Assembly (NCBI GenBank): GCA_023251155.1 | Contig: JAHEZH010000002.1 | Span: 1-64,000, forward strand | Length of the DNA stretch: 64,000 nt | Reading direction: 5' to 3' | Origin: Flammeovirgaceae bacterium | GTDB lineage: Bacteria; Bacteroidota; Bacteroidia; Cytophagales; Cyclobacteriaceae | In this document: positions 1-64,000 of the stretch, piece by piece | Position numbering within the stretch: position 1 is the stretch's first letter | Layout: every line of letters begins with the position of its first letter | Notes under the pieces: generated by a model | The model's input: the letters and a program-made list of their open reading frames with translations, nothing else | Database searches by the model: none | Told to the model about the DNA's origin: nothing | Program-made: the position numbers and the translations under genes

Positions 1-1
1 T

Positions 2-316
2 AAGTATAAAACAATTTTTAATCCGTTAGTTGCCAATAATGAATTGGACGTATTGTATATTTCTATTGATAAAGAATCTTGGGAAAAGAAATGGGAAGAG
101 AATATCAAATTTAATCAACTTGAGGGATTTCATGTCTTAGCAAATGATATTCTCAAGGAAGACATTTGGAATTCATTGGGAGGTGAAAAGGGCATTATTC
201 CTAGATATGCTTTAATTGATAAAAATGGAGCTGTGTATCTAGGTGATGCAGCGAGGCCAAGCGATTCGTCCAAGTTATTGCAACAAATTGAAAATATGTT
301 GAAGACTCATCCTTAG
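2..316 (+). CDS. Thioredoxin-like (TlpA/redoxin-type) protein, C-terminal part
   Basis: The reading frame is open from the left window edge to the TAG at 314-316, so only the last ~104 residues are present. The pattern of a beta strand (LDVLYISID), a helix with WEKKW, an IPRYALIDKNG segment with the typical cis-proline position, and a closing helix (LLQQIENML) is that of the C-terminal half of a thioredoxin-fold TlpA/AhpC-type protein. The CxxC site would lie upstream of the window, so redox activity cannot be judged. The gene is visibly A+T-richer than the genes that follow. The fold assignment is fairly sure; the partner and substrate are unknown. Confidence 0.6.
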   Translation, partial: KYKTIFNPLVANNELDVLYISIDKESWEKKWEENIKFNQLEGFHVLANDILKEDIWNSLGGEKGIIPRYALIDKNGAVYLGDAARPSDSSKLLQQIENMLKTHP

Positions 317-330
317 CTCTAACTGAATGT

Positions 331-504
331 TTGAGCGATTATAAGAAAATTACTCTTTTTGTTTTCTTCTCAATTGTTGGGCTAATTTCTACTCCTTATT
401 CCTTGTTTTCCAATCGTGTCAATGGCCTATATTCGTTTGAGGTGGATAAAGAGCAGAAAATGAAAACAAAGAAGATTGAATGGCGGAGGTGGTTTCTCTT
501 TTAG
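331..504 (+). CDS. Possible 57-aa membrane peptide (TTG start)
   Basis: A short frame opens at TTG 331, 14 nt after the thioredoxin-like gene, and ends at TAG 502-504. It would encode one hydrophobic helix (ITLFVFFSIVGLIS) followed by a basic, charged tail ending WRRWFLF. The close spacing and the membrane-anchor-plus-charged-tail layout suggest it could be a real small membrane protein co-transcribed with the preceding gene. No family is recognised, and a chance ORF in A+T-rich DNA is equally possible. Confidence 0.25.
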   Translation: MSDYKKITLFVFFSIVGLISTPYSLFSNRVNGLYSFEVDKEQKMKTKKIEWRRWFLF

Positions 505-688
505 CTCCGCCAGGAGACCGCCCCCTCCGACCCTGCCTCACAATGCCCAGTAGAAATCGATGGCTTTTTTATTTCCTCACCGCTCTCATCTTCGTTCCCA
601 TCCGGAATCTGGCCGCTAATTCGCTTAGTAGGTAAAATATTCCGTTAGGGGAATAGTGCCAGACAGACTTGGTATGGAATATGTCTAT
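505..688. other. Gene-free spacer before the asmA-like gene
   Basis: No coding frame with recognisable content is seen on either strand. At its left edge an inverted repeat GGCGGAG / CTCCGCC (482-488 and 504-510, 15-nt loop) could fold into a hairpin at the end of the preceding transcription unit, but there is no T-run after it. Confidence 0.4.
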
Positions 689-696
689 TACCTTTG
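689..696 (+). promoter_or_regulatory. Promoter -7 box (TAccTTTG) for the asmA-like gene
   Basis: Exact match to the Bacteroidota -7 consensus TAnnTTTG, with CTTG about 21 nt upstream as a partial -33 element. The predicted transcript start near 700 gives a leader of ~16 nt before the TTG codon at 716, which supports that start. Confidence 0.6.
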
Positions 697-715
697 TGCA
701 TCCATTTTTTAAACT

Positions 716-3190
716 TTGAAAACAGCCCGTAAGGTAATTGTATATGTAGCCCTCACGCTGCTGGTAGTGGTTGTAGCCCTTACCACTTCAGTGTTTTTAT
801 TTAAGGACCGCATCATTCAGCAGTTTATACGCGAAGCGAACAAGAGTCTGAATACCCCCATCAAGATTGGGAAAATTGAGGTGTCGGCATGGCAGGATTT
901 CCCCAACTTGTCCATCGTATTTACTGACGTGTACGTGGAAGACAGTCACCAGGGTACCTATCCGCTGCTTACCGCCGAAACGATTTATTTTTCTTTGAAT
1001 ACCTATGAAGTATATCAGGGGAAGTACTCCATTCGTGGACTAAAAGTGGTGGACAGCGAAACCAATCTGAAAATCAATGCGGTGGGGATAAGTAATTATG
1101 TCATCACCAAGACAACCGGTAAAGGCGGTGGGGGTATTACGCTGGACCTGAAAAATGTACAACTCAAAAACACCAAAGTAAGCTACCTCGATCAGCTCAT
1201 TCATCAGCATCATGTCTTCAGCAGCGATGAGCTTACTGCTTCCATCGGGGTGGAGAACGAGGTCTATCGAATTGAAGCAACGGGCGACCTTACCACCGAT
1301 CAGATCGGAATCAGAGAAAAGATTTTTCTCAATCAGAAACGCTTTGATGTAAATGCCCGGCTCGATTATGACGACGCCAACAAGAGTATTGTTATCAAGC
1401 CTTCTAAGCTTGCCATCAACAAATCGGTATTTGATGTGCGTGGTACTTATCGGTTTAATGACAAAAATGAAATCGATCTGATCACCGAGGCAAAAGATGC
1501 CGACATCCAGACCATCATCAATTTATTTCCGGCCGAGATCACCCGAAAGTTAAAATCATACCAAAGCAATGGTGATGTATTTTTCAAATTAGGATTGAAG
1601 GGCGAAATCAGTTCCGCCAAAAGCCCGTTCCTTTCCGTAAGCTTTGGCTTGAAAGATGCCACGCTCTATCATCCGGAATACAAATCAAAGATCACTCACG
1701 CCAACCTGGATGGATCTTTTGCCAGCCCTTCCATCACTGACTTCAATAACTCGAAATTATTCCTGCGCAACATACGTGGCGAACTCAATGGCAAACCGTT
1801 TGAATCAAATCTCTCCATTCAGGATTTTGAGAATCCAACCGTGGATTTCTATTTCAAAGGAGACCTGGATGCCTCCTCTATCCGAAATTTTTATCCTTCT
1901 CCTTCTATCAACAGCCTTGAAGGAGAAATCAAAGCTGATTTTTCGCTGGTGGGAGAAATCGGCTTGCTGAAGAAGAAATCAACCGCGCAACACGTGCGCA
2001 CCAATGGCTCTATTGAATTGCGTAACATCAACTTTACCTACGGCAAAAACAACATTCCTTTTACCGATTTGAATGGCTCGCTGCAATTCAACAATAGTGA
2101 TCTGGCTCTCAGTGGAGTAAAAGGTCAGTTTGGGAAAAGTGATTTCCTGTTGAATGGATTCTTCAAAAACATCGTCACCTACCTGCTCTTCGAAAATCAA
2201 CCGATCGGGATTGAAACGGATCTTAAGTCCGACTTCCTCGACCTGGATCAATTGTTTGAAATTGGATTTGGACAAGCATCCTCCAATGAATACCGTTTTT
2301 CCATCTCACCGCAGATCTATCTCAACTTCAATTGCGATGTGAAAGCGATGAAATACAAACGCTTCACACCCCGTAAAATAAAGGGAGATCTGCTGGTTAA
2401 GAATCAGGTGGCAGTGTCTCGAAACATTGAGTTCAATGCCATGGGTGGTCATCTGTCATTGAATGGAATTGTGGATGCTAAAAACACCAATGCTATTGAT
2501 GTAGTCAGTTCATTCAAACTAAATGGTGTGCATACGGACAGCGTGTTTTATGTATTTGATAATTTCAGCCAGGATTTCATTCAGGACAAACACCTAAAAG
2601 GCCAGGCGTTTGCCGATGTCGCACTGGAGATGACATTCAATCAAAATCTGAAACTCTATCAGGAAACATTAATCGCTGATATTGGTGTGAACATCAAAAA
2701 CGGAGAGCTGAATAATTTTGAACCTATCCGCAGCCTGAACAAATACATTGATGACGAAAGCCTTAGCAAAGTTCGTTTCGCTGATCTGAAAAACGACATT
2801 CACATCGAAAACAAAACCATCTACATACCACAGATGGAAATACGCAGTAATGCCACCAACATTATGCTGAGCGGCACTCACACCTTCGATCAACGTATCG
2901 ATTACCGGGTGACCGCTCCGTTACGCAATAAAAAGAAAATAGATCCGGATGAAGCCTTTGGTGCAGTGGAAGATGATGGCCGTGGTCAACTGAAAATCTT
3001 CCTTAAAATATACGGTACTACCGACAAGTACGATGTAAGTCTTGATAAGCAGGCCGTGAAAAAGAAAATCGCCAGCGATTTCAAGAAAGAAGTACAGGAA
3101 CTGAAAGATGCCTTCCAACAAAAAGGCAAACAAAAAAAGAAAGAGTTGGAACTGGAGAAAGACGAGTACTTCGATTGGGAAGAGAATTAA
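716..3190 (+). CDS. AsmA-like inner-membrane/periplasmic protein
   Basis: An 824-residue protein with one N-terminal transmembrane helix (about residues 8-30) followed by a long periplasmic region of repeated beta strands, as in the AsmA/TamB-like family. These proteins form long hydrophobic grooves and are linked to lipid transport between envelope membranes and to outer-membrane homeostasis. The C-terminal part has the typical AsmA pattern of strands recording orthogonal amphipathic sheets (IRSNATNIMLSGTHTF region) and ends in a very charged lysine/glutamate tail. The start is a TTG directly behind a good promoter. The stop overlaps the convergent mazG gene by 4 bp. The family is confident; the exact lipid cargo is unknown. 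Confidence 0.85.
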   Translation: MKTARKVIVYVALTLLVVVVALTTSVFLFKDRIIQQFIREANKSLNTPIKIGKIEVSAWQDFPNLSIVFTDVYVEDSHQGTYPLLTAETIYFSLNTYEVYQGKYSIRGLKVVDSETNLKINAVGISNYVITKTTGKGGGGITLDLKNVQLKNTKVSYLDQLIHQHHVFSSDELTASIGVENEVYRIEATGDLTTDQIGIREKIFLNQKRFDVNARLDYDDANKSIVIKPSKLAINKSVFDVRGTYRFNDKNEIDLITEAKDADIQTIINLFPAEITRKLKSYQSNGDVFFKLGLKGEISSAKSPFLSVSFGLKDATLYHPEYKSKITHANLDGSFASPSITDFNNSKLFLRNIRGELNGKPFESNLSIQDFENPTVDFYFKGDLDASSIRNFYPSPSINSLEGEIKADFSLVGEIGLLKKKSTAQHVRTNGSIELRNINFTYGKNNIPFTDLNGSLQFNNSDLALSGVKGQFGKSDFLLNGFFKNIVTYLLFENQPIGIETDLKSDFLDLDQLFEIGFGQASSNEYRFSISPQIYLNFNCDVKAMKYKRFTPRKIKGDLLVKNQVAVSRNIEFNAMGGHLSLNGIVDAKNTNAIDVVSSFKLNGVHTDSVFYVFDNFSQDFIQDKHLKGQAFADVALEMTFNQNLKLYQETLIADIGVNIKNGELNNFEPIRSLNKYIDDESLSKVRFADLKNDIHIENKTIYIPQMEIRSNATNIMLSGTHTFDQRIDYRVTAPLRNKKKIDPDEAFGAVEDDGRGQLKIFLKIYGTTDKYDVSLDKQAVKKKIASDFKKEVQELKDAFQQKGKQKKKELELEKDEYFDWEEN

Positions 3191-3999
3191 AGCGACTTCG
3201 CTCTATTCCAATATTCATCCATCTCTGCCAGCGTCATCTCTCCCATTTTCTTTCCGTCTTTGGCTGATTCTGTTTCCAGGTATTGAAAGCGCTTGATGAA
3301 TTTCTTATTGGTACGTTCCAGTGCCTCTTCCGGGTCGATATCAATAAAGCGCGCGTAATTCACCAGCGAAAAGAGAAGATCACCAAACTCTGCCATGGCT
3401 TTTTCTTTATCAATCCCCTCGTTGGTGGTGGTGTTCATTTCTTCTTTGAACTCCTGCATCTCCTCCTCTACTTTCATCCACACGTGTTCTTTCTTTTCCC
3501 AATCAAAACCTACACCACGGGCCTTGTCTTGTATGCGAATGGCTTTGACCAATGCAGGCAATGACTTGGGTACACCACCCAATACGGATTTATTCCCCGT
3601 CTTCAGTTTTATTTTCTCCCAGTTACGTTTCACGGCCTCATCATCTTCGGCAATCACATCGCTGTAGATATGCGGATGGCGTTCTACCAGCTTATCACAA
3701 ATAGCATTGAGCACATCTGCTACATCAAACTGTTTTTGTTCTGAAGCAATGCGCGCATAGAAAACATTGTGCAGCATCAGATCACCCAGCTCTTTCTTCA
3801 CCTCAGGCAGATCACCTTCCAGAATCGCATCCGAGAGTTCATACGTTTCTTCAATGGTAAGGTGGCGCAAGCTTTCCAGGGTTTGCTTTTTATCCCACGG
3901 GCAGTTTTCGCGCAGCTCATCCATAATCGTGAGCAAGCGGTCAAAGGCTTTTAATTTAGCTTCGCGGTTCAGGTCGGGGGTGGAATAAGGCTTCTTCAT
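3187..3999 (-). CDS. mazG: MazG nucleoside triphosphate pyrophosphohydrolase
   Basis: A 270-residue, two-domain MazG. It hydrolyses (d)NTPs to NMP and pyrophosphate and is regarded as a house-cleaning enzyme for damaged or non-canonical nucleotides and, in some bacteria, as a modulator of stress nucleotides. The N-terminal domain shows ENCPWDKKQT and the metal-binding helices with EETYEL and ELGDLM; the C-terminal domain repeats this with EFGDLLF. Length and both domains match the full-length family (about 260-275 aa). The ATG lies 5 nt from a perfect -7 box, so the mRNA is probably leaderless or nearly so. It is divergent from glmM and convergent with the asmA-like gene. Confidence 0.95.
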   Translation of the reverse strand: MKKPYSTPDLNREAKLKAFDRLLTIMDELRENCPWDKKQTLESLRHLTIEETYELSDAILEGDLPEVKKELGDLMLHNVFYARIASEQKQFDVADVLNAICDKLVERHPHIYSDVIAEDDEAVKRNWEKIKLKTGNKSVLGGVPKSLPALVKAIRIQDKARGVGFDWEKKEHVWMKVEEEMQEFKEEMNTTTNEGIDKEKAMAEFGDLLFSLVNYARFIDIDPEEALERTNKKFIKRFQYLETESAKDGKKMGEMTLAEMDEYWNRAKSL

Positions 4000-4003
4000 A
4001 GCT

Positions 4004-4011
4004 CAAAAATA
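4004..4011 (-). promoter_or_regulatory. Promoter -7 box (TATTTTTG) for mazG, likely leaderless
   Basis: Exact TAnnTTTG on the minus strand. Its final G is 5 nt from the A of the mazG ATG (3999), placing the predicted transcript start at or within two bases of the start codon. Confidence 0.55.
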
Positions 4012-4071
4012 AACTTTGTTTCGGTCACTTATTATCGCTGTTATAATCACACAGACAAACAGTTTACCTCT

Positions 4072-4079
4072 TATCTTTG
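4072..4079 (+). promoter_or_regulatory. Promoter -7 box (TATCTTTG) for glmM
   Basis: Exact TAnnTTTG, giving a predicted transcript start near 4083 and a ~20-nt leader before GTG 4104. An apparent TTG start at 4077 lies inside the box and is therefore excluded. Confidence 0.6.
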
Positions 4080-4103
4080 CCCTACACTAAAATTCACCCG
4101 TCT

Positions 4104-5492
4104 GTGACTCTTATTAAATCGATTTCAGGCATACGCGGCACCATTGGTGGTGCACCTGGCAATAACCTCACCCCGGTAGATGTTGTAAAGTTTGCCTCCG
4201 CTTACGGTACATGGATCAAATCCCGCAAAGGAAAAAAAATAGTGATCGGTCGTGATGCCCGCATCTCTGGCGAAATGGTGAACTCACTGGTGGTAGCTAC
4301 CCTACAAGGCCTCGGTTTGGATGTGATCGATCTTGGCTTGTCCACTACCCCAACGGTAGAGATTGCAGTGCCCCTGGAAAAAGCCGCAGGAGGAATTATC
4401 CTCACGGCCAGTCATAATCCAGCTCAATGGAATGCACTAAAGCTGCTGAATGAGCATGGCGAGTTCATCACCGCAGAAGATGGTGCCACCGTATTACAGA
4501 TAGCTGAGGAGGAACGTTTTGATTTTGCTTCGGTAGAACAGCTGGGCAGCTATCACTACACAGATAAATACATCAGGAAACACATTGACCTGGTAGTCAA
4601 ACACAAACTGGTGAACGTGAAGGCCATACAAAAGGCCAGGTTTAAAATTGCCGTTGATGCCGTAAACTCTACCGGGGGGATCTTTATCCCTCAATTATTA
4701 AAAGCACTGGGGGTAAAGAAAATTATTCCATTGTATTGCGAGCCTAACGGTAAATTTCCGCACAACCCGGAACCTCTTCCGGAGAACCTGAAGAAAATCA
4801 GCAGTGTAGTAAAAAAAGAAAAATGTCATCTGGGTATTGTGGTTGATCCGGATGTTGACCGCCTCGCTTTTGTGCAGGAAGACGGCAAAGCCTTTGGTGA
4901 AGAGTATACGCTGGTGGCCGTAGCCGATTATGTGTTAAGCAAACGAAAAGGCAACACGGTGTCCAACCTTTCATCTACCCGTGCTTTGCGCGATGTGACC
5001 GAGAAGGCCAATGGCAAATATGTAGCAGCTGCTGTGGGTGAAGTGAATGTGGTAACGGCCATGAAAGAAGCCAATGCCGTGATTGGTGGCGAAGGCAATG
5101 GTGGAATTATTGTACCTGATCTGCATTACGGCAGAGATGCATTGATTGGTATCGGATTGTTCCTGACTCACCTCGCCAGGTCAAACAAAAAAGTATCCGA
5201 GCTAAGAAACGATTTGCCTTCCTATTTCATTTCGAAAAATAAAATTGAACTTACTCCGGATATCGATGTGGATAAAGTACTGGAGGCCGTGCGCGAAACG
5301 TACATCAGCCATCCGATCAATACAATCGATGGCGTAAAGATTGATTTTGAAGAGGAGAAAGAATGGGTGCATTTGAGAAAATCAAACACGGAACCGATCA
5401 TCCGCATCTATGCCGAATCACAAAACGAAAAGAAAGCCAATGCCCTGGCCCAGCGAATGATTGCCGCTATACAAACCATAATAAAATCGTAA
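4104..5492 (+). CDS. glmM: Phosphoglucosamine mutase / phosphohexomutase
   Basis: A 462-residue alpha-D-phosphohexomutase. GlmM converts glucosamine-6-phosphate to glucosamine-1-phosphate for UDP-GlcNAc, hence peptidoglycan and LPS. Visible are the phosphoserine loop TASHNP (Ser103), the metal loop DPDVDR, the sugar-binding loop GGEGNGG and the phosphate-binding loop RKSNTEPIIR. The GTG at 4104 was chosen because it gives the common Bacteroidota N-terminus (LIKSISGIRGTIGG) and sits behind a promoter whose -7 box covers the longer in-frame start. GlmM is the best assignment; phosphomannomutase/phosphoglucomutase activity within the same superfamily cannot be excluded from sequence alone. Confidence 0.9.
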   Translation: MTLIKSISGIRGTIGGAPGNNLTPVDVVKFASAYGTWIKSRKGKKIVIGRDARISGEMVNSLVVATLQGLGLDVIDLGLSTTPTVEIAVPLEKAAGGIILTASHNPAQWNALKLLNEHGEFITAEDGATVLQIAEEERFDFASVEQLGSYHYTDKYIRKHIDLVVKHKLVNVKAIQKARFKIAVDAVNSTGGIFIPQLLKALGVKKIIPLYCEPNGKFPHNPEPLPENLKKISSVVKKEKCHLGIVVDPDVDRLAFVQEDGKAFGEEYTLVAVADYVLSKRKGNTVSNLSSTRALRDVTEKANGKYVAAAVGEVNVVTAMKEANAVIGGEGNGGIIVPDLHYGRDALIGIGLFLTHLARSNKKVSELRNDLPSYFISKNKIELTPDIDVDKVLEAVRETYISHPINTIDGVKIDFEEEKEWVHLRKSNTEPIIRIYAESQNEKKANALAQRMIAAIQTIIKS

Positions 5493-5505
5493 TTTTGCTT
5501 CCGGA

Positions 5506-5871
5506 ATGAGTTACACTATTTCGCTTTTCAGGAAGGAAGTAAAAGAACAGAATCAGGGGTTTGATTTTCTGGAATATCAATCGAAGATTCCGGATTTCAC
5601 GGCAGAGCAATTTCAAAAACTGAAGCGGCGCCTGCTCACTTATAAATTTGAGATCGAGACAGAAACAAACGACTACATCGTATTCAATTTCAAAGGTGGT
5701 CAATTCGGAATACAGGTAACCCTTTTCAGCAACCAGCTTTCATTTAGCTCTGGCTTCAATGAAGATGGCATTTTTGAAATCGCGCAGACCGCCTCTGAGT
5801 TTACGGACAGCGGAGAGTTTGCCAAGCTGGACATGCAGGAAGGAAAATGGGAAACGTGGGGAGATGTATAA
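5506..5871 (+). CDS. Conserved hypothetical protein (121 aa)
   Basis: A soluble 121-residue protein with no signal peptide or membrane helix. It begins 13 nt after glmM and ends 12 nt before the cysteine desulfurase, so it is probably in one operon with them. The sequence alternates a helical N-terminal half (DFLEYQSKIPDFTAEQFQKL) with a beta-rich C-terminal half (YIVFNFKGGQFGIQVTLF). No catalytic motif is recognised. It is probably a genuine gene because of its tight packing between two housekeeping genes. Confidence 0.65.
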   Translation: MSYTISLFRKEVKEQNQGFDFLEYQSKIPDFTAEQFQKLKRRLLTYKFEIETETNDYIVFNFKGGQFGIQVTLFSNQLSFSSGFNEDGIFEIAQTASEFTDSGEFAKLDMQEGKWETWGDV

Positions 5872-5883
5872 AGTACTTTGGTT

Positions 5884-7038
5884 ATGGTGAAAAGAATATA
5901 TTTAGACAACGCGGCGACCACACCTCTGGACGAAGAAGTGTTTGAAGCAATGAAGCCGTTCCTGCTGGAAGATTTTGGTAATCCATCGTCCACTCATGCT
6001 CATGGCCGGAAAGTACGGGCAGCCATTGAATCTTCACGTAAGAAAATTGCTGAACTACTTAACTGCACTCCTGGTGAAATCATTTTTACATCCGGCGGAA
6101 CCGAAGCCGACAATACACTTATTGTAAATGGTATTCAGGCCTATGGCATTCAGCATGCCATTTCAACCCCCATCGAACATCATGCCGTTACTCACACACT
6201 GGAAATACAGGAAAAGAAAGGCATCATTCAGGTACATCATGTCGACATGGATGAAAATGGACATATCAGCCTCACTCATCTGGAAGAGTTGCTGCAGAAA
6301 TACCCTAATGCATTGATCTCCCTGATGCATGCCAACAATGAAATAGGAAACCTGCTTGACATCGAAAGAGTGGGCGAACTGGCAAAACAATACAAAGCTT
6401 TCTTCCATTCGGATACGGTGCAGACCATGGGGCACTACAGGCACGACATGAAAAATCTGTATGTGTGTGGCATGACGGCCGGTGCGCATAAGTTTCATGG
6501 ACCGAAAGGAGTTGGCTTCATGTACATTCGCAAAGACAGAAAGATTGGACAGCTGATACACGGTGGTGCCCAGGAACGTAATATGCGTGGTGGCACTGAG
6601 AATACGTATGGTATTGTCGGGTTAGCGAAAGCATTGGAGATTGCTTACCGCGATATGGCCGAACATGAAGCGCACATCAAAAAACTGAAAGCCAGAATGA
6701 TCGACCGTCTTCGTGAAGCCATCCCTGGCGTTGCTTTCCACGGTGACTCTGCCAATCTTGACAAGAGTTTATATACTGTATTGAATGTAAGCCTTCCCGA
6801 ATCAGAAGAGAATTCGATGTTACTTTTCAATCTGGACCTTCAGGGGATATCGGCATCAGGCGGAAGTGCCTGTAGTAGCGGAGCCTCCACCGGATCGCAC
6901 GTGCTCGGTGCGCTGTATCCGGGATCCAATCGCGGTGCCGTGCGTTTTTCGTTCAGCAAAAACAATACACAGGAAGAAATTGATCTGGCGGTCAACAAAC
7001 TGGCCGAGATTGTAGGTGTAAAAGAGGACGTTTCTTAA
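5884..7038 (+). CDS. Cysteine desulfurase (NifS/IscS family, PLP-dependent)
   Basis: A 384-residue class-V aminotransferase fold enzyme that removes sulfur from cysteine as a persulfide for Fe-S clusters or tRNA thiolation. Seen are the N-terminal YLDNAATTPLD, the PLP-stacking histidine in PIEHHAV, the PLP lysine in GAHKFHGPKG (about Lys203) and the persulfide cysteine in GGSACSSGAS (about Cys330), i.e. the short class-I type active loop of NifS/IscS. The ATG at 5884 is preferred to a TTG two codons upstream. No isc/suf scaffold genes are adjacent, so the acceptor system is unknown. Confidence 0.92.
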   Translation: MVKRIYLDNAATTPLDEEVFEAMKPFLLEDFGNPSSTHAHGRKVRAAIESSRKKIAELLNCTPGEIIFTSGGTEADNTLIVNGIQAYGIQHAISTPIEHHAVTHTLEIQEKKGIIQVHHVDMDENGHISLTHLEELLQKYPNALISLMHANNEIGNLLDIERVGELAKQYKAFFHSDTVQTMGHYRHDMKNLYVCGMTAGAHKFHGPKGVGFMYIRKDRKIGQLIHGGAQERNMRGGTENTYGIVGLAKALEIAYRDMAEHEAHIKKLKARMIDRLREAIPGVAFHGDSANLDKSLYTVLNVSLPESEENSMLLFNLDLQGISASGGSACSSGASTGSHVLGALYPGSNRGAVRFSFSKNNTQEEIDLAVNKLAEIVGVKEDVS

Positions 7039-7045
7039 ACCAGGA

Positions 7046-7825
7046 ATGAACATATCCTTCATTGGTTCGGGTAATCTGGCATGGCACCTGGCTCCAGCGC
7101 TTGATAATGCCGGGTATGTGGTGAAAGAAGTTTACAGTCGCAATCCCAAACATGCCGAAGCGTTAACGGAACGCCTTTACCAGGCCGAAGTAAAAGCTAC
7201 CCTTGATTTTTCTACCAGCGTATCGTCCGTATTTTTTATTGCCACCAGCGATGACGCTATCGAAAATATCGCACGTGAAATAATCCTGCCTGAAGAAGCC
7301 TATCTTTTTCATGTATCAGGAACACAACCCCTGAGCGAACTACAGTATGCTGCTACGGTAAACACAGGAGTATTTTATCCACTACAGACTTTTACCCGAA
7401 ATAAAAAAATTGACTTCAGCACGATTCCGCTATTTATTGAAAGCAACAATGCGGAAACGGAAAAAGTAATGATGGAACTGGCCAAAGCGATCAGCAGCCG
7501 GGTGAAAAAAATTGGCTCAGAAGAACGAAAGGCCTTGCATGTAGCAGCAGTGTTCGCCTCTAACTTTTCCAATCATATGCTTACGCTTGCAAAAAAAGTG
7601 TTGGAAGACAATGGGCTTGCCTTTGATCTGGTGAAGCCCCTCATCGTGGAAACACTGAACAAAAGCCTGTCGATGAACCCGGAAGAGGCACAAACCGGCC
7701 CGGCACGCAGGGGTGATCTTGAAACGCTGGACAAACACATTGCGTTTCTCAAAGAAGAAAAGGAGCTGTCGGCTATTTATAAAATTATCACACAGGATAT
7801 TCTCGATACGTATCAGCCGGAGTAG
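7046..7825 (+). CDS. DUF2520/Rossmann-fold NADP-dependent oxidoreductase-like protein
   Basis: A 259-residue protein with an N-terminal dinucleotide-binding fold (FIGSGNLAWHLAPAL) and a helical C-terminal DUF2520-type domain with conserved KALHVAAVFASNF and GPARRGD segments. The family resembles pyrroline-5-carboxylate reductase and F420-dependent NADP oxidoreductases; the substrate is not established. It starts 7 nt after the cysteine desulfurase and is probably its operon partner. The family call is secure, the reaction is not. Confidence 0.8.
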   Translation: MNISFIGSGNLAWHLAPALDNAGYVVKEVYSRNPKHAEALTERLYQAEVKATLDFSTSVSSVFFIATSDDAIENIAREIILPEEAYLFHVSGTQPLSELQYAATVNTGVFYPLQTFTRNKKIDFSTIPLFIESNNAETEKVMMELAKAISSRVKKIGSEERKALHVAAVFASNFSNHMLTLAKKVLEDNGLAFDLVKPLIVETLNKSLSMNPEEAQTGPARRGDLETLDKHIAFLKEEKELSAIYKIITQDILDTYQPE

Positions 7826-7829
7826 AAGC

Positions 7830-7913
7830 GTTACCGGCTTCCGGTTACAAGTGCTTACGCCTTACCGCTGAATGCGCAGACTTGCATTAGACCGGAAACC
7901 TGTAACGGGTAAC
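7830..7913. repeat. Imperfect inverted intergenic repeat (GTTACCGG / CCGGAAACC type)
   Basis: Immediately after the DUF2520 gene stop, the left arm (7830-7848) contains GTTACCGG and CCGGTTAC and the right arm (7891-7913) contains ACCGGAAACC and GGGTAAC in inverted orientation. Related words occur at 57523-57555 before obg, so this is one member of a dispersed short-repeat family. It may fold as a hairpin at the transcript end. Confidence 0.55.
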
Positions 7914-7964
7914 TTCTTCCGTCCTCTATTTTTACCGTCTTTCCAATTCATTCAACCGATTGTG

Positions 7965-7998
7965 TTTGCTAAACAGGTACTGATTTTGCTTACCTTTA
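7965..7998 (+). promoter_or_regulatory. Promoter (TTTG ... TAccTTTA) for the DUF1080 gene
   Basis: A TTTG at 7965-7968 and a one-mismatch -7 box TACCTTTA at 7991-7998 are spaced 22 nt apart. The predicted start leaves a leader of about 20 nt before ATG 8021. Confidence 0.45.
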
Positions 7999-8020
7999 AT
8001 TTTCCACAAAAAGTAAAATC

Positions 8021-8764
8021 ATGCGTAATATTCTTACTGTATTGCTAGGTGCTGCTGCCGTTAGCGCCTTTGCACAAGCTCAACCCCGCGAATCACTTGA
8101 TCCTAAAGTAACCGAAGTATGGGATCTGAAACCCAAGAAGATCACTGCTAATCCGGTGTTTGCTGAAGCTCCCTCTGATGCCATTGTTTTATTCAATGGA
8201 AAAGATCTTTCTGAATGGACCACGCTTGATGGCGCTGCCGCTGCCTGGGAAGTGAAAGATGGTGCGTTCACCGTAGCCAAAGGGAAAGGTGACATCAAAA
8301 CAAAAAAGACATTTGGTGATTTTCAATTGCATATTGAATGGCGATCTCCTGCTGTTGTCGAAGGCGAAGGTCAGGGCCGTGGTAATAGCGGCATCTTTTT
8401 ACAGGAGCGCTATGAACTGCAAGTATTGGATAGCTATGAAAGTGTTACTTATTCGAACGGACAGGCTGGTTCCATTTATAAACAATCCATTCCATTGGTG
8501 AACGCCACCCGCAAGCCAGGCGAATGGCAAGCCTATGACGTTGTGTATACCGCTCCTCGTTTCAGTGACAATGGAAGAGTGATTGCCCCTGCTTATATTA
8601 CTGTTTTACATAATGGTGTGGTCATTCAAAATCACACACAGATCAACGGCCCTACCGAATACAAAGGCCTCCCTGTTTATGTATCACATGGTAAAGCTTC
8701 ACTGAAGTTGCAGGATCACGGCAATCCGGTAAGTTTCAGAAATATCTGGGTCAGAGAATTGTAA
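8021..8764 (+). CDS. Secreted DUF1080 (3-keto-disaccharide hydrolase-like) protein
   Basis: A 247-residue protein with an N-terminal signal peptide (residues 1-20, ending AFAQAQ) and one concanavalin-like DUF1080 domain starting at IVLFNGKDLSEW. The jelly-roll motifs GDFQLHIEWR, GNSGIFLQERYELQVLDS and the C-terminal VSFRNIWVREL are all present. Members bind or hydrolyse glycans, including 3-keto-glycosides, and often accompany Gfo/Idh/MocA oxidoreductases; one such gene lies far away in the window (54765) and there is no local sugar operon. It is probably periplasmic. The gene is monocistronic, with its own promoter and a terminator behind it. Confidence 0.85.
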   Translation: MRNILTVLLGAAAVSAFAQAQPRESLDPKVTEVWDLKPKKITANPVFAEAPSDAIVLFNGKDLSEWTTLDGAAAAWEVKDGAFTVAKGKGDIKTKKTFGDFQLHIEWRSPAVVEGEGQGRGNSGIFLQERYELQVLDSYESVTYSNGQAGSIYKQSIPLVNATRKPGEWQAYDVVYTAPRFSDNGRVIAPAYITVLHNGVVIQNHTQINGPTEYKGLPVYVSHGKASLKLQDHGNPVSFRNIWVREL

Positions 8765-8863
8765 TCATTAAGAGAGGAAGGGATGGCCAGGAAATAGAAG
8801 CGGAAATCAGGAGCGCTTTGAATCTGGTTCGGAATCGGTTCGTGAATACATCACTCTAAAACA

Positions 8864-8892
8864 AAAAGTCAGGTTCATCACCTGACTTTTTT
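8864..8892. terminator. Bidirectional intrinsic terminator
   Basis: The perfect 11-bp stem AAAAGTCAGGT / ACCTGACTTTT with loop TCATC is followed by T residues and preceded by A residues. It sits between the convergent DUF1080 and DUF1573 genes and can serve both. Confidence 0.85.
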
Positions 8893-8915
8893 ATTGCTGA
8901 CTAAATAAAGTGTGC

Positions 8916-9329
8916 TTATTGAATAGCCGTAACAACCTCGCCACGGATAGCAAGTTGTACAAAGCCATTTTCAACGTTTGAAGTAACCGTGATGGTTTTG
9001 TTGAAACCACCTGCTGCCGCAGCATTGAATGTTGCTTTGATAAATCCTTGTCCGTTTGGAGGGATTGGATCTTTGGTCCAGTCAGGAGTAGTGCAACCGC
9101 AGGATGCCTGCACGTTGGTAATTACCATCGGCACCGCGCCTTTGTTGGTGAATTTGAATTCGTGTGTAACCGGTACACCTTGCTTGATTTTTCCGAAGTC
9201 AAAATTTTGTGAATCGAAAGCGGCCACCGCCACTACCGCAGGTGCTGTCTTTTCAGGAGCTACAGCCGTCTGACTGAAGCCCACCTTGGCACACACTGCC
9301 AATGCCAATAGGAAGAATAATTTTTTCAT
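8916..9329 (-). CDS. Secreted DUF1573 domain protein
   Basis: A 137-residue protein with a signal peptide (MKKLFFLLALAV..., cleavage near GFSQ) and one DUF1573 domain, an Ig-like beta sandwich common in Bacteroidota. The typical features are FDFGKIKQG, HEFKFTNKG and the QASCGCTTPDW motif with its cysteine pair. The molecular role of the family is not established; it is exported and often abundant. A single domain is the usual short form. Convergent with the DUF1080 gene across a shared terminator. Confidence 0.88.
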   Translation of the reverse strand: MKKLFFLLALAVCAKVGFSQTAVAPEKTAPAVVAVAAFDSQNFDFGKIKQGVPVTHEFKFTNKGAVPMVITNVQASCGCTTPDWTKDPIPPNGQGFIKATFNAAAAGGFNKTITVTSNVENGFVQLAIRGEVVTAIQ

Positions 9330-9504
9330 TTTCTGGTCAATTTTGGTTTAAACTTAGTGGGTTTCCCCGAACGATACAAACGTGATACAAATATCCGACC
9401 ATTGCAGTTAACAAGTTTCTAAAAAGTGTTAATGTCTTGTTAAACCCCGCTTTGCGCCAGGAGGGCTGCATCTGCCTGGTATAAATACTCGTTACCTTTA
9501 CAAA

Positions 9505-10770
9505 GTGAGCCGATCCACATTAAGAATAGTTATTATTCTGGCTGCCATCAGCATTGCCGGTATTACCGCCACCCAGATTTACTGGGTGCGCAGGGCGCTG
9601 GAGGTTCGCGAAAACCAGTTTTACCGGGATGTAAATGCCTCATTGCGAAATGTGGCCCAGAAAATCTTCGAGATCAACCGCACTCCTTCATCAGCGAATA
9701 ATCCGGTCAACCAGCTTTCGAGCAATTATTTTACAGTCATGATCAACGGCCCGATAGACGCCAGCCTGCTCGAATTTCTGCTGAAAACAGAGTTTGAAAA
9801 AAGAAATGTGACTTCTGAATTTGAGTACGGCATTTACGACTGCTCAGAGAAATGCATGGTGGGTGGCAATTACATATCACCCAAAAAAGGAAAGACGGTA
9901 GCCTTCCCACAGGCAATACAACTGAAAAACGATGGGTACTATTTTGCCGTGGTCTTCCCTGGCATCGAGGCCAACCTGATCAGCCAGATGGGTATCTGGG
10001 GATTTTCATCTGCTGTGCTACTAGTGGTGATCTTCTTTTTCATTTATACCCTGCTGGTCATTCTGAAACAGCGCAGGCTTTCTGAAGTACAGAAAGACTT
10101 TATCAACAACATGACACACGAGTTTAAGACACCCATCTCCACCATAGCTATTTCTGCCGAGGTGCTAAAAACTCCTGGCATTGTGCAGACACCGGAACGA
10201 TTGCTGAACTATGTCACCATCATTCAAAATGAAAACAACCGGCTGAAGCAGCAGGTAGAGCGCGTACTTCAGATGGCACGATTGGATAAGGAAGACATCG
10301 GATTAAAGAGAGAGCAGCTTGATATTCATGAACTGATCTGTGAAGCAGTCAAAAATATTACGCCTTCACTGCAATCCAAAAACGGCAAAATTAATCTCGA
10401 TCTCAATGCCATGCAGAATAGGGTATCGGTGGATCGCCTTCACTTCACCAATGTGTTTTACAATCTGCTCGACAATGCCATCAAATACAATCCATCGGCA
10501 CCCGAGATCGTGATTAGCACCCGTGCAGACAACAAGATGCTACAGATTTCCGTTTCGGATAATGGAATTGGTATCAAGGAAGAGAATCATAAAAAAGTGT
10601 TCCACAAGTTCTATCGCGTACCTACGGGCAACATTCATGATGTGAAAGGCTTTGGAATAGGGTTGAACTATGTAAAGCTTATTGTTGAAAAACACGAAGG
10701 CAAGGTTTCGTTACGAAGCAACATAGACAAGGGCTGTACGTTTACCATTGAGATTCCTTATATCGATTGA
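9505..10770 (+). CDS. Membrane sensor histidine kinase
   Basis: A 421-residue kinase with two transmembrane helices (about 8-25 and 165-190) enclosing a periplasmic sensor region of ~135 residues. A HisKA domain follows with the phosphoacceptor in MTHEFKTPIS (about His205), then an HATPase_c domain with N box NLLDNAIKYN, G1 DNGIGI and G2 GFGIGL. No PAS or HAMP domain is evident. GTG 9505 is used because a near-consensus -7 box (TAccTTTA, 9493-9500) lies just upstream. The cognate regulator gene follows 18 nt downstream. The signal is unknown. Confidence 0.92.
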   Translation: MSRSTLRIVIILAAISIAGITATQIYWVRRALEVRENQFYRDVNASLRNVAQKIFEINRTPSSANNPVNQLSSNYFTVMINGPIDASLLEFLLKTEFEKRNVTSEFEYGIYDCSEKCMVGGNYISPKKGKTVAFPQAIQLKNDGYYFAVVFPGIEANLISQMGIWGFSSAVLLVVIFFFIYTLLVILKQRRLSEVQKDFINNMTHEFKTPISTIAISAEVLKTPGIVQTPERLLNYVTIIQNENNRLKQQVERVLQMARLDKEDIGLKREQLDIHELICEAVKNITPSLQSKNGKINLDLNAMQNRVSVDRLHFTNVFYNLLDNAIKYNPSAPEIVISTRADNKMLQISVSDNGIGIKEENHKKVFHKFYRVPTGNIHDVKGFGIGLNYVKLIVEKHEGKVSLRSNIDKGCTFTIEIPYID

Positions 10771-10788
10771 CACTAACCATTCCCCTCT

Positions 10789-11466
10789 ATGTCAAAACGA
10801 ATTTTGTTAGTAGAAGATGATCCAGGGCTGGGTTTTGTGATTAAAGACAATCTGGCCATGAAAGGCTATGAGGTCACACTGTGTGCCGATGGAGAGGAGG
10901 GGCAAAAAACATTTCAACAGCATGTTTTTGACTTATGCATCTTTGATGTGATGATGCCAAAGAAAGATGGATTCTCTCTGGCCGAAACCGTACGCGAAAA
11001 GAATAAAGAAATTCCTATTCTTTTTGTCACCGCAAAATCGATGATTGAAGATAAAGTGGCCGGCTTTACTGCGGGGGGCGATGATTATATTACCAAACCA
11101 TTCAGCATGGATGAGTTGTATCTTCGCATCGAAGTTTTCTTAAGACGTACCAGCAACATTTCGCAAAAAGGAGAAACGTTTCAATTAGGTCAGTACAGTT
11201 TTGATAGCCATAACTTCGTGCTGTCCAATGCGACCAGCTCCAAACCATTGACACAAAAAGAAGCGGAGGTACTGAAACTACTTTGCCTTAATAAAGATCG
11301 TGTATTGAAGCGTGAAGAAATACTAAAGGCCGTGTGGGGAGATGATGATTATTTCATGGGCCGGAGTATGGATGTATTCATCTCAAAGCTGAGAAAGTAC
11401 CTGAAAGAAGATCCGGGAGTCCAGATTGTAAACTACCACGGTGTCGGATTCCGGTTGGAGCTCTGA
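10789..11466 (+). CDS. OmpR/PhoB-family response regulator
   Basis: A 225-residue regulator with a receiver domain (acidic pair near residues 10-11, phosphoacceptor about Asp53 in FDVMMPKKDG, Thr in FVTAKS, Lys in ITKPF) and a C-terminal winged-helix DNA-binding domain (about 130-225, with LTQKEAEVLKLL, RSMDVFISKLRKYL and VNYHGVGFRL). Forms a two-gene operon with the kinase just upstream. No target site is apparent in the window. Confidence 0.95.
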   Translation: MSKRILLVEDDPGLGFVIKDNLAMKGYEVTLCADGEEGQKTFQQHVFDLCIFDVMMPKKDGFSLAETVREKNKEIPILFVTAKSMIEDKVAGFTAGGDDYITKPFSMDELYLRIEVFLRRTSNISQKGETFQLGQYSFDSHNFVLSNATSSKPLTQKEAEVLKLLCLNKDRVLKREEILKAVWGDDDYFMGRSMDVFISKLRKYLKEDPGVQIVNYHGVGFRLEL

Positions 11467-11488
11467 TTTTCTTCCCTCATCCATTACA

Positions 11489-12157
11489 TTATGATAATAT
11501 TTCGTGCAGTACCTGCACGGAACGGGCATCGCCAAAACCATCGATGTGGCTGGAGTAAAAGCGAATCAATGCATCCAATATGTTTTTCCGTGAGGAAGAA
11601 GCGATTGGATTGCTGAAAAACGCATCCGAATCCAATAGTTCTTTTAAAACTAACTCTTCATGAACATCTACCAGTCTGCCTCCCAGTACTTCATTGGTAT
11701 TCTGAGGACCAAAGCCTAAATACCTGCTGAGCTGGATCAAAAAAGTAAGATGAAAATTTTCAACACGCTCGCCCATCTGATCCAGAGAAATGAACGAACG
11801 AATAAGAAACTCACACAATTCTGAGGTATGGCTTTCTTCTTTGATACATTTATTAATGATCTCATTCATAAACATCGCAATGGAAGACTTGCGAACGTCT
11901 TTGTTTAACGACTGAAAAGCATATAAGCACCGCACTTCTTTGATGCGCATGATCCCCGCATTCTCGCGGTGATACACCACCAGATCGAGTAAGGTAAGCG
12001 GCTGATACAAGGCCATCTTGCTTCTCGGCGAATTGCTGCGCACCCCATTGACAATGTAACTCTGCAATCCAAAAAGCTCGGTAAAAATAGTGACGATGAT
12101 TGACGTATCACCGTACTTGGTAAATCGAAAAACAACTCCTTTGGTTTTGTGCAGCAC
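11489..12157 (-). CDS. recO: DNA repair protein RecO
   Basis: A 222-residue RecO with the N-terminal OB fold (TKGVVFRFTKYGDTSIIVTIF, shown in part) and a helical C-terminal domain. RecO works with RecR to load RecA on SSB-coated single-stranded DNA. The start is GTG. The length is slightly below the usual ~235-245 aa and no C-terminal zinc cysteines are present, as is common in this phylum. It starts 15 nt after the tdk stop, so the two are probably co-transcribed. Confidence 0.9.
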   Translation of the reverse strand: MLHKTKGVVFRFTKYGDTSIIVTIFTELFGLQSYIVNGVRSNSPRSKMALYQPLTLLDLVVYHRENAGIMRIKEVRCLYAFQSLNKDVRKSSIAMFMNEIINKCIKEESHTSELCEFLIRSFISLDQMGERVENFHLTFLIQLSRYLGFGPQNTNEVLGGRLVDVHEELVLKELLDSDAFFSNPIASSSRKNILDALIRFYSSHIDGFGDARSVQVLHEILS

Positions 12158-12172
12158 AGGGAAACGTTAATC

Positions 12173-12769
12173 TCAACTCTTCGACTCGCGGTTACTCATT
12201 CCTTCCACAAACGACTTGCGGTTGCGCGCCTCGTACTTATCTTTTTCACCCAGCATCACCTGAGCGCTGTCTTCATTGAGGCGATACGAAAAGGAGGCAA
12301 GCTCTCCGGTTTGAGTGCATATCGCATGTACTTTGGTTACAAACTCGGCTACAGCCAAAAGATAAGGCATAGGCCCAAATGGCTTGCCCTCAAAATCCAT
12401 ATCCAGCCCGGCCACAATTACGCGCTTTCCGGAATTGGCGAGTTGATTGCATACATCTACAATGGCCGGATCAAAAAACTGTGCTTCATCGATACCCACT
12501 ACATCGCAGTCGCCTGCTAATAGCACAATATCTCCGGCAAACTGCACCGGTGTGGAGCGTATCTCGCGTGCCGCGTGGGATACAATCCGCTCTTCATGAT
12601 AGCGTTTATCGATAGCGGGTTTAAAAATCTCTACTTTTTGCTGTGCAATCAATGCCCGATTAAGCCTGCGAATCAGTTCTTCTGTTTTACCGGAAAACAT
12701 ACAGCCACAGATTATTTCTATCCATCCGCTTCTCCGGTCCTTGCTGCCTAAATGGGGTTCAATAAACAT
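12173..12769 (-). CDS. tdk: Thymidine kinase (type II)
   Basis: A 198-residue TK1-type thymidine kinase that phosphorylates thymidine in pyrimidine salvage. The P-loop GCMFSGKTEEL, the Walker-B/catalytic DEAQFFD and the lasso region with Tyr (SFSYRL) are present. The structural zinc site normally formed by two CxxC pairs is not seen: in the region after VTKVHAIC only one cysteine remains, with TQTG where the second cysteine would be. I believe this is usual for Bacteroidota enzymes. Downstream is recO, upstream a ferredoxin gene. Confidence 0.93.
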   Translation of the reverse strand: MFIEPHLGSKDRRSGWIEIICGCMFSGKTEELIRRLNRALIAQQKVEIFKPAIDKRYHEERIVSHAAREIRSTPVQFAGDIVLLAGDCDVVGIDEAQFFDPAIVDVCNQLANSGKRVIVAGLDMDFEGKPFGPMPYLLAVAEFVTKVHAICTQTGELASFSYRLNEDSAQVMLGEKDKYEARNRKSFVEGMSNRESKS

Positions 12770-12782
12770 ACATGCAAGTTAT

Positions 12783-12822
12783 TAATTTGAAGACGGTATC
12801 GATTTGAAAATTTGAAAATGAC
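12783..12822. repeat. Short A+T-rich intergenic repeat remnant (TTTGAAAATTTGAAAATG type)
   Basis: Between tdk and the ferredoxin gene, overlapping TTTGAAAA words form a short tandem (GATTTGAAAATTTGAAAATG near 12802-12821). Similar TTTGAA words recur at 23587-23613 and 32751-32775. Probably a member or remnant of a dispersed intergenic repeat family. Confidence 0.35.
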
Positions 12823-12864
12823 ACTGCTCCCTGCCAAAAAATGCCTCTGATTGCACCACCAAAA

Positions 12865-13188
12865 CTAATCTGAATAGCGAAGATGAGGAAGCTTGTACTC
12901 CTCCGCTACACACACAACTACCTCCCCCAAAGGCCTTGACTGACAAGCTAATCGCTCGTTCTCACCGAGCCGGCCTTCTTGCCGGTATCGTTCTTCCGCC
13001 GGTGTAATTGCACTGAAATTTTCCATTCCCTGGATCACAACCATCTTGCAAGTGGTACACCTGCCTTTGCCTCCACAAGCATGCATCCAGTCCACCCCAC
13101 TCTCCAGAAGCAGCTTTAGTGCGCTGGTGCGGGTATCCTGGCCAATAACTTCCTTTTGTGCAAAATTTTCTATCGTTATCTTTACCAT
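12865..13188 (-). CDS. [2Fe-2S] ferredoxin
   Basis: A 107-residue plant/adrenodoxin-type ferredoxin. The cluster ligands are in CGGKGRCTTC plus one upstream-register cysteine set by ACGG and a distal cysteine in LACQSRP. It is a soluble one-electron carrier; its partner is not encoded next to it. The extended family includes ferredoxins that serve monooxygenases or Fe-S cluster assembly. Divergent from the hypothetical gene at 13243. Confidence 0.88.
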   Translation of the reverse strand: MVKITIENFAQKEVIGQDTRTSALKLLLESGVDWMHACGGKGRCTTCKMVVIQGMENFSAITPAEERYRQEGRLGENERLACQSRPLGEVVVCVAEEYKLPHLRYSD

Positions 13189-13242
13189 CAGCGGGCAACT
13201 TAGTGTAACCCGTGGCGTTTTACAACTACTTAAAAAAACCGA

Positions 13243-14256
13243 ATGGACGAACGTTTAAGCCTTAAGGCAGTTGATGACTACAGTGATGACTATTCTTCCA
13301 AAGTGGCGGCCTCTTTCTTTGCAGGCAAAGAGCGGATCACCGGGGCTGAAATACGCAACCTTAGTGCAATTCAACAAGTTAATCTTTTTGTAATCCGCGA
13401 ATTGCTGCATGCATGGAAGCATGAAGGGCAAAAGTTGAGAAGCCCTTACTTTGATTATGCAAACCCGGAAGTAGCCGATGCGCTAACCAAGTTTCACAAC
13501 CTGCTTTCCAATAATATCTCCATCACCAGGGAAAATTTTCAGCCGTTGCTCAAGAAGGCGGTAAGCCGTACACTATACCTGATTGTAGATCCGTATGATT
13601 TCTTTTCTGATTTACTGGAAGGTCAGGTGCAAACTGACGATCTGAAGAACGAAATCAGGTATCTGAAAATCAACAAACCTCCGCTGGAGCGATTGGTACA
13701 ACGTCTTGAAGAGAAGAAACAAACGGAAATCAATGGAAATGGATTCAGCTTACTTGATGCGGTGCTGGAAGAAGTACATTTCACCCCGGAAGATCCGGAA
13801 GAATATTTGAAACAGTTTTCATTGGTTGCTCCGCTTACGTTAGAGAAACTGTACGATCAGAAAACAGAAGAGCCGAAAGTTGTAATGACCGCTGAAGTTC
13901 CTCCTGTTGTTAGTCCGCCACCTGCTTACACGCTACCGCAAGCAAAACAGTTGGAAATTCCGGTGAAGCCCCCTGAACCTAAGAAAGAGGTGAAACAACC
14001 TCAGCCGGTTGCCGCCAATCACCTGGGGAAAATAGGCCGCATTAAAGACAATCTCACCATCAATCAAAAATTCATGTTCACCAAAATACTTTTCAATGGT
14101 GATTTTGAAATTTTTACTGAAGCGATCGACCGATTGGATACATTGGATAACATCAAACAGGCATATCACTACCTGGAACAAAACTATCCGGAGTGGGATC
14201 GCGACAGCGAAGAGTATGAAGAATTTATTGAGCTGGTACAAAAACGATTTTCCTGA
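13243..14256 (+). CDS. Hypothetical two-domain protein (337 aa)
   Basis: Not recognised functionally. The N-terminal ~210 residues are helical and charged, with no signal peptide. A proline-rich linker (about 220-260, PPVVSPPPAYTLPQ, then KPPEPKKEVKQPQP) leads to a C-terminal helical domain of ~75 residues (IKDNLTINQKFMFTKILFNGDF ... AYHYLEQNYPEWD). Similar architecture with this C-terminal domain is, to my memory, common among uncharacterised Bacteroidota proteins. It is cytoplasmic by composition. Convergent with the rodA end of the elongasome operon. Confidence 0.7.
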   Translation: MDERLSLKAVDDYSDDYSSKVAASFFAGKERITGAEIRNLSAIQQVNLFVIRELLHAWKHEGQKLRSPYFDYANPEVADALTKFHNLLSNNISITRENFQPLLKKAVSRTLYLIVDPYDFFSDLLEGQVQTDDLKNEIRYLKINKPPLERLVQRLEEKKQTEINGNGFSLLDAVLEEVHFTPEDPEEYLKQFSLVAPLTLEKLYDQKTEEPKVVMTAEVPPVVSPPPAYTLPQAKQLEIPVKPPEPKKEVKQPQPVAANHLGKIGRIKDNLTINQKFMFTKILFNGDFEIFTEAIDRLDTLDNIKQAYHYLEQNYPEWDRDSEEYEEFIELVQKRFS

Positions 14257-14381
14257 TCAATGAGTTAATTGCCCACGCCGATAATCGGCATCCCTGCTAA
14301 ATAGATCCCACTTTTGAACCGGCCGGGTCTTTTTAGTTTATGACCATCGGTGCGTTCAGGAGAATGACCATCCGAATTAAT

Positions 14382-15650
14382 TTAAATACGCTGAAGCACC
14401 TGGCTTCGGTGTGCATCCAGCTTAAGCAAAACGAAGAGCAGAATAGTAAACGCCAGCAGGGATGAACCTCCGTAGCTAAAGAACGGAAGCGGAATTCCAA
14501 TCACGGGGAATAATCCTACCGTCATGGCGATGTTCACGGCAAAGTGAAAAAAGAAAATACTGGCTACTCCATAGCCATACGCACGCGCAAACCGGTTCTT
14601 CTGTCGCTCCGCTATAAAGATAATGCGGAGTAATAGCGCTACAAATAACCCGATGACCATTAAACTGCCTACCCAACCCCACTCTTCTCCTATCGTACAA
14701 AAAATAAAATCCGTACTCTGTTCAGGCACAAAGTCAAACTTGGTCTGTGTTCCCTCAAGGAATCCCTTACCGAAGAAGCCACCGCTACCAATGGCAATTT
14801 TTGACTGCGTTACATTCCATCCAAAACCCAGTGGATCTGAATCAGGATTAATCAATGCTTTTAACCGGTTTTGATGATGCTGGGGAAGGACGTTGTTAAT
14901 GACATAATCCACGCTCTCAATAACCAGTGAAAGCATCACTGCACCTGCAGTTAACAACACGATCCGCTTCAGTTTTCTTTTACCGAAAAAAATAACGGTC
15001 ACCAGCACCACTGCTACACCGATATGCAGGTAAATCTGATTGCTGACTAATAGCGTGAGTATAAAAATGATGGCCGAACAAAAACCTACAATAATTAAAA
15101 AAGGAGACATCCCTTCACGATAAAACACCACCAGGAATGATGCAAACACCATGGCTGTACCAAAATCCTTTTGCAGAAATATCAAGGCAATCGGGGCACA
15201 CATCAAGGCAAATACGGATAGCTGACTTCGCATATTGTCCATACGAAATCCAACGGTACCGATAAACTTGGCGATGGCCAGGGCAGTAGCTACTTTGGCA
15301 AATTCAGAGGGTTGAATTCCAAACATCCCTATACCCAGCCAGTTTTTGTTACCGCCTACTTCCTTACCAATGAGGGGAACCATGAGCAAAAGAAAAAGCG
15401 CTACTCCATAGATCAGATAGGCAAACGCTTCATAGAAACGCATGTCAATGATGATGATACCCAGAATAAGAATTCCGGATACAACAATGAACATCAACTG
15501 CTTACCCGGGTTATAGCTGAGATCGAAAAGAGACAGGCCATCAAAGTAGACGGCCGCATAAATATTGATCCAACCCATCGTAATCAAGGCCAGGTATAAT
15601 CCGATGCTGTACCAGTCCAGCTTACCCGATATGTCTTCTTCTCTTCTCAA
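14382..15650 (-). CDS. rodA: Peptidoglycan glycosyltransferase RodA (SEDS)
   Basis: A 422-residue polytopic membrane protein of the SEDS family that polymerises lipid II during side-wall elongation together with PBP2. About ten hydrophobic segments are visible, with the family motifs GNKNWLGIGMFGIQPSEFAK and, near the C-terminus, GIPLPFFSYGGSS. It overlaps the upstream mrdA by 4 bp (ATGA type), indicating translational coupling. It is the last gene of the purH-mreBCD-mrdA-rodA block. Confidence 0.96.
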   Translation of the reverse strand: MRREEDISGKLDWYSIGLYLALITMGWINIYAAVYFDGLSLFDLSYNPGKQLMFIVVSGILILGIIIIDMRFYEAFAYLIYGVALFLLLMVPLIGKEVGGNKNWLGIGMFGIQPSEFAKVATALAIAKFIGTVGFRMDNMRSQLSVFALMCAPIALIFLQKDFGTAMVFASFLVVFYREGMSPFLIIVGFCSAIIFILTLLVSNQIYLHIGVAVVLVTVIFFGKRKLKRIVLLTAGAVMLSLVIESVDYVINNVLPQHHQNRLKALINPDSDPLGFGWNVTQSKIAIGSGGFFGKGFLEGTQTKFDFVPEQSTDFIFCTIGEEWGWVGSLMVIGLFVALLLRIIFIAERQKNRFARAYGYGVASIFFFHFAVNIAMTVGLFPVIGIPLPFFSYGGSSLLAFTILLFVLLKLDAHRSQVLQRI

Positions 15651-17461
15651 TTCAGAAATTTTCCTTTCAACACATACTCTTCGATCATTGGCCGGTTGGT
15701 CTGACCCAGTAAATATTTTTCAATCATCAGACTGGCAATCGATGCGGCCGCACGGCCACCGGCACCGGCATCTTCTACATAAACCGAGATGGCTATTTTA
15801 GGATTATCGCGCGGAGCAAAGGCTATGAATACCGCATGATCAGGCAATGGTTTGTTTTGCACCGTTCCGGTCTTACCACACACTACGATATCTTTCAGCT
15901 TGGCGCGATACGTAGCCGTACCTCCATCCACCACCGCTTGCATGGCATCTACGGCCACTTCAAAATACTGAGGATCGATCGTGGTATAATGTTTCTCCGA
16001 ATACTTGGCCATGGGCTTGCCATCTTTACCAATCCCTTTCACCAAATGAGGTATATAGTAGAAGCCACGATTGGCAATAGTAGCCGCAAAGTTGGCCATC
16101 TGTATGGGGACCACCAGGTTTTCGCCTTCACCAATCGCTATCGAATAGATATTTGAGAACTTCCATGGCCGGCCGCCATATAAGCGATCATACAATGCAG
16201 GCGATGGAACAAGTCCACCTTTCTCATTCGGAAGGTCGATACCGAGGCGAGATCCAAACCCGAAACTCTTAATGTGTTTATCCCACTCTTCCAGGCCAAT
16301 GCGCGTGTCTTTGAAAGGATCATTGACTTTTCCTTTGTTCAACATTCTGCGCAGTACTCCATGGAAATACGGGTTACATGAATTGGCAATTGCTCCACGT
16401 AAATCTTCATTACTATGCGGCCCGTGACAATTGATGATGGAGCGGTCACAACGAATACGTGTCTCAGGAGTAATCACCCCTTCCTGCAGGGCCGTCATTG
16501 CCTGAGCAATTTTAAAAATAGAACCTGGCCGATACTGGGCCATTAATGGCCTGTTGAAAAGCGGTTTCAGTGAATCAGTACTGATCTGAACAAAATTGGA
16601 ACTGTAATTTTTTCCGGAGAGCAGATTAGGGTCATACGTTGGGCCGGATACGAGCGATAAAATTTCTCCAGACGATGGTTCTATTGCTACGATGCTTCCT
16701 GCTTTTCCATTCATCAGGTATTCGGCATAGCGTTGAAGGTCAAGATCAATGCCTGTGATCAGATCCTGACCGGGAACCGACAGTGTATCATAGGCGCCAT
16801 TGTTAAATGATCCCTTCTCAATTCCTTTCACATTGCGGAGTTTGAAACGCATACCACGTTTGCCCCGCAGCTGCTCTTCATAGAACGCTTCAATTCCGCT
16901 TTGACCGATATAGTCGCCCTGCTTATAGATACCCGATTTATCTTTTTCCAGTCTGTTCTTACTGATCTCACTTACATAACCAAGCGCGTTGGCCAATGAA
17001 GGCACCGTATAGGAGCGTGTGGTTCTGGCCTGAATATAGAAACCGGTAAATTCATCGAGGTGATCCTGCACGCGGGCAAAATCTTCATTGGAAAGCTGAT
17101 CGATGAACAGCGTGGGCTTAAAGCGCGAATACTCTTTACGCGCTTTCATTTCTTTGAATTTCTTTCTCAGCTCTTCGCGTGAAATCTGGAACACATCACA
17201 AAAACGGGTGGAGTCAAAGTTTTTTACTTCACTGAGAATAACATCAATATCGTATTCCGGAGTATTGTAAACAATGAGCTTCCCGTTACGGTCTTTGATC
17301 AACCCCCGAAACGGATATTCTACCTGCGGGAGTACGGCATTACTATTGGCCAGATCGGCATACTTGTTACTGAGCACCTGAATGGTGAACAGCTTGACCA
17401 GGAAAATGAACCCGACCAGCACAATAATGACCTGAATAATTTCTTTTCTTCCTTCGTTCAT
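15647..17461 (-). CDS. mrdA: Penicillin-binding protein 2 (elongasome transpeptidase)
   Basis: A 604-residue class-B PBP with one N-terminal membrane anchor, a pedestal/dimerisation region starting near the RGLIKDRNG motif, and a transpeptidase domain with SxxK in PGSIFKI, SxN in ANSCNPY and KTGT in CGKTGTVQN. It cross-links peptidoglycan with RodA during elongation. Overlaps mreD and rodA by 4 bp each. Confidence 0.96.
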   Translation of the reverse strand: MNEGRKEIIQVIIVLVGFIFLVKLFTIQVLSNKYADLANSNAVLPQVEYPFRGLIKDRNGKLIVYNTPEYDIDVILSEVKNFDSTRFCDVFQISREELRKKFKEMKARKEYSRFKPTLFIDQLSNEDFARVQDHLDEFTGFYIQARTTRSYTVPSLANALGYVSEISKNRLEKDKSGIYKQGDYIGQSGIEAFYEEQLRGKRGMRFKLRNVKGIEKGSFNNGAYDTLSVPGQDLITGIDLDLQRYAEYLMNGKAGSIVAIEPSSGEILSLVSGPTYDPNLLSGKNYSSNFVQISTDSLKPLFNRPLMAQYRPGSIFKIAQAMTALQEGVITPETRIRCDRSIINCHGPHSNEDLRGAIANSCNPYFHGVLRRMLNKGKVNDPFKDTRIGLEEWDKHIKSFGFGSRLGIDLPNEKGGLVPSPALYDRLYGGRPWKFSNIYSIAIGEGENLVVPIQMANFAATIANRGFYYIPHLVKGIGKDGKPMAKYSEKHYTTIDPQYFEVAVDAMQAVVDGGTATYRAKLKDIVVCGKTGTVQNKPLPDHAVFIAFAPRDNPKIAISVYVEDAGAGGRAAASIASLMIEKYLLGQTNRPMIEEYVLKGKFLN

Positions 17462-17970
17462 CGTCTTCTCCCCGAAGCAAAGTATTGCAACAACACCATT
17501 ACCGTCATCGTGAAAAACAAACTACCAATCACCTTGAGCATGGTGAACCAGAACATCGAAAAACCACCTGCCTCTACAAAGAAGAGGATGAGGTGATGCA
17601 AAAACACCAATGGCATGGTATACACCAAAAACCATTGCACACCATTGACAGCCAGCGTTGGCCCCTCGCCGGCATCATATCCTCCTTGCGGAGTGATCGA
17701 GCTCAACCAATAATTACGAACATAAGCCACCACGACTAACGCCAATGCATGAATACCTAAACTATCATAAAATATATCGACACAAAAGCCCAGTAAAAAC
17801 GCAGCCATCATCAACAGAAGGTTGTTCGTTTCAATGGGTAACAGTAGAATAAAAGCAACGTACAGAAAACAGAAAGAAGTATCAAACAGGACCAGTTTTT
17901 TCAAAACCATTACCTGCAGCAGCAGATAAGCAAAGAAATAGATGAACTGTAATATCCCGTTGCGACTCAT
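17458..17970 (-). CDS. mreD: Rod shape-determining protein MreD
   Basis: A 170-residue protein made almost entirely of hydrophobic helices (five to six), lying between mreC and mrdA with 4-bp overlaps on both sides. MreD is a poorly conserved inner-membrane elongasome component; the identification rests on size, hydrophobicity and position as much as on sequence (FCVDIFYDSLGIHALALV fits the family). Confidence 0.9.
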   Translation of the reverse strand: MSRNGILQFIYFFAYLLLQVMVLKKLVLFDTSFCFLYVAFILLLPIETNNLLLMMAAFLLGFCVDIFYDSLGIHALALVVVAYVRNYWLSSITPQGGYDAGEGPTLAVNGVQWFLVYTMPLVFLHHLILFFVEAGGFSMFWFTMLKVIGSLFFTMTVMVLLQYFASGRRR

Positions 17971-18806
17971 TTTGGTTCTCCTATGGTTTTTAATTCCAAT
18001 GAATCTTTTTCATGCTTGCGGTTGCTTCGCACTACATGAACGAAAGCAAGCTTGCTGAAATCCTGCGCCAGCTCTACTTTAATATCCCAGAACAATGCTT
18101 CTTCTTTCAGGTTCACCTCTTTGATGACTCCTACAAAAACACCCTCCGGAAAAACCGCATTATAACCAGAGGTGACCACGGTATCGCCTACGGCAGGAGT
18201 AACGTGGCGCGGTATATATTTAAGGCCCACCACTCTTGGGTCAGAACCCTCCCACTGTACAGTACCAAAATGCTGCGTTCGCTTAATCACACTGGACACC
18301 TGCTCGTCTACATTCAACAACGAAATAAGCACTGCATAATGTTCCGAAACGGATTTTACTTTCCCTATTGCTCCTGCAGGACTGATGACGGCCATGCCGG
18401 GTTCCAGCCCAACATTTTTCCCTTTATTGATGGTGATGTAATTCTTGAAAAGGCTCACCGAGTTGTTTACTACTTTGGCACTGACATAATCGTACCCATT
18501 GCTTACGGGTATGTCTTTTATCTTCATCACCTCCAGTGCATACAGGCTTTGGTTGCGTTGCTCCAGCTTGCCACGAAGAAGCGCATTCTCGGCCGCCAGT
18601 TCATCATTAATGCGGCGTAGTGAAAAATACTCACGCACGCCATGGGAGAACCCGATAATGTTGGCGGCCAGCTGATTCGATGAGTTAAAGAATTTTGTGC
18701 TCTGATACTGGTTGTTTTCTACAACCATCCAGGCACAAAACAATTCAAGTAGTAGAAAAGTGAAGAATGCCCTGCGTTGATAGACAAAGTTGAGCAGCCG
18801 TTCCAT
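17967..18806 (-). CDS. mreC: Rod shape-determining protein MreC
   Basis: A 279-residue bitopic protein: an N-terminal transmembrane helix (about 12-30), a periplasmic coiled coil (RRINDELAAENALLRGKLEQ) and two beta-barrel domains typical of MreC (GLEPGMAVISPAGAIGKV, GDTVVTSGYNAVFPEGVFVG). MreC links cytoplasmic MreB to periplasmic PBP2. It begins directly after the mreB stop with no intervening base. Confidence 0.95.
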   Translation of the reverse strand: MERLLNFVYQRRAFFTFLLLELFCAWMVVENNQYQSTKFFNSSNQLAANIIGFSHGVREYFSLRRINDELAAENALLRGKLEQRNQSLYALEVMKIKDIPVSNGYDYVSAKVVNNSVSLFKNYITINKGKNVGLEPGMAVISPAGAIGKVKSVSEHYAVLISLLNVDEQVSSVIKRTQHFGTVQWEGSDPRVVGLKYIPRHVTPAVGDTVVTSGYNAVFPEGVFVGVIKEVNLKEEALFWDIKVELAQDFSKLAFVHVVRSNRKHEKDSLELKTIGEPK

Positions 18807-19832
18807 CTATGTCATTAACACCTTGCGGTAATGATTCAGATTTTTCAGCGCAGCACCTGTACCACGAACCACGGCACGAAGCGGATCATCCGCCACGTGA
18901 ATGGGCAATTTGGTCTTCAAGGAAAGACGTTTGTCCAGGCCACGAAGCATCGCACCTCCACCGGTGAGGTAAATCCCGCGTTCATAGATATCCGCGGAAA
19001 GTTCAGGAGGTGAAAGCTCCAATGCTTTAAGCACTGCTTCTTCCAGTTTTGAAATTGACTTATCCAAAGCAAAGGCTACTTCGCTATAAGAAATCTTTAT
19101 CGTCTTCGGAATACCCGTCATCAGATCCCGGCCACGGATTTCAAAATCTTCCGGACCGTCATCCAGCTCCGTTAATGCGGAACCCACCTCGATCTTCACC
19201 CGCTCGGCCGTACGCTCACCGATCAGCAGATTGTGCTGTCTGCGCATGTAGTCCAGAATATCTCTGTTAAATGTATCCCCTGCAATGCGAATGGACTGAT
19301 CACACACAATACCCGACAAGGCAATTACTGCGATATCGGTAGTACCACCACCAATATCCACAATCATATTACCGATCGGTTGTTCAATATCGATTCCTAT
19401 ACCGATAGCCGCAGCAATCGGCTCATGAATCATGTACACTTCTTTCGCATTGGCATGCTCGGCCGAGTCACGCACGGCACGTTTTTCTACTTCGGTAATT
19501 GCCGACGGAATACAGATTACCATACGCAATGACGGTGGAAACAAACGCTTGCCGGTATCAATCATCTTGATCAACCCGCGGATCATCATCTCGGCAGCAT
19601 GGAAGTCGGCAATCACCCCTTCTTTGAGTGGTCGGATCGTTTTTATATTTTCATGTGTCTTCTCATGCATCTGCATGGCTTCACGACCAATCGCCAGCAC
19701 CTTACCTGTGGTTTTGTCAAGCGCAATAATCGAAGGCTCGTCGACGACTACCTTGTCTTTATGGATGATGAGTGTATTGGCTGTGCCCAGATCTATAGCA
19801 ACATCGCTGGTAAAGAAATCAAAAAATGCCAT
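18807..19832 (-). CDS. mreB: Rod shape-determining actin homologue MreB
   Basis: A 341-residue actin-like ATPase that forms membrane-associated filaments guiding elongation. The phosphate-1 loop AIDLGTANTLI, the phosphate-2 DIGGGTTDIAV and the adenosine motif YLTGGGAMLRGL are clear. First of the tightly packed mre genes, 118 bp downstream of purH. A strong Shine-Dalgarno AGGAGG precedes it, unlike nearly all other genes here. Confidence 0.97.
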   Translation of the reverse strand: MAFFDFFTSDVAIDLGTANTLIIHKDKVVVDEPSIIALDKTTGKVLAIGREAMQMHEKTHENIKTIRPLKEGVIADFHAAEMMIRGLIKMIDTGKRLFPPSLRMVICIPSAITEVEKRAVRDSAEHANAKEVYMIHEPIAAAIGIGIDIEQPIGNMIVDIGGGTTDIAVIALSGIVCDQSIRIAGDTFNRDILDYMRRQHNLLIGERTAERVKIEVGSALTELDDGPEDFEIRGRDLMTGIPKTIKISYSEVAFALDKSISKLEEAVLKALELSPPELSADIYERGIYLTGGGAMLRGLDKRLSLKTKLPIHVADDPLRAVVRGTGAALKNLNHYRKVLMT

Positions 19833-19841
19833 TCGGTGAGT

Positions 19842-19847
19842 CCTCCT
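19842..19847 (-). promoter_or_regulatory. Strong Shine-Dalgarno (AGGAGG) for mreB
   Basis: AGGAGG on the minus strand, 9 nt before the mreB ATG. Canonical SD sequences are rare in Bacteroidota and I see hardly any others in this window, so this one may mark high or specially controlled MreB translation. A near-consensus -7 box (TAATTTCG) also lies upstream in the purH-mreB gap. Confidence 0.5.
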
Positions 19848-19950
19848 CTAAGATGGTTTAAAAGTTGGTTCGAAATTACAGAAATAATCGGGTGAATTTT
19901 TAATGAAAGCACCCTAAAAACTTACACGCCAACAATAATTAAAAATCAGC

Positions 19951-21477
19951 TCAATGCTTGAAGTGCCTGAAGCCGGTGAAGACCATCGCCATATGATGCT
20001 GGTCACAGAAGTCAACCGAATCCTGGTCTTTAATAGAACCTCCGGGTTGAATGACAGCCTTGATCCCTTGTTGATGAGCAATCTCCACACAATCGGGGAA
20101 AGGGAAGAACGCATCGGATGCCATCACGGCTCCCTTCAGACTGAAGTTGAATGCCGCTGCCTTTTCAATGGCTTGCTTCAGTGCATCAACACGACTGGTT
20201 TGTCCTACTCCACTTGCTAATAATTGTCCGTCCACAGCAAGAATGATGGTATTCGACTTCGTATGCTTACAAATCTTACTTGCAAACAACAGTGCCTTCA
20301 CCTCTGAATCAGTGGGGGCTACTTTGGTTACTACCTTCAGGTCTTCTTTGCTGTCTGTCTTCCAGTCTACCTCCTGTTCGATCACACCATTCAGCAATGT
20401 TTTCATCTGCCTGGTCAGTTTTATCTGCTGCTTTTGCTTCAGCAGGATTCTGTTCTTTTTCGATTTGAGTAACTCCAGTGCATCCAGCGTATAGTCCGGT
20501 GCGATCAATATTTCAAAAAACAATTTGTTGATTTCTTCGGCCGCAGTCAGATCGATGGTTTTATTCGAAGCAAGTACTCCGCCAAAAGCCGAAGTAGTAT
20601 CCGCAGCAAAGGCTTTGAGGTAGGCTTCTTTTACTGACGGTGCAGTAGCGACACCACAGGCATTTGTATGCTTGATGATCACGAATGCATTTTCTCCCTC
20701 AAACTCTTTGACCAGATTAACGGCCGCATCTACATCCACCAGATTGTTAAATGAAAGTTCTTTACCATTGAGCTGATCAAACAATCCATCCAGATCACCA
20801 AAAAACACCCCTTTCTGGTGAGGGTTTTCACCATAGCGCAACGTTTTACCCTTTTGCACACTTGATTTAAAACTTGGAATGTTCTGTTCCTGATTGAAGT
20901 AATTAAAGATGGCTCCGTCATAATGTGAAGTCACATCAAAAGCCAGGGCGGCAAAGCGTTTACGATCGGCAAGATCGGTAGTGCATTTCTTTTCTTTTAG
21001 CAACTCAACGACTTCTGCATACTGATCGCGCGAAGAAACAATCAACACATCGTTCAGGTTCTTTGCCGCTCCGCGGATCAAAGAAATCCCACCGATGTCA
21101 ATTTTCTCTATAATATCTTCCTCACTTCCGCCTTTAGCTACTGTTTCTTCGAATGGATACAGGTCAACAATGACTAAATCGATCGGAGCGATTTTGTAGT
21201 CCTTGGCCTGGTTCACATCACCTTTATCTTCTCTTCGATAGAGGATGCCACCAAAGATGGCGGGGTGCAGTGTCTTCACACGGCCTCCGAAAATAGAAGG
21301 GTAACCGGTTAACTGTTCTACGGGAGTAACTCCATACCCCAGGTTCTCAATAAACTCCTGCGTACCTCCGGTCGAAACGAATTCCACACCGGCACCTGCC
21401 AAAGCATGTATAATCGGATCAAGATTATCTTTGTAATAGACAGAAATGAGTGCGCGGGAAATTTTCTTTGATGACAT
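19951..21477 (-). CDS. purH: Bifunctional AICAR transformylase / IMP cyclohydrolase
   Basis: A 508-residue PurH catalysing the last two steps of IMP synthesis. The N-terminal cyclohydrolase (MGS-like) domain shows ALISVYYKD, STGGTQEFI and GRVKTLHP; the C-terminal transformylase domain has the catalytic KHTNACGVA and TSAFGGVLASN. Full length for the family. A perfect -7 box lies 24 nt upstream of the ATG. It heads the block with mreB, a common arrangement in this phylum. Confidence 0.97.
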   Translation of the reverse strand: MSSKKISRALISVYYKDNLDPIIHALAGAGVEFVSTGGTQEFIENLGYGVTPVEQLTGYPSIFGGRVKTLHPAIFGGILYRREDKGDVNQAKDYKIAPIDLVIVDLYPFEETVAKGGSEEDIIEKIDIGGISLIRGAAKNLNDVLIVSSRDQYAEVVELLKEKKCTTDLADRKRFAALAFDVTSHYDGAIFNYFNQEQNIPSFKSSVQKGKTLRYGENPHQKGVFFGDLDGLFDQLNGKELSFNNLVDVDAAVNLVKEFEGENAFVIIKHTNACGVATAPSVKEAYLKAFAADTTSAFGGVLASNKTIDLTAAEEINKLFFEILIAPDYTLDALELLKSKKNRILLKQKQQIKLTRQMKTLLNGVIEQEVDWKTDSKEDLKVVTKVAPTDSEVKALLFASKICKHTKSNTIILAVDGQLLASGVGQTSRVDALKQAIEKAAAFNFSLKGAVMASDAFFPFPDCVEIAHQQGIKAVIQPGGSIKDQDSVDFCDQHHMAMVFTGFRHFKH

Positions 21478-21500
21478 GCTTCAGTAGATTTTTGAAGCTG

Positions 21501-21508
21501 CAAAAGTA
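21501..21508 (-). promoter_or_regulatory. Promoter -7 box (TACTTTTG) for purH
   Basis: Exact TAnnTTTG on the minus strand; the predicted transcript start near 21497 gives a ~20-nt leader before ATG 21477. May also drive the mre genes by read-through. Confidence 0.6.
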
Positions 21509-21524
21509 ATGTTTTGATTGACAG

Positions 21525-21550
21525 AATTACGAAGTGCTATTTACGAATTT
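21525..21550. repeat. Short intergenic repeat (AATTACGAAGT type)
   Basis: Contains AATTACGAAGTGC and TTTACGAATTT. The same core AATTACGAAGTAC is found in the opposite orientation at 44005-44033. It abuts the stop codon of the omega-amidase gene (21549-21551). Confidence 0.5.
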
Positions 21551-22379
21551 AGCTTAATCCGCCAAGATCACGCTCTTCGTATTCTTCACTCTCGATCGTA
21601 AAATCATCGGCATCCAAAAATGCAGGGAAGCGATCGCGGTAAGCCTGCAGTGAGTTTGCACTCAACTCGATTGTTTTAATCACCTCTTCGCCATCCACCG
21701 TAAATATGGATTCACCCTTTGGTGAGATGATCGATGAATTCCCGCTGTGCTCCACACCGGTATCGTCAAGCCCTACGCGATTGACGCCTACTACATAACT
21801 CAGGTTTTCGATAGCACGTGCTTTTAATAACGTCTCCCATGCATTGGCGCGCACCTGCGGCCAGTTGGCTACATATACTAGCAAATCGTAAGAAGGCTTC
21901 TTTAATGATGCATTCCAACGGTTGCGGCTCCAAACGGGGAAACGCAGGTCATAACAGATCAGCGGACAGATTCGCCATCCTTTCCAGTGACCAATCAATA
22001 AACTTTCACCCGGAGAATACACCTGGTGCTCCTCCGCCATACGGAAAAGGTGACGCTTATCGTAGGTTTTGAAATTGCCTCCCGGCTCCATCCAGAGCAG
22101 GCGGTTATAAAAACGGTCGTGTACGTTGGCAATGAAGCTTCCTAAAATAAGCGCTCCGGTCTGGTCAGCCATTTGCCTCATCCACTTAAAAGTGCGCATG
22201 TTCATCATTTCACCCAGTTTTTTCGCGTTCATTGAAAAACCGGTGGTGAACATTTCGGGTAACACAATCACATCGGTAGAGCCTATCTGCCATATTTTTT
22301 CTTCAAACATGGCCAAATTGGCACCTATATTCTCCCAGTGGAGATCAGATTGTATGATAGTGATTTTGAGATCCTGCAT
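21549..22379 (-). CDS. Omega-amidase / Nit2-type carbon-nitrogen hydrolase
   Basis: A 276-residue nitrilase-superfamily amidase. The catalytic Glu-Lys-Cys triad is visible in VLPEMFTTGFSM, YDKRHLF and PLICYDLRFP. The close resemblance to YafV/Nit2 suggests hydrolysis of alpha-ketoglutaramate (or ketosuccinamate) to the keto acid and ammonia. The gene order supports this: 73 nt upstream on the same strand is a class-I aminotransferase of the methionine/glutamine type, whose glutamine-dependent reaction produces alpha-ketoglutaramate. The start is ATG 22379; a longer in-frame start at 22508 would overlap the aminotransferase gene and gives an unrelated leader. Confidence 0.88.
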   Translation of the reverse strand: MQDLKITIIQSDLHWENIGANLAMFEEKIWQIGSTDVIVLPEMFTTGFSMNAKKLGEMMNMRTFKWMRQMADQTGALILGSFIANVHDRFYNRLLWMEPGGNFKTYDKRHLFRMAEEHQVYSPGESLLIGHWKGWRICPLICYDLRFPVWSRNRWNASLKKPSYDLLVYVANWPQVRANAWETLLKARAIENLSYVVGVNRVGLDDTGVEHSGNSSIISPKGESIFTVDGEEVIKTIELSANSLQAYRDRFPAFLDADDFTIESEEYEERDLGGLS

Positions 22380-22452
22380 CGTAGTGTAATGCGAACTGCA
22401 AAGAAAACAATACCAGCTTAAAAACTGAACCCTTTTGTTAAATAAAATCGAA

Positions 22453-23595
22453 TTAGATTTTTCGAAGGATCCGGCAAGCTGCCTCGATGGTCGCCTCTTT
22501 CTTGGCAAAACAGAAGCGCAGGAGCTGGTGATCGGTATGATCTTTATAAAAAACAGATACAGGTATGGATGCCAGTTTGTGTACCTGGGTCATCCATTCC
22601 GCCATTTCCCGGTCAGGCTTACCGGAAATAGTTCTGTACGACAGTAATTGAAAATAACTTCCGTGGCAGGCAAGCGGCTCAAACGAAGAACCGCTGATCT
22701 GATCCAAAAAGAAATCACGCTTACGCTGATAAAACGGGCCAAGGTTCAGATAATGCTCCGGGGTATTCATGTATTCGGCCAGTGCCAGCTGCACCGGTGT
22801 ATTGACACTAAAAGTAATAAACTGGTGTGCCTTACGGATTTCATTGGTAAGATGTGGCGGAGCTACGGTGTAGCCTACCTTCCAGCCAGTGGCGTGAAAT
22901 GTTTTGCCAAATGAAAATGCCGCCACACTATGTTGTGATAAAGCCGGATAGCGAAGCACACTTTGGTGGGCAATGTCATCAAAGATGATCCGCTCATATA
23001 CTTCGTCGCTCAACACAATAAGTCCGTGTTTCAGCACGATCTCTTCCAATAATTTCAGATCGTTTTCACTCAACACCGATCCGGTAGGATTGTGCGGAGT
23101 ATTGATCATGATCATTTTTGTTTTTGAAGTGACCGATGACCGTACTTCATCCCAGTCAATGGAAAAGGTGGGCGCTTTTAAATTGAGATGCACCGGTACA
23201 CCTCCGTTCAATCGGATAGCAGGATCATACGAATCGTACGATGGATCGAACAGAATCACTTCATCACCCGCCTGAACCAATGCGGCTATCGTTGAGTAAA
23301 GCGCTTCGGTTCCTCCGGCGGTAATGATAATTTCTGTTTCTGCATCTGTGGGCCGGTGATAGGTTTTGTTAACCACCTCTGCGATCACCTGCCGCAGCGC
23401 AGGTACACCCGGCATAGGTGCATACTGATTATTACCCGCCTTCAGATTAGCATAAATCAGCTCAATGATCTTCTCATCCACCGGAAAATCAGGAAAGCCC
23501 TGTGACAGGTTGATTGCTCCATACTCCAAAGCCATCTTCGACATGATGGTAAAGATGGAGGTACCAACTTCAGGAAGACGAGAGGGGAAATTCAA
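22453..23595 (-). CDS. Class I/II aminotransferase (methionine / glutamine transaminase type)
   Basis: A 380-residue PLP enzyme. The PLP lysine is in SFGKTFHATGWKVGY; the motifs INTPHNPTGSVL and VLSDEVYERIIFD are intact. It most resembles YbdL and kynurenine/glutamine transaminase K, which transaminate methionine, aromatic amino acids or kynurenine using glutamine or 2-oxo acids. Paired with the omega-amidase it can form the glutaminase II/methionine-salvage module. The only plausible start is TTG 23595, and this codon lies inside a TTTGAATTTCC-type direct repeat. Confidence 0.88.
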   Translation of the reverse strand: MNFPSRLPEVGTSIFTIMSKMALEYGAINLSQGFPDFPVDEKIIELIYANLKAGNNQYAPMPGVPALRQVIAEVVNKTYHRPTDAETEIIITAGGTEALYSTIAALVQAGDEVILFDPSYDSYDPAIRLNGGVPVHLNLKAPTFSIDWDEVRSSVTSKTKMIMINTPHNPTGSVLSENDLKLLEEIVLKHGLIVLSDEVYERIIFDDIAHQSVLRYPALSQHSVAAFSFGKTFHATGWKVGYTVAPPHLTNEIRKAHQFITFSVNTPVQLALAEYMNTPEHYLNLGPFYQRKRDFFLDQISGSSFEPLACHGSYFQLLSYRTISGKPDREMAEWMTQVHKLASIPVSVFYKDHTDHQLLRFCFAKKEATIEAACRILRKI

Positions 23596-23613
23596 AATCG
23601 GAAATTCAAAATC
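23587..23613. repeat. 13-bp tandem direct repeat overlapping a gene start
   Basis: GAAATTCAAAATC occurs exactly twice (23587-23599 and 23601-23613), separated by one G, and a partial third copy follows. On the minus strand the first unit supplies the TTG start codon of the aminotransferase. The same words recur in the palindrome at 32751-32775. Confidence 0.65.
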
Positions 23614-23620
23614 AATTCAC

Positions 23621-24175
23621 CTATTTCTTAGCAGCAATAATACGATACTCCGTATCCACATCGCCTTTGCTGATGTCATTCAGTTTGCCTTTGAGCATAC
23701 GTTTCTTCAGTGGCGACAGGTAATCAATGAATAGTTTGCCTTCGATATGATCATATTCATGCTGAATGATCCGCGCCTTCATGCCATCGTACTCTTCTTC
23801 TTTCAGATTCCACTCTTCATCATAGTAGCGGATCTTCAGTTTTTCCGGGCGTGAAACACTTTCCCTGATATTGGGTATGCTCAGGCATCCTTCTTCAAAC
23901 TCCCACTCCTCGCCATGCTCTTCCAGCACGGTGGGGTTGATGAATGCTTTTTTGAAGGTGCTCATATCCTCTTCCTCATCGTTCAGCGAAGTGCCGTCTA
24001 CAATAAACAAACGAATGGCTTTGCCAATCTGCGGTGCGGCCAAGCCAATGCCATTGGCAGCATGCATGGTTTCAAACATATCCTGAATTAACGGCTTTAG
24101 GTCAGTATCCTTCTTCAACTCTTCTGCACGCTTGCGCAAAACAGGATCTCCATACATCACAATGGGGAAAATCAT
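23621..24175 (-). CDS. def: Peptide deformylase
   Basis: A 184-residue metalloenzyme removing the formyl group from nascent proteins. The three motifs are present: GIGLAAPQIG, EEGCLSIP and the metal-binding HEYDH. ATG 24175 gives the usual N-terminus (MIFPIVMYGDPVLRKR) and lies 18 nt behind a perfect promoter box; an upstream in-frame start would pass through that box. ruvX lies upstream on the same strand. Confidence 0.96.
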   Translation of the reverse strand: MIFPIVMYGDPVLRKRAEELKKDTDLKPLIQDMFETMHAANGIGLAAPQIGKAIRLFIVDGTSLNDEEEDMSTFKKAFINPTVLEEHGEEWEFEEGCLSIPNIRESVSRPEKLKIRYYDEEWNLKEEEYDGMKARIIQHEYDHIEGKLFIDYLSPLKKRMLKGKLNDISKGDVDTEYRIIAAKK

Positions 24176-24196
24176 AGCTCTGAGAAAATTATCAGG

Positions 24197-24204
24197 CAAA
24201 AGTA
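24197..24204 (-). promoter_or_regulatory. Promoter -7 box (TACTTTTG) for def
   Basis: Exact TAnnTTTG on the minus strand, predicted start near 24193, leader ~18 nt. It lies between ruvX and def, so def can be transcribed independently. Confidence 0.55.
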
Positions 24205-24256
24205 AAACTTTGATTCCGGATTTGAACACCACCTTCCGGCAAACGGCTACTTCTAA

Positions 24257-24670
24257 TTATTTTTTAGTGAGCATATAGTCCTGCAAAATAATCGTGGCGC
24301 TGATCTTGTCCACATTACCCTTCACCTGGCGATCTTTTTTCTTCATTCCTCCTGCTATCATGGTTTGCAACGCAATGCTGCTGGTGAATCGCTCATCGAC
24401 CAGCGTTAAAGGCTTATCCGGGAAACTGATTCTTAATTGCTCTGCCAGTTGGTTCACAAAGGGAGTCATGTCCGTATCGGTATTATTCAGCCGTTTGGGC
24501 AACCCCAACACCAACTCATCGACAGGTTCTTTCTGAAAATAGGCCTTCAGGAAGGGAATGAGTTTGGCACTTTCAACCGTCTCCAGCGCGGTGGCAATAA
24601 TGCGCATCGGATCAGTTACCGCAATACCGGTGCGTTTCAGTCCATAATCGATTGAGAGAATTCTACCCAT
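24257..24670 (-). CDS. ruvX: Putative pre-16S rRNA nuclease YqgF/RuvX
   Basis: A 137-residue RNase H-fold protein of the YqgF family (16S rRNA 5'-end maturation; formerly Holliday junction resolvase-like). Acidic residues are in SIDYGLKRTGIAVTD, LGLPKRLNN and VDERFTSS. Full length for the family. Followed by def. Confidence 0.93.
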   Translation of the reverse strand: MGRILSIDYGLKRTGIAVTDPMRIIATALETVESAKLIPFLKAYFQKEPVDELVLGLPKRLNNTDTDMTPFVNQLAEQLRISFPDKPLTLVDERFTSSIALQTMIAGGMKKKDRQVKGNVDKISATIILQDYMLTKK

Positions 24671-24754
24671 TCAGAAATTTTACGATTGTGTTTCTTACGT
24701 AATGGACCTTTTGAAAGGTCGTGATCCGCACCTGGCAAATGGCGCATTCAACAT

Positions 24755-25501
24755 TCAATTGTATCTCACTTTTTCGAGCAATGCTTGCTTTACTTCATTC
24801 TCTAATGCCATTGCTTTGGGATAAAGAATATCATCTTCGATGCGCGCATGAACCTGCAGGCTTTTTTCAAATGCGGCCAGCTCAGAGTAGATCACTTTTA
24901 CATGAAGAGGCGCGTCGGCAGTCAGGTAATAATCCTTAGTAATTCTGCGGATACCTTCCATTTCATCATCGTGCTTTTCGTGCTCCGCGGCAAAGTGCTG
25001 CAACGAACTTTTCTCCATCATATAATAGAGTCGGGCGGCATTCATTTTTCCCCTGGAGGCACGCTGTAATACTTTGATGTATTTAAAGAGAGTATCCTCT
25101 TCCTCATAGATGTGATGGATAAAGTCTTCCAGGAAAAGAGGAAACACCGTTTTCAAATCTTTAGCCACCTGCTCATAATCCGGATGATCAGGGATAAAAC
25201 TATCCACCAGCCGGCCAATGTAGGGCAATTTGTGCTTCACAAACAGAAAGTGAGCATGCTTGAGGTACTCGATAATAAGATCGATGGGGTACGATACCAG
25301 TGGAAGATCGGCTTCAGGGAAATTTTCGTTCGGTGATTCCAGGCCCTTTATAACCTGATCTACTTTCAACCCCTTCTCCTTACACACCTGCTCCAGTGTG
25401 TACTCCGAATACTCGTAGAACTTGATGCCAAAATAAAATAACACATAAGCGCGGACCTTGTCCTGATCTACCAACTCCCCTATTCGCCTGTTTCTTAACA
25501 T
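24755..25501 (-). CDS. Hemerythrin-like domain protein (RIC/ScdA-related)
   Basis: A 248-residue protein. Residues ~1-55 look like a DUF542-type helical domain (IGELVDQ, LEQVCKEKGLKVDQVI) but without the adjacent cysteine pair that this domain has in ScdA/YtfE. Residues ~75-240 are a four-helix hemerythrin domain with the iron ligands in HAHFLFVKH, HHIYEEED, HEKHDDE and HARIEDDILYP. By analogy it could act in repair of Fe-S or di-iron centres after nitrosative or oxidative stress, or in O2 sensing; this is inference. Near-consensus -7 box just upstream. Confidence 0.85.
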   Translation of the reverse strand: MLRNRRIGELVDQDKVRAYVLFYFGIKFYEYSEYTLEQVCKEKGLKVDQVIKGLESPNENFPEADLPLVSYPIDLIIEYLKHAHFLFVKHKLPYIGRLVDSFIPDHPDYEQVAKDLKTVFPLFLEDFIHHIYEEEDTLFKYIKVLQRASRGKMNAARLYYMMEKSSLQHFAAEHEKHDDEMEGIRRITKDYYLTADAPLHVKVIYSELAAFEKSLQVHARIEDDILYPKAMALENEVKQALLEKVRYN

Positions 25502-25521
25502 TTTGCTTCCTGTGTAATGGG

Positions 25522-25529
25522 TAAATATA
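25522..25529 (-). promoter_or_regulatory. Promoter -7 box (TATATTTA) for the hemerythrin-like gene
   Basis: One mismatch to TAnnTTTG on the minus strand, predicted start near 25518, leader about 17 nt before ATG 25501. Confidence 0.4.
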
Positions 25530-25713
25530 CTAAAACCCCTGTGAATGAGTGACGAGAAAAATCATTGGTTTTTCGGATCTTTTTAGCTTACGCGCCAGAT
25601 GCCTTAAAATTGTTTCCTGTTCCTTGACGTCTATTTCTAAAACTTTAAACGAAAAATCAGGGTTAACCATTATTTTGGAGCCTCGTTAAAACAGAACAAT
25701 CCGAATTTGAACT

Positions 25714-27351
25714 ATGAGTGAGCCTGTAAAAAATTCCAGTTCCCAGATAAAATTACCTTTAGTACTCTGCATTGGTCTGGCAGCAGGCGTATTGATCGGA
25801 GCCAGCTTTGGCGGCAAAAGAGTGCCCGGAGTATCCGGTGACACAAGCAGTGATGTGCAAAAGTTCAAAGAGGTATTGGGACTAATTCAAAAGGAGTATG
25901 TGGATGAAACCAAAACCAACAAACTGGTGGACGAAGCCATTCAACACATGCTTTCCAAACTTGATCCCCATTCTGCCTACATATCCGCCCGCGATCGGGA
26001 AGAAGCCAATGAAGATTTGCGCGGAAATTTTGAAGGCATTGGTATCGAGTTCAATATTTTTCATGACACATTAGTAGTGGTGTCTGCATTAAGTGGCGGC
26101 CCTTCCGAAGCAGTGGGGCTGCAATCGGGCGATCAGATCATCAATGTAAATGACACAACTATTGCGGGGGTGGGCCTGAGTAACCTGGATGTGATGAAAC
26201 ACCTGAAGGGCCCCAAAGGATCGGAAGTGAAAATTGAAGTGAAGCGAAAGAATAAAAAAGACCTGATCCGGTTTACGATTATCCGTGATAAAATTCCGCA
26301 ATTCTCGTTGGATGCCTCCTACATGATTGAACCGGAGATTGGTTATATTAAGATCAGCCGCTTCTCACAAACCACCTTCGATGAATTCAAAAAAGCACTG
26401 GACACCTTACGTGATAAGGGAATGAAAAAACTCGTACTCGATCTGCAGGGAAATCCGGGTGGATACATGAACCAGGCTATTGACCTGGCCGATGAGTTTT
26501 TACCCGAAGGCGAGAAGATTGTATTCACCAAAGGCAAAGACAAGAATTATAATTCCGAAGCCTTCTCCACCAAGAAAGGAGATTTTGAAAAAGGTGACCT
26601 GATCGTATTGGTCAATGAAGGAAGTGCTTCTGCTTCTGAGATTGTGTCTGGCGCATTGCAGGACAATGACCGCGCCTTAATTGTGGGGCGGAGATCGTTT
26701 GGTAAAGGACTGGTGCAATCTCCTTTTGACCTGAGTGATGGATCAGAACTGCGTTTGACTATTTCACGCTACTACACCCCCAGCGGACGCTCTATTCAAA
26801 AGCCGTATACCGATGAAGAAGAATATCAAAAAGACATTGTGAAGCGCTATAAGCATGGAGAATTCTTTCATGCGGACAGTGTAAAGTTCACCGACTCTTT
26901 AAAATATACAACACTCAATGGCCGCACTGTATACGGAGGCGGTGGCATCATGCCTGATTATTTTGTCCCGCTGGATACCACGCAAAACAGTCACTATCTG
27001 AACGAGTTGTACAACAGCAATTCAATTGCTGAATACGCCTTCAATTATGCCAATGATCACCAGGAAGAATTGAAGAAAGGTGGTTATGCTTCTTTTTATA
27101 AGAGCTTTCAGGTAAACGATGCGATGCTCAATCAATTGGTAGCAACGGGCGAGCGTAACAAAGTGAAAGCGGACGGGAAAGATCTAAATAGAAATAAAAA
27201 GATTTTTCAGATTCACGTAAAGGCACAGATCGCCCGCAGAATCTGGCGCAACGATGGCTTCTACCCGATCTACAATGAGACGAATGAAGTATTGCAGCAG
27301 GCGATCAAATTGTTTGACCGTATCCCCGATTTGAAAAGAAGACCGATGTAA
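25714..27351 (+). CDS. C-terminal processing peptidase, S41 family
   Basis: A 545-residue CtpA/Prc-type protease. An N-terminal transmembrane/signal segment (about 11-30) is followed by a short helical region, a PDZ domain (about 85-170, GIGIEFNIFHDTLVVVSALS, GLQSGDQIINVND) and the S41 catalytic domain with Ser in NEGSASASEI and Lys in SFGKGLVQ. A C-terminal helical extension of ~130 residues follows. It degrades or trims periplasmic proteins from their C-termini. Monocistronic, in a 212-bp intergenic gap. Confidence 0.94.
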   Translation: MSEPVKNSSSQIKLPLVLCIGLAAGVLIGASFGGKRVPGVSGDTSSDVQKFKEVLGLIQKEYVDETKTNKLVDEAIQHMLSKLDPHSAYISARDREEANEDLRGNFEGIGIEFNIFHDTLVVVSALSGGPSEAVGLQSGDQIINVNDTTIAGVGLSNLDVMKHLKGPKGSEVKIEVKRKNKKDLIRFTIIRDKIPQFSLDASYMIEPEIGYIKISRFSQTTFDEFKKALDTLRDKGMKKLVLDLQGNPGGYMNQAIDLADEFLPEGEKIVFTKGKDKNYNSEAFSTKKGDFEKGDLIVLVNEGSASASEIVSGALQDNDRALIVGRRSFGKGLVQSPFDLSDGSELRLTISRYYTPSGRSIQKPYTDEEEYQKDIVKRYKHGEFFHADSVKFTDSLKYTTLNGRTVYGGGGIMPDYFVPLDTTQNSHYLNELYNSNSIAEYAFNYANDHQEELKKGGYASFYKSFQVNDAMLNQLVATGERNKVKADGKDLNRNKKIFQIHVKAQIARRIWRNDGFYPIYNETNEVLQQAIKLFDRIPDLKRRPM

Positions 27352-27539
27352 AACTACTATCAGCGCAGGTATTAATGAGCTGCTTACGTTGTGTTTTCTC
27401 TGTGACTGATGCGTCTTAGTGGCAAAGAAAAAATTCACCATCAAGCCCCGGTCACACCATTGACACCCAGAGGTAGCAAAGTGGTGATGACCGAATAGCA
27501 GTAGTCATTAATTTGTAGCAGACTAAATACCGTTATTGA

Positions 27540-27989
27540 ATGAACTCCTTCTCTATGCCTATCTCCATCCGCTGGGCGGATATCGATGCCAACCGTCACC
27601 TGCGCCATTCGGTGTATTATGATTTTGGTGCAGCTGCACGTATGAAGTTATTAAGTGAACGGGGGCTCACTACAAAGAAATTGGAAGAACTTCACATCGG
27701 CCCGATCCTGTTTCGTGAAGAGGCGGTATTCAGACGGGAAATTCTTCTGGAAGACCAGATCTCCATTACCGTAGAGCTTTACAAATGCACCGCGGATTTC
27801 GCGCGCTGGAGCTTACGCCACACGTTCATCAAGGAAGATGGCACGGTAGCAACTACGCTTAATATTGATGGCGCATGGATTGATATGAATCTGCGCAAGC
27901 TGGCCAAGCCGGATGAATTTATCCAGCAGATTTTTGCTGAATTTCCGAAGTCAAAAGACTTTGAATGGACCCTACCGGCTGCAAAGTGA
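27540..27989 (+). CDS. Acyl-CoA thioesterase, hot-dog fold (4HBT family)
   Basis: A 149-residue thioesterase with IRWADIDANRHLRHSVYYDF, the usual D-x-N-x-H substrate motif near the N-terminus. It hydrolyses acyl- or aroyl-CoA; the substrate is unknown. The stop codon overlaps the GTG start of the following cyclase-family gene by 4 nt, so the two are translationally coupled. Confidence 0.88.
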   Translation: MNSFSMPISIRWADIDANRHLRHSVYYDFGAAARMKLLSERGLTTKKLEELHIGPILFREEAVFRREILLEDQISITVELYKCTADFARWSLRHTFIKEDGTVATTLNIDGAWIDMNLRKLAKPDEFIQQIFAEFPKSKDFEWTLPAAK

Positions 27990-28648
27990 AGCGCTATATC
28001 GACCTGAGCCATACCATCGAACAGGGCATGATTACGTATAAAGGGCTGCCCGCTCCTGTCATTTGCGATTATCTCAGCCGCGAAAAATCAAGAGGCATCT
28101 ATGCGGAAGGTACCGAGTTTCAGATTGGTAAAATTGAAATGATCTCCAATACCGGCACGTATGTGGATACTCCTTTCCATCGTTATGAAAACGGAAAAGA
28201 TTTAAGCGAGATCGTTATTGAAAAACTAATTGACCTCGACGCGATTACTATTCAGGCAGATTATCGTCATGGCATTGAAGTGGGGAAATCATTTTTTGAA
28301 AACAAGTCCTTAAAAGGAAAAGCAGTATTGATCAATACCGGCTGGAGTAAATTCTGGCGTACCGATGCGTACTTTGAAAATCATCCCTTCCTGACAGAAG
28401 AAGCGGCTATCTATCTCCGTGATCAGGGCGTCAGCCTGGTCGGTATCGATTCGCATAACATGGATGACACCCGCGGCAACTCCAGGCCGGCACACACGCT
28501 GTTATTAGGGGCTGAGATCATACTAACTGAACACTTATGTGGTCTGGATCAATTACCTGAATCCGGATTTACCTTCACCGCAGTACCTCCCAAAGTGAAA
28601 GGCTTCGGCACATTTCCCGTAAGGGCTTTCGCTACTTTGAAGGCATGA
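27986..28648 (+). CDS. Cyclase-family (kynurenine formamidase-like) hydrolase
   Basis: A ~220-residue member of the PF04199 cyclase/kynurenine formamidase superfamily (DLSHTIEQG near the N-terminus; VGIDSHNMDD; HLCGLDQLP). The metal motif HxGTHxDxPxH reads NTGTYVDTPFH at about residues 55-65, so two of the usual histidines are replaced; a clade with GTYxDxPFH is known, so the enzyme may still be active with other ligands or another chemistry. GTG 27986 (GTGA overlap) is preferred; ATG 27965 would give a 7-residue extension. The 3' end overlaps convergent purN by 17 bp. Confidence 0.82.
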   Translation: MKRYIDLSHTIEQGMITYKGLPAPVICDYLSREKSRGIYAEGTEFQIGKIEMISNTGTYVDTPFHRYENGKDLSEIVIEKLIDLDAITIQADYRHGIEVGKSFFENKSLKGKAVLINTGWSKFWRTDAYFENHPFLTEEAAIYLRDQGVSLVGIDSHNMDDTRGNSRPAHTLLLGAEIILTEHLCGLDQLPESGFTFTAVPPKVKGFGTFPVRAFATLKA

Positions 28649-29216
28649 TCCATTTCTCTATCACAACCGGATAATGCCGGTACTCCAACTGATTCACCTT
28701 CGTAGCAATATCTGTTGGTGAATCTTGGGAAGTAACACCACAGGAAGTTTGAAAAAGGATTTCCCCTTCATCGTAATGTTCATTTACCAGATGGATGGTA
28801 ATTCCGGTCTCCGTTTCACCAGCTGCTTTTACCGCTTCATGCACTTTCGCTCCATACATCCCCTTGCCTCCAAACTTGGGCAGCAATGCCGGGTGGATGT
28901 TCACGATGTGATTGGGAAATGCGTGAATCAGGTTATTTGGTACCAGCCAGAGAAAGCCCGCCAGAACAACATGGGTTACTCCTGCTTCTTTTAGCCAATT
29001 GATTACTTCATCGCTTTCGCGGAATTGTGCTTTATTAAAAATGCAAGAAGGCACATTCAGTCGGGCAGCACGTTGCAGCACCAATGCATCGGCATTGTTG
29101 CTTAAAACCAAAACTACTTCAATGGAAGAATGATGCTTGAAGTACCGGATAATCTCTTCGGCATTGGAGCCACTACCCGAAGCGAAAATGGCAATACGAT
29201 ATTGAAGTGCTTTCAT
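28632..29216 (-). CDS. purN: Phosphoribosylglycinamide formyltransferase
   Basis: A ~194-residue GAR transformylase (10-formyl-THF to GAR, purine synthesis). FASGSGSNAEEII is the phosphate loop; the active-site NIHPALLPKF and the downstream GITIHLVNEHYDEG with catalytic Asp are present. ATG 29216 gives the usual N-terminus; an upstream start at 29237 adds seven residues. Follows the UbiA gene by 17 nt. Confidence 0.94.
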   Translation of the reverse strand: MKALQYRIAIFASGSGSNAEEIIRYFKHHSSIEVVLVLSNNADALVLQRAARLNVPSCIFNKAQFRESDEVINWLKEAGVTHVVLAGFLWLVPNNLIHAFPNHIVNIHPALLPKFGGKGMYGAKVHEAVKAAGETETGITIHLVNEHYDEGEILFQTSCGVTSQDSPTDIATKVNQLEYRHYPVVIEKWIMPSK

Positions 29217-29233
29217 GTGAGGCGCAAAGAAAA

Positions 29234-30091
29234 TCAAACCCAGGCCATACTCAAAATACCCAGCAGCATAATGACCTTACACAAGGCGCTGAGGTTGTAA
29301 AAATCATTTTTAGTGTCTGCGCGGATCAGGTAAACCAGGAGCACCAGCAAAGGCGCAAAAAGACATAAAATGAAATAGTAAATGGGCAGCGCTTTAAAGA
29401 AGAAATGTATGGCCACTACGACCAACAAAAACAAAGCAAGCAGGGTATACAGGATGTACTTTGTCTGGCGTATTCCAAAAAGAATGGGGAGTGTTTTGCA
29501 TCCATAGGTATTGTCACCCTTCAGATCTTCCATGTCTTTAATGATCTCGCGTACCAATGTGATGAAAAAAGCAAAAGTAGCATATACATTAATCAGCAAC
29601 AGATGCGAATGATACAGCCAGTTGATTAGTGCGATGGACAATCCCGTAAGGAAAGCCACCGTCATGTTTCCTACAAAAGGCTGACGCTTCAGATTATTGG
29701 AATACAACCATAAAAGAAACCCGGAAGAGAAATTGATCAATCCAATTTGCCAGCCTACTAAAAAGCCAAGGAAAACTCCGGTAACGGAGAGAAAAGTATG
29801 TAGTAAGATAGCATATCTGCGCCCAATGCTTTTACCTACCACCACCCGCTCGGGTTTGTTGATGAGATCGATCTTTACATCATAATAATCATTGATGATA
29901 TAACCGCCTGCCGCGATGGCCATCGTAGATAGGGAAAGAACAAACAACCTCCAGTCTGTAAATGTGGAAGCACCAATCATAAAGAACGCAGTGAAGTACT
30001 GCGCCAGTCCGATAATCAGCAAATTCCAGAAACGCGTGAGCCGCAGGAACGCGTGAAAAGTAAAAGAAGGGCGGGCTGGTTTCTTAGCCAT
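29234..30091 (-). CDS. UbiA-family prenyltransferase
   Basis: A 285-residue polytopic enzyme with about eight to nine helices and the two prenyl-diphosphate motifs NDYYDVKID and DMEDLKGD. Members of this Bacteroidota clade are usually annotated as geranylgeranylglycerol-phosphate geranylgeranyltransferase; other UbiA acceptors (quinones, haem) cannot be excluded. In the same direction as purN just downstream and the TonB receptor upstream (107-bp gap). Confidence 0.85.
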   Translation of the reverse strand: MAKKPARPSFTFHAFLRLTRFWNLLIIGLAQYFTAFFMIGASTFTDWRLFVLSLSTMAIAAGGYIINDYYDVKIDLINKPERVVVGKSIGRRYAILLHTFLSVTGVFLGFLVGWQIGLINFSSGFLLWLYSNNLKRQPFVGNMTVAFLTGLSIALINWLYHSHLLLINVYATFAFFITLVREIIKDMEDLKGDNTYGCKTLPILFGIRQTKYILYTLLALFLLVVVAIHFFFKALPIYYFILCLFAPLLVLLVYLIRADTKNDFYNLSALCKVIMLLGILSMAWV

Positions 30092-30198
30092 AACCGCAAA
30101 GGTAGCACGAGATGCGCGATACTGGAAATCAGAGAGCCGGATGTTCAGGACTCAACTCCATTTTGAATCCCGAGCCTCCGGCTCTATGTCAGTTCCGA

Positions 30199-32559
30199 TC
30201 AGAACTTCAGCGTCATCATCGCCAGGAAATTTCTGCCCGCCTGCGGATAATAATACGCCACTCCGTCTCCATAAGTAGCCCCGTTCGATGAGTACTTCAC
30301 GTCAAACACATTATTCACCAGCACACTGAAATCAATACCCTTCATTCCTTTTGGCGTAAGCGAATAGTTGAATCTCAAATCATTGATGAAATAATCTTCC
30401 AATGTGAGTGACTCTGTCTGTGTATTATCCAGATACTGCTTGCCAACATACTTGCTCAGCAGGTTAGCCTGAAAATGGCGGAACACATTATAGCTTAGCT
30501 GACTTCCCGCTATCCAGCCGGGGGAAAGAATAATGGCTGTGTTTTTCGTTTCGGTCAGATTGGCTTCATTTACTACAAAATCTTTGTTCTTGTTCACACT
30601 TCGTGTCACATTCACATTCCACATTAACCGATCGGTTATGCGTATCGCTCCTGACAGTTCAACACCCGTACGATAGCTCTTCCCCACGTTGGCACGGATA
30701 GGATTACCCACATTATCCAGCTTACCAGTCAATACTAACTGATCGGTATAATTCATCAGGTAATAATTAGCCTCAAAACTATAGCGTTCCGAATTCCTTC
30801 TCCACCCCGCTTCCAGGTTGCCTAATCGTTCCGGCCTGGGTTTCACCGCTCCATTCGTATAATCTGTACGATTCGGTTCGCGATTGGACACGGCATACGA
30901 ACTATACAAAATATCTTTCGGTGAGAGGGTGTAACTCAATCCCGCTTTCGGATTAAAGAAATTAAACTGGTCGTTGAAATCGTACGGAGTCAGATCGTCA
31001 TCAGTACCGGCTGTTTTGTAATCTACATTACGGTATTGCAAATCAACAAAGGCATTGAGTGCGGTAGTGATTTCATAATTCCATTTGGCGTAAATATTAA
31101 AGTCATTTTTTTGCGATTCTCCATCATAATAATGCTGACGTATCTGAGAATTCGCAGAATATTGTGCCCATATAATTTCACCATAGTGCTTCGCTCTTGC
31201 ATATTGGTTGTAGGCCCCACCGATGGAAAGATTGGTTTTGTTCTTTTCATAGTTGAATGAAAAAGTGCCGCCATAGAATTGATTATCCAGCCACTTGCGC
31301 ACAATAAAATCTCCGGAGGTAAGCGTGGTGTCCTTCAATACGATATCATTCAGCCCCAACTCGGCAAAAGGCTTGTTTTGCTTATACTGCTCATAGTAAC
31401 CACGGCCATAGGTATAGTGCAGTGAAACGTTGGCATTCCAGTACGTATTCAGTTTTTGAGTTACATGCAATTGATAATGATCCTGACGGTAATGATCAAT
31501 TTCGTTATTGTAATACCCGGTCACATTCCAGTTTTCATCATACAATGCACCGGCCGAATTAAACGTGCGATTCGTCTTCATTGTAGCGGCATCGTTACCA
31601 TTCCACGATTGATACGTTTCTTCCTGCCCGCCAAACATAATGGCTTTCATAATGGTCTTCTTACCATAATAACCACCACTGAGGTAATACGAATGAAGAT
31701 CAGAAGAAGCCCGATCGATATATCCATCAGAAGTAATTTGGGATACACGCCCGTCAAATGACCACTTGCCATTGATCAATCCTGTTCCTGCTTTCAATGT
31801 ATAGCGCTGGGTATTGAACGATCCCCCTCCCACCATGATGTCGGCATACGGATCGGCTTGCTGCGAGATGGTTTGCACATTCACACTTCCGCCAAATGCA
31901 CCCGCGCCATTAGTCGATGTACCTACGCCACGTTGTATCTGCACACTTTGTGTGGATGAACTGATGTCAGGAATGTTTACCCAGAACGTACCTTGCGATT
32001 CACTATCGTTGTAGGAAATACCGTTGATGGTCACGTTGATCCGCGTAGCATCGCTTCCGCGAATGCGTAATCCGGTATAACCAATACCAGCACCCGCATC
32101 GGACGTTGTGACCAACGAGGGGGTCCAGTTTAAAAGGTAGGGCATGTCCTGACCAAAGCCTTGTTTGCTCAGTGCCTGCCCGCTCACATTGGTAAACGTG
32201 GTGGGTGTTTTATCATTCGCTCGTGTAGCATACACGACCACTTCATCCGTCAGTTGTGCGGATTCATTCATCGCGATAGCCATGTTGACATTCTGTGAAA
32301 GTGAAACGTTTTCCACTTTCTCTTCAAAGCCTACAAACCGGATCAGGAGCGAATACTCACCCGCTGGTAATTTTTCAATCCGGAATCTTCCAAACTCATC
32401 GGTTACCGCAAAACGATTTTGATTTTCTACCTGAACCGATGCACCGGCCAGTACCTGGTTGCTTTTTCCATTCTTCACCGTACCGGCAATGGAAAAATGT
32501 TGTGCAATAGCATGCGTGGATAACAGCACTACCACTGCAACGATCATTGATTTGAACAT
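30199..32559 (-). CDS. TonB-dependent outer-membrane receptor, thiamine-regulated
   Basis: A 786-residue receptor: signal peptide (1-19, ...THAIAQ), a carboxypeptidase-regulatory-like beta sandwich (about 22-105, IAGTVKNGKSNQVLAGASV), a plug domain (about 120-230, GLRIRGSDATRINVTINGI) and a 22-strand barrel ending in phenylalanine (AMMTLKF). Its mRNA leader carries a TPP riboswitch, so the likely ligand is thiamine or a phosphate ester/precursor. Bacteroidota are known to have TPP-riboswitch-controlled outer-membrane receptors. No inner-membrane PnuT-like transporter is adjacent in this window. Confidence 0.93.
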   Translation of the reverse strand: MFKSMIVAVVVLLSTHAIAQHFSIAGTVKNGKSNQVLAGASVQVENQNRFAVTDEFGRFRIEKLPAGEYSLLIRFVGFEEKVENVSLSQNVNMAIAMNESAQLTDEVVVYATRANDKTPTTFTNVSGQALSKQGFGQDMPYLLNWTPSLVTTSDAGAGIGYTGLRIRGSDATRINVTINGISYNDSESQGTFWVNIPDISSSTQSVQIQRGVGTSTNGAGAFGGSVNVQTISQQADPYADIMVGGGSFNTQRYTLKAGTGLINGKWSFDGRVSQITSDGYIDRASSDLHSYYLSGGYYGKKTIMKAIMFGGQEETYQSWNGNDAATMKTNRTFNSAGALYDENWNVTGYYNNEIDHYRQDHYQLHVTQKLNTYWNANVSLHYTYGRGYYEQYKQNKPFAELGLNDIVLKDTTLTSGDFIVRKWLDNQFYGGTFSFNYEKNKTNLSIGGAYNQYARAKHYGEIIWAQYSANSQIRQHYYDGESQKNDFNIYAKWNYEITTALNAFVDLQYRNVDYKTAGTDDDLTPYDFNDQFNFFNPKAGLSYTLSPKDILYSSYAVSNREPNRTDYTNGAVKPRPERLGNLEAGWRRNSERYSFEANYYLMNYTDQLVLTGKLDNVGNPIRANVGKSYRTGVELSGAIRITDRLMWNVNVTRSVNKNKDFVVNEANLTETKNTAIILSPGWIAGSQLSYNVFRHFQANLLSKYVGKQYLDNTQTESLTLEDYFINDLRFNYSLTPKGMKGIDFSVLVNNVFDVKYSSNGATYGDGVAYYYPQAGRNFLAMMTLKF

Positions 32560-32609
32560 TGTGTATTAAAAAATTTAAACCCGCAGGCACATCGGGGAAT
32601 GTACCTTAC

Positions 32610-32712
32610 TTACGTGTTTATTCTGCCTCCCTTCGTCCGCATTACCGGCATCAGGTTCTATGGGTATAATCTCAGCCCTTGTTTTTTAGGCACCCCTTGC
32701 TCTGAAATGAAT
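32610..32712 (-). ncRNA. TPP riboswitch (THI-box)
   Basis: On the minus strand the conserved blocks appear in order: GGGGTGCC (complement of 32689-32696), GGCTGAGATTATACCC (about 32662-32677), GAACCTGAT (32650-32658), and the distal CGGTAATGCGGACGAAGGGA (about 32627-32646). These are the hallmark TPP-binding helices. It lies in the leader of the TonB receptor and ends ~50 nt before its ATG. Between them a short CCCG/CGGG stem followed by T-rich sequence, and an AGGCA/TGCCT pairing with the 3' end of the aptamer, are possible expression-platform elements. High TPP should repress the receptor. Confidence 0.95.
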
Positions 32713-32722
32713 CAGAACGGTG

Positions 32723-32730
32723 CAAATGTA
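32723..32730 (-). promoter_or_regulatory. Promoter -7 box (TACATTTG) for the riboswitch leader
   Basis: Exact TAnnTTTG on the minus strand, predicted transcript start near 32719, i.e. just 5' of the TPP aptamer. This gives a leader of ~160 nt before ATG 32559. Confidence 0.6.
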
Positions 32731-32750
32731 GACAAGAATTCTGAATTTGA

Positions 32751-32775
32751 AATTTTGAATTCCGAATTCAAAATT
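32751..32775. repeat. Perfect 12-bp palindrome (AATTTTGAATTC type)
   Basis: AATTTTGAATTC and its exact reverse complement flank a single C. It lies between the divergent TonB receptor promoter and the S9 peptidase gene and shares the TTTTGAATT word with the repeat at 23587-23613. Confidence 0.6.
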
Positions 32776-32811
32776 CTTCCCATAGATTCGGCTCGCAAAA
32801 CTCAATACCCG

Positions 32812-34962
32812 ATGAACAAAATTTCGATTGTTATTGTAATCGCTGGCGTCTCATTGATCATGAGTTGCTCCAAACCTAAAAAAGAGGAAATGGCTTCTGT
32901 AAAACCGTACCCCGTTACCAAAAAAGACAATACCGTTGATACCCTATTTGGCACACCCGTAGCGGATCCCTACCGTTGGTTAGAAAATGACACTTCAAAA
33001 GAAACGGCCGAATGGGTCAACGCACAAAACGATGTCACCTTTGATTACCTCAACCACATTCCCTTCCGCGACAGCGTGAGAAAAAGACTGGGCGAAGTAT
33101 TTAATTACGAACGGCTGAGCGCTCCTTTCAAAGAAGGCGACTTCTATTACTTCTACAAAAACGATGGCTTGCAGAACCACAGCGTACTGTATCGCAAGAA
33201 AGGTGAAAACGGTACGCCAGAAGTATTTCTCGATCCGAATACATTCTCTACAGATGGAACCACCGCATTGGCAGGAACCTTCTTCACCAAAGACGGAAGC
33301 TTGCTTACGTACCTGATCTCTGAAGGTGGTTCTGACTGGAGAAAAGCCATCACTATCAATACCGCTGACAAAACGGTTGTTGAAGATTCATTGCGCGACC
33401 TGAAATTCACCGGCATCAGCTGGAAAGGCAAAGAAGGTTTTTATTACAGCAGTTATGATAAACCCAAAGGCAGTGAGCTATCAGCCCAAACACAATTTCA
33501 CAAAGTATTCTATCATAAGCTGAACACACCACAGAAAAACGATCAGTTTATTTTTGGTGGTGAAAAAACACCGCGCAGGTATATTGGAGCCGGTCTTACT
33601 GAAGACGAACGCTTTCTGGTGATCTCGGCATCCACAAGCACTACCGGCAATGAACTTTATATCCAGGACTTAAAAGATCCGAAAGGCAAACTGGTGACGA
33701 TCGTTGATAACTTTGATAACAACCATAACCTGATTGACAATGATGGCAGTCGTTTGCTCATCCAAACTAACCTGAATGCACCTAACGACCGCATTGTAGA
33801 AGTTGACTTCGCCCACCCTGCTCCGGAAAACTGGAAAGACATTATCCCCGAAACCGACAATGCATTACAAGGCGTGGGCACGGCGAACAAAAAACTTTTC
33901 CTGAATTACCTGAAGGATGCGCAAACCCTGATCAAGCAATACGACTACAAAGGCAAACTGGAAAGAGAAGTCGCATTACCTGGCATCGGCACGGCGGGTG
34001 GATTCAGTGGAAAAATCGATGACAAAGAGATTTACTATTCATTTACTTCCTTCATTTATCCTACTTCCATCTTTAAATATGACATCGCTACAGGCAAATC
34101 TGTTTTGTATGAAAAACCAAAAGTAGATTTCAACCCGGATGATTACGAAACCAAACAGGTATTCTACAAAAGCAAAGACGGCACCCAAGTGCCTATGTTC
34201 ATTGTGCACAAAAAAGGAATTGAACTGAATGGCAAAAATGCAACATGGCTCTATGCCTACGGAGGTTTTGGCGTGAGCCTCACGCCTTCATTCAGTGCAT
34301 CACGCGTCGTGTGGCTCGAAAACGGGGGAATTTACGCTCAACCTAACCTGCGCGGTGGTGGAGAGTATGGAGAGAAGTGGCACATAGCAGGAACCAAGAT
34401 GAACAAACAGAATGTGTTTGATGATTTCATTGCGGCAGGTGAATACCTGATCAGCAACCAATACACCTCACCACAATACCTTGCTGTGGCAGGTGGATCA
34501 AATGGCGGATTGCTCGTAGGTGCTACCATGACTCAGCGTCCTGACCTGATGAAAGTAGCATTGCCCGGTGTAGGTGTATTGGACATGCTCCGCTATCACA
34601 AGTTCACCGCAGGTGCGGGCTGGGCGTATGACTACGGCACCGCCGATGACTCAAAAGAAATGTTTGAGTACCTCAAAAAGTATTCACCCCTTCACGCTTT
34701 GCGCGACAGCGTTGCTTACCCGGCCACTATGGTAACCACAGCCGATCATGATGACCGTGTAGTGCCGGCACACTCGTATAAGTTTGCTTCTACATTACAA
34801 GCGTATAACGCAGGTAACAATCCGGTATTGATTCGTATCGATACCAAATCAGGCCATGGCTCATCGAATTTATCGAAGACATTAGATGCAGCTGCTGATC
34901 AATATGCATTTACGTGGTACAGTATGGGAGTAACTCCAGCGCTGGCGAAGAAGGGAATGTAA
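32812..34962 (+). CDS. Prolyl oligopeptidase (S9 family) lipoprotein
   Basis: A 716-residue serine peptidase that cleaves small peptides after proline. The N-terminus is a lipoprotein signal (lipobox LIMSC, Cys at about residue 20). A seven-bladed propeller domain is followed by the alpha/beta-hydrolase domain with nucleophile GGSNGG, acid in DHDDRVVPAHS and histidine in KSGHGSS. ATG 32812 was chosen because the longer frame from 32599 runs through the opposite-strand riboswitch and would displace the lipoprotein signal. Likely anchored in the envelope facing periplasm or surface. Confidence 0.93.
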   Translation: MNKISIVIVIAGVSLIMSCSKPKKEEMASVKPYPVTKKDNTVDTLFGTPVADPYRWLENDTSKETAEWVNAQNDVTFDYLNHIPFRDSVRKRLGEVFNYERLSAPFKEGDFYYFYKNDGLQNHSVLYRKKGENGTPEVFLDPNTFSTDGTTALAGTFFTKDGSLLTYLISEGGSDWRKAITINTADKTVVEDSLRDLKFTGISWKGKEGFYYSSYDKPKGSELSAQTQFHKVFYHKLNTPQKNDQFIFGGEKTPRRYIGAGLTEDERFLVISASTSTTGNELYIQDLKDPKGKLVTIVDNFDNNHNLIDNDGSRLLIQTNLNAPNDRIVEVDFAHPAPENWKDIIPETDNALQGVGTANKKLFLNYLKDAQTLIKQYDYKGKLEREVALPGIGTAGGFSGKIDDKEIYYSFTSFIYPTSIFKYDIATGKSVLYEKPKVDFNPDDYETKQVFYKSKDGTQVPMFIVHKKGIELNGKNATWLYAYGGFGVSLTPSFSASRVVWLENGGIYAQPNLRGGGEYGEKWHIAGTKMNKQNVFDDFIAAGEYLISNQYTSPQYLAVAGGSNGGLLVGATMTQRPDLMKVALPGVGVLDMLRYHKFTAGAGWAYDYGTADDSKEMFEYLKKYSPLHALRDSVAYPATMVTTADHDDRVVPAHSYKFASTLQAYNAGNNPVLIRIDTKSGHGSSNLSKTLDAAADQYAFTWYSMGVTPALAKKGM

Positions 34963-34967
34963 ACACC

Positions 34968-35003
34968 GGGTGCTGGTTTTCTAAAAACAGGAATCCAGCA
35001 TCC
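34968..35003. repeat. Intergenic inverted repeat (GGGTGCTGG / CCAGCATCC)
   Basis: A 9-bp stem (one G-T pair) with an A/T-rich loop, 6 nt after the S9 peptidase stop. Could act as a transcript 3'-end hairpin; no T-run follows. The words resemble dispersed CCAGCATCC repeats that I recall from other genomes of this phylum. Confidence 0.5.
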
Positions 35004-35029
35004 AAACTTAAGTATCAAACCAATTATCG

Positions 35030-35512
35030 ATGAACAACATCACCATACGCACTGGCCGTAAAGAAGATTTAGCACGCACTCTTGAACTGATTAAAGAGCT
35101 TGCCGAATACGAGCGTGCGGCACATGAAGTAACAAACACGGTAGCGCAGATGGAGATGGATGGCTTCGGAGCAAATCCCATCTTTGGGTTCTTTGTTGCT
35201 GAAGAACAAAACCGCATTATCGGACTTTCCCTTTATTACTGGCGCTACTCTACCTGGAAAGGCAAGCGCTTGTACCTGGAAGACATTATCGTTACCGAAA
35301 GCGAACGCGGTCGTGGCATTGGCAAATTATTGTTTGACCGCACCATGCAACATGCACTGGACGAAAACTGCAGTGGTATGCTATGGCAGGTGCTGGATTG
35401 GAACGAACCCGCTATTAATTTCTATAAAAAGTATGGTTCGAAAATGGATGGAGAGTGGATCAATGCTTCGCTGGAAAGAGAGCAATTGCACAAGTTGCTT
35501 GCTGCCCGCTAA
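35030..35512 (+). CDS. GNAT-family N-acetyltransferase (SAT1/thialysine acetyltransferase-like)
   Basis: A 160-residue acetyltransferase. The acetyl-CoA loop is in ESERGRGIGKLLF; the segments LIKELAEYERA, LYYWRYSTWKGKRLYLEDI and WNEPAINFYKKYG are those of the diamine/thialysine acetyltransferase group. It probably acetylates a small polyamine-like or amino-acid amine. Separated from the S9 peptidase by the hairpin. Confidence 0.85.
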   Translation: MNNITIRTGRKEDLARTLELIKELAEYERAAHEVTNTVAQMEMDGFGANPIFGFFVAEEQNRIIGLSLYYWRYSTWKGKRLYLEDIIVTESERGRGIGKLLFDRTMQHALDENCSGMLWQVLDWNEPAINFYKKYGSKMDGEWINASLEREQLHKLLAAR

Positions 35513-35578
35513 ATCCATTTCTTATCCCGGACAGTGGCATCACATTTATGATTAATGATTGAAATAATATCAATCATC

Positions 35579-35776
35579 ATGGCAAAGTATTCAAAACTGG
35601 CGCAGAAGAAAGTAGCCACTACCCTGCGTGAAAGAAAAAAGGGAACATTGAGAAGCGGAAGCGGTCAAAAAGTAACCAGTAAGAAACAAGCTATCGCCAT
35701 TGGGTTATCCGAAGCACGCAAGGCAGGAGCTAAAGTTCCGAAGAAAGCAACGAAAACATCGAAAAGAAAAAGCTGA
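35579..35776 (+). CDS. Small basic DUF6496-like protein
   Basis: A 65-residue, lysine/arginine-rich protein. The core SGSGQKVTSKKQAIAIGLSE matches the DUF6496 pattern (LKSGSGKKVTxRKQAIAIALSEA). ATG 35579 is preferred; the frame can extend 8 residues upstream without resemblance to the family. The basic, glycine/alanine-rich tail would suit nucleic-acid binding, but this is inference. Function unknown. Confidence 0.75.
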   Translation: MAKYSKLAQKKVATTLRERKKGTLRSGSGQKVTSKKQAIAIGLSEARKAGAKVPKKATKTSKRKS

Positions 35777-35812
35777 ACGAATGAGTTAGCAAGAGCTAAA
35801 AGAAGGAGATGG

Positions 35813-35989
35813 TCACTCCTCCTCTTTAGTGTCTTCAGCGATATCTCCTCTTTTCTCGTCTTCTTTGTTTCTTCCCTTGCCGGGAGGTGAAGACGGATCA
35901 ATGTGCTGTGGTGGTCGGGGAGTCTTTACAGAACGATGATCCTCTTGATGATCCTCTTTGGCTATATCCTGCTTCTTTTCCTTTGCCAT
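35813..35989 (-). CDS. Small hydrophilic, probably disordered protein (58 aa)
   Basis: Extremely polar, rich in K, E, D, P and H (KEDHQEDHRSVKTPRPPQH). No family is recognised. ATG 35989 (MAKEKK) is preferred over one five codons upstream. It is convergent with the DUF6496 gene and belongs to a run of tiny genes. A chance ORF cannot be excluded, but the even, unspliced reading frame and composition look genuine. Confidence 0.45.
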   Translation of the reverse strand: MAKEKKQDIAKEDHQEDHRSVKTPRPPQHIDPSSPPGKGRNKEDEKRGDIAEDTKEEE

Positions 35990-36138
35990 ACATTTTTTAT
36001 TCAAGTGGAATTAAAATGTAATGCCACGCCAAAGCCAATAAAGCAAGGGATTGCCTCAGCGAGTGTACAAGGATTGTCGGGATAATTCCCCAACCAAAAA
36101 GAATAGTTACAAAATCAGGACAGCATTCATTGACCTGA

Positions 36139-36483
36139 TCATTGCTCCTGCGTGTAATTGATAAGTCCTTTGAAGAATTGAATTCCTCCGAAGAGAATAG
36201 CTCCCCAGAAAATAAATCCAATATTCGCCAGGGTAGCTACCGTTCCACCGATGCACCAGAGTGCACCATAAAGCATGTCCTTACGGGCACGTTCTTTTTT
36301 CGCACTGGAGATCTGGTCTTCCAGACCCGATACAATCGTATAAGCCGCATTATCGCTCAGGCCTCTTTCCATCAAGGCTTCTTTAGCCTCCGCTGAAGAT
36401 TTGCCTTCATTCACCATAAGGTTAGCTGCGTAGTTGTACACTTCACTTACTACTTGCTGCTGGTCGATAGTTTGATTTTCCAT
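36139..36483 (-). CDS. Small membrane protein (114 aa)
   Basis: The N-terminal ~65 residues are helical and soluble (VVSEVYNYAANLMVNEGKS, LMERGLSDNAAYTIVSGL); the rest contains two hydrophobic helices (MLYGALWCIGGTVATLANIG and FIFWGAILFGGIQFFKGL). No family is recognised. Probably an inner-membrane protein with a cytoplasmic N-terminal domain. Confidence 0.7.
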   Translation of the reverse strand: MENQTIDQQQVVSEVYNYAANLMVNEGKSSAEAKEALMERGLSDNAAYTIVSGLEDQISSAKKERARKDMLYGALWCIGGTVATLANIGFIFWGAILFGGIQFFKGLINYTQEQ

Positions 36484-36672
36484 AGGTAGTTGTTATGGGG
36501 TTTAATGATTTTTGCTTAGGCTAAATTAACCCGATTCCAATTTTATGCGGATATCACTTTCCCCGATAAACTTACATCCAATAGAAAATCACTCTTCTGT
36601 TCCACTTCCTTACTTCCATTTTCCCCAATTGAGGTGACTGACAGCTGGCTTTACATTTTTAGCAGCCGTGTT

Positions 36673-36864
36673 ATGAAAGCAAAAAAAGAAAACCCGAACG
36701 ATCACAAGCGCATTACGCCCGAAACGAAAGGGAGCAAAGCCAATGACCGCAAGTTCACCTCTTATGATACATCGAAACAGGAGACCTCCTCTCCTCAAAA
36801 AGTAAGAGAGACAAAAGAATCAGCCTCTGAACATGCCCGATCGAAAAGTGCTAAAGGGAAATAA
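36673..36864 (+). CDS. Small hydrophilic, probably disordered protein (63 aa)
   Basis: Lysine-, serine- and glutamate-rich throughout (KKENPNDHKRITPETKGSK; ending HARSKSAKGK) with no hydrophobic core, hence probably unstructured. ATG 36673 is preferred over an upstream in-frame start. A TAcaTTTt element about 20 nt upstream may be its promoter. Function unknown. Confidence 0.45.
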   Translation: MKAKKENPNDHKRITPETKGSKANDRKFTSYDTSKQETSSPQKVRETKESASEHARSKSAKGK

Positions 36865-36912
36865 GTAAAAGGAATTTCGTTAGCGATTAGATAATGGAGA
36901 ATTGCCGGGAAG

Positions 36913-37218
36913 TTACTCCACCTCTTCCAGCAACGTGCGGAAGGCAGCCTGCCCATCCCCGAACTTCTTTGCTCCCTCTTCGCGAAGGCGTGGCGCATAC
37001 TTTTCCAGGTAAATTTCTATTTCATCCAGGGACTGGGCTGCATATTGTATAGCATACGATACGGCTCCTCCTTCTTCCACACCAACTACCTTGTAGATTT
37101 TGTGTCCTACAAACATACCCGTGCTCATCACATCAGGAATGTGAACGGTCTTCATCCACACCAGCCACTCCTGCTCGATGGACTTATCTACCCCTATCGT
37201 TACGTTATAAATCAGCAT
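36913..37218 (-). CDS. DUF4286 family protein
   Basis: A 101-residue protein with the DUF4286 pattern: LIYNVTIGVDKSIEQEWLVW, HIPDVMSTGMF, and SYAIQYAAQSLDEIEIYLEKY in part. Ferredoxin-like alpha/beta fold is likely; function unknown. It lies 10 nt downstream of the EamA transporter gene and is probably co-transcribed with it. Confidence 0.82.
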   Translation of the reverse strand: MLIYNVTIGVDKSIEQEWLVWMKTVHIPDVMSTGMFVGHKIYKVVGVEEGGAVSYAIQYAAQSLDEIEIYLEKYAPRLREEGAKKFGDGQAAFRTLLEEVE

Positions 37219-37227
37219 GCGTCAAAA

Positions 37228-38097
37228 TTAATTATTTTTCTTTTGTCCGAGGTACAGGGCCAGCAGTACAACCGTTGTTCCTGCTGCGGTGTAGAACGAG
37301 AACGGTTCGTCCAACAATAAAGTAGCTAACCCCAGGCCAAATATAGGACAGAGAAAAAGCCACATGGAGGCGCGCACCGCATCTTCACGCAACAGTCGCA
37401 GCCATAATTGTACTGCAAACACCGAAACAGGAATAATCAGCCAGGCCAGTGATAACGTGAAATTCAAATCGTACGTGTTATTCCCCTTATAGAAGAAAAT
37501 GGCAAAAGGCAACAACAACAATCCACCGGCAAGTACCTGCCATCCATTAATAGCAATCCGCGAAAGCGACCAATGGACGGAAGAATAAAAAACCGAACCA
37601 ATGGAATACGTGACCATGGATAGTACCAAAAGGATTAATCCATAAGTGGATGCATAGCTGGTTTGCAGCAAGGGATACGTAGCCAGGGCCACTCCGGCAA
37701 TACCAAGGCAAATACTTATCCATTCATTCAGTTTTACTTTTCGCTTCAACCACAGCGAAGAGAAGATACTGATAAGTAATGGATTTAATGCGATCGCCAA
37801 AGCGGTAATGCCTGCGGCTACTGTTTGCAATGCAATGATGAACAAGCCCAAGTAGAGCGCAGTATTAAATGCCCCAAATACAAATAAGTTCATCCATTCT
37901 TTTCCTTCCGGCTTGCGACTACCTTGCCATACATGGGTATAAATCAGCAGTAATGCCCCTGCCAGTAAAAAACGAATGGTAAAAAAAGTGAGCGGCTCTA
38001 CAGATTGCAACCCAAACTTACCGGCAATGGATGCAGATGACCAGAGTATGGCAAAGGATAAGCCGGTGAGAAGATAGGTGACGGAGGTACGTGACAA
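37228..38097 (-). CDS. EamA/DMT-family transporter
   Basis: A 289-residue protein of ten predicted transmembrane helices in two homologous halves, the EamA (drug/metabolite transporter) architecture. The first half includes FAILWSSASIAGKFGL, the second begins near ASTYGLILLVLSMVTYSIG. The family exports amino acids or other small metabolites; the substrate is not predictable. Divergent from the biotin carrier gene. Confidence 0.88.
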   Translation of the reverse strand: MSRTSVTYLLTGLSFAILWSSASIAGKFGLQSVEPLTFFTIRFLLAGALLLIYTHVWQGSRKPEGKEWMNLFVFGAFNTALYLGLFIIALQTVAAGITALAIALNPLLISIFSSLWLKRKVKLNEWISICLGIAGVALATYPLLQTSYASTYGLILLVLSMVTYSIGSVFYSSVHWSLSRIAINGWQVLAGGLLLLPFAIFFYKGNNTYDLNFTLSLAWLIIPVSVFAVQLWLRLLREDAVRASMWLFLCPIFGLGLATLLLDEPFSFYTAAGTTVVLLALYLGQKKNN

Positions 38098-38185
38098 GAA
38101 AACGCAAATTGAATTTGCAGCAATATACTACTCTATTCGTTTCGCCACTTTATGGAAAGCACTTTCCGGCACTCAAACTTTATTT

Positions 38186-38193
38186 TATATTTG
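38186..38193 (+). promoter_or_regulatory. Promoter -7 box (TATATTTG) for the biotin carrier gene, likely leaderless
   Basis: Exact TAnnTTTG ending 4 nt before ATG 38197, so the predicted transcript start falls on the start codon. A TTTC about 23 nt upstream can serve as -33 element. Confidence 0.55.
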
Positions 38194-38196
38194 GTC

Positions 38197-38691
38197 ATGC
38201 ATAAAGCAATCGTTAACGATAAGAGTTTCGAGATTACCTCAAATGAGGATGGCCTCGCTGTAAACGGATCTCCTTTTAACTGGGATGTTGCCCGAATCGC
38301 GGATGGATACTTTAATATTCTGTATGAGAACAAAAGTTTTCGTGCCGAAATTATAAAGACAGATACGGCAGCAAAAACTGTTTCCATTAAAATCAACGGC
38401 AACCGCTATACGGTTGCTTTAAAAGACAAGTTTGATCTGCTCCTGGAGAAAATGGGCCTCACCAATACCAGTGCTGCCAAAGTCAATACCATCAAGGCAC
38501 CGATGCCGGGCTTGATCATCGATTTGAAAATAAAAGCGGGCGATACCGTAAAAGCAGGCGAACCCTTGCTGATACTGGAAGCGATGAAGATGGAAAACAT
38601 CTTAAAATCACCGGGAGAAGGCATAGTGAAAAATGTAAAGATCAAGAAAGGTGACAGTGTAGAGAAGGGGCAGGTGTTGATTGAGTTTTAA
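38197..38691 (+). CDS. Biotin carboxyl carrier protein (biotin/lipoyl domain)
   Basis: A 164-residue carrier with an N-terminal ~90-residue beta-rich domain typical of acyl-CoA carboxylase alpha subunits and a C-terminal biotinyl domain with the biotinylated lysine in LEAMKMEN. It would move CO2 between a biotin carboxylase and a carboxyltransferase (propionyl/acyl-CoA or pyruvate type). The partner subunits are not adjacent here. ATG 38197 fits directly behind a perfect promoter; the upstream in-frame start would precede the promoter. Confidence 0.9.
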   Translation: MHKAIVNDKSFEITSNEDGLAVNGSPFNWDVARIADGYFNILYENKSFRAEIIKTDTAAKTVSIKINGNRYTVALKDKFDLLLEKMGLTNTSAAKVNTIKAPMPGLIIDLKIKAGDTVKAGEPLLILEAMKMENILKSPGEGIVKNVKIKKGDSVEKGQVLIEF

Positions 38692-38752
38692 ATTACTAAC
38701 AACTTATACTGCAAACAGCAATTAGCAAACCCCAAACCTAATTATCATCACA

Positions 38753-41700
38753 ATGAAATCTGTACTTATTATTTTAATCTCATTATCTGGGATTATAGCC
38801 CTTATTGCTCAACCTCAGCTGGTAAAAGATGTTAATCCCAAATCTGAATTCACTGGTGGCTCATTTCCAAGAATAATCTCTCGGCTTAACAACAACACAT
38901 TGCTATTTGCAGCCACCAGTACCTCAACAGGTGAAGAGTTATGGAAAAGTGATGGCACAGAAGCAGGTACAACTTTGGTTAAAGACATTAATCCAGGGGC
39001 TGGTGGCACACGTATAAGTAGCATTGTATTTTTTAAGGATAATATTTATTTCACTGCTGATGATGGTAATGGCACCCAGCTTTGGAAAACGGACGGGACC
39101 GAAAGTGGCACAGTAAAAGTACAAAGTCAGTTTGATGGATATTTTATCTCAGACCTTATCCTATTGGGAGACTTCATTTATTTTTCTGCCTCTGATTCCG
39201 ATCACGGTCAGGAACTTTGGAAAAGTGATGGTACATCAAATGGAACTACATTAGTCAAAGATATTAATCCGGGGCCAGGGAGCGCATTCCCTACTTTCGC
39301 TTTCAACTTTACTGCTGTTAATGACATCCTCTTTTTCACTGCAAATGATGGTGTTCACGGTTTGGAACTATGGAAGACCGATGGTTCAGAAACAGGTACT
39401 ATGCTTGTTAAAGACATGAATGCGGGAGCGGCCTCAAGTGAATTTTTAAACTTCACTCCATTCAATGATAACCTATATTTTAACAGCAGCGATGGAATTA
39501 CAGGTCACAGGCTTTGGAAAAGTGATGGAACAGAAGTAGGAACAGTTGAGGCATTTTCCGGGTCAGGAGGAGTATCAAGTCTTACTCCATTCAAGGGTGA
39601 ACTTTATTTTAATAGATACACCGGTGGATTGGGATCAGAATTATGGAAAAGTGATGGCACTCAAAGTGGAACTGTTCTTGTAAAAGACATCAATCCTGGA
39701 GCAGGCAGTTCTACTAGTGGAGGTGCTGATAATAAGTTAATCCTCTTTAAAGACAATCTTTATTTCGGAGCAAATGATGGAGCTCATGATTATCAGCTTT
39801 GGAAAACAGACGGGACAGAAAATGGAACTATGATGGTCAAACAGATTAATCCAACAGGCTCTGCTTTTATCCAGGGCTTTTGTGTTGCAAACAATACATT
39901 GTTTTTTTCTGCCGTGCGTAATCAAGATCAGGAACTTTGGAAAACAGACGGCACGGAAAGTGGAACATTAGAAGTAAAAAACATCAATACATATAAATCT
40001 TCTTCACCATTCAATCTTGTCAATCTAAACAACCAACTTTATTTTACCGCTGATGATGGCCGATATGGAAATGAACTTTGGAAAACAGACGGGACAGAAC
40101 AGTCTACCGTATTGGTAAAAGATATTAACACAAGTTCGCTCTTCTATCCACAATCTTTAGCAACAGCCGGCAATAATTTATACTTCCTAAATAATAGCGG
40201 TAATCACAATTTTCAAATCTGGAAAAGTGATGGAACAACCACCGGTACCAGTCAGATAAAAGAATTCGATACCGACAAAATAGAGATATATAACTCACTT
40301 GGATTAGGTAGTAACTATATTTTCAATTTTGATGATGGAGTTCACGGCCTGGAACTTTGGAAAAGTGATGGAACGGGAAACGGCACTGTGATGATTAAGG
40401 ATATCAATCCAACAGGAGGATCTGATCCTGGAGTCGTTAGTACAAGCTTGGTTACTCTAGATGCCAATACATTTTTTTCTGCAAATGATGGCACCCACGG
40501 ATTTGAATTATGGCGCACAGATGGAACATCAGTAGGAACAACCATGGTGAAAGATTTAAATTCCGGAATAGCGAGTTCTAATCCTTTTCAATTCATCAAC
40601 CTGAATGGAACAATCTATTTTTTAGCAAATTCATTTGAACTTTGGAAAACAGATGGAACCGAGGCTGGCACTTCACTGGTAAAAAATGTAAATCCATCCG
40701 GATCGGGATGGAGACCTTATTTTTTAACGTCCGGGAACAACATACTGTTCTTCGTTGCAGACGATGGAATTCACGGCAGTGAATTATGGAGAAGTGACGG
40801 AACTACTTCTGGAACTGTTTTAGTAAAAGATATATATACGGGCATGGACTCACACTATATGAATATCCTCGGCGTTCATAATGGCATCGTTTATTTCCAT
40901 GCAAATGATGGTGAATCCAATTATGAAATATGGAAGTCAGATGGAACTGAACAGGGAACCATTATGTTAAAAGATATCAATCCAGGCCCCAATGGATCAG
41001 GCATAAATAGCTTTTTATCCTTCAAAAATCATTTCTATTTCGTTGCATCTACAACCGCTTACGGTTTCGAACTGTGGAGGTCAGACGGAACTGAACAAGG
41101 GACTCTTCTCTTTAAAGATATTAATCCTGGAGCAAGAGGCTCTGACATCTACTCAGGGCTGATCGCATTAGATGAATTGTTTTATTTCATTGCCAATGAT
41201 GGTACGCATGGTGCTGAATTATGGAAGAGCGATGGCACATCAAACGGAACAAAATTAGTTTACGATATTAATCAAGGAACTTCTTCTTCTGCCCCATACC
41301 CTCTTGTTATTTTAAACCACGAGTTATTCTTCACTGCAGAAGATAACATTCATGGTCGTGAGCTATGGAAATTCAATCCCAAATTTCAAACAATTATTTT
41401 TGACGAATTAAGGGATAAAATTGCTATCGATCCATCATTTACTTTGTCAGCTACCTCCTATTCTGAACTTCCGGTCTCATTTCAAATTATGTCAGGGCCA
41501 GCAACAATTGAGGGGAACAAAGTATCTTTAACAGGAAGTGGGTTAGTTAAAATAAAAGCTATTCAGCAAGGCAATGAAAAATTTGATGCCGCGGAACCTG
41601 TAGAGCGTTCATTCAATGTTACTAAGGCAGATCAGACTATTACTTTTAATGCCTTGGAAGATAAAACGTCTGATTCGGCTCCTTTCGATCTTGACGCTAC

Positions 41701-42127
41701 TGCTACTTCACTGCTTCCTGTATCATTTACAATTGTTTCTGGCCCAGCAGAGATTTCCGGAAAAACAGTAATGCTTAAAAGTGAGGGTGGAACTGTAACC
41801 ATAAAAGCATCTCAGTCCGGCAATGAAAAATACAAAGCGGCAGAAAGCGTTGAGCGATCATTTTTCTCCAAATTAATTCTTGGGCTGGAATCAAATGATG
41901 AAATTCATTTCTTCCCAAATCCCGTGAGTGAAACATTGTACATCACTCTCGATGAAAACAGTGAGGTTTCCGAAATTGGGTTGATAAATAGTACAGGGCA
42001 ATCTGTTTTGCAGCAAAAAGTAGATGTTTTAAACATTGCTATTCCTGTTTCTCAACTTTCAAAAGGAATCTATTTCCTTCAATTAAAAGGGAAGGTTACT
42101 CAGACGAAAAAACTCATCGTAGAGTAG
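38753..42127 (+). CDS. Giant secreted ELWxxDGT-repeat protein with T9SS sorting domain
   Basis: A 1,124-residue protein. A signal peptide (1-19) is followed by 17 complete ELWK(S/T)DGT units and one degenerate ELWKFN unit, spaced ~40-60 residues with a conserved VKDINPG after each; together they predict one or more beta propellers. Two tandem ~80-residue beta-sandwich repeats follow (FDELRDKIAI and FNALEDKTSD starts, each ending AAExVERSF). The last ~75 residues form a type-A T9SS sorting domain (FFPNPVSETLYI ... GIYFLQLKG). It is therefore exported through the outer membrane and released or surface-anchored. A role in adhesion or polymer binding is inference. The gene is A+T-richer than its neighbours. 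Confidence 0.9.
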   Translation: MKSVLIILISLSGIIALIAQPQLVKDVNPKSEFTGGSFPRIISRLNNNTLLFAATSTSTGEELWKSDGTEAGTTLVKDINPGAGGTRISSIVFFKDNIYFTADDGNGTQLWKTDGTESGTVKVQSQFDGYFISDLILLGDFIYFSASDSDHGQELWKSDGTSNGTTLVKDINPGPGSAFPTFAFNFTAVNDILFFTANDGVHGLELWKTDGSETGTMLVKDMNAGAASSEFLNFTPFNDNLYFNSSDGITGHRLWKSDGTEVGTVEAFSGSGGVSSLTPFKGELYFNRYTGGLGSELWKSDGTQSGTVLVKDINPGAGSSTSGGADNKLILFKDNLYFGANDGAHDYQLWKTDGTENGTMMVKQINPTGSAFIQGFCVANNTLFFSAVRNQDQELWKTDGTESGTLEVKNINTYKSSSPFNLVNLNNQLYFTADDGRYGNELWKTDGTEQSTVLVKDINTSSLFYPQSLATAGNNLYFLNNSGNHNFQIWKSDGTTTGTSQIKEFDTDKIEIYNSLGLGSNYIFNFDDGVHGLELWKSDGTGNGTVMIKDINPTGGSDPGVVSTSLVTLDANTFFSANDGTHGFELWRTDGTSVGTTMVKDLNSGIASSNPFQFINLNGTIYFLANSFELWKTDGTEAGTSLVKNVNPSGSGWRPYFLTSGNNILFFVADDGIHGSELWRSDGTTSGTVLVKDIYTGMDSHYMNILGVHNGIVYFHANDGESNYEIWKSDGTEQGTIMLKDINPGPNGSGINSFLSFKNHFYFVASTTAYGFELWRSDGTEQGTLLFKDINPGARGSDIYSGLIALDELFYFIANDGTHGAELWKSDGTSNGTKLVYDINQGTSSSAPYPLVILNHELFFTAEDNIHGRELWKFNPKFQTIIFDELRDKIAIDPSFTLSATSYSELPVSFQIMSGPATIEGNKVSLTGSGLVKIKAIQQGNEKFDAAEPVERSFNVTKADQTITFNALEDKTSDSAPFDLDATATSLLPVSFTIVSGPAEISGKTVMLKSEGGTVTIKASQSGNEKYKAAESVERSFFSKLILGLESNDEIHFFPNPVSETLYITLDENSEVSEIGLINSTGQSVLQQKVDVLNIAIPVSQLSKGIYFLQLKGKVTQTKKLIVE

Positions 42128-42287
42128 CTCAAAGAATAGTATTGGAGATTAAGCTATCGACAAATACCATCCTTCGTTGATTACAATTTGCAAATTCAAT
42201 GCTGATCAAGGTTACGGAGGGCTGCCATTCTCCTTGATTGAGATATACAAAAATTAATCTGGATTTATATTGAAACTCCTGAGAATC

Positions 42288-43121
42288 TTACTTACCCGGC
42301 AACTTATCCCTCCATTTCTCCATCACCGTAATCACATCAATCATCTGCTGATTGCCGGTTCGCTTCAGCTCATCAAATACTACAGCAGAAATCAGCTTCG
42401 GCCAGAAGAGGGATGAGTTCACATCACCTACTTTAGATTCTATTCTGGTAATCTCTGCGGCAAGCGGAATTCGCAATGCCTCCGGCACATTCGGATCTTG
42501 TGAAAGCACTTTTAGTTTGCTCAGCCCTTCCTGCACTTTGTTATTTTGAAAATCAGCCAGCGCGTCTGTCACCTGATAGGGCCAGTGGATCTGCGTTTCG
42601 TTAGCAAACCCTGCCCAGAAAACTTTCGATCCGTTAAAGTCTTTATCATAAATCTTGGCCACGCCCATCACCATATAAAAAACAGATACTTCGTATTTCA
42701 CTTTTGAAGTTGGTCCCTGTGCATACTTCTTTGCATCGTCCGATTCCTGTTTGGCCAGCTCATTCCATCCTTGCTCATACATCACTATGGAGCGCAGCGA
42801 CTGTGCCATTAGCTTCACTTCTTCTTTATCGCTCTCCTGCGCCAGGTCTGTTTCAGCAAAAGCCATGGCTGGTTTGCGTGAGATGGTCCACATGTAGCCC
42901 AATAGCAAGTGTGCATATTCGCTGTTCAATGGAGCAAGGCTATCTGGTTTTTGTTCGTTATAGGCTGTCACCACCGGGCCGATGCCCGCGCCAGAGGCTG
43001 CTTTGTATGTGGTGTATTTAAATCCCGAAGTCATTTCTTCGTACAACTCCCGCTCGGTCTTCTTTTTGGAAGAGCAGGAGCCAATCACCAGTACGGACAA
43101 AATCAACACAGCACGAGTCAT
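42288..43121 (-). CDS. Lipoprotein of unknown function (helical, TPR-like)
   Basis: A 277-residue protein with a lipoprotein signal (lipobox VIGSC after MTRAVLILSVL). The mature part is mostly helical with repeated amphipathic pairs (LLGYMWTISRKPAMAFAETD, SVFYMVMGVAKIYDKDFNGS in part), suggesting TPR-like repeats. No family is assigned. ATG 43121 is chosen since it places the lipobox correctly; a longer in-frame start at 43166 would not. Divergent from pyrH. Confidence 0.75.
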   Translation of the reverse strand: MTRAVLILSVLVIGSCSSKKKTERELYEEMTSGFKYTTYKAASGAGIGPVVTAYNEQKPDSLAPLNSEYAHLLLGYMWTISRKPAMAFAETDLAQESDKEEVKLMAQSLRSIVMYEQGWNELAKQESDDAKKYAQGPTSKVKYEVSVFYMVMGVAKIYDKDFNGSKVFWAGFANETQIHWPYQVTDALADFQNNKVQEGLSKLKVLSQDPNVPEALRIPLAAEITRIESKVGDVNSSLFWPKLISAVVFDELKRTGNQQMIDVITVMEKWRDKLPGK

Positions 43122-43273
43122 ATTATTCAATAAAGAGTCAGGGATACTAAATACGGGAATGAGCATGCCGGGTTTTCTGATCTAATCATTTCACGACTAT
43201 CCGTTCCTGCCTCAAAAAATGCCTTTAAAATCCTCAAATACTAATATATTTACAGGATTTTGACCACTCTTTC

Positions 43274-43981
43274 ATGAAGCATAAACGTATCCTCCTCAAA
43301 CTCAGCGGTGAAGCATTGCAAGGTGCTTCCAAAAGTACCAATATCGATCCCAATGTATTGGAGCAATATTGCGAAGAAATAAAACTCGTAAAAGAACAGG
43401 GCGTAGAATTGGCCATTGTTATCGGTGGGGGAAACATCTTCAGGGGCGGGCAGGCTGAAGCATTGGGTATAGAGCGGGTACAGGGTGACTACATGGGTAT
43501 GCTGGCTACGGTGATCAACGCCATGGCATTACAAAGTGCACTGGAAAAACACGGCTTATATACCCGACTCATGGCCGGTATCAAAATGGAGCAAGTGTGC
43601 GAACCCTTCATAAGACGCAGAGCCATTCGACATCTTGAAAAAGGACGGATTGTTATTTTTGGTGCCGGTATTGGTAATCCGTACTTCACTACCGACTCTA
43701 CGGCCAGCTTACGCGCCATTGAAGTACAGGCTAGCGTAGTACTGAAAGGTACCCGCGTAGATGGGGTGTACGATAAAGACCCGGAGAAATTCAGCGATGC
43801 GGTTCGTTATGATAAACTTAGTTTCCAGGAAGCCTATTCCAAAAAACTAAACATTATGGACATGACGGCCTTCACACTGTGTATGGAAAACAAACTCCCC
43901 ATCATTGTGTTTGATATGAACAAAAAAGGCAACCTGTTGAAAGTAGCTAAAGGAGAAGAGGCCGGAACGCTGATCAGCTAG
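43274..43981 (+). CDS. pyrH: UMP kinase
   Basis: A 235-residue hexameric amino-acid-kinase-fold enzyme making UDP from UMP. KRILLKLSGEAL, VIGGGNIFRGG, YMGMLATVINAMAL and GTRVDGVYDKDP are diagnostic. Full length. A near-consensus -7 box (TATATTTA, about 43243-43250) is upstream. Followed by frr, the usual pairing. Confidence 0.97.
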   Translation: MKHKRILLKLSGEALQGASKSTNIDPNVLEQYCEEIKLVKEQGVELAIVIGGGNIFRGGQAEALGIERVQGDYMGMLATVINAMALQSALEKHGLYTRLMAGIKMEQVCEPFIRRRAIRHLEKGRIVIFGAGIGNPYFTTDSTASLRAIEVQASVVLKGTRVDGVYDKDPEKFSDAVRYDKLSFQEAYSKKLNIMDMTAFTLCMENKLPIIVFDMNKKGNLLKVAKGEEAGTLIS

Positions 43982-44004
43982 GAATTAAAATGGATAACAA
44001 CTGA

Positions 44005-44033
44005 TTTGTACTTCGTAATTTGTAAATTGTAAT
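44005..44033. repeat. Short intergenic repeat (AATTACGAAGTAC type, inverted)
   Basis: Between pyrH and frr. Its reverse complement contains AATTACGAAGTACAAA, sharing AATTACGAAGT with 21525-21550, plus a further TTACAAATT word. Confidence 0.5.
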
Positions 44034-44045
44034 CGACTCAGAGTT

Positions 44046-44600
44046 ATGGAAGAAATAGAGTTATACCTCGATGAGGCAAAAGAGCAAATGACTAAGACCC
44101 TAAACCATGTTGGTCATGAGCTTACTAAAATACGTGCAGGCAAAGCTAATCCTGCCATGCTTGATGGAATCAAGGTAGAATATTATGGAGCGATGAGTCC
44201 ATTGAGCCAGATATCGTCCATCACAACACAGGATGCACGCACTCTTTTTATCAAGCCATGGGAAAAAAGCCTGATCAGCGAAATTGAGCGTTCCATTATG
44301 GCGGCTAATCTTGGCCTTACCCCGCAAAACGATGGCCAGCAAATCATCATCAACATACCCATGCTTACCGAAGAAAGACGGAAGCAACTGGTGAAGCAGG
44401 CCAGCCAGGAGTGCGAGCAGGGCAAAGTAAGTGTTCGCAGCATACGCAAGGAAACCAACGAGCAGCTCAAGAAAATCAAAGGCGTATCGGAAGATGACGT
44501 GAAAAACGCAGAAGGAGAAGTACAAAAACTGACGGATGATACCATCGTGAAAATCGATGCATTGATGAAGAAGAAAGAAGTGGAAATCATGACTGTGTAG
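44046..44600 (+). CDS. frr: Ribosome recycling factor
   Basis: A 184-residue RRF that splits post-termination ribosomes with EF-G. LTKIRAGKANPAMLDGIKV, YYGAMSPLSQI and the C-terminal coiled helices with KVSVRSIRKETNEQLKK are characteristic. Standard length; 64 nt downstream of pyrH. Confidence 0.97.
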   Translation: MEEIELYLDEAKEQMTKTLNHVGHELTKIRAGKANPAMLDGIKVEYYGAMSPLSQISSITTQDARTLFIKPWEKSLISEIERSIMAANLGLTPQNDGQQIIINIPMLTEERRKQLVKQASQECEQGKVSVRSIRKETNEQLKKIKGVSEDDVKNAEGEVQKLTDDTIVKIDALMKKKEVEIMTV

Positions 44601-44701
44601 TTCTTGATAACTCGTTGTTTGGATTTCTCTTACCAGGTACGAACAGTGGGGTGGGTATAGCAGATCAATACTCTTCATCTGATTGGATAATAGATAACCT
44701 C

Positions 44702-45124
44702 ATGGAAAACGAAAGCTTCGCACAAAAATCAAAACGTATGTTCAGGAAGATTTTGAAATGGGTGGTCGGCATGGCATTGCTCGTCTTCCTTGCCGTGAAT
44801 AGCTTCTACTACTTTGCTGTTTACGAAGAAGGTGTCATGGCCGGCAAGGTATTACGCATCACTGAAAAAGGCGTGATGTTTAAAACTTACGAAGGCAAAC
44901 TGAATCTGGATACGTTCGGAGCCTTGAAAGGAGCAAGCCCTATTGCAGAGTCATTCGACTTCTCCGTAGAATCAAAAGAGAAAGAAGTAATTAAAGAACT
45001 GGAACAAGTAGCGCTTAGTGGCGAACGCGTCAATCTTCACTTCATTAAGCGATACAAGGCATTCTTCTGGCGCGGTGACACCAATTACTTTGTAACTAAG
45101 GTAGAGCGGCTGCCCAATCCCTGA
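44702..45124 (+). CDS. Single-pass membrane protein of unknown function (140 aa)
   Basis: One N-terminal transmembrane helix (about residues 20-38, VVGMALLVFLAVNSFYYF) and an extracytoplasmic beta-rich domain with GVMAGKVLRITEKGVMFKTY. Proteins of this size and motif (EGxRAGxLxKxSxKGxxFKTYEG) are widespread in Bacteroidota and, to my memory, frequently mislabelled as 6-phosphogluconate dehydrogenase; nothing here supports that activity. ATG 44702 is used because upstream in-frame starts do not add a conserved N-terminus. Confidence 0.72.
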   Translation: MENESFAQKSKRMFRKILKWVVGMALLVFLAVNSFYYFAVYEEGVMAGKVLRITEKGVMFKTYEGKLNLDTFGALKGASPIAESFDFSVESKEKEVIKELEQVALSGERVNLHFIKRYKAFFWRGDTNYFVTKVERLPNP

Positions 45125-45141
45125 TTTTTAGTGTCCGTTTT

Positions 45142-45453
45142 TTAAACGTGAAAAACCCAATCCTTGTAAATAGGGTTTTCCGGATCGAAGTTGCTCTGCA
45201 CCAGGAAGCGCATATCCAACGGCTCTACAAACTCGCAATCCTGTAATGAAAGGTTTTTGTACCCCGGTATTTTTGATTTGCCGCTAAAGCCATCTACCTG
45301 CACACACACAATCGTGATTTTATTCTTGCTGGTCTGGCATACTCCATAAGGATGGATCGTACGATCGGAAGGTTCGTTTTTCAGCTTGAGCTTACACACC
45401 CTTCGTTGCTGAGAGGCCTCAAAAAGTTGCTGTGTTACCGTCTCAATACTCAT
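45142..45453 (-). CDS. Stand-alone WYL-domain-like protein (103 aa)
   Basis: The sequence from residue ~8 to ~90 follows the WYL pattern: a helix with ASQQRRVCKLKL, RTIHPYGVCQTSKNKITIVCVQ, and a final LDMRF. WYL domains bind ligands or nucleic acids and usually sit behind a helix-turn-helix; here there is no DNA-binding domain. It lies 5 nt downstream of aroC on the same strand. Function unknown. Confidence 0.6.
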   Translation of the reverse strand: MSIETVTQQLFEASQQRRVCKLKLKNEPSDRTIHPYGVCQTSKNKITIVCVQVDGFSGKSKIPGYKNLSLQDCEFVEPLDMRFLVQSNFDPENPIYKDWVFHV

Positions 45454-45458
45454 ACGTA

Positions 45459-46532
45459 CTAAATTTTAGTAGCCCTTCCTCTCAAAACAAAATCGGCCAG
45501 CACCAGCGCGGCCATGGCCTCAACAATGGGCACGGCTCGCGGTACCACACAAGGATCATGACGCCCCTTGCCGGAAACAATAGCCTCTTTACCCTCTTTA
45601 TCAACACTTTGCTGATCCTGCATAATCGTAGCAACCGGCTTGAAAGCGACATTAAAATAAATGTCCTCGCCATTGGAAATTCCTCCCTGTATGCCACCGG
45701 AATGATTTGATTTCGTACGAATCTTTCCTTCTTCACTATAAAACTCATCATTGTGCTGAGAACCACGCAGGGTAATGCCTTCAAAGCCGCTGCCATATTC
45801 AAAACCTTTCACGGCATTGATACTCAACATTGCTTTGCCTAACTCCGCATGAAGTTTATCAAACACCGGTTCACCCAAACCCACCGGAGTATTTTTAATC
45901 ACACAGGTAACTACACCACCAATGGTATCACGATCCAGTCGTACCTGATCGATCAATGCAATCATCTGACCTGCAATAACGGCATCCGGACAACGCACGA
46001 TGTTGTCTTCGGTTTTACTCAAATCCAGTTGGGTGTAGTGAGGGGCTTTGATATCGCCTACCTGCGAAACAAAAGCACTGATCTGAATACCATATTTATT
46101 CAGCATCAGCTTCGCTACAGCTCCGGCCGCTACACGCGCGGCTGTTTCTCTTGCCGAGCTACGGCCACCACCGCGATGATCACGGATACCATACTTGGTT
46201 TCATACGTATAGTCGGCATGCGATGGGCGAAAGGTATTTTCAATATGACTGTAGTCCTTGCTGCGCTGATCCTGGTTCTCAATCACCAGGGCAATGGGGG
46301 TACCGGTTGATTTGCCCTCGAATACACCACTGAGTATCCTAAATGTATCGTCTTCTTTACGCTGTGTGGTGATTTTTGATTGGCCCGGTTTTCTGCGCTC
46401 CAGTTCCGATTGAATAAACAACTCGTCAATAGGCAATCCTGCCGGACATCCGTCAATAACTACTCCTATAGCCGGGCCATGTGACTCACCAAATGTGCTG
46501 ATCTTGAATAGGGTGCCGTATGAATTGTTCAT
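45459..46532 (-). CDS. aroC: Chorismate synthase
   Basis: A 357-residue FMN-dependent enzyme making chorismate from EPSP. The signatures [45 protein letters not shown] and [12 protein letters not shown] in full are present. ATG 46532 (MNNSYGTLF) is preferred over a TTG three codons upstream. A near-consensus -7 box lies at 46551-46558. Confidence 0.97.
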
Positions 46533-46550
46533 CTGCTGCAATCAAAACGC

Positions 46551-46558
46551 TAAAGTTA
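46551..46558 (-). promoter_or_regulatory. Promoter -7 box (TAACTTTA) for aroC
   Basis: One mismatch to TAnnTTTG on the minus strand; predicted start near 46547, leader ~15 nt before ATG 46532. Confidence 0.4.
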
Positions 46559-46598
46559 TTCTTTATTCGTGGTATTCCGATCTGTTTTACCTCGTATC

Positions 46599-48029
46599 TT
46601 ATTTCTTAAATACCAGATAAGCAGCACCACCTAACGCCAGCAGTATAAAAATATTCAAACCGATTTTCATCCAATCTCCTTTGGTCGAAGATAGCAGTGT
46701 GTTATCGGCCGATTCGATCCGGCTATAGAACGAACCCGTATCATTACTCTCTATCGCAGAGTTGGTCTGACTTTCACCGGTAACGGTCAGTAGTTGTTTC
46801 GACTTCAGTGTATCGTATTTTTTTGTGCCCGGGTTAAAAAATACCCATTGAAAATAATCTCCCAGGTTATATTTTCCTGGCTCTTTCGGAATCATAAAGT
46901 AAGTAAACGACTTAGACCCCGTCACACGATTATTCTCACGGCTCACATTTTGTTTTATATTCGGTTCATAAAAATCAAAACTGTTGTCCTTCTTCACATT
47001 GGGTTTTTCAATTCCCGAAATGTTTCCTTCTCCATACACATTAAACTCATAGCTTACACTTTGACCTGTACCTAAATTAGTAGAAGCAAGACGCTCGTCC
47101 AGTTTATAATTACCCACAGCTACCGCATCGCGCATCGGGTGGGGTGGCAGTTCTTTTACTCTCACCGTTTTGGGCTTGGACTGAAATGTTTTGTAATCTT
47201 CTTTTCTGTTCTGCCCGAAAAAGGACGGATTCTTAGCTACTTTAAACTTGATCATTTCCAACCCTACACTGGGGAAGGTAATGGATTGGGCATTGAGTGG
47301 GTAGAAGGTAGCCTGGTAGATTTTATACTGTGTATACCCTTTACCTCCAATCTCAATCGATTCACCTTCGATGTTTTCAATATTGAAATTTTCTTCCCAG
47401 CAGTTGGAAGGGCGAAGTTTCTTGAGAATATCGGTGAGTTGCTTTCCTAAGTCGTGAAACTGCATCGGCGCACGATTGTTATCTGCCACCAGAAAGGAAA
47501 GCGTAGTAGTAAACCCTTCACCTACATATACTTCGTCTTTATTGGTAGTGATCGCCAGCAACGCATCTTCCTTTACATCGACAAACTCAGTTTCCCCTCC
47601 AAAGAAATCCCTTGCCGGATCTCTGTCAAACAAGCTGCGAAACGGATCTACCGCTTTTACGGCTGCGCCTACTTTTACCTTTTTACCCGGCACGGAGATT
47701 ACCTGATCATTTACTTTCAACTTGAAAGAAGGAACATTAATCACACCCTGAGCCTGAGGTGCATACGTCATCACCGCGCTCTCGGAGAAACTAACTTGTC
47801 CGTTGATGTTACTACTCTGGCGTTGGCTACTGACACCTCGCTTTTGAAAGCCATTGATGTCGGGGAATTTGTCGTACGCCTTTAGCCGGTCATTGTTTAC
47901 CGTAATGGTAATCGTCCATGCCTGATTTTCTCCAATCTCATCGGGGCCAAGGCTCACTTGTATGTCCTGCCCGTGTGACCAGAAAGAGACACACGTAAAA
48001 AATAAAATAGAAGCGATCAGTTTCTGCAT
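46599..48029 (-). CDS. batD: BatD-family protein
   Basis: A 476-residue envelope protein: signal peptide (1-20, ...WSHGQ), tandem Ig-like beta-sandwich domains (EIGENQAWTITITVNND, YVGEGFTTTLSFLV, LGTGQSVSYEFNVYGEGN) and one C-terminal membrane helix (NIFILLALGGAAYLVF). BatD accompanies the BatA/B/C von Willebrand and TPR proteins in aerotolerance/envelope operons; here no other bat gene is adjacent. It is preceded by its own promoter. Confidence 0.88.
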   Translation of the reverse strand: MQKLIASILFFTCVSFWSHGQDIQVSLGPDEIGENQAWTITITVNNDRLKAYDKFPDINGFQKRGVSSQRQSSNINGQVSFSESAVMTYAPQAQGVINVPSFKLKVNDQVISVPGKKVKVGAAVKAVDPFRSLFDRDPARDFFGGETEFVDVKEDALLAITTNKDEVYVGEGFTTTLSFLVADNNRAPMQFHDLGKQLTDILKKLRPSNCWEENFNIENIEGESIEIGGKGYTQYKIYQATFYPLNAQSITFPSVGLEMIKFKVAKNPSFFGQNRKEDYKTFQSKPKTVRVKELPPHPMRDAVAVGNYKLDERLASTNLGTGQSVSYEFNVYGEGNISGIEKPNVKKDNSFDFYEPNIKQNVSRENNRVTGSKSFTYFMIPKEPGKYNLGDYFQWVFFNPGTKKYDTLKSKQLLTVTGESQTNSAIESNDTGSFYSRIESADNTLLSSTKGDWMKIGLNIFILLALGGAAYLVFKK

Positions 48030-48061
48030 GTTACTACAACGTCAAATAAAGACATTTTGCA

Positions 48062-48069
48062 CAAAAGTA
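48062..48069 (-). promoter_or_regulatory. Promoter -7 box (TACTTTTG) for batD
   Basis: Exact TAnnTTTG on the minus strand, with a TTGA about 20 nt upstream. Leader ~28 nt before ATG 48029. Confidence 0.55.
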
Positions 48070-48226
48070 AGTATAAACTCCAAATTCAAGGGTTTTATAG
48101 GTGTTTAACCCGTATTCGTAGATTTTTTCATCAATCTTCTTCTCCATTCTATACCACTTTTGTATATTCATCGTTTCAAGGAGTAGAATTTCAAATAATT
48201 TTATTTGTCGTACTTAATTTTTTTCG

Positions 48227-48418
48227 ATGAAAATGCTGAACTACTTCAAAACTGTACTTTCAAGAGTGAGTTTTGATGCGCGAATTTTTGAAAAAGAATT
48301 GCGCAAAGCAATCAAGTCACTGATTGCCGAAGAGTTGACGGAGCTCAAAAACTGGTGCTACACCAATTTTGGGGGTGAACATGAAGCAATACTGAATCGT
48401 TGCTTCGTATTGAGTTAA
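48227..48418 (+). CDS. Small conserved-looking protein (63 aa)
   Basis: A short helical protein with SFDARIFEKELRKAIKSL and ELTELKNWCYTNFG. It has its own A+T-rich promoter region and a clean intrinsic terminator directly behind, so it is a monocistronic gene and not an ORF artefact. I recall similar 60-65-residue proteins in other Cytophagales; their function is unknown. Confidence 0.7.
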   Translation: MKMLNYFKTVLSRVSFDARIFEKELRKAIKSLIAEELTELKNWCYTNFGGEHEAILNRCFVLS

Positions 48419-48445
48419 GATTTAAAAACAACAACAACGTATGAG

Positions 48446-48474
48446 GCCACTCTGAAAAACAGGGTGGCTTTTTT
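48446..48474 (+). terminator. Intrinsic terminator behind the 63-aa gene
   Basis: GCCACTCTG / CAGGGTGGC stem (one T-G pair), AAAAA loop, followed by at least six T residues. Confidence 0.85.
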
Positions 48475-48513
48475 ATTTTTGAACCGCTTTCAAACAGCTT
48501 CTTTCCTCCACTA

Positions 48514-49875
48514 ATGAGTAATTCCAAAAAACACATTGCCATCATCGGCGCCGGACTGGTTGGCTCACTACTTTCCATTTACCTGATCAAGAGAGGCTAC
48601 AAGGTTTCGGTATACGAACGCAGAGCCGATATGCGCAAGCAAAACCTGGACGCAGGACGCTCCATCAATCTCGCCTTGAGCAACAGGGGGATTCGTGCAC
48701 TGGAATCCATCGGATTAGCCGAACAACTAAAAGAGACAGCAATACCCATGCATGGCCGCATGATGCACAGCCGTGAAGGCAAACTCAGTTTTCTTCCTTA
48801 CGGGAAAGAAGGACAGTTCATCAACTCCATTTCACGTGCCGGGTTGAATAAAGTGTTGATGAGCGCGGCCGAACAACAAGGAGTTGAATTTCATTTTGAG
48901 CAGCGCATTACTAAAGTCGATCTGGAGAATACTTCGATCGAAGTTCATCATTCACAGACTGCTGCTGACCATCGACTACCCGATGTGGACCGCCCAAAGT
49001 TCGATCTGGTGATTGGTGCCGATGGCGCATTCTCTGTAGTGCGGCAGGCGATGCAGTTTACGGATCGCTTTGATTTTTCACAGGACTTCATTGATCACGG
49101 TTATAAAGAACTGCATATTCCTCCCGGCAGCAACAGTACTTTTCAGCTGGAGAAAAATGCATTGCACATCTGGCCACGCGAAAGCTTCATGATGATTGCC
49201 TTGCCCAATCCGGATGGAAGCTTTACGTGTACATTATTCTTTCCCTTCGAAGGGAATCCTTCATTCAGCGCTTTAAAAACAAATGAAGAGATCAGCACCT
49301 TTTTGCAGGAAACCTTTACGGATGCAGTAGCCCTCATGCCTGATGCATCGAACGATTATAAAACCAATCCCACGTCATCGCTGGTAACGATGAAATGTTT
49401 TCCGTGGGTAAAAAACAAAACGCTCGTGATTGGCGATGCCGCCCATGCCGTTGTTCCATTTTACGGACAAGGGATGAATGCCGGTTTTGAAGATTGCTAT
49501 AAACTCAATCAGCTGCTCGATCAGTACAACGATGATTGGGATCACGTTTTACCTGAATTTCAAATGCTACGCAAGCCCGACACCGATGCCATTGCACAAC
49601 TGGCACTGGATAATTTTATCGAGATGCGCGACCTGGTAGCCGATCCGGAATTTTTACTACGCAAAAAGATCGAGGCAAAAATCAATGCACTGTATCCCGA
49701 CCAATGGATACCACTTTATTCAATGGTTACGTTCAATGAAAATATTCGCTATTCCACTGCTTATGCTACCGGCCAGAAGCAAAAACAAATTATGGATGAA
49801 GTGATGAAGACCCCCGACATCGAGAATAAGTGGGAGCACCTGGATTTCGCTGGTATTGTAGCGAAACTGGGATAA
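48514..49875 (+). CDS. kmo: Kynurenine 3-monooxygenase
   Basis: A 453-residue FAD-dependent hydroxylase converting kynurenine to 3-hydroxykynurenine. The FAD/NAD fold is in IIGAGLVGSLLSIYLIKRG, the family segments LDAGRSINLALSNRG and RMMHSREGKLSFLPYG are present, and the second FAD motif is GDAAHAVVPFYGQGMNAGF. Full length. Other tryptophan-catabolism genes are not adjacent. The R2K ATP-grasp gene starts 14 nt downstream. Confidence 0.93.
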   Translation: MSNSKKHIAIIGAGLVGSLLSIYLIKRGYKVSVYERRADMRKQNLDAGRSINLALSNRGIRALESIGLAEQLKETAIPMHGRMMHSREGKLSFLPYGKEGQFINSISRAGLNKVLMSAAEQQGVEFHFEQRITKVDLENTSIEVHHSQTAADHRLPDVDRPKFDLVIGADGAFSVVRQAMQFTDRFDFSQDFIDHGYKELHIPPGSNSTFQLEKNALHIWPRESFMMIALPNPDGSFTCTLFFPFEGNPSFSALKTNEEISTFLQETFTDAVALMPDASNDYKTNPTSSLVTMKCFPWVKNKTLVIGDAAHAVVPFYGQGMNAGFEDCYKLNQLLDQYNDDWDHVLPEFQMLRKPDTDAIAQLALDNFIEMRDLVADPEFLLRKKIEAKINALYPDQWIPLYSMVTFNENIRYSTAYATGQKQKQIMDEVMKTPDIENKWEHLDFAGIVAKLG

Positions 49876-49889
49876 GATTGTGTATCGCG

Positions 49890-50624
49890 ATGAAGTTATA
49901 CACTGAAAAGACACATCTTGGCCATCACGCTAATATTAGTTTCTATACAGCACTGGAGGCATATTACAACATGGGCTTTGAACTTAGTGAAGTGGAAGAT
50001 ATAAATGCATTGGATCAAATTGAAAAGGATAATATTTTTCTCGGAAGTATCCAATTTATCCATAGCGCATTAGCAAAACTTGGAAAGCAAATTCCTGAAC
50101 CGTTAGATTATCCAAATAGCTTGCATCGATTTCTCGGTCGACAAATTGGAATTTCAACGATGGATGAAATAGCGAACGATTCGACTAAATGGAATGTCTT
50201 CGTTAAACCTAAAGGAGTTTCCAAAAAATTCACTGGCCGATTAATCAAAGGAACAAAGGATCTCATCGGCTGTGGAGATATTAATTCAAATACTCCTGTA
50301 TGGATTTCTGAACCAGTTGATTTTGTAGCAGAATGGAGGGTTTTTATCAGATATAAAACAGTACTCGGAGTACGTTCCTATAAAGGTGATTGGAGAGCTC
50401 AATTTAACTATAAGATAATCGAGGAGGCAGTTGAGTCTTACGAAGATCAACCGGCAGGTTATGCTTTAGATTTTGGATTAACAAAAGACAACAGGCTTCT
50501 TCTCGTAGAGGCTAACGATGGTTACAGTTTAGGGAACTATGGATTGTTTTATGTGGACTATGCGAAATTGTTGGCTGCGCGATGGGCTGAATTAAGCGAT
50601 CAACATGATCTTTGTTATTTCTAG
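49890..50624 (+). CDS. ATP-grasp enzyme, R2K clade (DUF4343-like)
   Basis: A 244-residue protein whose C-terminal two-thirds carry ATP-grasp motifs of the R2K clade: NVFVKPKGVSKKFTGRLI (nucleotide-binding lysine), WISEPVDFVAEWRVFI, PAGYALDFGL and LLVEANDGYSLGNYGL (metal-binding acid/asparagine). R2K enzymes are predicted peptide or amino-acid ligases, studied chiefly by comparative genomics and often found in phage or accessory contexts. ATG 49890 is used; a longer start lies inside kmo. The gene is visibly A+T-richer than kmo, and its substrate is unknown. Confidence 0.82.
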   Translation: MKLYTEKTHLGHHANISFYTALEAYYNMGFELSEVEDINALDQIEKDNIFLGSIQFIHSALAKLGKQIPEPLDYPNSLHRFLGRQIGISTMDEIANDSTKWNVFVKPKGVSKKFTGRLIKGTKDLIGCGDINSNTPVWISEPVDFVAEWRVFIRYKTVLGVRSYKGDWRAQFNYKIIEEAVESYEDQPAGYALDFGLTKDNRLLLVEANDGYSLGNYGLFYVDYAKLLAARWAELSDQHDLCYF

Positions 50625-50651
50625 AGATCATCTCCATTACAGGTTATCGCT

Positions 50652-51380
50652 ATGAAGGCACACCTCTTGCTCATACTATTATTCATTACAAAAATCGCCA
50701 GTGCCCAGTATCCTTTCGAAAAATTTCCACCGGTTGAGTACAAAGAGTTTAAAGGATGGAAAGTATATAGAAAAGCGGATCGGGTTCATTACACTTTGGC
50801 TATTCCTGCATTCTTCAACAATAAAGATACACTCACTGTCCAGCTCACATCGCTTGGTGACAGTTCACTCATTAGGTTATTCAGAAACAAAGCTCAGATT
50901 CAAAAAATGGCAGAGCCAATGTTTTTTGTTGACCTGAATGTTCTCCATCAAGTGGTAAAGACGATGGATATGGATCATGACCAGCGTGCCGATCTTAAGC
51001 TGGTCATCCCTTATCTGGGCAATGGAATCGCTGCACTCAACGTGCGCGTCATCTACCTGTTTCAAAAACCGGATGGATCATTCACAAAAATCGCTTATCT
51101 CGACAAAGAAGGGGCACACCTGACCGAAAGGGATTTCGACAGTGATGGAGTATTTGAAATCATCACCATGACCTTAAAAGATTACGGCAGGCACAATTAC
51201 TGGACCTACAACATCTACCATTTCAAAGACGGTGAATTACAAAATCAAAATGAACGTTTCAGTTATCCGATTATGATTCAATACCTCTACAAAAACAATT
51301 ACAAGGTGACGGACAAGATCTCAAAAGAGAAGATGAAAACATTTGGTGATCTCAAGCCGCTGGATTACAGCAAGAAGTAA
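50652..51380 (+). CDS. Secreted protein with VCBS/FG-GAP-like repeat
   Basis: A 242-residue protein with a signal peptide (1-18, ...KIASAQ). Two Asp-rich segments (DMDHDQRADLKLVIP and DFDSDGVFEIITM) resemble the calcium-binding DxDxDGxxD loops of FG-GAP/VCBS repeats. No further family is recognised. 27 nt after the ATP-grasp gene, so it may be co-transcribed. Confidence 0.65.
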   Translation: MKAHLLLILLFITKIASAQYPFEKFPPVEYKEFKGWKVYRKADRVHYTLAIPAFFNNKDTLTVQLTSLGDSSLIRLFRNKAQIQKMAEPMFFVDLNVLHQVVKTMDMDHDQRADLKLVIPYLGNGIAALNVRVIYLFQKPDGSFTKIAYLDKEGAHLTERDFDSDGVFEIITMTLKDYGRHNYWTYNIYHFKDGELQNQNERFSYPIMIQYLYKNNYKVTDKISKEKMKTFGDLKPLDYSKK

Positions 51381-51455
51381 ATCAGCTCATTGACAAGATG
51401 ATGTGAACGGAAAAATCAAATTCGTACTCCCTACCAAAAACTAGCCGGCCTGCGC

Positions 51456-51492
51456 GGATCACACTCGGAAGTAAACAAATTAGTTGTGATCC
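51456..51492. other. Inverted repeat between convergent genes
   Basis: GGATCACA (51456-51463) and TGTGATCC (51485-51492) form an 8-bp stem with a 21-nt loop between the convergent secreted-protein genes. No T-run follows, so a terminator role is uncertain. Confidence 0.4.
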
Positions 51493-51519
51493 GTTAATGA
51501 AGGGTTGCTGAACCAGCAA

Positions 51520-52524
51520 TCATATCTTCACCGCCTCAAAACTCATCACCTTGCCCGATTTCACATTTTTAAAAGTGCCGTTGAGATTCTTTCCGTCCCA
51601 GATGCATTCTATATCAGAGACAGCAACATCTTTATTCATTTCGTGAAACACTACTTTGTTACCAGTAACTGTCCCTGTAAGTGTGATCGGTGTATTGAAT
51701 TTATCATATACAATAATCCCCTTTAGTTCACCCCGGTCAGAAGACGATGTGAACGTTAATGTAATGGGATACTTATTATCAATCTTTCCTTTGATGAGAC
51801 TTTGCTGCATAGCAACTGCGGATGGCGCAGCGCCTATAAACAAGGATAAGCCATCAGGAGTAAGATCAGCAAGTAATTGGTCATACGAAAGAGTGTATGG
51901 GCCAATCGTTGCATCGGCCGTCCATGATGCACCATCCAGGCAACCCCTTCCCCAGAAGTTGAAGCCACTATCAGTAATAGTCATTCTGTCAAAAGGAAGC
52001 TCCGTCATCGTCTCTGCCTCAGCAAGACATCTCTTATACTCTTCTCCAAAATTATCGTCCTTCAAATGAGCTTTGATGGACTCCTTCCAGAGTTTATAAA
52101 ACGCTTGTCGCACGTTCACCTGAGCAGCTGGGTAGAAAACGGTATTCTCATTAACAGGATTACCGGTGCGTGCATCAAACGAATAATTGCGAAACTGGAA
52201 ATGCGAACCCGCACCGTTATGCCCCGTCATTATCTCCAGGCTAAACACTCTGCCATTATTACTTGCCAGGTTATAAGTATATGTTGCCTCACTCCTCAGG
52301 TTACTTAGCGGATCTTTAGTAGTAGGTGTAATCTGAAGAGAGAGTTCCTTCATCTGTAATATCTTGTTAATCTTCCTGGCGATCTCGGGCTGGCTCGCTG
52401 ATTGTAACACGGGGAAAGTACAAGTAAACTCATCATCCGACTCGCGTATCTCTTTTATGGTAAACTGGGCCCATACAGGCACACAGCAGAGCAGCATCAG
52501 TATAGCAAACATTGATTTTATCAT
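51520..52524 (-). CDS. Secreted protein of unknown function (DUF3298-like C-terminal features)
   Basis: A 334-residue protein with a signal peptide (1-19, ...PVWAQ). The N-terminal half (IKEIRESDDEFTCTFPVL, IARKINKILQ; SHFQFRNYSFDARTG; LTPDGLSLFIG) resembles PdaC/RsiV-type DUF4163-DUF3298 proteins, which are periplasmic and beta-rich. The C-terminal ~90 residues form another beta-rich domain (YPITLTFTSSSDRGELKG). Assignment is tentative. Confidence 0.6.
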   Translation of the reverse strand: MIKSMFAILMLLCCVPVWAQFTIKEIRESDDEFTCTFPVLQSASQPEIARKINKILQMKELSLQITPTTKDPLSNLRSEATYTYNLASNNGRVFSLEIMTGHNGAGSHFQFRNYSFDARTGNPVNENTVFYPAAQVNVRQAFYKLWKESIKAHLKDDNFGEEYKRCLAEAETMTELPFDRMTITDSGFNFWGRGCLDGASWTADATIGPYTLSYDQLLADLTPDGLSLFIGAAPSAVAMQQSLIKGKIDNKYPITLTFTSSSDRGELKGIIVYDKFNTPITLTGTVTGNKVVFHEMNKDVAVSDIECIWDGKNLNGTFKNVKSGKVMSFEAVKI

Positions 52525-52705
52525 TGTGAAGTGCGAGTTGGTGCTGGCAATGTACGTTGTTTCCAGGGAACGGCATGTACGATACTGTTTTTAGATCCAC
52601 CGTGAATATCCAAGCCGCAGATAAACACGACGCGGAAAAAATTCCTTCCGATTGACAATTTGCTGATCGTGAGGGTTACTGTCAGCAGGAACCCGGCAAC
52701 CGCTC

Positions 52706-53347
52706 TCACATCTTCTCACCAAAACTCAAATCTCCCGCATCACCCAGACCGGGTACGATGTAAAACTGATCATTTAGTCTTTCATCGATTGCAAAAGTCC
52801 ATATCGAATAAGGGAGGTTGATTTCTTTTTTCAGATGAGCGATCCCCTCCGGAGCAGCCAGCAATGATGCAATATGAATGTGAGCGGGGGTTCCCTTTTT
52901 CAAAAGCTCATGAATGGATCGCAATGCCGATTTGCCTGTGGCCAGCATGGGGTCAATTATGATTACCGTTCGTCCACTTACGCTTGGAGCCGCCTGGTAA
53001 TCGAGATTGATTTGTACTTCGGCTTCACCTTCTCTGCGGTAAGCCCCAATAAATCCGCTATCGGCTCCATCAAAGAAATGCTGAAAGCCATGATAATAAG
53101 GAAGACCAGCACGAAGAATGGTGATCAGAACAGGAGGTTCTGGAATAAAGAGCGGTGATTTGCCAAGTGGTGTATTCACCATCTTTTCACGGTAACTCAG
53201 CCGCTGCGAAATCTCATACGCCATAATCTCACCCAGGCGTTCCATGTTTCGGCGAAAACGCAAACGATCCTGCTGAATGAGCTTATCGCGAAGCTCCGCT
53301 AAAAACTGATTAGCGATTGTGTTCTTCTCACCGATATTGAAAACCAT
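52706..53347 (-). CDS. upp: Uracil phosphoribosyltransferase
   Basis: A 213-residue salvage enzyme making UMP from uracil and PRPP. The PRPP loop IIDPMLATGKSALRSI and the uracil-binding C-terminus (FYIVPGLGDAGDLSFG) are intact. Divergent from the M42-type peptidase gene. Confidence 0.95.
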   Translation of the reverse strand: MVFNIGEKNTIANQFLAELRDKLIQQDRLRFRRNMERLGEIMAYEISQRLSYREKMVNTPLGKSPLFIPEPPVLITILRAGLPYYHGFQHFFDGADSGFIGAYRREGEAEVQINLDYQAAPSVSGRTVIIIDPMLATGKSALRSIHELLKKGTPAHIHIASLLAAPEGIAHLKKEINLPYSIWTFAIDERLNDQFYIVPGLGDAGDLSFGEKM

Positions 53348-53398
53348 CTTTTCTTTTTTTCTATCAAAAATTAGAATAAAGTTGTGGAAAGAAAAGTT

Positions 53399-54316
53399 AT
53401 GTCGTTCGAATTACTTCAGAAATTGTGCGAAGTGCGTGCATCCTCAGGCGATGAAGCACCGATGAAAGATTTTTTACTTCGCTACATCAAAAAAGAAAAG
53501 AAGAAGTGGAAAGTGAAACCCGAAATCATTGAAGGTGAAGAGTTTCAGGATAGCATCATCTTAAAATTTGGTAAACCCCGCACCGCCCTCTTTGCACACA
53601 TGGATTCCATCGGCTTTACGGTGCGCTATGCAAATCAATTGGTTCCAATTGGCAGCCCCGATGCAGAAGCCGGTACCAAACTGGTAGGCGAAGATTCACT
53701 GGGGCCCATTGAATGCGAACTGGAACTGGATGCAGAAAATCATGCCCTCTATAAATTCGGGAGACAGATTGATCGTGGCACTGCGCTTACTTATAAAATT
53801 GATTTCAGAGAAACGAAACAATTCATACAAACACCCTACCTGGACGACCGGTTAGGCATCTATAATGCACTGAAGGTAGCGGAGAAACTGAAAGACGGTG
53901 TGATTGTTTTCAGCTGCTGGGAAGAACACGGTGGCGGATCGGTATCGTACCTCGCCAAATACATCTATGAAAAATGGAACGTGCGCCAGGCATTGATCTC
54001 TGATATCACCTGGGCAACAGATGGTGTATTCTTGGGCAAAGGTGTGGCCATTTCACTGCGCGACAGAAATGTACCCCGCAAAGTATTTATCGATAAGATT
54101 CGAACAATCGCGGATGAGAGCGGTGTGGATTATCAGCTGGAAGTAGAAGGCTCCGGCTCCAGCGATGGTGGTGAATTGCAGCGCTCACCCTATCCGTTTG
54201 ATTGGTGCTTTGTCGGAGCTCCCTCACAAGATCCGCACACACCCAATGAAAAAGTGCACAAGAAAGATATTGATAGTATGATCACACTCTATGACGTGCT
54301 GATGAAGAAGCTTTAG
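53399..54316 (+). CDS. M42/M20-type metalloaminopeptidase-like protein
   Basis: A 305-residue zinc-peptidase-fold protein. Metal-ligand candidates are in FAHMDSIGF, YLDDRLGIYNAL, SCWEEHGGG and HTPNEKVH, in the order of clan MH dinuclear aminopeptidases. It is shorter than typical M42 enzymes (~340-360 aa), with the lid domain residues ~90-150. ATG 53399 is preferred over GTG 53384 because a TAAAGTTG element at 53377-53384 probably is its -7 box. Confidence 0.82.
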   Translation: MSFELLQKLCEVRASSGDEAPMKDFLLRYIKKEKKKWKVKPEIIEGEEFQDSIILKFGKPRTALFAHMDSIGFTVRYANQLVPIGSPDAEAGTKLVGEDSLGPIECELELDAENHALYKFGRQIDRGTALTYKIDFRETKQFIQTPYLDDRLGIYNALKVAEKLKDGVIVFSCWEEHGGGSVSYLAKYIYEKWNVRQALISDITWATDGVFLGKGVAISLRDRNVPRKVFIDKIRTIADESGVDYQLEVEGSGSSDGGELQRSPYPFDWCFVGAPSQDPHTPNEKVHKKDIDSMITLYDVLMKKL

Positions 54317-54337
54317 TAAAAAGAATAACCTGTTTAG

Positions 54338-54689
54338 TCATTTGGACTGAATTCTTCCTGAATCGTTGAAGAACTCAACCTGCATTTCGTTTTGCTCCGT
54401 ATCCAATTGCTTCTATGGTTGACCGATCGGCTGATCCAATACTCATGAGCACCAAAGCGCTCGTAGGGTTCTTTCTTTACCTGCTCGTCTTATTGGATGC
54501 AACCTCAATTCCACCTGCATCATTTTCTTTCTGCAATAAAGTAGAATCTGTTATATACACAGCTACAATTCGCTGAGGTCTTACTGATTATGGGATCGTG
54601 ACTCCATTGCTACGTTCTCATGCTCCTTCAGAAAGCGTTTTAACTACTTCCCTAATCGCATGCGGAGGACGATCAATTGTTTCCATCAT
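54338..54689 (-). pseudogene. Decayed Uma2-family (PD-(D/E)XK-like) gene remnant
   Basis: Reading the minus strand, pieces of a Uma2-type protein appear in order but in different frames: METIDRPPHAIREVVKTLSE from ATG 54686-54689, then a stop; QKENDAGGIEVA; EQVKKEPYERFGAHEYWI (near 54433-54487); STIEAIGYGAKRNAG; and VEFFNDSGRIQSK ending at TCA 54338. This matches the Uma2 order (start, acidic core, YERFGVKEYWI, C-terminal strand) but spans only ~350 bp instead of ~570 and needs several frame changes. Uma2 proteins are predicted nucleases of unknown biological role. Confidence 0.8.
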
Positions 54690-54737
54690 TCCTGCATTCC
54701 AAATTTAAAAAAAATGCACTCAGCATGTTTAAAAAAG

Positions 54738-54745
54738 TTATGTTT
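54738..54745 (+). promoter_or_regulatory. Promoter -7 box (TATGTTTG) for the GH109-like gene
   Basis: Exact TAnnTTTG; predicted start near 54749, leader ~16 nt before ATG 54765. Confidence 0.55.
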
Positions 54746-54764
54746 GAGAATCTAAACTACACCT

Positions 54765-56123
54765 ATGAAAAATTCCACACGAAGAGATTTTATCAAAACT
54801 TCAACCGTTGCCGGGTTAGGCTTTTCTCTTTTACCTTCTTCTGTGTTCGCTAAAGATGCTCCAGCCAAAGTGAGGTTAGGATTCATCGGCGTGGGAATGC
54901 GTGGACAAAATCACCTGGACCTTGCTTTGCTCAGAAGCGATGTAGAGGTCATTGCCATCTGCGATGTACAGCAGCGTATGATCGACATGAGTCTTGATCT
55001 GGTTACCAGGTATAAAAAACCAAAGCCAATGGTTATCAATGATGGCCCGCAGGGTTATAAAAAACTACTGGAGAACAAAGACATTGATGCTGTAATCATA
55101 GCTACTCCATGGGAATGGCATACGGTAATGTGTATCGATGCGATGAACGCAAAAAAATATGTTGGCTGCGAAGTGATTACGGGCATGACGATAGCAGAGT
55201 GCTGGGAGATCGTACATACTTCCGAGCGCACCGGCATGCCATTGATGATGCTGGAGAATGTCTGCTATCGCAGAGATGTAATGGCAGTAATGAACATGGT
55301 CCGCCAAAATATATTTGGTGAACTGATTCACCTGCAAGGCGGCTATCAGCATGACCTGCGTGAAGTAAAATTCAATGATGGTAAAAATCCCTACGGTGGG
55401 GGTGCAGAGTTTGGAGCAAAAGGATTTTCGGAAGCGCAGTGGCGCACAGAGCATTCTGTGCTTCGCAATGGTGACTTATATCCTACACATGGTATTGGCC
55501 CTATTGCCATGATGACCAACATCAATCGGGGTAATCGTTTTACTAAACTGGTTTCGTACGCAACAAAAGCACGTGGCTTGCACGACCACATTGTAAAGGC
55601 AGGAGGAGAAAATCATCCAAATGCGAAAGTGAATTTCAAGCTGGGTGACATTGTCACTACAATGATCAGCACCTCGAACAATGAAACAGTACTTTTGCAA
55701 CACGATACCAACCTGCCCCGGCCGTATTCATTAGGATTCCGCGTACAGGGCACAAAAGGGATCTGGATGGATGTGAACAAATCCATTTACATAGAAGGGC
55801 AAAGCAAAGAAGCACACCGCTGGGAAGATGCGAAAGAGTGGCTGGATAAATACGATCATCCCCTTTGGAAAAAATACGGCAACGATGCAGCAGGCGCTGG
55901 CCATGGTGGTATGGATTGGTTTGTATTTAATGCGTTTGTTGAATCGGTAAAAAGAAAAACAAACACACCACAGGATGTATATGATGCCGTTACCTGGAGT
56001 GCAATTACTCCGCTTTCTGAATCATCAATCGAACTGGGGGGCGAAACCGTTGAGTTCCCTGATTTTACCAAAGGGCAATGGATGTACCGCAAAAACAATT
56101 TTGCAATCGATGATTCGTATTAA
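54765..56123 (+). CDS. Tat-exported Gfo/Idh/MocA oxidoreductase (GH109-like)
   Basis: A 452-residue protein with a twin-arginine signal (RRDFIKTSTVAGLG) and an N-terminal Rossmann fold (LGFIGVGMRGQNHLDLAL, then AICDVQQRM). The C-terminal part has the GH109 features (GGYQHDLREV, NGDLYPTHGIGPIAMM, GHGGMDWFVFNAFVESVK in order). GH109 enzymes use bound NAD to cleave N-acetylgalactosaminides by an oxidation/elimination mechanism. Export through Tat fits a prebound cofactor. The exact sugar specificity is inferred. Confidence 0.88.
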   Translation: MKNSTRRDFIKTSTVAGLGFSLLPSSVFAKDAPAKVRLGFIGVGMRGQNHLDLALLRSDVEVIAICDVQQRMIDMSLDLVTRYKKPKPMVINDGPQGYKKLLENKDIDAVIIATPWEWHTVMCIDAMNAKKYVGCEVITGMTIAECWEIVHTSERTGMPLMMLENVCYRRDVMAVMNMVRQNIFGELIHLQGGYQHDLREVKFNDGKNPYGGGAEFGAKGFSEAQWRTEHSVLRNGDLYPTHGIGPIAMMTNINRGNRFTKLVSYATKARGLHDHIVKAGGENHPNAKVNFKLGDIVTTMISTSNNETVLLQHDTNLPRPYSLGFRVQGTKGIWMDVNKSIYIEGQSKEAHRWEDAKEWLDKYDHPLWKKYGNDAAGAGHGGMDWFVFNAFVESVKRKTNTPQDVYDAVTWSAITPLSESSIELGGETVEFPDFTKGQWMYRKNNFAIDDSY

Positions 56124-56238
56124 TTCAATGGATCAACCAAATTGTATTGGTCAAAGCAGGGCCTGTTTTTAACACACAGTCGTTCCTGTAATTGAATCTC
56201 ATTTTTTTATTCATCGATAATAAACCGGCAGAAAAAAC

Positions 56239-56246
56239 TATCTTTG
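56239..56246 (+). promoter_or_regulatory. Promoter -7 box (TATCTTTG) for hpt
   Basis: Exact TAnnTTTG; predicted start near 56250, leader 30 nt to ATG 56281 or 75 nt to ATG 56326. Confidence 0.55.
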
Positions 56247-56325
56247 CCGTCCTTTTTGGAAAAGGTGGCAATTATTTTGAATGGACAGTGTTGAAAAATT
56301 ACCCCGTGTAAGCAGAATTGAATCA

Positions 56326-56856
56326 ATGAAAATAAAAGACCTGGAATTTAAAAAACTGATCACTGCGGATAAGATCGAGAAGAAAATAAAAGCATTGGCA
56401 ACCAGCATCAATGCCGAATACAAAGACAAGACTCCTTTGTTTCTTCCCATACTCAATGGCTCATTCATGTTTGCCAGTGATTTACTTAAAGAAGTGACCA
56501 TCCCTTGCCGCATCTCTTTTGTAAAGGTGGCTTCGTACTCTGGCACCAACAGCACCGGACAGGTCAATACACTGATCGGCTTGGAAGAGAGCCTCTTCAA
56601 TCAGGACATCATTATCATTGAAGACATCATTGACACTGGTCTCACGCTGCAAAAAATTGTGGACGAACTTCATGGTCGTGGTGCCAAATCGGTAGAGGTA
56701 GTAGCCTTGCTTAGAAAAGCACCGGCACGCGAAAAAAACATCGGAGCCAAGTACATTGGCTTTGAGCTGGAAGACGAATTTGTGTTAGGTTACGGCCTTG
56801 ACTATGATGGATTAGGCCGAAATACCAAAGACATTTACAAGCAAACAGTGTCCTAA
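56326..56856 (+). CDS. hpt: Hypoxanthine phosphoribosyltransferase
   Basis: A 176-residue purine-salvage enzyme. The PRPP motif is IIIEDIIDTGLTLQ; the SFVKVASYSG and VALLRKAPA segments are also typical. ATG 56326 gives the usual family length; an upstream in-frame ATG at 56281 would add 15 residues without known counterpart, but is closer to the promoter. Followed by adk. Confidence 0.93.
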   Translation: MKIKDLEFKKLITADKIEKKIKALATSINAEYKDKTPLFLPILNGSFMFASDLLKEVTIPCRISFVKVASYSGTNSTGQVNTLIGLEESLFNQDIIIIEDIIDTGLTLQKIVDELHGRGAKSVEVVALLRKAPAREKNIGAKYIGFELEDEFVLGYGLDYDGLGRNTKDIYKQTVS

Positions 56857-56944
56857 GGCCGTATGAGCTCAAAAATGACTATTTGTATTTGACTCCTAGC
56901 TAATTATATTGCCTCTCTTTTTTCAAAACTTAATCAACCTGTTA

Positions 56945-57514
56945 ATGATTAACTTAGTACTCTTTGGCCCTCCGGGCGCAGGCAAAGGAACGCAAAGTGA
57001 AAAGCTGATTCAGAAATATGGCTTTGTACATATTTCTACCGGAGACCTTTTTCGCTGGCATACAAAAAATGATACGGACCTTGGCAAGCGCGTGAAGGAG
57101 ATCATGAACAGTGGAGCATTAGTGCCCGATGAAATCACTATTGCGATGCTCAAAGAGGAACTGGATAAGAACCCGAATGCAAAAGGATTTCTGTTTGACG
57201 GGTTTCCCCGCACGGTGGGGCAAGCCGAAGCGCTGGATAAATTCATGAAGGACAATAACACCGCAATTCACCATGTAATTGCACTGGATGTTACCGAAGA
57301 AGAAGTGCGCACCCGCATAGCAAAAAGAAGAAATGTAGAGCATCGCGTAGACGATGAAGAAGAAAAATTAAACAAGCGCATCACCGAATACTTCACCAAG
57401 ACCATTCACGTATTGCCTTTCTATGATAAGCAAGGGCGGTTGAAAACCGTGCAGGGTATTGGTGCGATTGAAAGTATCTTCAAAAGCATTACTGCGATCA
57501 TCGATCAGAAGTAA
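56945..57514 (+). CDS. adk: Adenylate kinase
   Basis: A 189-residue enzyme interconverting AMP, ATP and ADP. P-loop GPPGAGKGTQ, AMP-binding STGDLFR and GFPRTVGQAE are present; the LID region is short (NVEHRVDDEEEKLNKRI), i.e. the short form without zinc ligands. ATG 56945 is used, as the upstream in-frame extension is hydrophobic and not typical. Confidence 0.96.
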   Translation: MINLVLFGPPGAGKGTQSEKLIQKYGFVHISTGDLFRWHTKNDTDLGKRVKEIMNSGALVPDEITIAMLKEELDKNPNAKGFLFDGFPRTVGQAEALDKFMKDNNTAIHHVIALDVTEEEVRTRIAKRRNVEHRVDDEEEKLNKRITEYFTKTIHVLPFYDKQGRLKTVQGIGAIESIFKSITAIIDQK

Positions 57515-57522
57515 AATCATTT

Positions 57523-57555
57523 GTTACCGGTAACTGGTATCCGGAAACCAGTAAC
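57523..57555. repeat. Intergenic repeat (GTTACCGGTAAC ... CCAGTAAC)
   Basis: A 33-bp element between adk and obg with GTTACCGGTAAC, CCGGAAACC and CCAGTAAC words, related to the elements at 7830-7913. It can fold on itself. Confidence 0.55.
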
Positions 57556-57559
57556 ACAT

Positions 57560-58552
57560 ATGTCTTCTCCCAATTTTATTGATTATGTAAAGTTTCACTC
57601 CCGCTCAGGCAAGGGTGGTGCAGGATGTTTGCATTTTCATCGCGAAAAATTTGTAGAGAAAGGGGGGCCTGATGGGGGGGATGGTGGCCGCGGAGGACAT
57701 ATCATTTTACGAGGCAATGCGCAGATGTGGACACTACTGCACCTTAAGTTCCGCAAGCATATACGTGCCGAAGACGGAACAGGTGGTAATGGTGCCAACA
57801 TGACCGGGGCCGATGGTAAAGATGAAATCATTGAAGTACCACTGGGCACCGTAGCCAAAGATGCTGAGACCGGTGAAGTTCTTTGCGAAATCAACGATGA
57901 CGGACAAGAAGTGATATTGATGCAGGGCGGACGCGGAGGTAAAGGCAATGCCTACTTCGCTACATCTACCAACCGTGCCCCCCAACATGCGCAGCCCGGT
58001 GAACCAAGCCAGGAAAACTGGATCATCCTTGAATTAAAATTATTAGCCGATGTGGGATTAGTTGGCTTTCCCAATGCAGGTAAATCCACATTGCTTTCAG
58101 TTGTATCCGCCGCCAAGCCCAAAATTGCTGACTATGCCTTTACCACATTAACACCTAACCTTGGGGTTGTGTCGTATCGCGATGAAAAATCATTTGTGAT
58201 GGCCGATATACCGGGGATCATTGAAGGAGCTGCGGAAGGCCGCGGATTAGGTATCCGTTTCCTTCGTCACATCGAAAGAAATTCGCTTTTATTATTCATG
58301 GTACCGGCCGATGCCAAAGACATCCGCCAGGAGTTTGACATTCTGTTGAATGAATTAAAAAAATACAGCCCCGAGCTGCTTGATAAAAAAAGATTGCTTG
58401 CCATTTCAAAATCAGACATGCTTGATGATGAACTGAAAGCAGAAATCAAGAAAGAATTACCGAAAGGGATCAAATCCGTTTTCATTTCATCGGTAGCTAA
58501 TCAGGGCATTACCGAGCTGAAAGACTTAATCTGGAAGAACCTCCATGACTAA
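57560..58552 (+). CDS. obg: GTPase Obg
   Basis: A 330-residue ribosome-associated GTPase. The glycine-rich Obg fold occupies residues 1-~155 ([32 protein letters not shown]), the GTPase domain ~160-330 with [37 protein letters not shown] and SKSD as the G4 variant. Involved in 50S assembly and stringent response. ATG 57560 ([12 protein letters not shown]) is the family-type start; an upstream in-frame start lies in the repeat. Confidence 0.96.
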
Positions 58553-58625
58553 GGTTTCCCTGCGCTCCTTTACGTAAAGCCCTTAATTTTACTAACAATA
58601 GCCTCGATGGGGTGACAGGTGGAGA

Positions 58626-58672
58626 GTCAATGTGTCAGTATTGACGCTATTGGCAATATTCTTGTCATTTTG
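58626..58672 (+). promoter_or_regulatory. Candidate promoter/operator of grpE-dnaJ
   Basis: An inverted repeat GTCAAT-N8-ATTGAC (58626-58645) overlaps a TTGAC -33-like element; 25 nt further a TCATTTTG (58665-58672) fits the -7 box with one mismatch and contains TGTCATTTTG. The IR does not match CIRCE. A heat-shock operator is plausible but unproven. Confidence 0.4.
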
Positions 58673-58693
58673 CAAACACCTTAAGATGATACA

Positions 58694-59254
58694 ATGGAAA
58701 ACACAACACATCCTGAACAGGAAATAGAAAAAAACGAAGATTTGGGCTCAGAAACGGCTTCTGTGCAAGATCAGCCTCAGTCAGAAACAGAAAATCAATC
58801 TGCTTCGGATGACGTGCTGAAGAAAGTACAGGACGAACTGGCAGAATCGAAAGATAAATATATTCGCCTCTATGCCGAGTTTGACAATCACAGACGCAGA
58901 ACGGCCAAAGAAAAACTGGACATGATTCAGTCGGCCAACGAGCAGTTGCTGAAAGCTTTGCTCCCCGTGCTGGACGATTTCGAACGGGCCGAAAAATCAT
59001 TCAAAGACAAGAATGATAAAGAAGCCGAAGGTTTTTTTCTGATCCAGAATAAATTCAAAAAAATAATCGATCAGTACAGTGTGAAAGAAATGGAATCAAA
59101 AGGATCAGAATTTAATCCTGATTTTCATGAAGCCATTACTCAGATACCGGCACCGGAAGAGAAACTGAAAGGCAAAGTGGTGGATGTAGTTGAAAAAGGA
59201 TACCTGCTGGGAGAGAAAGTGCTTCGCTTTGCGAAAGTAGTAGTAGGTAGCTAA
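58694..59254 (+). CDS. grpE: Nucleotide exchange factor GrpE
   Basis: A 186-residue DnaK co-chaperone. An acidic N-terminal tail, a long coiled coil (DELAESKDKYIRLYAEFDNH) and the C-terminal beta domain (EFNPDFHEAITQIPAPE, GYLLGEKVLRFAKVVV) are present. 64 nt upstream of dnaJ; dnaK is not in this window. Confidence 0.96.
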   Translation: MENTTHPEQEIEKNEDLGSETASVQDQPQSETENQSASDDVLKKVQDELAESKDKYIRLYAEFDNHRRRTAKEKLDMIQSANEQLLKALLPVLDDFERAEKSFKDKNDKEAEGFFLIQNKFKKIIDQYSVKEMESKGSEFNPDFHEAITQIPAPEEKLKGKVVDVVEKGYLLGEKVLRFAKVVVGS

Positions 59255-59318
59255 TGCGGAGAAAATAAACGGAATAACGAAACTAATATTCGAGCAGTAA
59301 GTCTCGAACTTCTAACAC

Positions 59319-60431
59319 ATGGCGAAAAGAGATTTTTACGAAATACTCGGTGTAAGCAAAGGCGCTACAGCAGAAGAGATCAAGAAAGCCTATCGCAAAA
59401 CGGCTATCCAGTTTCACCCCGATAAGAATCAGGGCAATAAAGAAGCAGAAGAAAAATTCAAGGAAGCTGCTGAGGCCTACGAAGTATTGAGCGATCCGGA
59501 CAAACGTGCTCAATATGATCGCTTTGGTCATTCGCGCCCGGGTGGCGGTGGCGGCGGTCACGACATGAATATGGAAGACATCTTCAGCCAGTTTGGAGAT
59601 GTATTTGGTGGCGGTGGCGGTGGCTTCGAGAGCTTCTTCGGTGGAGGCGGTGGCCGCTCGCGTCAGCGCAAGGGCTCTAACCTTCGCATCAAACTGAAAC
59701 TGACACTGGAAGAAATCGCCAACGGTGTTGAAAAGAAAATTAAAGTAAATCGTCTTGTACGCGCTGAAGGAGTAACGTTTAAAAACTGTACTACCTGCGG
59801 GGGTACCGGCCAGGTAAGAAAGGTAGTCAATACCATGCTGGGTCAGATGGTATCGTCAAGCACCTGTTCCACCTGTAATGGCGCAGGCCAGATCATTGAA
59901 AAGCGCCCTCCGGGGGTGGATAGCTCAGGGCTGGTATCGAAGGAAGATATGCTGTCGGTAAAAATACCGGCTGGCGTGAGTGATGGTATGCAGTTGTCAA
60001 TGTCTGGCAAAGGAAATGAAGCACCGGGGGGTGGAGTTCCTGGAGATCTTCTCATTCTCATTGAAGAGCAGGAAGATAAAGAGCTGAAGCGCGATGGAAA
60101 CAACCTGGTGTACGATCTGCACGTGAGCTTTATTGACGCCGCTCTCGGCACCTCGGTAGAAGTACCTTCGATAGGTGGCAATGTGCGTATCAAGATCGAA
60201 GCAGGGACTCAAAGCGGTAAGATTTTGCGCCTTCGCGGAAAAGGATTAAAAGACATTAATGGTTATGGAACTGGCGATCAGCTGATTTATATCAGTGTCT
60301 GGACTCCAAAAAAATTGAGCAGCGAAGAAAAAGCCAAGCTGGAAAGCCTTCGAGAGTCGAATAACTTCAAACCGAACCCTGATGCCAATGAAAAAGGGTT
60401 CTTCGAGAAGATGAAAGAATATTTTGCCTGA
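59319..60431 (+). CDS. dnaJ: Chaperone DnaJ with only one zinc centre
   Basis: A 370-residue DnaJ: J domain (1-~70) with HPD in FHPDKNQG, glycine-rich linker (~75-110, many GGGG runs), a reduced cysteine-rich region, and C-terminal substrate-binding domains. Only two CxxCxGxG motifs remain, CTTCGGTG at about Cys157-160 and CSTCNGAG at about Cys183-186. These correspond to motifs 2 and 3 (zinc centre II). Motifs 1 and 4 (zinc centre I) are absent, motif 4 being replaced by [13 protein letters not shown] recall similar loss in some other Cytophagales. Confidence 0.95.
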
Positions 60432-60485
60432 TACACCCTGTTTTTGCCTCTGAATATTCTGTAACAGGCGAAACTTTTAGAATAT

Positions 60486-60522
60486 AAGCCCGTATAAATC
60501 CAATTTACGGGCTTATTTTTTT
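60486..60522 (+). terminator. Intrinsic terminator of the grpE-dnaJ operon
   Basis: A perfect 9-bp stem AAGCCCGTA / TACGGGCTT (60486-60494, 60506-60514), extended by further AAAT/ATTT pairing, followed by A and a T-run. Confidence 0.85.
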
Positions 60523-60587
60523 AACATTTCGTTAACCTTTCTTACATCGGGGAAACCCTTGATCTAATCCTAACGTACAAACCAAAC

Positions 60588-61475
60588 ATGTGGAGGTCAA
60601 TTTTGATGGTGGTGGGGAGCTGTCTCGCAATTACTGCGTCAGGACAGCTGAAAAAACAATTTTCGATCGAAAATTCGGAGAGCTGTGATCAGATCGAGTT
60701 ATCCCTAAAAGCAAAAACAGGCAACTGCTTCATTCGTCCCAGCCAAAATCAGGACATACTCAATATATACAGCAACCAGGATCTGGAAGAATATGCACAT
60801 AGCTTCAGCAATGAGGTAAAAGGCAAAGTCTGCATGATAAAACTGGATCTGCAGCAGGATAACCAAAGCGGTGTTGGCCATAAAATATCCTACAAGGTGT
60901 TAGGTGCCGATGCCGTAACGGCGGATAAATTCTGGAAAGTCTACCTCACCGATTCAAAACCCTATTCGCTCGATCTTGATTATGGACTGGGAAATGCCAA
61001 CGTGGATCTTTCCGGTTTAGCTATCAAAAAACTGAAAATCAATACCGGTAGTGCCGATGTAAACATTGCGTACAATTCCGGACTGGAGAACAAAGTAGAA
61101 ATGGATACTTTTTCTGTGCAGGTAGATGTCGGATCGGTGACCGTGAAACAACTTGACCTCACCCGGTCAAAAGTAATACTGGCCGATGTTGGGTTCGGAA
61201 ATCTCTCCCTTGACTTCGGAACCAAAGCGCTACAGAGAAACAGAATCAAAGGAAGCGTTGGTGCGGGTAATCTCATCATTTCTCTTCCGGATGAAAGTGT
61301 CCCCGTTGTCGTCAGGATTACTGACTCATGGTTGTGCAGCATCCATCTCTGCAAAAGCCTGAAGAAGGTAAGTGAAAATACGTTTGCTAATGCCGCGTAT
61401 GTTCAAGATCCTAAAAATGCAATGATCTTTGACCTTGATGTTTCGATGGGAAAGATCCTATTCAAAGACAAATAA
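60588..61475 (+). CDS. Secreted beta-helical protein (toast-rack/DUF2154-like)
   Basis: A 295-residue protein with a signal peptide (1-19, ...ITASGQ). The middle repeats a short-strand pattern with alternating hydrophobic residues (LDYGLGNANVDLSGLAIKKLKI, VDVGSVTVKQLDL, ADVGFGNLSLDFG in order), typical of the solenoid fold of LiaF/DUF2154-type and DUF4097 proteins. Function unknown; no membrane anchor at the C-terminus. Confidence 0.68.
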   Translation: MWRSILMVVGSCLAITASGQLKKQFSIENSESCDQIELSLKAKTGNCFIRPSQNQDILNIYSNQDLEEYAHSFSNEVKGKVCMIKLDLQQDNQSGVGHKISYKVLGADAVTADKFWKVYLTDSKPYSLDLDYGLGNANVDLSGLAIKKLKINTGSADVNIAYNSGLENKVEMDTFSVQVDVGSVTVKQLDLTRSKVILADVGFGNLSLDFGTKALQRNRIKGSVGAGNLIISLPDESVPVVVRITDSWLCSIHLCKSLKKVSENTFANAAYVQDPKNAMIFDLDVSMGKILFKDK

Positions 61476-61601
61476 ACGAATTGCTTGTCTCCTTTTCATT
61501 TTATCCTTTGCGTGACCACGCAGGATAAACCTGTTTACTCCTCCTTGTGATTAAATCTTCTGAAATAACACTGATGTGTAATTTCTATTTCTATTTTTGT
61601 T

Positions 61602-61609
61602 ATACATCC
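61602..61609 (+). promoter_or_regulatory. Promoter -7 box (TATTTTTG) for the ABC exporter operon
   Basis: Exact TAnnTTTG; predicted start near 61613, leader ~21 nt before GTG 61634. Confidence 0.55.
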
Positions 61610-61633
61610 TTCATTATTAAACCCCCAACATAA

Positions 61634-62545
61634 GTGGAAGCTTTAATCGCCAGGGACGTAACCAAACAGTATGCGCAGCATACTGCACTGAAAAAGGTAA
61701 GCGTTACTATTCCTGAAAAAACAATCTATGGATTGCTTGGACCCAATGGTGCAGGCAAGACCACACTCATCCGTATCATCAATCAGATTATCACTTCCGA
61801 TAGTGGTGAGATTCTTGTTTTTGGTGAGAAACTAAATCCTAACCATATTGGTGTGATTGGCTACCTGCCGGAAGAACGCGGGCTTTACAAAAAACTAAAA
61901 GTAGGCGAGCAGCTTTTATATTTTGCCCAGCTCAAAGGCTTAAGTAAAGCCGATGCCAAGGCACGCATCAAAAAATGGCTGACCAAATTTGAGATCACCG
62001 ACTGGTGGAACAAAAAAGTGGAAGACCTGAGTAAAGGGATGGCTCAAAAGGTGCAGTTCATCAGCACCGTAATGCACGAACCCCGCCTGATTATTCTGGA
62101 TGAACCGTTCTCCGGGTTCGATCCGGTAAATGCGCAGCTCATCACCAAAGAAATTCTGGAGCTGAAAGAAAATGGCTCCACCATCATCTTCTCCACACAC
62201 CGTATGGAAACGGTGGAAGATCTGTGTGATCATATTGCACTGATCAACAAATCGGAAAAAATACTGGAAGGATCGAAGAAGCAGGTGAAGCAACAATTCA
62301 GAACCAATAGTTTTTCGCTGGAGCACAAAGGAAGTTTTTCATTAAGCGGAAACTATGAGCTGGTATCGCAGGAAATACTGGAAGAGGATTTCCTGAAGTC
62401 CATCGTGAAGATGAAAACACCCGTGAGCACTAACCAGCTGATCCGTGACCTGACAGAAATCACAGAAGTACACAGCTTCTGCGAACGAGTACCTAGTATG
62501 AGTGAAATATTTATCGGTTTAGTGAAAGGAGAAAGTCATGAATAA
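61634..62545 (+). CDS. ABC transporter ATP-binding protein (NatA-like)
   Basis: A 303-residue ATPase: Walker A LGPNGAGKTT, signature LSKGMAQKVQ, Walker B LIILDEPFSGFDP, H-loop FSTHR, and a C-terminal DUF4162-type extension. The product pairs with the membrane protein encoded by the overlapping next gene (8 bp). GTG start behind a perfect promoter box. NatAB-type exporters move sodium, drugs or envelope components; the substrate is not known here. Confidence 0.93.
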   Translation: MEALIARDVTKQYAQHTALKKVSVTIPEKTIYGLLGPNGAGKTTLIRIINQIITSDSGEILVFGEKLNPNHIGVIGYLPEERGLYKKLKVGEQLLYFAQLKGLSKADAKARIKKWLTKFEITDWWNKKVEDLSKGMAQKVQFISTVMHEPRLIILDEPFSGFDPVNAQLITKEILELKENGSTIIFSTHRMETVEDLCDHIALINKSEKILEGSKKQVKQQFRTNSFSLEHKGSFSLSGNYELVSQEILEEDFLKSIVKMKTPVSTNQLIRDLTEITEVHSFCERVPSMSEIFIGLVKGESHE

Positions 62546-63848
62546 AATTTTCCTAATCATCGAGCGTGAGTTTTTAAACCGCGTTCAGAAGAAATCATTT
62601 ATCATCGCCACCATTTTAATTCCACTGATCTTTCCTTCTATTATCGGCTTGCTGGTATATATTGGAAAGCAGCAGGATAAAAATGCGACTAAGGAAGTGG
62701 TACACTATGTAGATCACTCCGGCTTCTTTGTTCCGGATTCCAGCAAGTTCAATTTCAAATTATTTCAGGGGTCATTTGAAGATGCCAAAACAGCCTATAA
62801 AGCAAGCGATGACTTTGCATTGTTACTTATCCCTGAGATGTCCATAGAGAAGCCGGATGGTATTACACTCTATACTAAAATCTCTCCCAGCCTGGATGAT
62901 ATCAACAGCATTGAAAAAATCTTCGAAACACAAATCAAAGATTTGAAAATGCAGAAGATGAAAATTGATCAGAAAGTTTTGGATAGTCTCAAAACAAACA
63001 TCAGTATAAAGACGATTAATTTTTCAGATAACGGCCAGGAGAAATCCAGCAACTCGATGATCGTGGCCGGAATTGGTATGGCGGGTGGCATATTGATGTA
63101 CATGTTCATCTTCATCTATGGCGCACAGATCATGCAAGGTATTATTGAAGAAAAAACAAGTAAAGTGGTAGAGGTAATTGTATCCTCGGTCAAGCCCTTT
63201 CAATTGATGATGGGCAAAATTCTTGGCCTTGCCTCTGTCGGCTTATTACAATTCATCATCTGGATTCTGCTCATGTTTGTATTAACTTTTGGTGTGCTGG
63301 GCTACTTTGGCATAGAGCCTCCTCAGCAACAAGCCATGAGTCAGATCTCTGCTGATGTTGCCGCACAGCAAACGGCCATGAACTCTGAAATGTCGAAAAG
63401 CCTGGGAGAGTTTTATGCCATGCCATGGGGATACATTGCCTTTAGTTTTGTGTTTTATTTCCTTGGCGGATACCTGCTTTACGGAGCACTGTTTGCGGCC
63501 GTTGGATCTTCTGTGGATAGCCCTGCTGAAGCACAACAGTTTATGTTCCCGATTACAATTCCACTTTTGATTTCTTATATGAGTCTGTTCATGTTTGTAA
63601 TCAAAGACCCACACAAGCCCATCAGTATATGGCTTTCCATTATACCGTTTACTTCTCCCATTGCCATGATGGGAAGAATAGGTTATGGAGTACCATTATG
63701 GCAATTGGCCTTATCCATGATTTTGTTAATTGGAGGCTTTATATTCACCACATGGATAGCCGGTCGTATTTACCGTGTAGGTATATTGATGTCGGGCACC
63801 AAAGTGAACTACAAAGTATTGGCGAAGTGGTTTATGATGAAGGGATAA
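62538..63848 (+). CDS. ABC-2 type permease (NatB-like)
   Basis: A 436-residue permease with one N-terminal membrane helix (about 20-42), a ~130-residue extracytoplasmic domain and five to six C-terminal helices (IMQGIIEEKTSKVVEVI amphipathic motif between the first two is typical). ATG 62538 overlaps the ATPase gene by 8 bp. A terminator lies directly downstream, so the operon has two genes. Confidence 0.92.
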   Translation: MNKIFLIIEREFLNRVQKKSFIIATILIPLIFPSIIGLLVYIGKQQDKNATKEVVHYVDHSGFFVPDSSKFNFKLFQGSFEDAKTAYKASDDFALLLIPEMSIEKPDGITLYTKISPSLDDINSIEKIFETQIKDLKMQKMKIDQKVLDSLKTNISIKTINFSDNGQEKSSNSMIVAGIGMAGGILMYMFIFIYGAQIMQGIIEEKTSKVVEVIVSSVKPFQLMMGKILGLASVGLLQFIIWILLMFVLTFGVLGYFGIEPPQQQAMSQISADVAAQQTAMNSEMSKSLGEFYAMPWGYIAFSFVFYFLGGYLLYGALFAAVGSSVDSPAEAQQFMFPITIPLLISYMSLFMFVIKDPHKPISIWLSIIPFTSPIAMMGRIGYGVPLWQLALSMILLIGGFIFTTWIAGRIYRVGILMSGTKVNYKVLAKWFMMKG

Positions 63849-63870
63849 TTCTCACTTAAGTAATAAAGAC

Positions 63871-63903
63871 AAAGCCGTCCTCGTTTATCAGGACGGCTTT
63901 TTT
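63871..63903 (+). terminator. Intrinsic terminator of the ABC exporter operon
   Basis: A perfect 11-bp stem AAAGCCGTCCT / AGGACGGCTTT, 8-nt loop, followed by TTT. Confidence 0.88.
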
Positions 63904-63921
63904 GCTTACTTTTCAACTTGT

Positions 63922-64000
63922 ATGGCACGCATTCTTCCTTCCATGGAGTTCTATCAGGACAACGCCAAGTTGAAATGGATTATCCTGGCCGTGTCGGTTG
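63922..64000 (+). CDS. Start of a probable sensor histidine kinase (truncated by window end)
   Basis: Only 26 codons are visible, reading MARILPSMEFYQDNAKLKW and then the start of a hydrophobic segment (IILAVSV). A short soluble lead followed by KLKW and a membrane helix is typical of a Bacteroidota kinase group (YxxxxxxKWxxLxxA). A one-mismatch -7 box (TACTTTTC) lies near 63907. The kinase assignment is a guess from the N-terminus alone. Confidence 0.4.
   Translation, partial: MARILPSMEFYQDNAKLKWIILAVSV

Follow-up and report, generated by a model that had tools for sequence, protein, structure and literature searches.

A TPP riboswitch upstream of a TonB-dependent receptor in a Flammeovirgaceae bacterium has a predicted platform hairpin whose conserved CCCC loop is complementary to the aptamer

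The 64,000-nucleotide stretch of DNA analyzed here (the window) encodes on its minus strand, at 30199-32559, a TonB-dependent outer-membrane receptor of 786 aa, presumed to take up thiamine or a precursor and to be of the OMthi/omr type. Three Pfam models, CarbopepD_reg_2, Plug and TonB_dep_Rec_b-barrel, match the reading frame above their cut-offs, giving it the plug, the β-barrel and the CarboxypepD-reg N-terminal domain of a TonB-dependent receptor, as the initial annotation had claimed for the gene behind the riboswitch. A prolyl oligopeptidase gene running in the opposite direction (32812-34962) adjoins the receptor gene, and UbiA and formyltransferase genes lie downstream of it. No inner-membrane transporter was found among the eight neighboring proteins scanned, in keeping with the same annotation, and PDB searches with the receptor and with DUF6687 returned no match. 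The source genome is a 6.44 Mb draft that is 99.2% complete, and the closest relatives that were found for it are MAGs bearing the names Cytophagales and Cyclobacteriaceae.

The sole Rfam match in the window at the gathering threshold is the TPP aptamer (RF00059), which occupies 32707-32611 on the minus strand (57.8 bits over model positions 1-105, E 1e-8; the gathering score is 54.3), where a TPP riboswitch had been expected at ~32610-32712. The score is modest, lying just above the cut-off; the optional P3a is missing and P1 is nearly absent. The CUGAGA, GAACCUGAU and AGGGA blocks and stems P2 to P5 are all present in the Rfam alignment, with some stem pairs marked as non-standard. P2 is formed by the GGG of GGGGU (GGGG, 32693-32696, minus strand), which pairs with the CCC at 32662-32664 (minus strand) in the ligand-bound aptamer. 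A P1 closing helix is not apparent, as the Rfam alignment contains mismatches at this position and the longest helix near the junction in the leader of the window (L051) is 2 bp. The same holds for just over half of the related leaders, as 49 of 92 (a set that omits L004 and L006, near copies of the window or of L005, and L016, which is without upstream DNA) have P1 helices no longer than 2 bp. We therefore treat P1 as a variable element, the shortage of which would not bar the sequence from RF00059 membership.

Upstream of the aptamer is a -7 promoter box of the Bacteroidota type, TACATTTG (32723-32730, minus strand), which fits the consensus TAnnTTTG described for the phylum (PMC7366714). 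Of the 92 family leaders, 63 have TAnnTTTG within the 70 nt that precede the aptamer GGGG, compared with 4.1 expected from shuffles, which bears out the earlier proposal that the riboswitch has its own promoter at this box; inspection by eye revealed no clear -33 element for the window promoter. The distance from the end of the box to GGGG is 26 nt in the window, with a median of 14 nt across the family leaders that have the box, and given this proximity there would be little room in the transcript for a P1 strand. Minimum-energy folds place a small 5′ hairpin (32699-32718, minus strand) ahead of the aptamer and after the presumed start of transcription, at the position of the P1 5′ strand; its sequence is unlike that of close relatives.

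Relatives of the receptor were gathered by protein similarity, ignoring the presence of a riboswitch. Using a CTGAGA pattern looser than the Rfam model, the box was found upstream of the receptor start in 106 of 107 related loci of the family, the exception being L016, which is cut by its contig, while of 60 class loci that belong to other families (start codons assigned by an open-frame rule), 52 carry an aptamer-like pattern and 8 are without an aptamer by this simple pattern. The Rfam gathering threshold was passed by 26 of 36 family receptor loci (12/20 and 14/16). Of 19 class loci taken through Rfam, 8 exceed the gathering score, 10 fall below it with E-values of 4e-4 or better, and L207 is unmatched. 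L004, the closest relative (receptor 92% identical), scores 53.7 bits and thus also falls below the RF00059 cut-off; the missing P1 may explain why many such riboswitches score near or under it. The upstream TPP riboswitch is thus retained in relatives, and the presence of aptamers in both family and class loci indicates, at the level of sequence, that its link with the receptor is old and general, as expected from the available accounts of omr (PMC2211319) and OMthi (PMC5613172).

Between the aptamer and the start codon, the window sequence folds as a long hairpin (32576-32620, minus strand), in which an outer stem pairs 32620-32612 with 32584-32576 and an inner stem pairs 32606-32599 with 32592-32585, leaving an unpaired apical CCCC loop at 32594-32597. 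An alignment of nine relatives whose hairpins contain no gaps has 97.2% of its cells paired, compared with 88.4% in shuffles, and 13 cells with both sides changed, compared with 4.6; when the hairpin is slid along the alignment, at most 49.3% of cells are paired and at most 4 are changed on both sides. Two of the five covariation measures do not rise above shuffles (both-sided pairs, 4 versus 2.8, 63/500; further pair types, 11 versus 10.0, 148/500), and RNAalifold run on a MAFFT alignment did not recover the outer stem. Across the family, CCCC is the most enriched 4-mer of the platforms, present in 82 of 92 leaders against 28.5 expected and missing from 10, and its median starting point lies 42 nt ahead of the start codon despite a wide range of platform lengths. 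The fold around CCCC has a median z of -2.98, and in 67 of 82 leaders it is equaled by no more than 5 of 100 shuffles. By one fixed rule, a CCCC-loop hairpin is identified in 70 of 92 receptor leaders but in none of 199 other long ORFs of the same loci (at least 180 aa, both strands, ORFs rather than checked genes). All 82 family leaders bearing CCCC also contain GGGGT. By these comparisons, the platform is a covarying hairpin with a conserved CCCC loop that is predicted to be unpaired. The hairpin is followed by an A/T-rich initiation region without a Shine-Dalgarno sequence (32560-32575, minus strand); in the family, the gap between hairpin and start codon has a median of 14 nt (79 leaders) and is A-rich and G-poor, with G frequencies of 1-16% at positions -19 to -1 (91 leaders).

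The CCCC loop copies the partner strand of P2 and can, by complementarity, pair with the GGGG of the aptamer. In the window, this pairing is limited to the 4 bp of GGGG/CCCC and has no extension (CCCCG versus AGGGG). Across the family, the next position is pairable in 64 of 82 leaders compared with 70% after permutation (p 0.004, uncorrected for kinship), but the mean extension beyond the core is not significant (p 0.15), and we place no weight on it. For the family to which the window belongs, no covariation of platform and 5′ strand is seen outside the 4-bp core (z about 0, n=57), and as this core is invariant in the family, covariation cannot be shown by it. In the same family, thiM-type leaders possess long complements of the aptamer 5′ strand, such as AAACUUUAGGGG and CUCCUAAAGUUU, and their own platforms fit better than swapped ones (-15.3 versus -13.9, p<0.0002, n=15, these being the loci whose start was found by script among the 30 loci L001 and L022-L050). 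In receptor leaders from other families, the 5′ strand likewise fits its own platform better than swapped platforms (z -6.2, n=48), a stronger signal than that of the P1 strands of these leaders (z -3.1). Pairing of the platform with the aptamer 3′ strand was rejected as a candidate, as this strand does not fit its own platform over swapped ones in either the class (z +0.3) or the family (z +0.6).

Among the controls of the swap test, the reversed strand gave a z of -1.9, promoter DNA -3.0, P3 -2.5, the reverse complement -0.1 and J3/2 -0.8; since some controls also fall below zero (to -3.0), part of the swap signal reflects shared composition. Leaders with short platforms were omitted from the swap sets and near-duplicate platforms were removed, so that 51 of 57 class leaders and 57 of 91 family leaders were kept, later 48 and 57; the class set also takes up to eight further loci (L008, L009, L010, L012, L013, L014, L015 and L017). 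Repeating the test with 22 Rfam-confirmed class leaders gave a z of -7.0, and with the 19 that remain without near copies a z of -6.2, but this repeat is not independent, as its loci were chosen with the platforms in view, and the n=48 test is the one to use. Several class leaders, read by eye (L171, L180 and L182), have a hairpin that ends directly ahead of the start codon and whose 5′ arm overlaps the anti-strand. From these sequence comparisons, together with the short P1 of many family leaders, we infer that the platform competes for the aptamer 5′ strand and would act on translation.

Ensemble folding without pseudoknots does not reproduce a switch at the start codon. With and without forced P2 and P4, the accessibility of the start region is 0.52 and 0.53, respectively (nested folding, with pseudoknots outside the model; 45 of 92 leaders scored, being those that matched the pattern required to set the P2/P4 constraint), and it drops by more than 0.1 in 2 of these 45 leaders. 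Nine comparison leaders from the L001 and L022-L050 set, mostly thiM-type, are likewise unchanged at the start codon in nested folding. A switch operating by nested secondary structure alone was rejected on this basis, and a pseudoknot, a kissing contact or a kinetic effect must therefore be assumed.

On balance, we lean towards a reading in which competition between GGGG and CCCC, and not P1, lets the TPP riboswitch repress a TonB receptor for thiamine or a precursor, with control most likely exerted on translation. Transcription would begin shortly upstream of the aptamer, which would leave P1 weak, and GGGG could pair either with its own P2 CCC, a pairing that TPP would stabilize, or with the CCCC hairpin loop. 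When TPP is lacking, GGGG would be bound by the CCCC loop, allowing translation of the mRNA; when TPP is present, the aptamer would retake GGGG and free the hairpin, which would then impede the 30S subunit at the start region, where there is no Shine-Dalgarno sequence.

Intrinsic termination, in which the hairpin before the T-rich run would serve as the terminator and pairings on the P1 side as the antiterminator, appears quite improbable. Six Ts do follow the hairpin in the window, in L004 and in L059, but L005, L007, L062 and L074 keep the hairpin with a longest T-run of four or less, and only 12 of 92 leaders have a run of at least five Ts within the 25 nt that precede the start, so that a conserved hairpin followed by a U-run, as transcription attenuation would call for, is not seen. 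A terminator scan of 32400-33000 found no site on the receptor strand. The initial annotation had offered two forms of expression platform, neither of which is supported. The CCCG/CGGG stem before a T-rich run was rejected as an intrinsic terminator for the rarity of the T-run and the result of the scan, and its Cs form the unpaired loop of the covarying hairpin; the alternative AGGCA/TGCCT pairing was rejected as an antisense element because 3 of 9 close relatives retain TGCCT, the 3′ arm of the hairpin, and this, together with the lack of covariation between the aptamer 3′ strand and the platform described above, also argues against termination. In the portions of the literature available, the level of action of Bacteroidetes TPP riboswitches was called uncertain in 2017, and the B. 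thetaiotaomicron OMthi transcript is reported not to change significantly with thiamine (PMC5613172). An RNA-seq survey with data that included Bacteroides describes six of 57 TPP riboswitches as transcriptionally active, all from non-Bacteroides genera (PMC12121620), and translation attenuation has been predicted to be the commonest mode outside Firmicutes (PMC2258182). Taken with the missing conserved terminator, the unchanged OMthi transcript (PMC5613172) and these surveys (PMC2258182, PMC12121620), as far as their accounts extend, point to control at translation.

The CCCC hairpin might instead be a site for a protein, an sRNA, Rho or an RNase that does not pair with the aptamer, with TPP control exerted via another contact, a possibility we regard as unlikely. 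It would account for a loop that is conserved while the 5′ flank of the aptamer shows no covariation in the window's family, and the hairpin stays in both modeled states of the window leader. It fits less well with the platforms of other-family leaders and of same-family thiM-type leaders, which are complementary to the aptamer 5′ strand and covary with it, or with the finding that such a hairpin precedes receptors and none of the 199 other long ORFs of the same loci. We retain competition between the CCCC loop and the P2 5′ strand as the preferred reading.

As to what the receptor carries, the genome probably belongs to a cell that lives by thiamine salvage, judging from its gene content, and a receptor that takes up thiamine or its parts would suit such a life. 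Across the genome, a family search detected two TPP riboswitches, the second of which (78 bits) precedes thiM-thiE-thiD-tenA, genes named by their NCBIfam matches. ThiL was also found, while no match in the genome was obtained for ThiC or for the PF04263 kinase, and ThiG yielded short partial ThiG-like matches only. One PnuC-like gene was found in the genome, and as the next ORF reads as NadR-like, this transporter is more likely to serve nicotinamide riboside. It also encodes a diverged, kinase-like protein of 185 aa beginning MSSHH, and at least 18 of 107 loci have the gene for it close to that of the receptor. Neither Pfam nor NCBIfam gave a match above a cut-off for the MSSHH relatives that were scanned, and the best PDB match of the family profile is 2omk (E 0.029), which we take to be thiamine pyrophosphokinase. 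The assignment to thiamine or a precursor made in the initial annotation is thus likely; the substrate class is well supported at the sequence level by the CTGAGA box in 106 of 107 family loci and by the 52 of 60 class loci that show an aptamer-like pattern, with transport itself predicted. That the cargo is specifically a precursor (HMP, an aminopyrimidine or a thiazole) and not thiamine seems rather unlikely. The combination of ThiM, ThiE, ThiD, TenA and ThiL with the missing ThiC and PF04263 matches and the partial ThiG-like ones means that precursors or TenA products could be used, but the kinase-like MSSHH gene, with its place near the receptor and its match to 2omk, speaks for thiamine, as does the growth of B. 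thetaiotaomicron mutants reported for OMthi in the available account (PMC5613172). Given the TenA-type salvage pathway, the cargo may be thiamine or another compound.

More broadly, the receptor TPP riboswitches of Bacteroidota could tentatively be seen, though we place this a little short of even, as a P1-independent variety in which the platform mimics the P2 3′ strand (CCCC or CUCC, presented in Cytophagales in a hairpin loop), with a loop-strand pseudoknot competing for the 5′ strand and setting translation at starts that lack a Shine-Dalgarno sequence. Bacteroidota are described, in the portion available, as being without classical Shine-Dalgarno sequences, so the usual anti-Shine-Dalgarno model is unfitting (PMC7366714). 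A conserved hairpin loop that matches the front end of the aptamer suggests how such switches may work in the phylum, and the covarying platform with its nearly invariant loop offers a concrete, mutable target for studying the switch mechanism in Bacteroidota.

A TPP riboswitch on a TonB receptor is an already known type. In the omr system, a THI element likewise controls the gene of a BtuB-like outer-membrane receptor, and the account, in its available part, gives no expression platform (PMC2211319). OMthi (BT2390) of Bacteroides thetaiotaomicron likewise has a TPP riboswitch upstream of a TonB-dependent outer-membrane receptor (PMC5613172, PMC7366714); we liken the two by arrangement and not by BT2390 sequence, and the window receptor differs in having no adjoining pnuT-tnr3 and in a genome without a ThiC match. 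A TPP covariation motif that likewise models aptamer and expression platform together differs in being seeded from 48 terminator-type sequences and in having two nucleotides common to aptamer and platform; the main text of that report, in the version available, contains no word beginning bacteroid- (PMC13273304). Our literature search, in which coverage of subscription journals was slight, found no description of a TPP platform such as this one. A 2019 preprint by Costliow, Degnan and Vanderpool reportedly treats the TPP riboswitches of Bacteroides species and may already describe such platforms. In cobalamin riboswitches, a kissing loop between a platform hairpin and the aptamer forms with ligand. 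The arrangement proposed here is alike in that the loop of a platform hairpin contacts the aptamer, and differs in the class of ligand and in that the contact would form without it.

In the thiM-type TPP leaders of this same family (from the L001 and L022-L050 set of loci), long complements of the aptamer 5' strand are found in the platform, the stretch between aptamer and start codon, of L024, L026, L032, L036, L043 and L044, and in L026 the CUCC of this complement also stands opposite a GGAG that immediately precedes the start codon. Three loci, L087, L092 and L113, each have one riboswitch copy that scores below the gathering score of the Rfam TPP model (RF00059, 54.3 bits).

Three relatives, L005, L006 and L007, carry a palindrome rich in C and G, CCCTCACCC...GGGTGAGGG, at about 5765-5840, immediately 5' of the promoter box; this element is absent from the window. 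At 32736-32774 the window has overlapping A/T-rich inverted repeats, TTTTGAATTCGGAATTCAAAA with a further AATTC repeat, which lie between two divergent genes and just 5' of the -7 box (32723-32730, minus strand).

The receptor gene (30199-32559, minus strand) is followed in the window by a UbiA prenyltransferase gene (29234-30091), the copy on which the domain scan was run; judged by eye from N-termini, roughly two dozen of the 105 loci also have a UbiA gene after the receptor. In 12 loci (L060, L066, L068, L085, L092, L098, L103, L113, L120, L125, L127 and L139), tblastn places a gene for DUF6687 (PF20392) close to the riboswitch-controlled receptor gene, with the Pfam match checked in L060, L066 and L120. 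No mention of DUF6687 was found in the literature searched, and we consider it a candidate for a step of thiamine salvage of a so far undescribed kind.

In several loci the gene order runs from the receptor to DUF6687, directly 3', and on to a gene for a protein of about 200 residues, named MSSHH after its first residues. An MSSHH gene lies at L143:1495-2052, and at least 18 of the 107 receptor loci, which contain downstream DNA of differing length, have one close to the receptor; the members scanned gave no Pfam or NCBIfam match. The family profile weakly matches PDB 2omk (E 0.029), which we take to be a thiamine pyrophosphokinase; this similarity suggests that MSSHH may be a diverged thiamine pyrophosphokinase overlooked by libraries of the Pfam/NCBIfam type.
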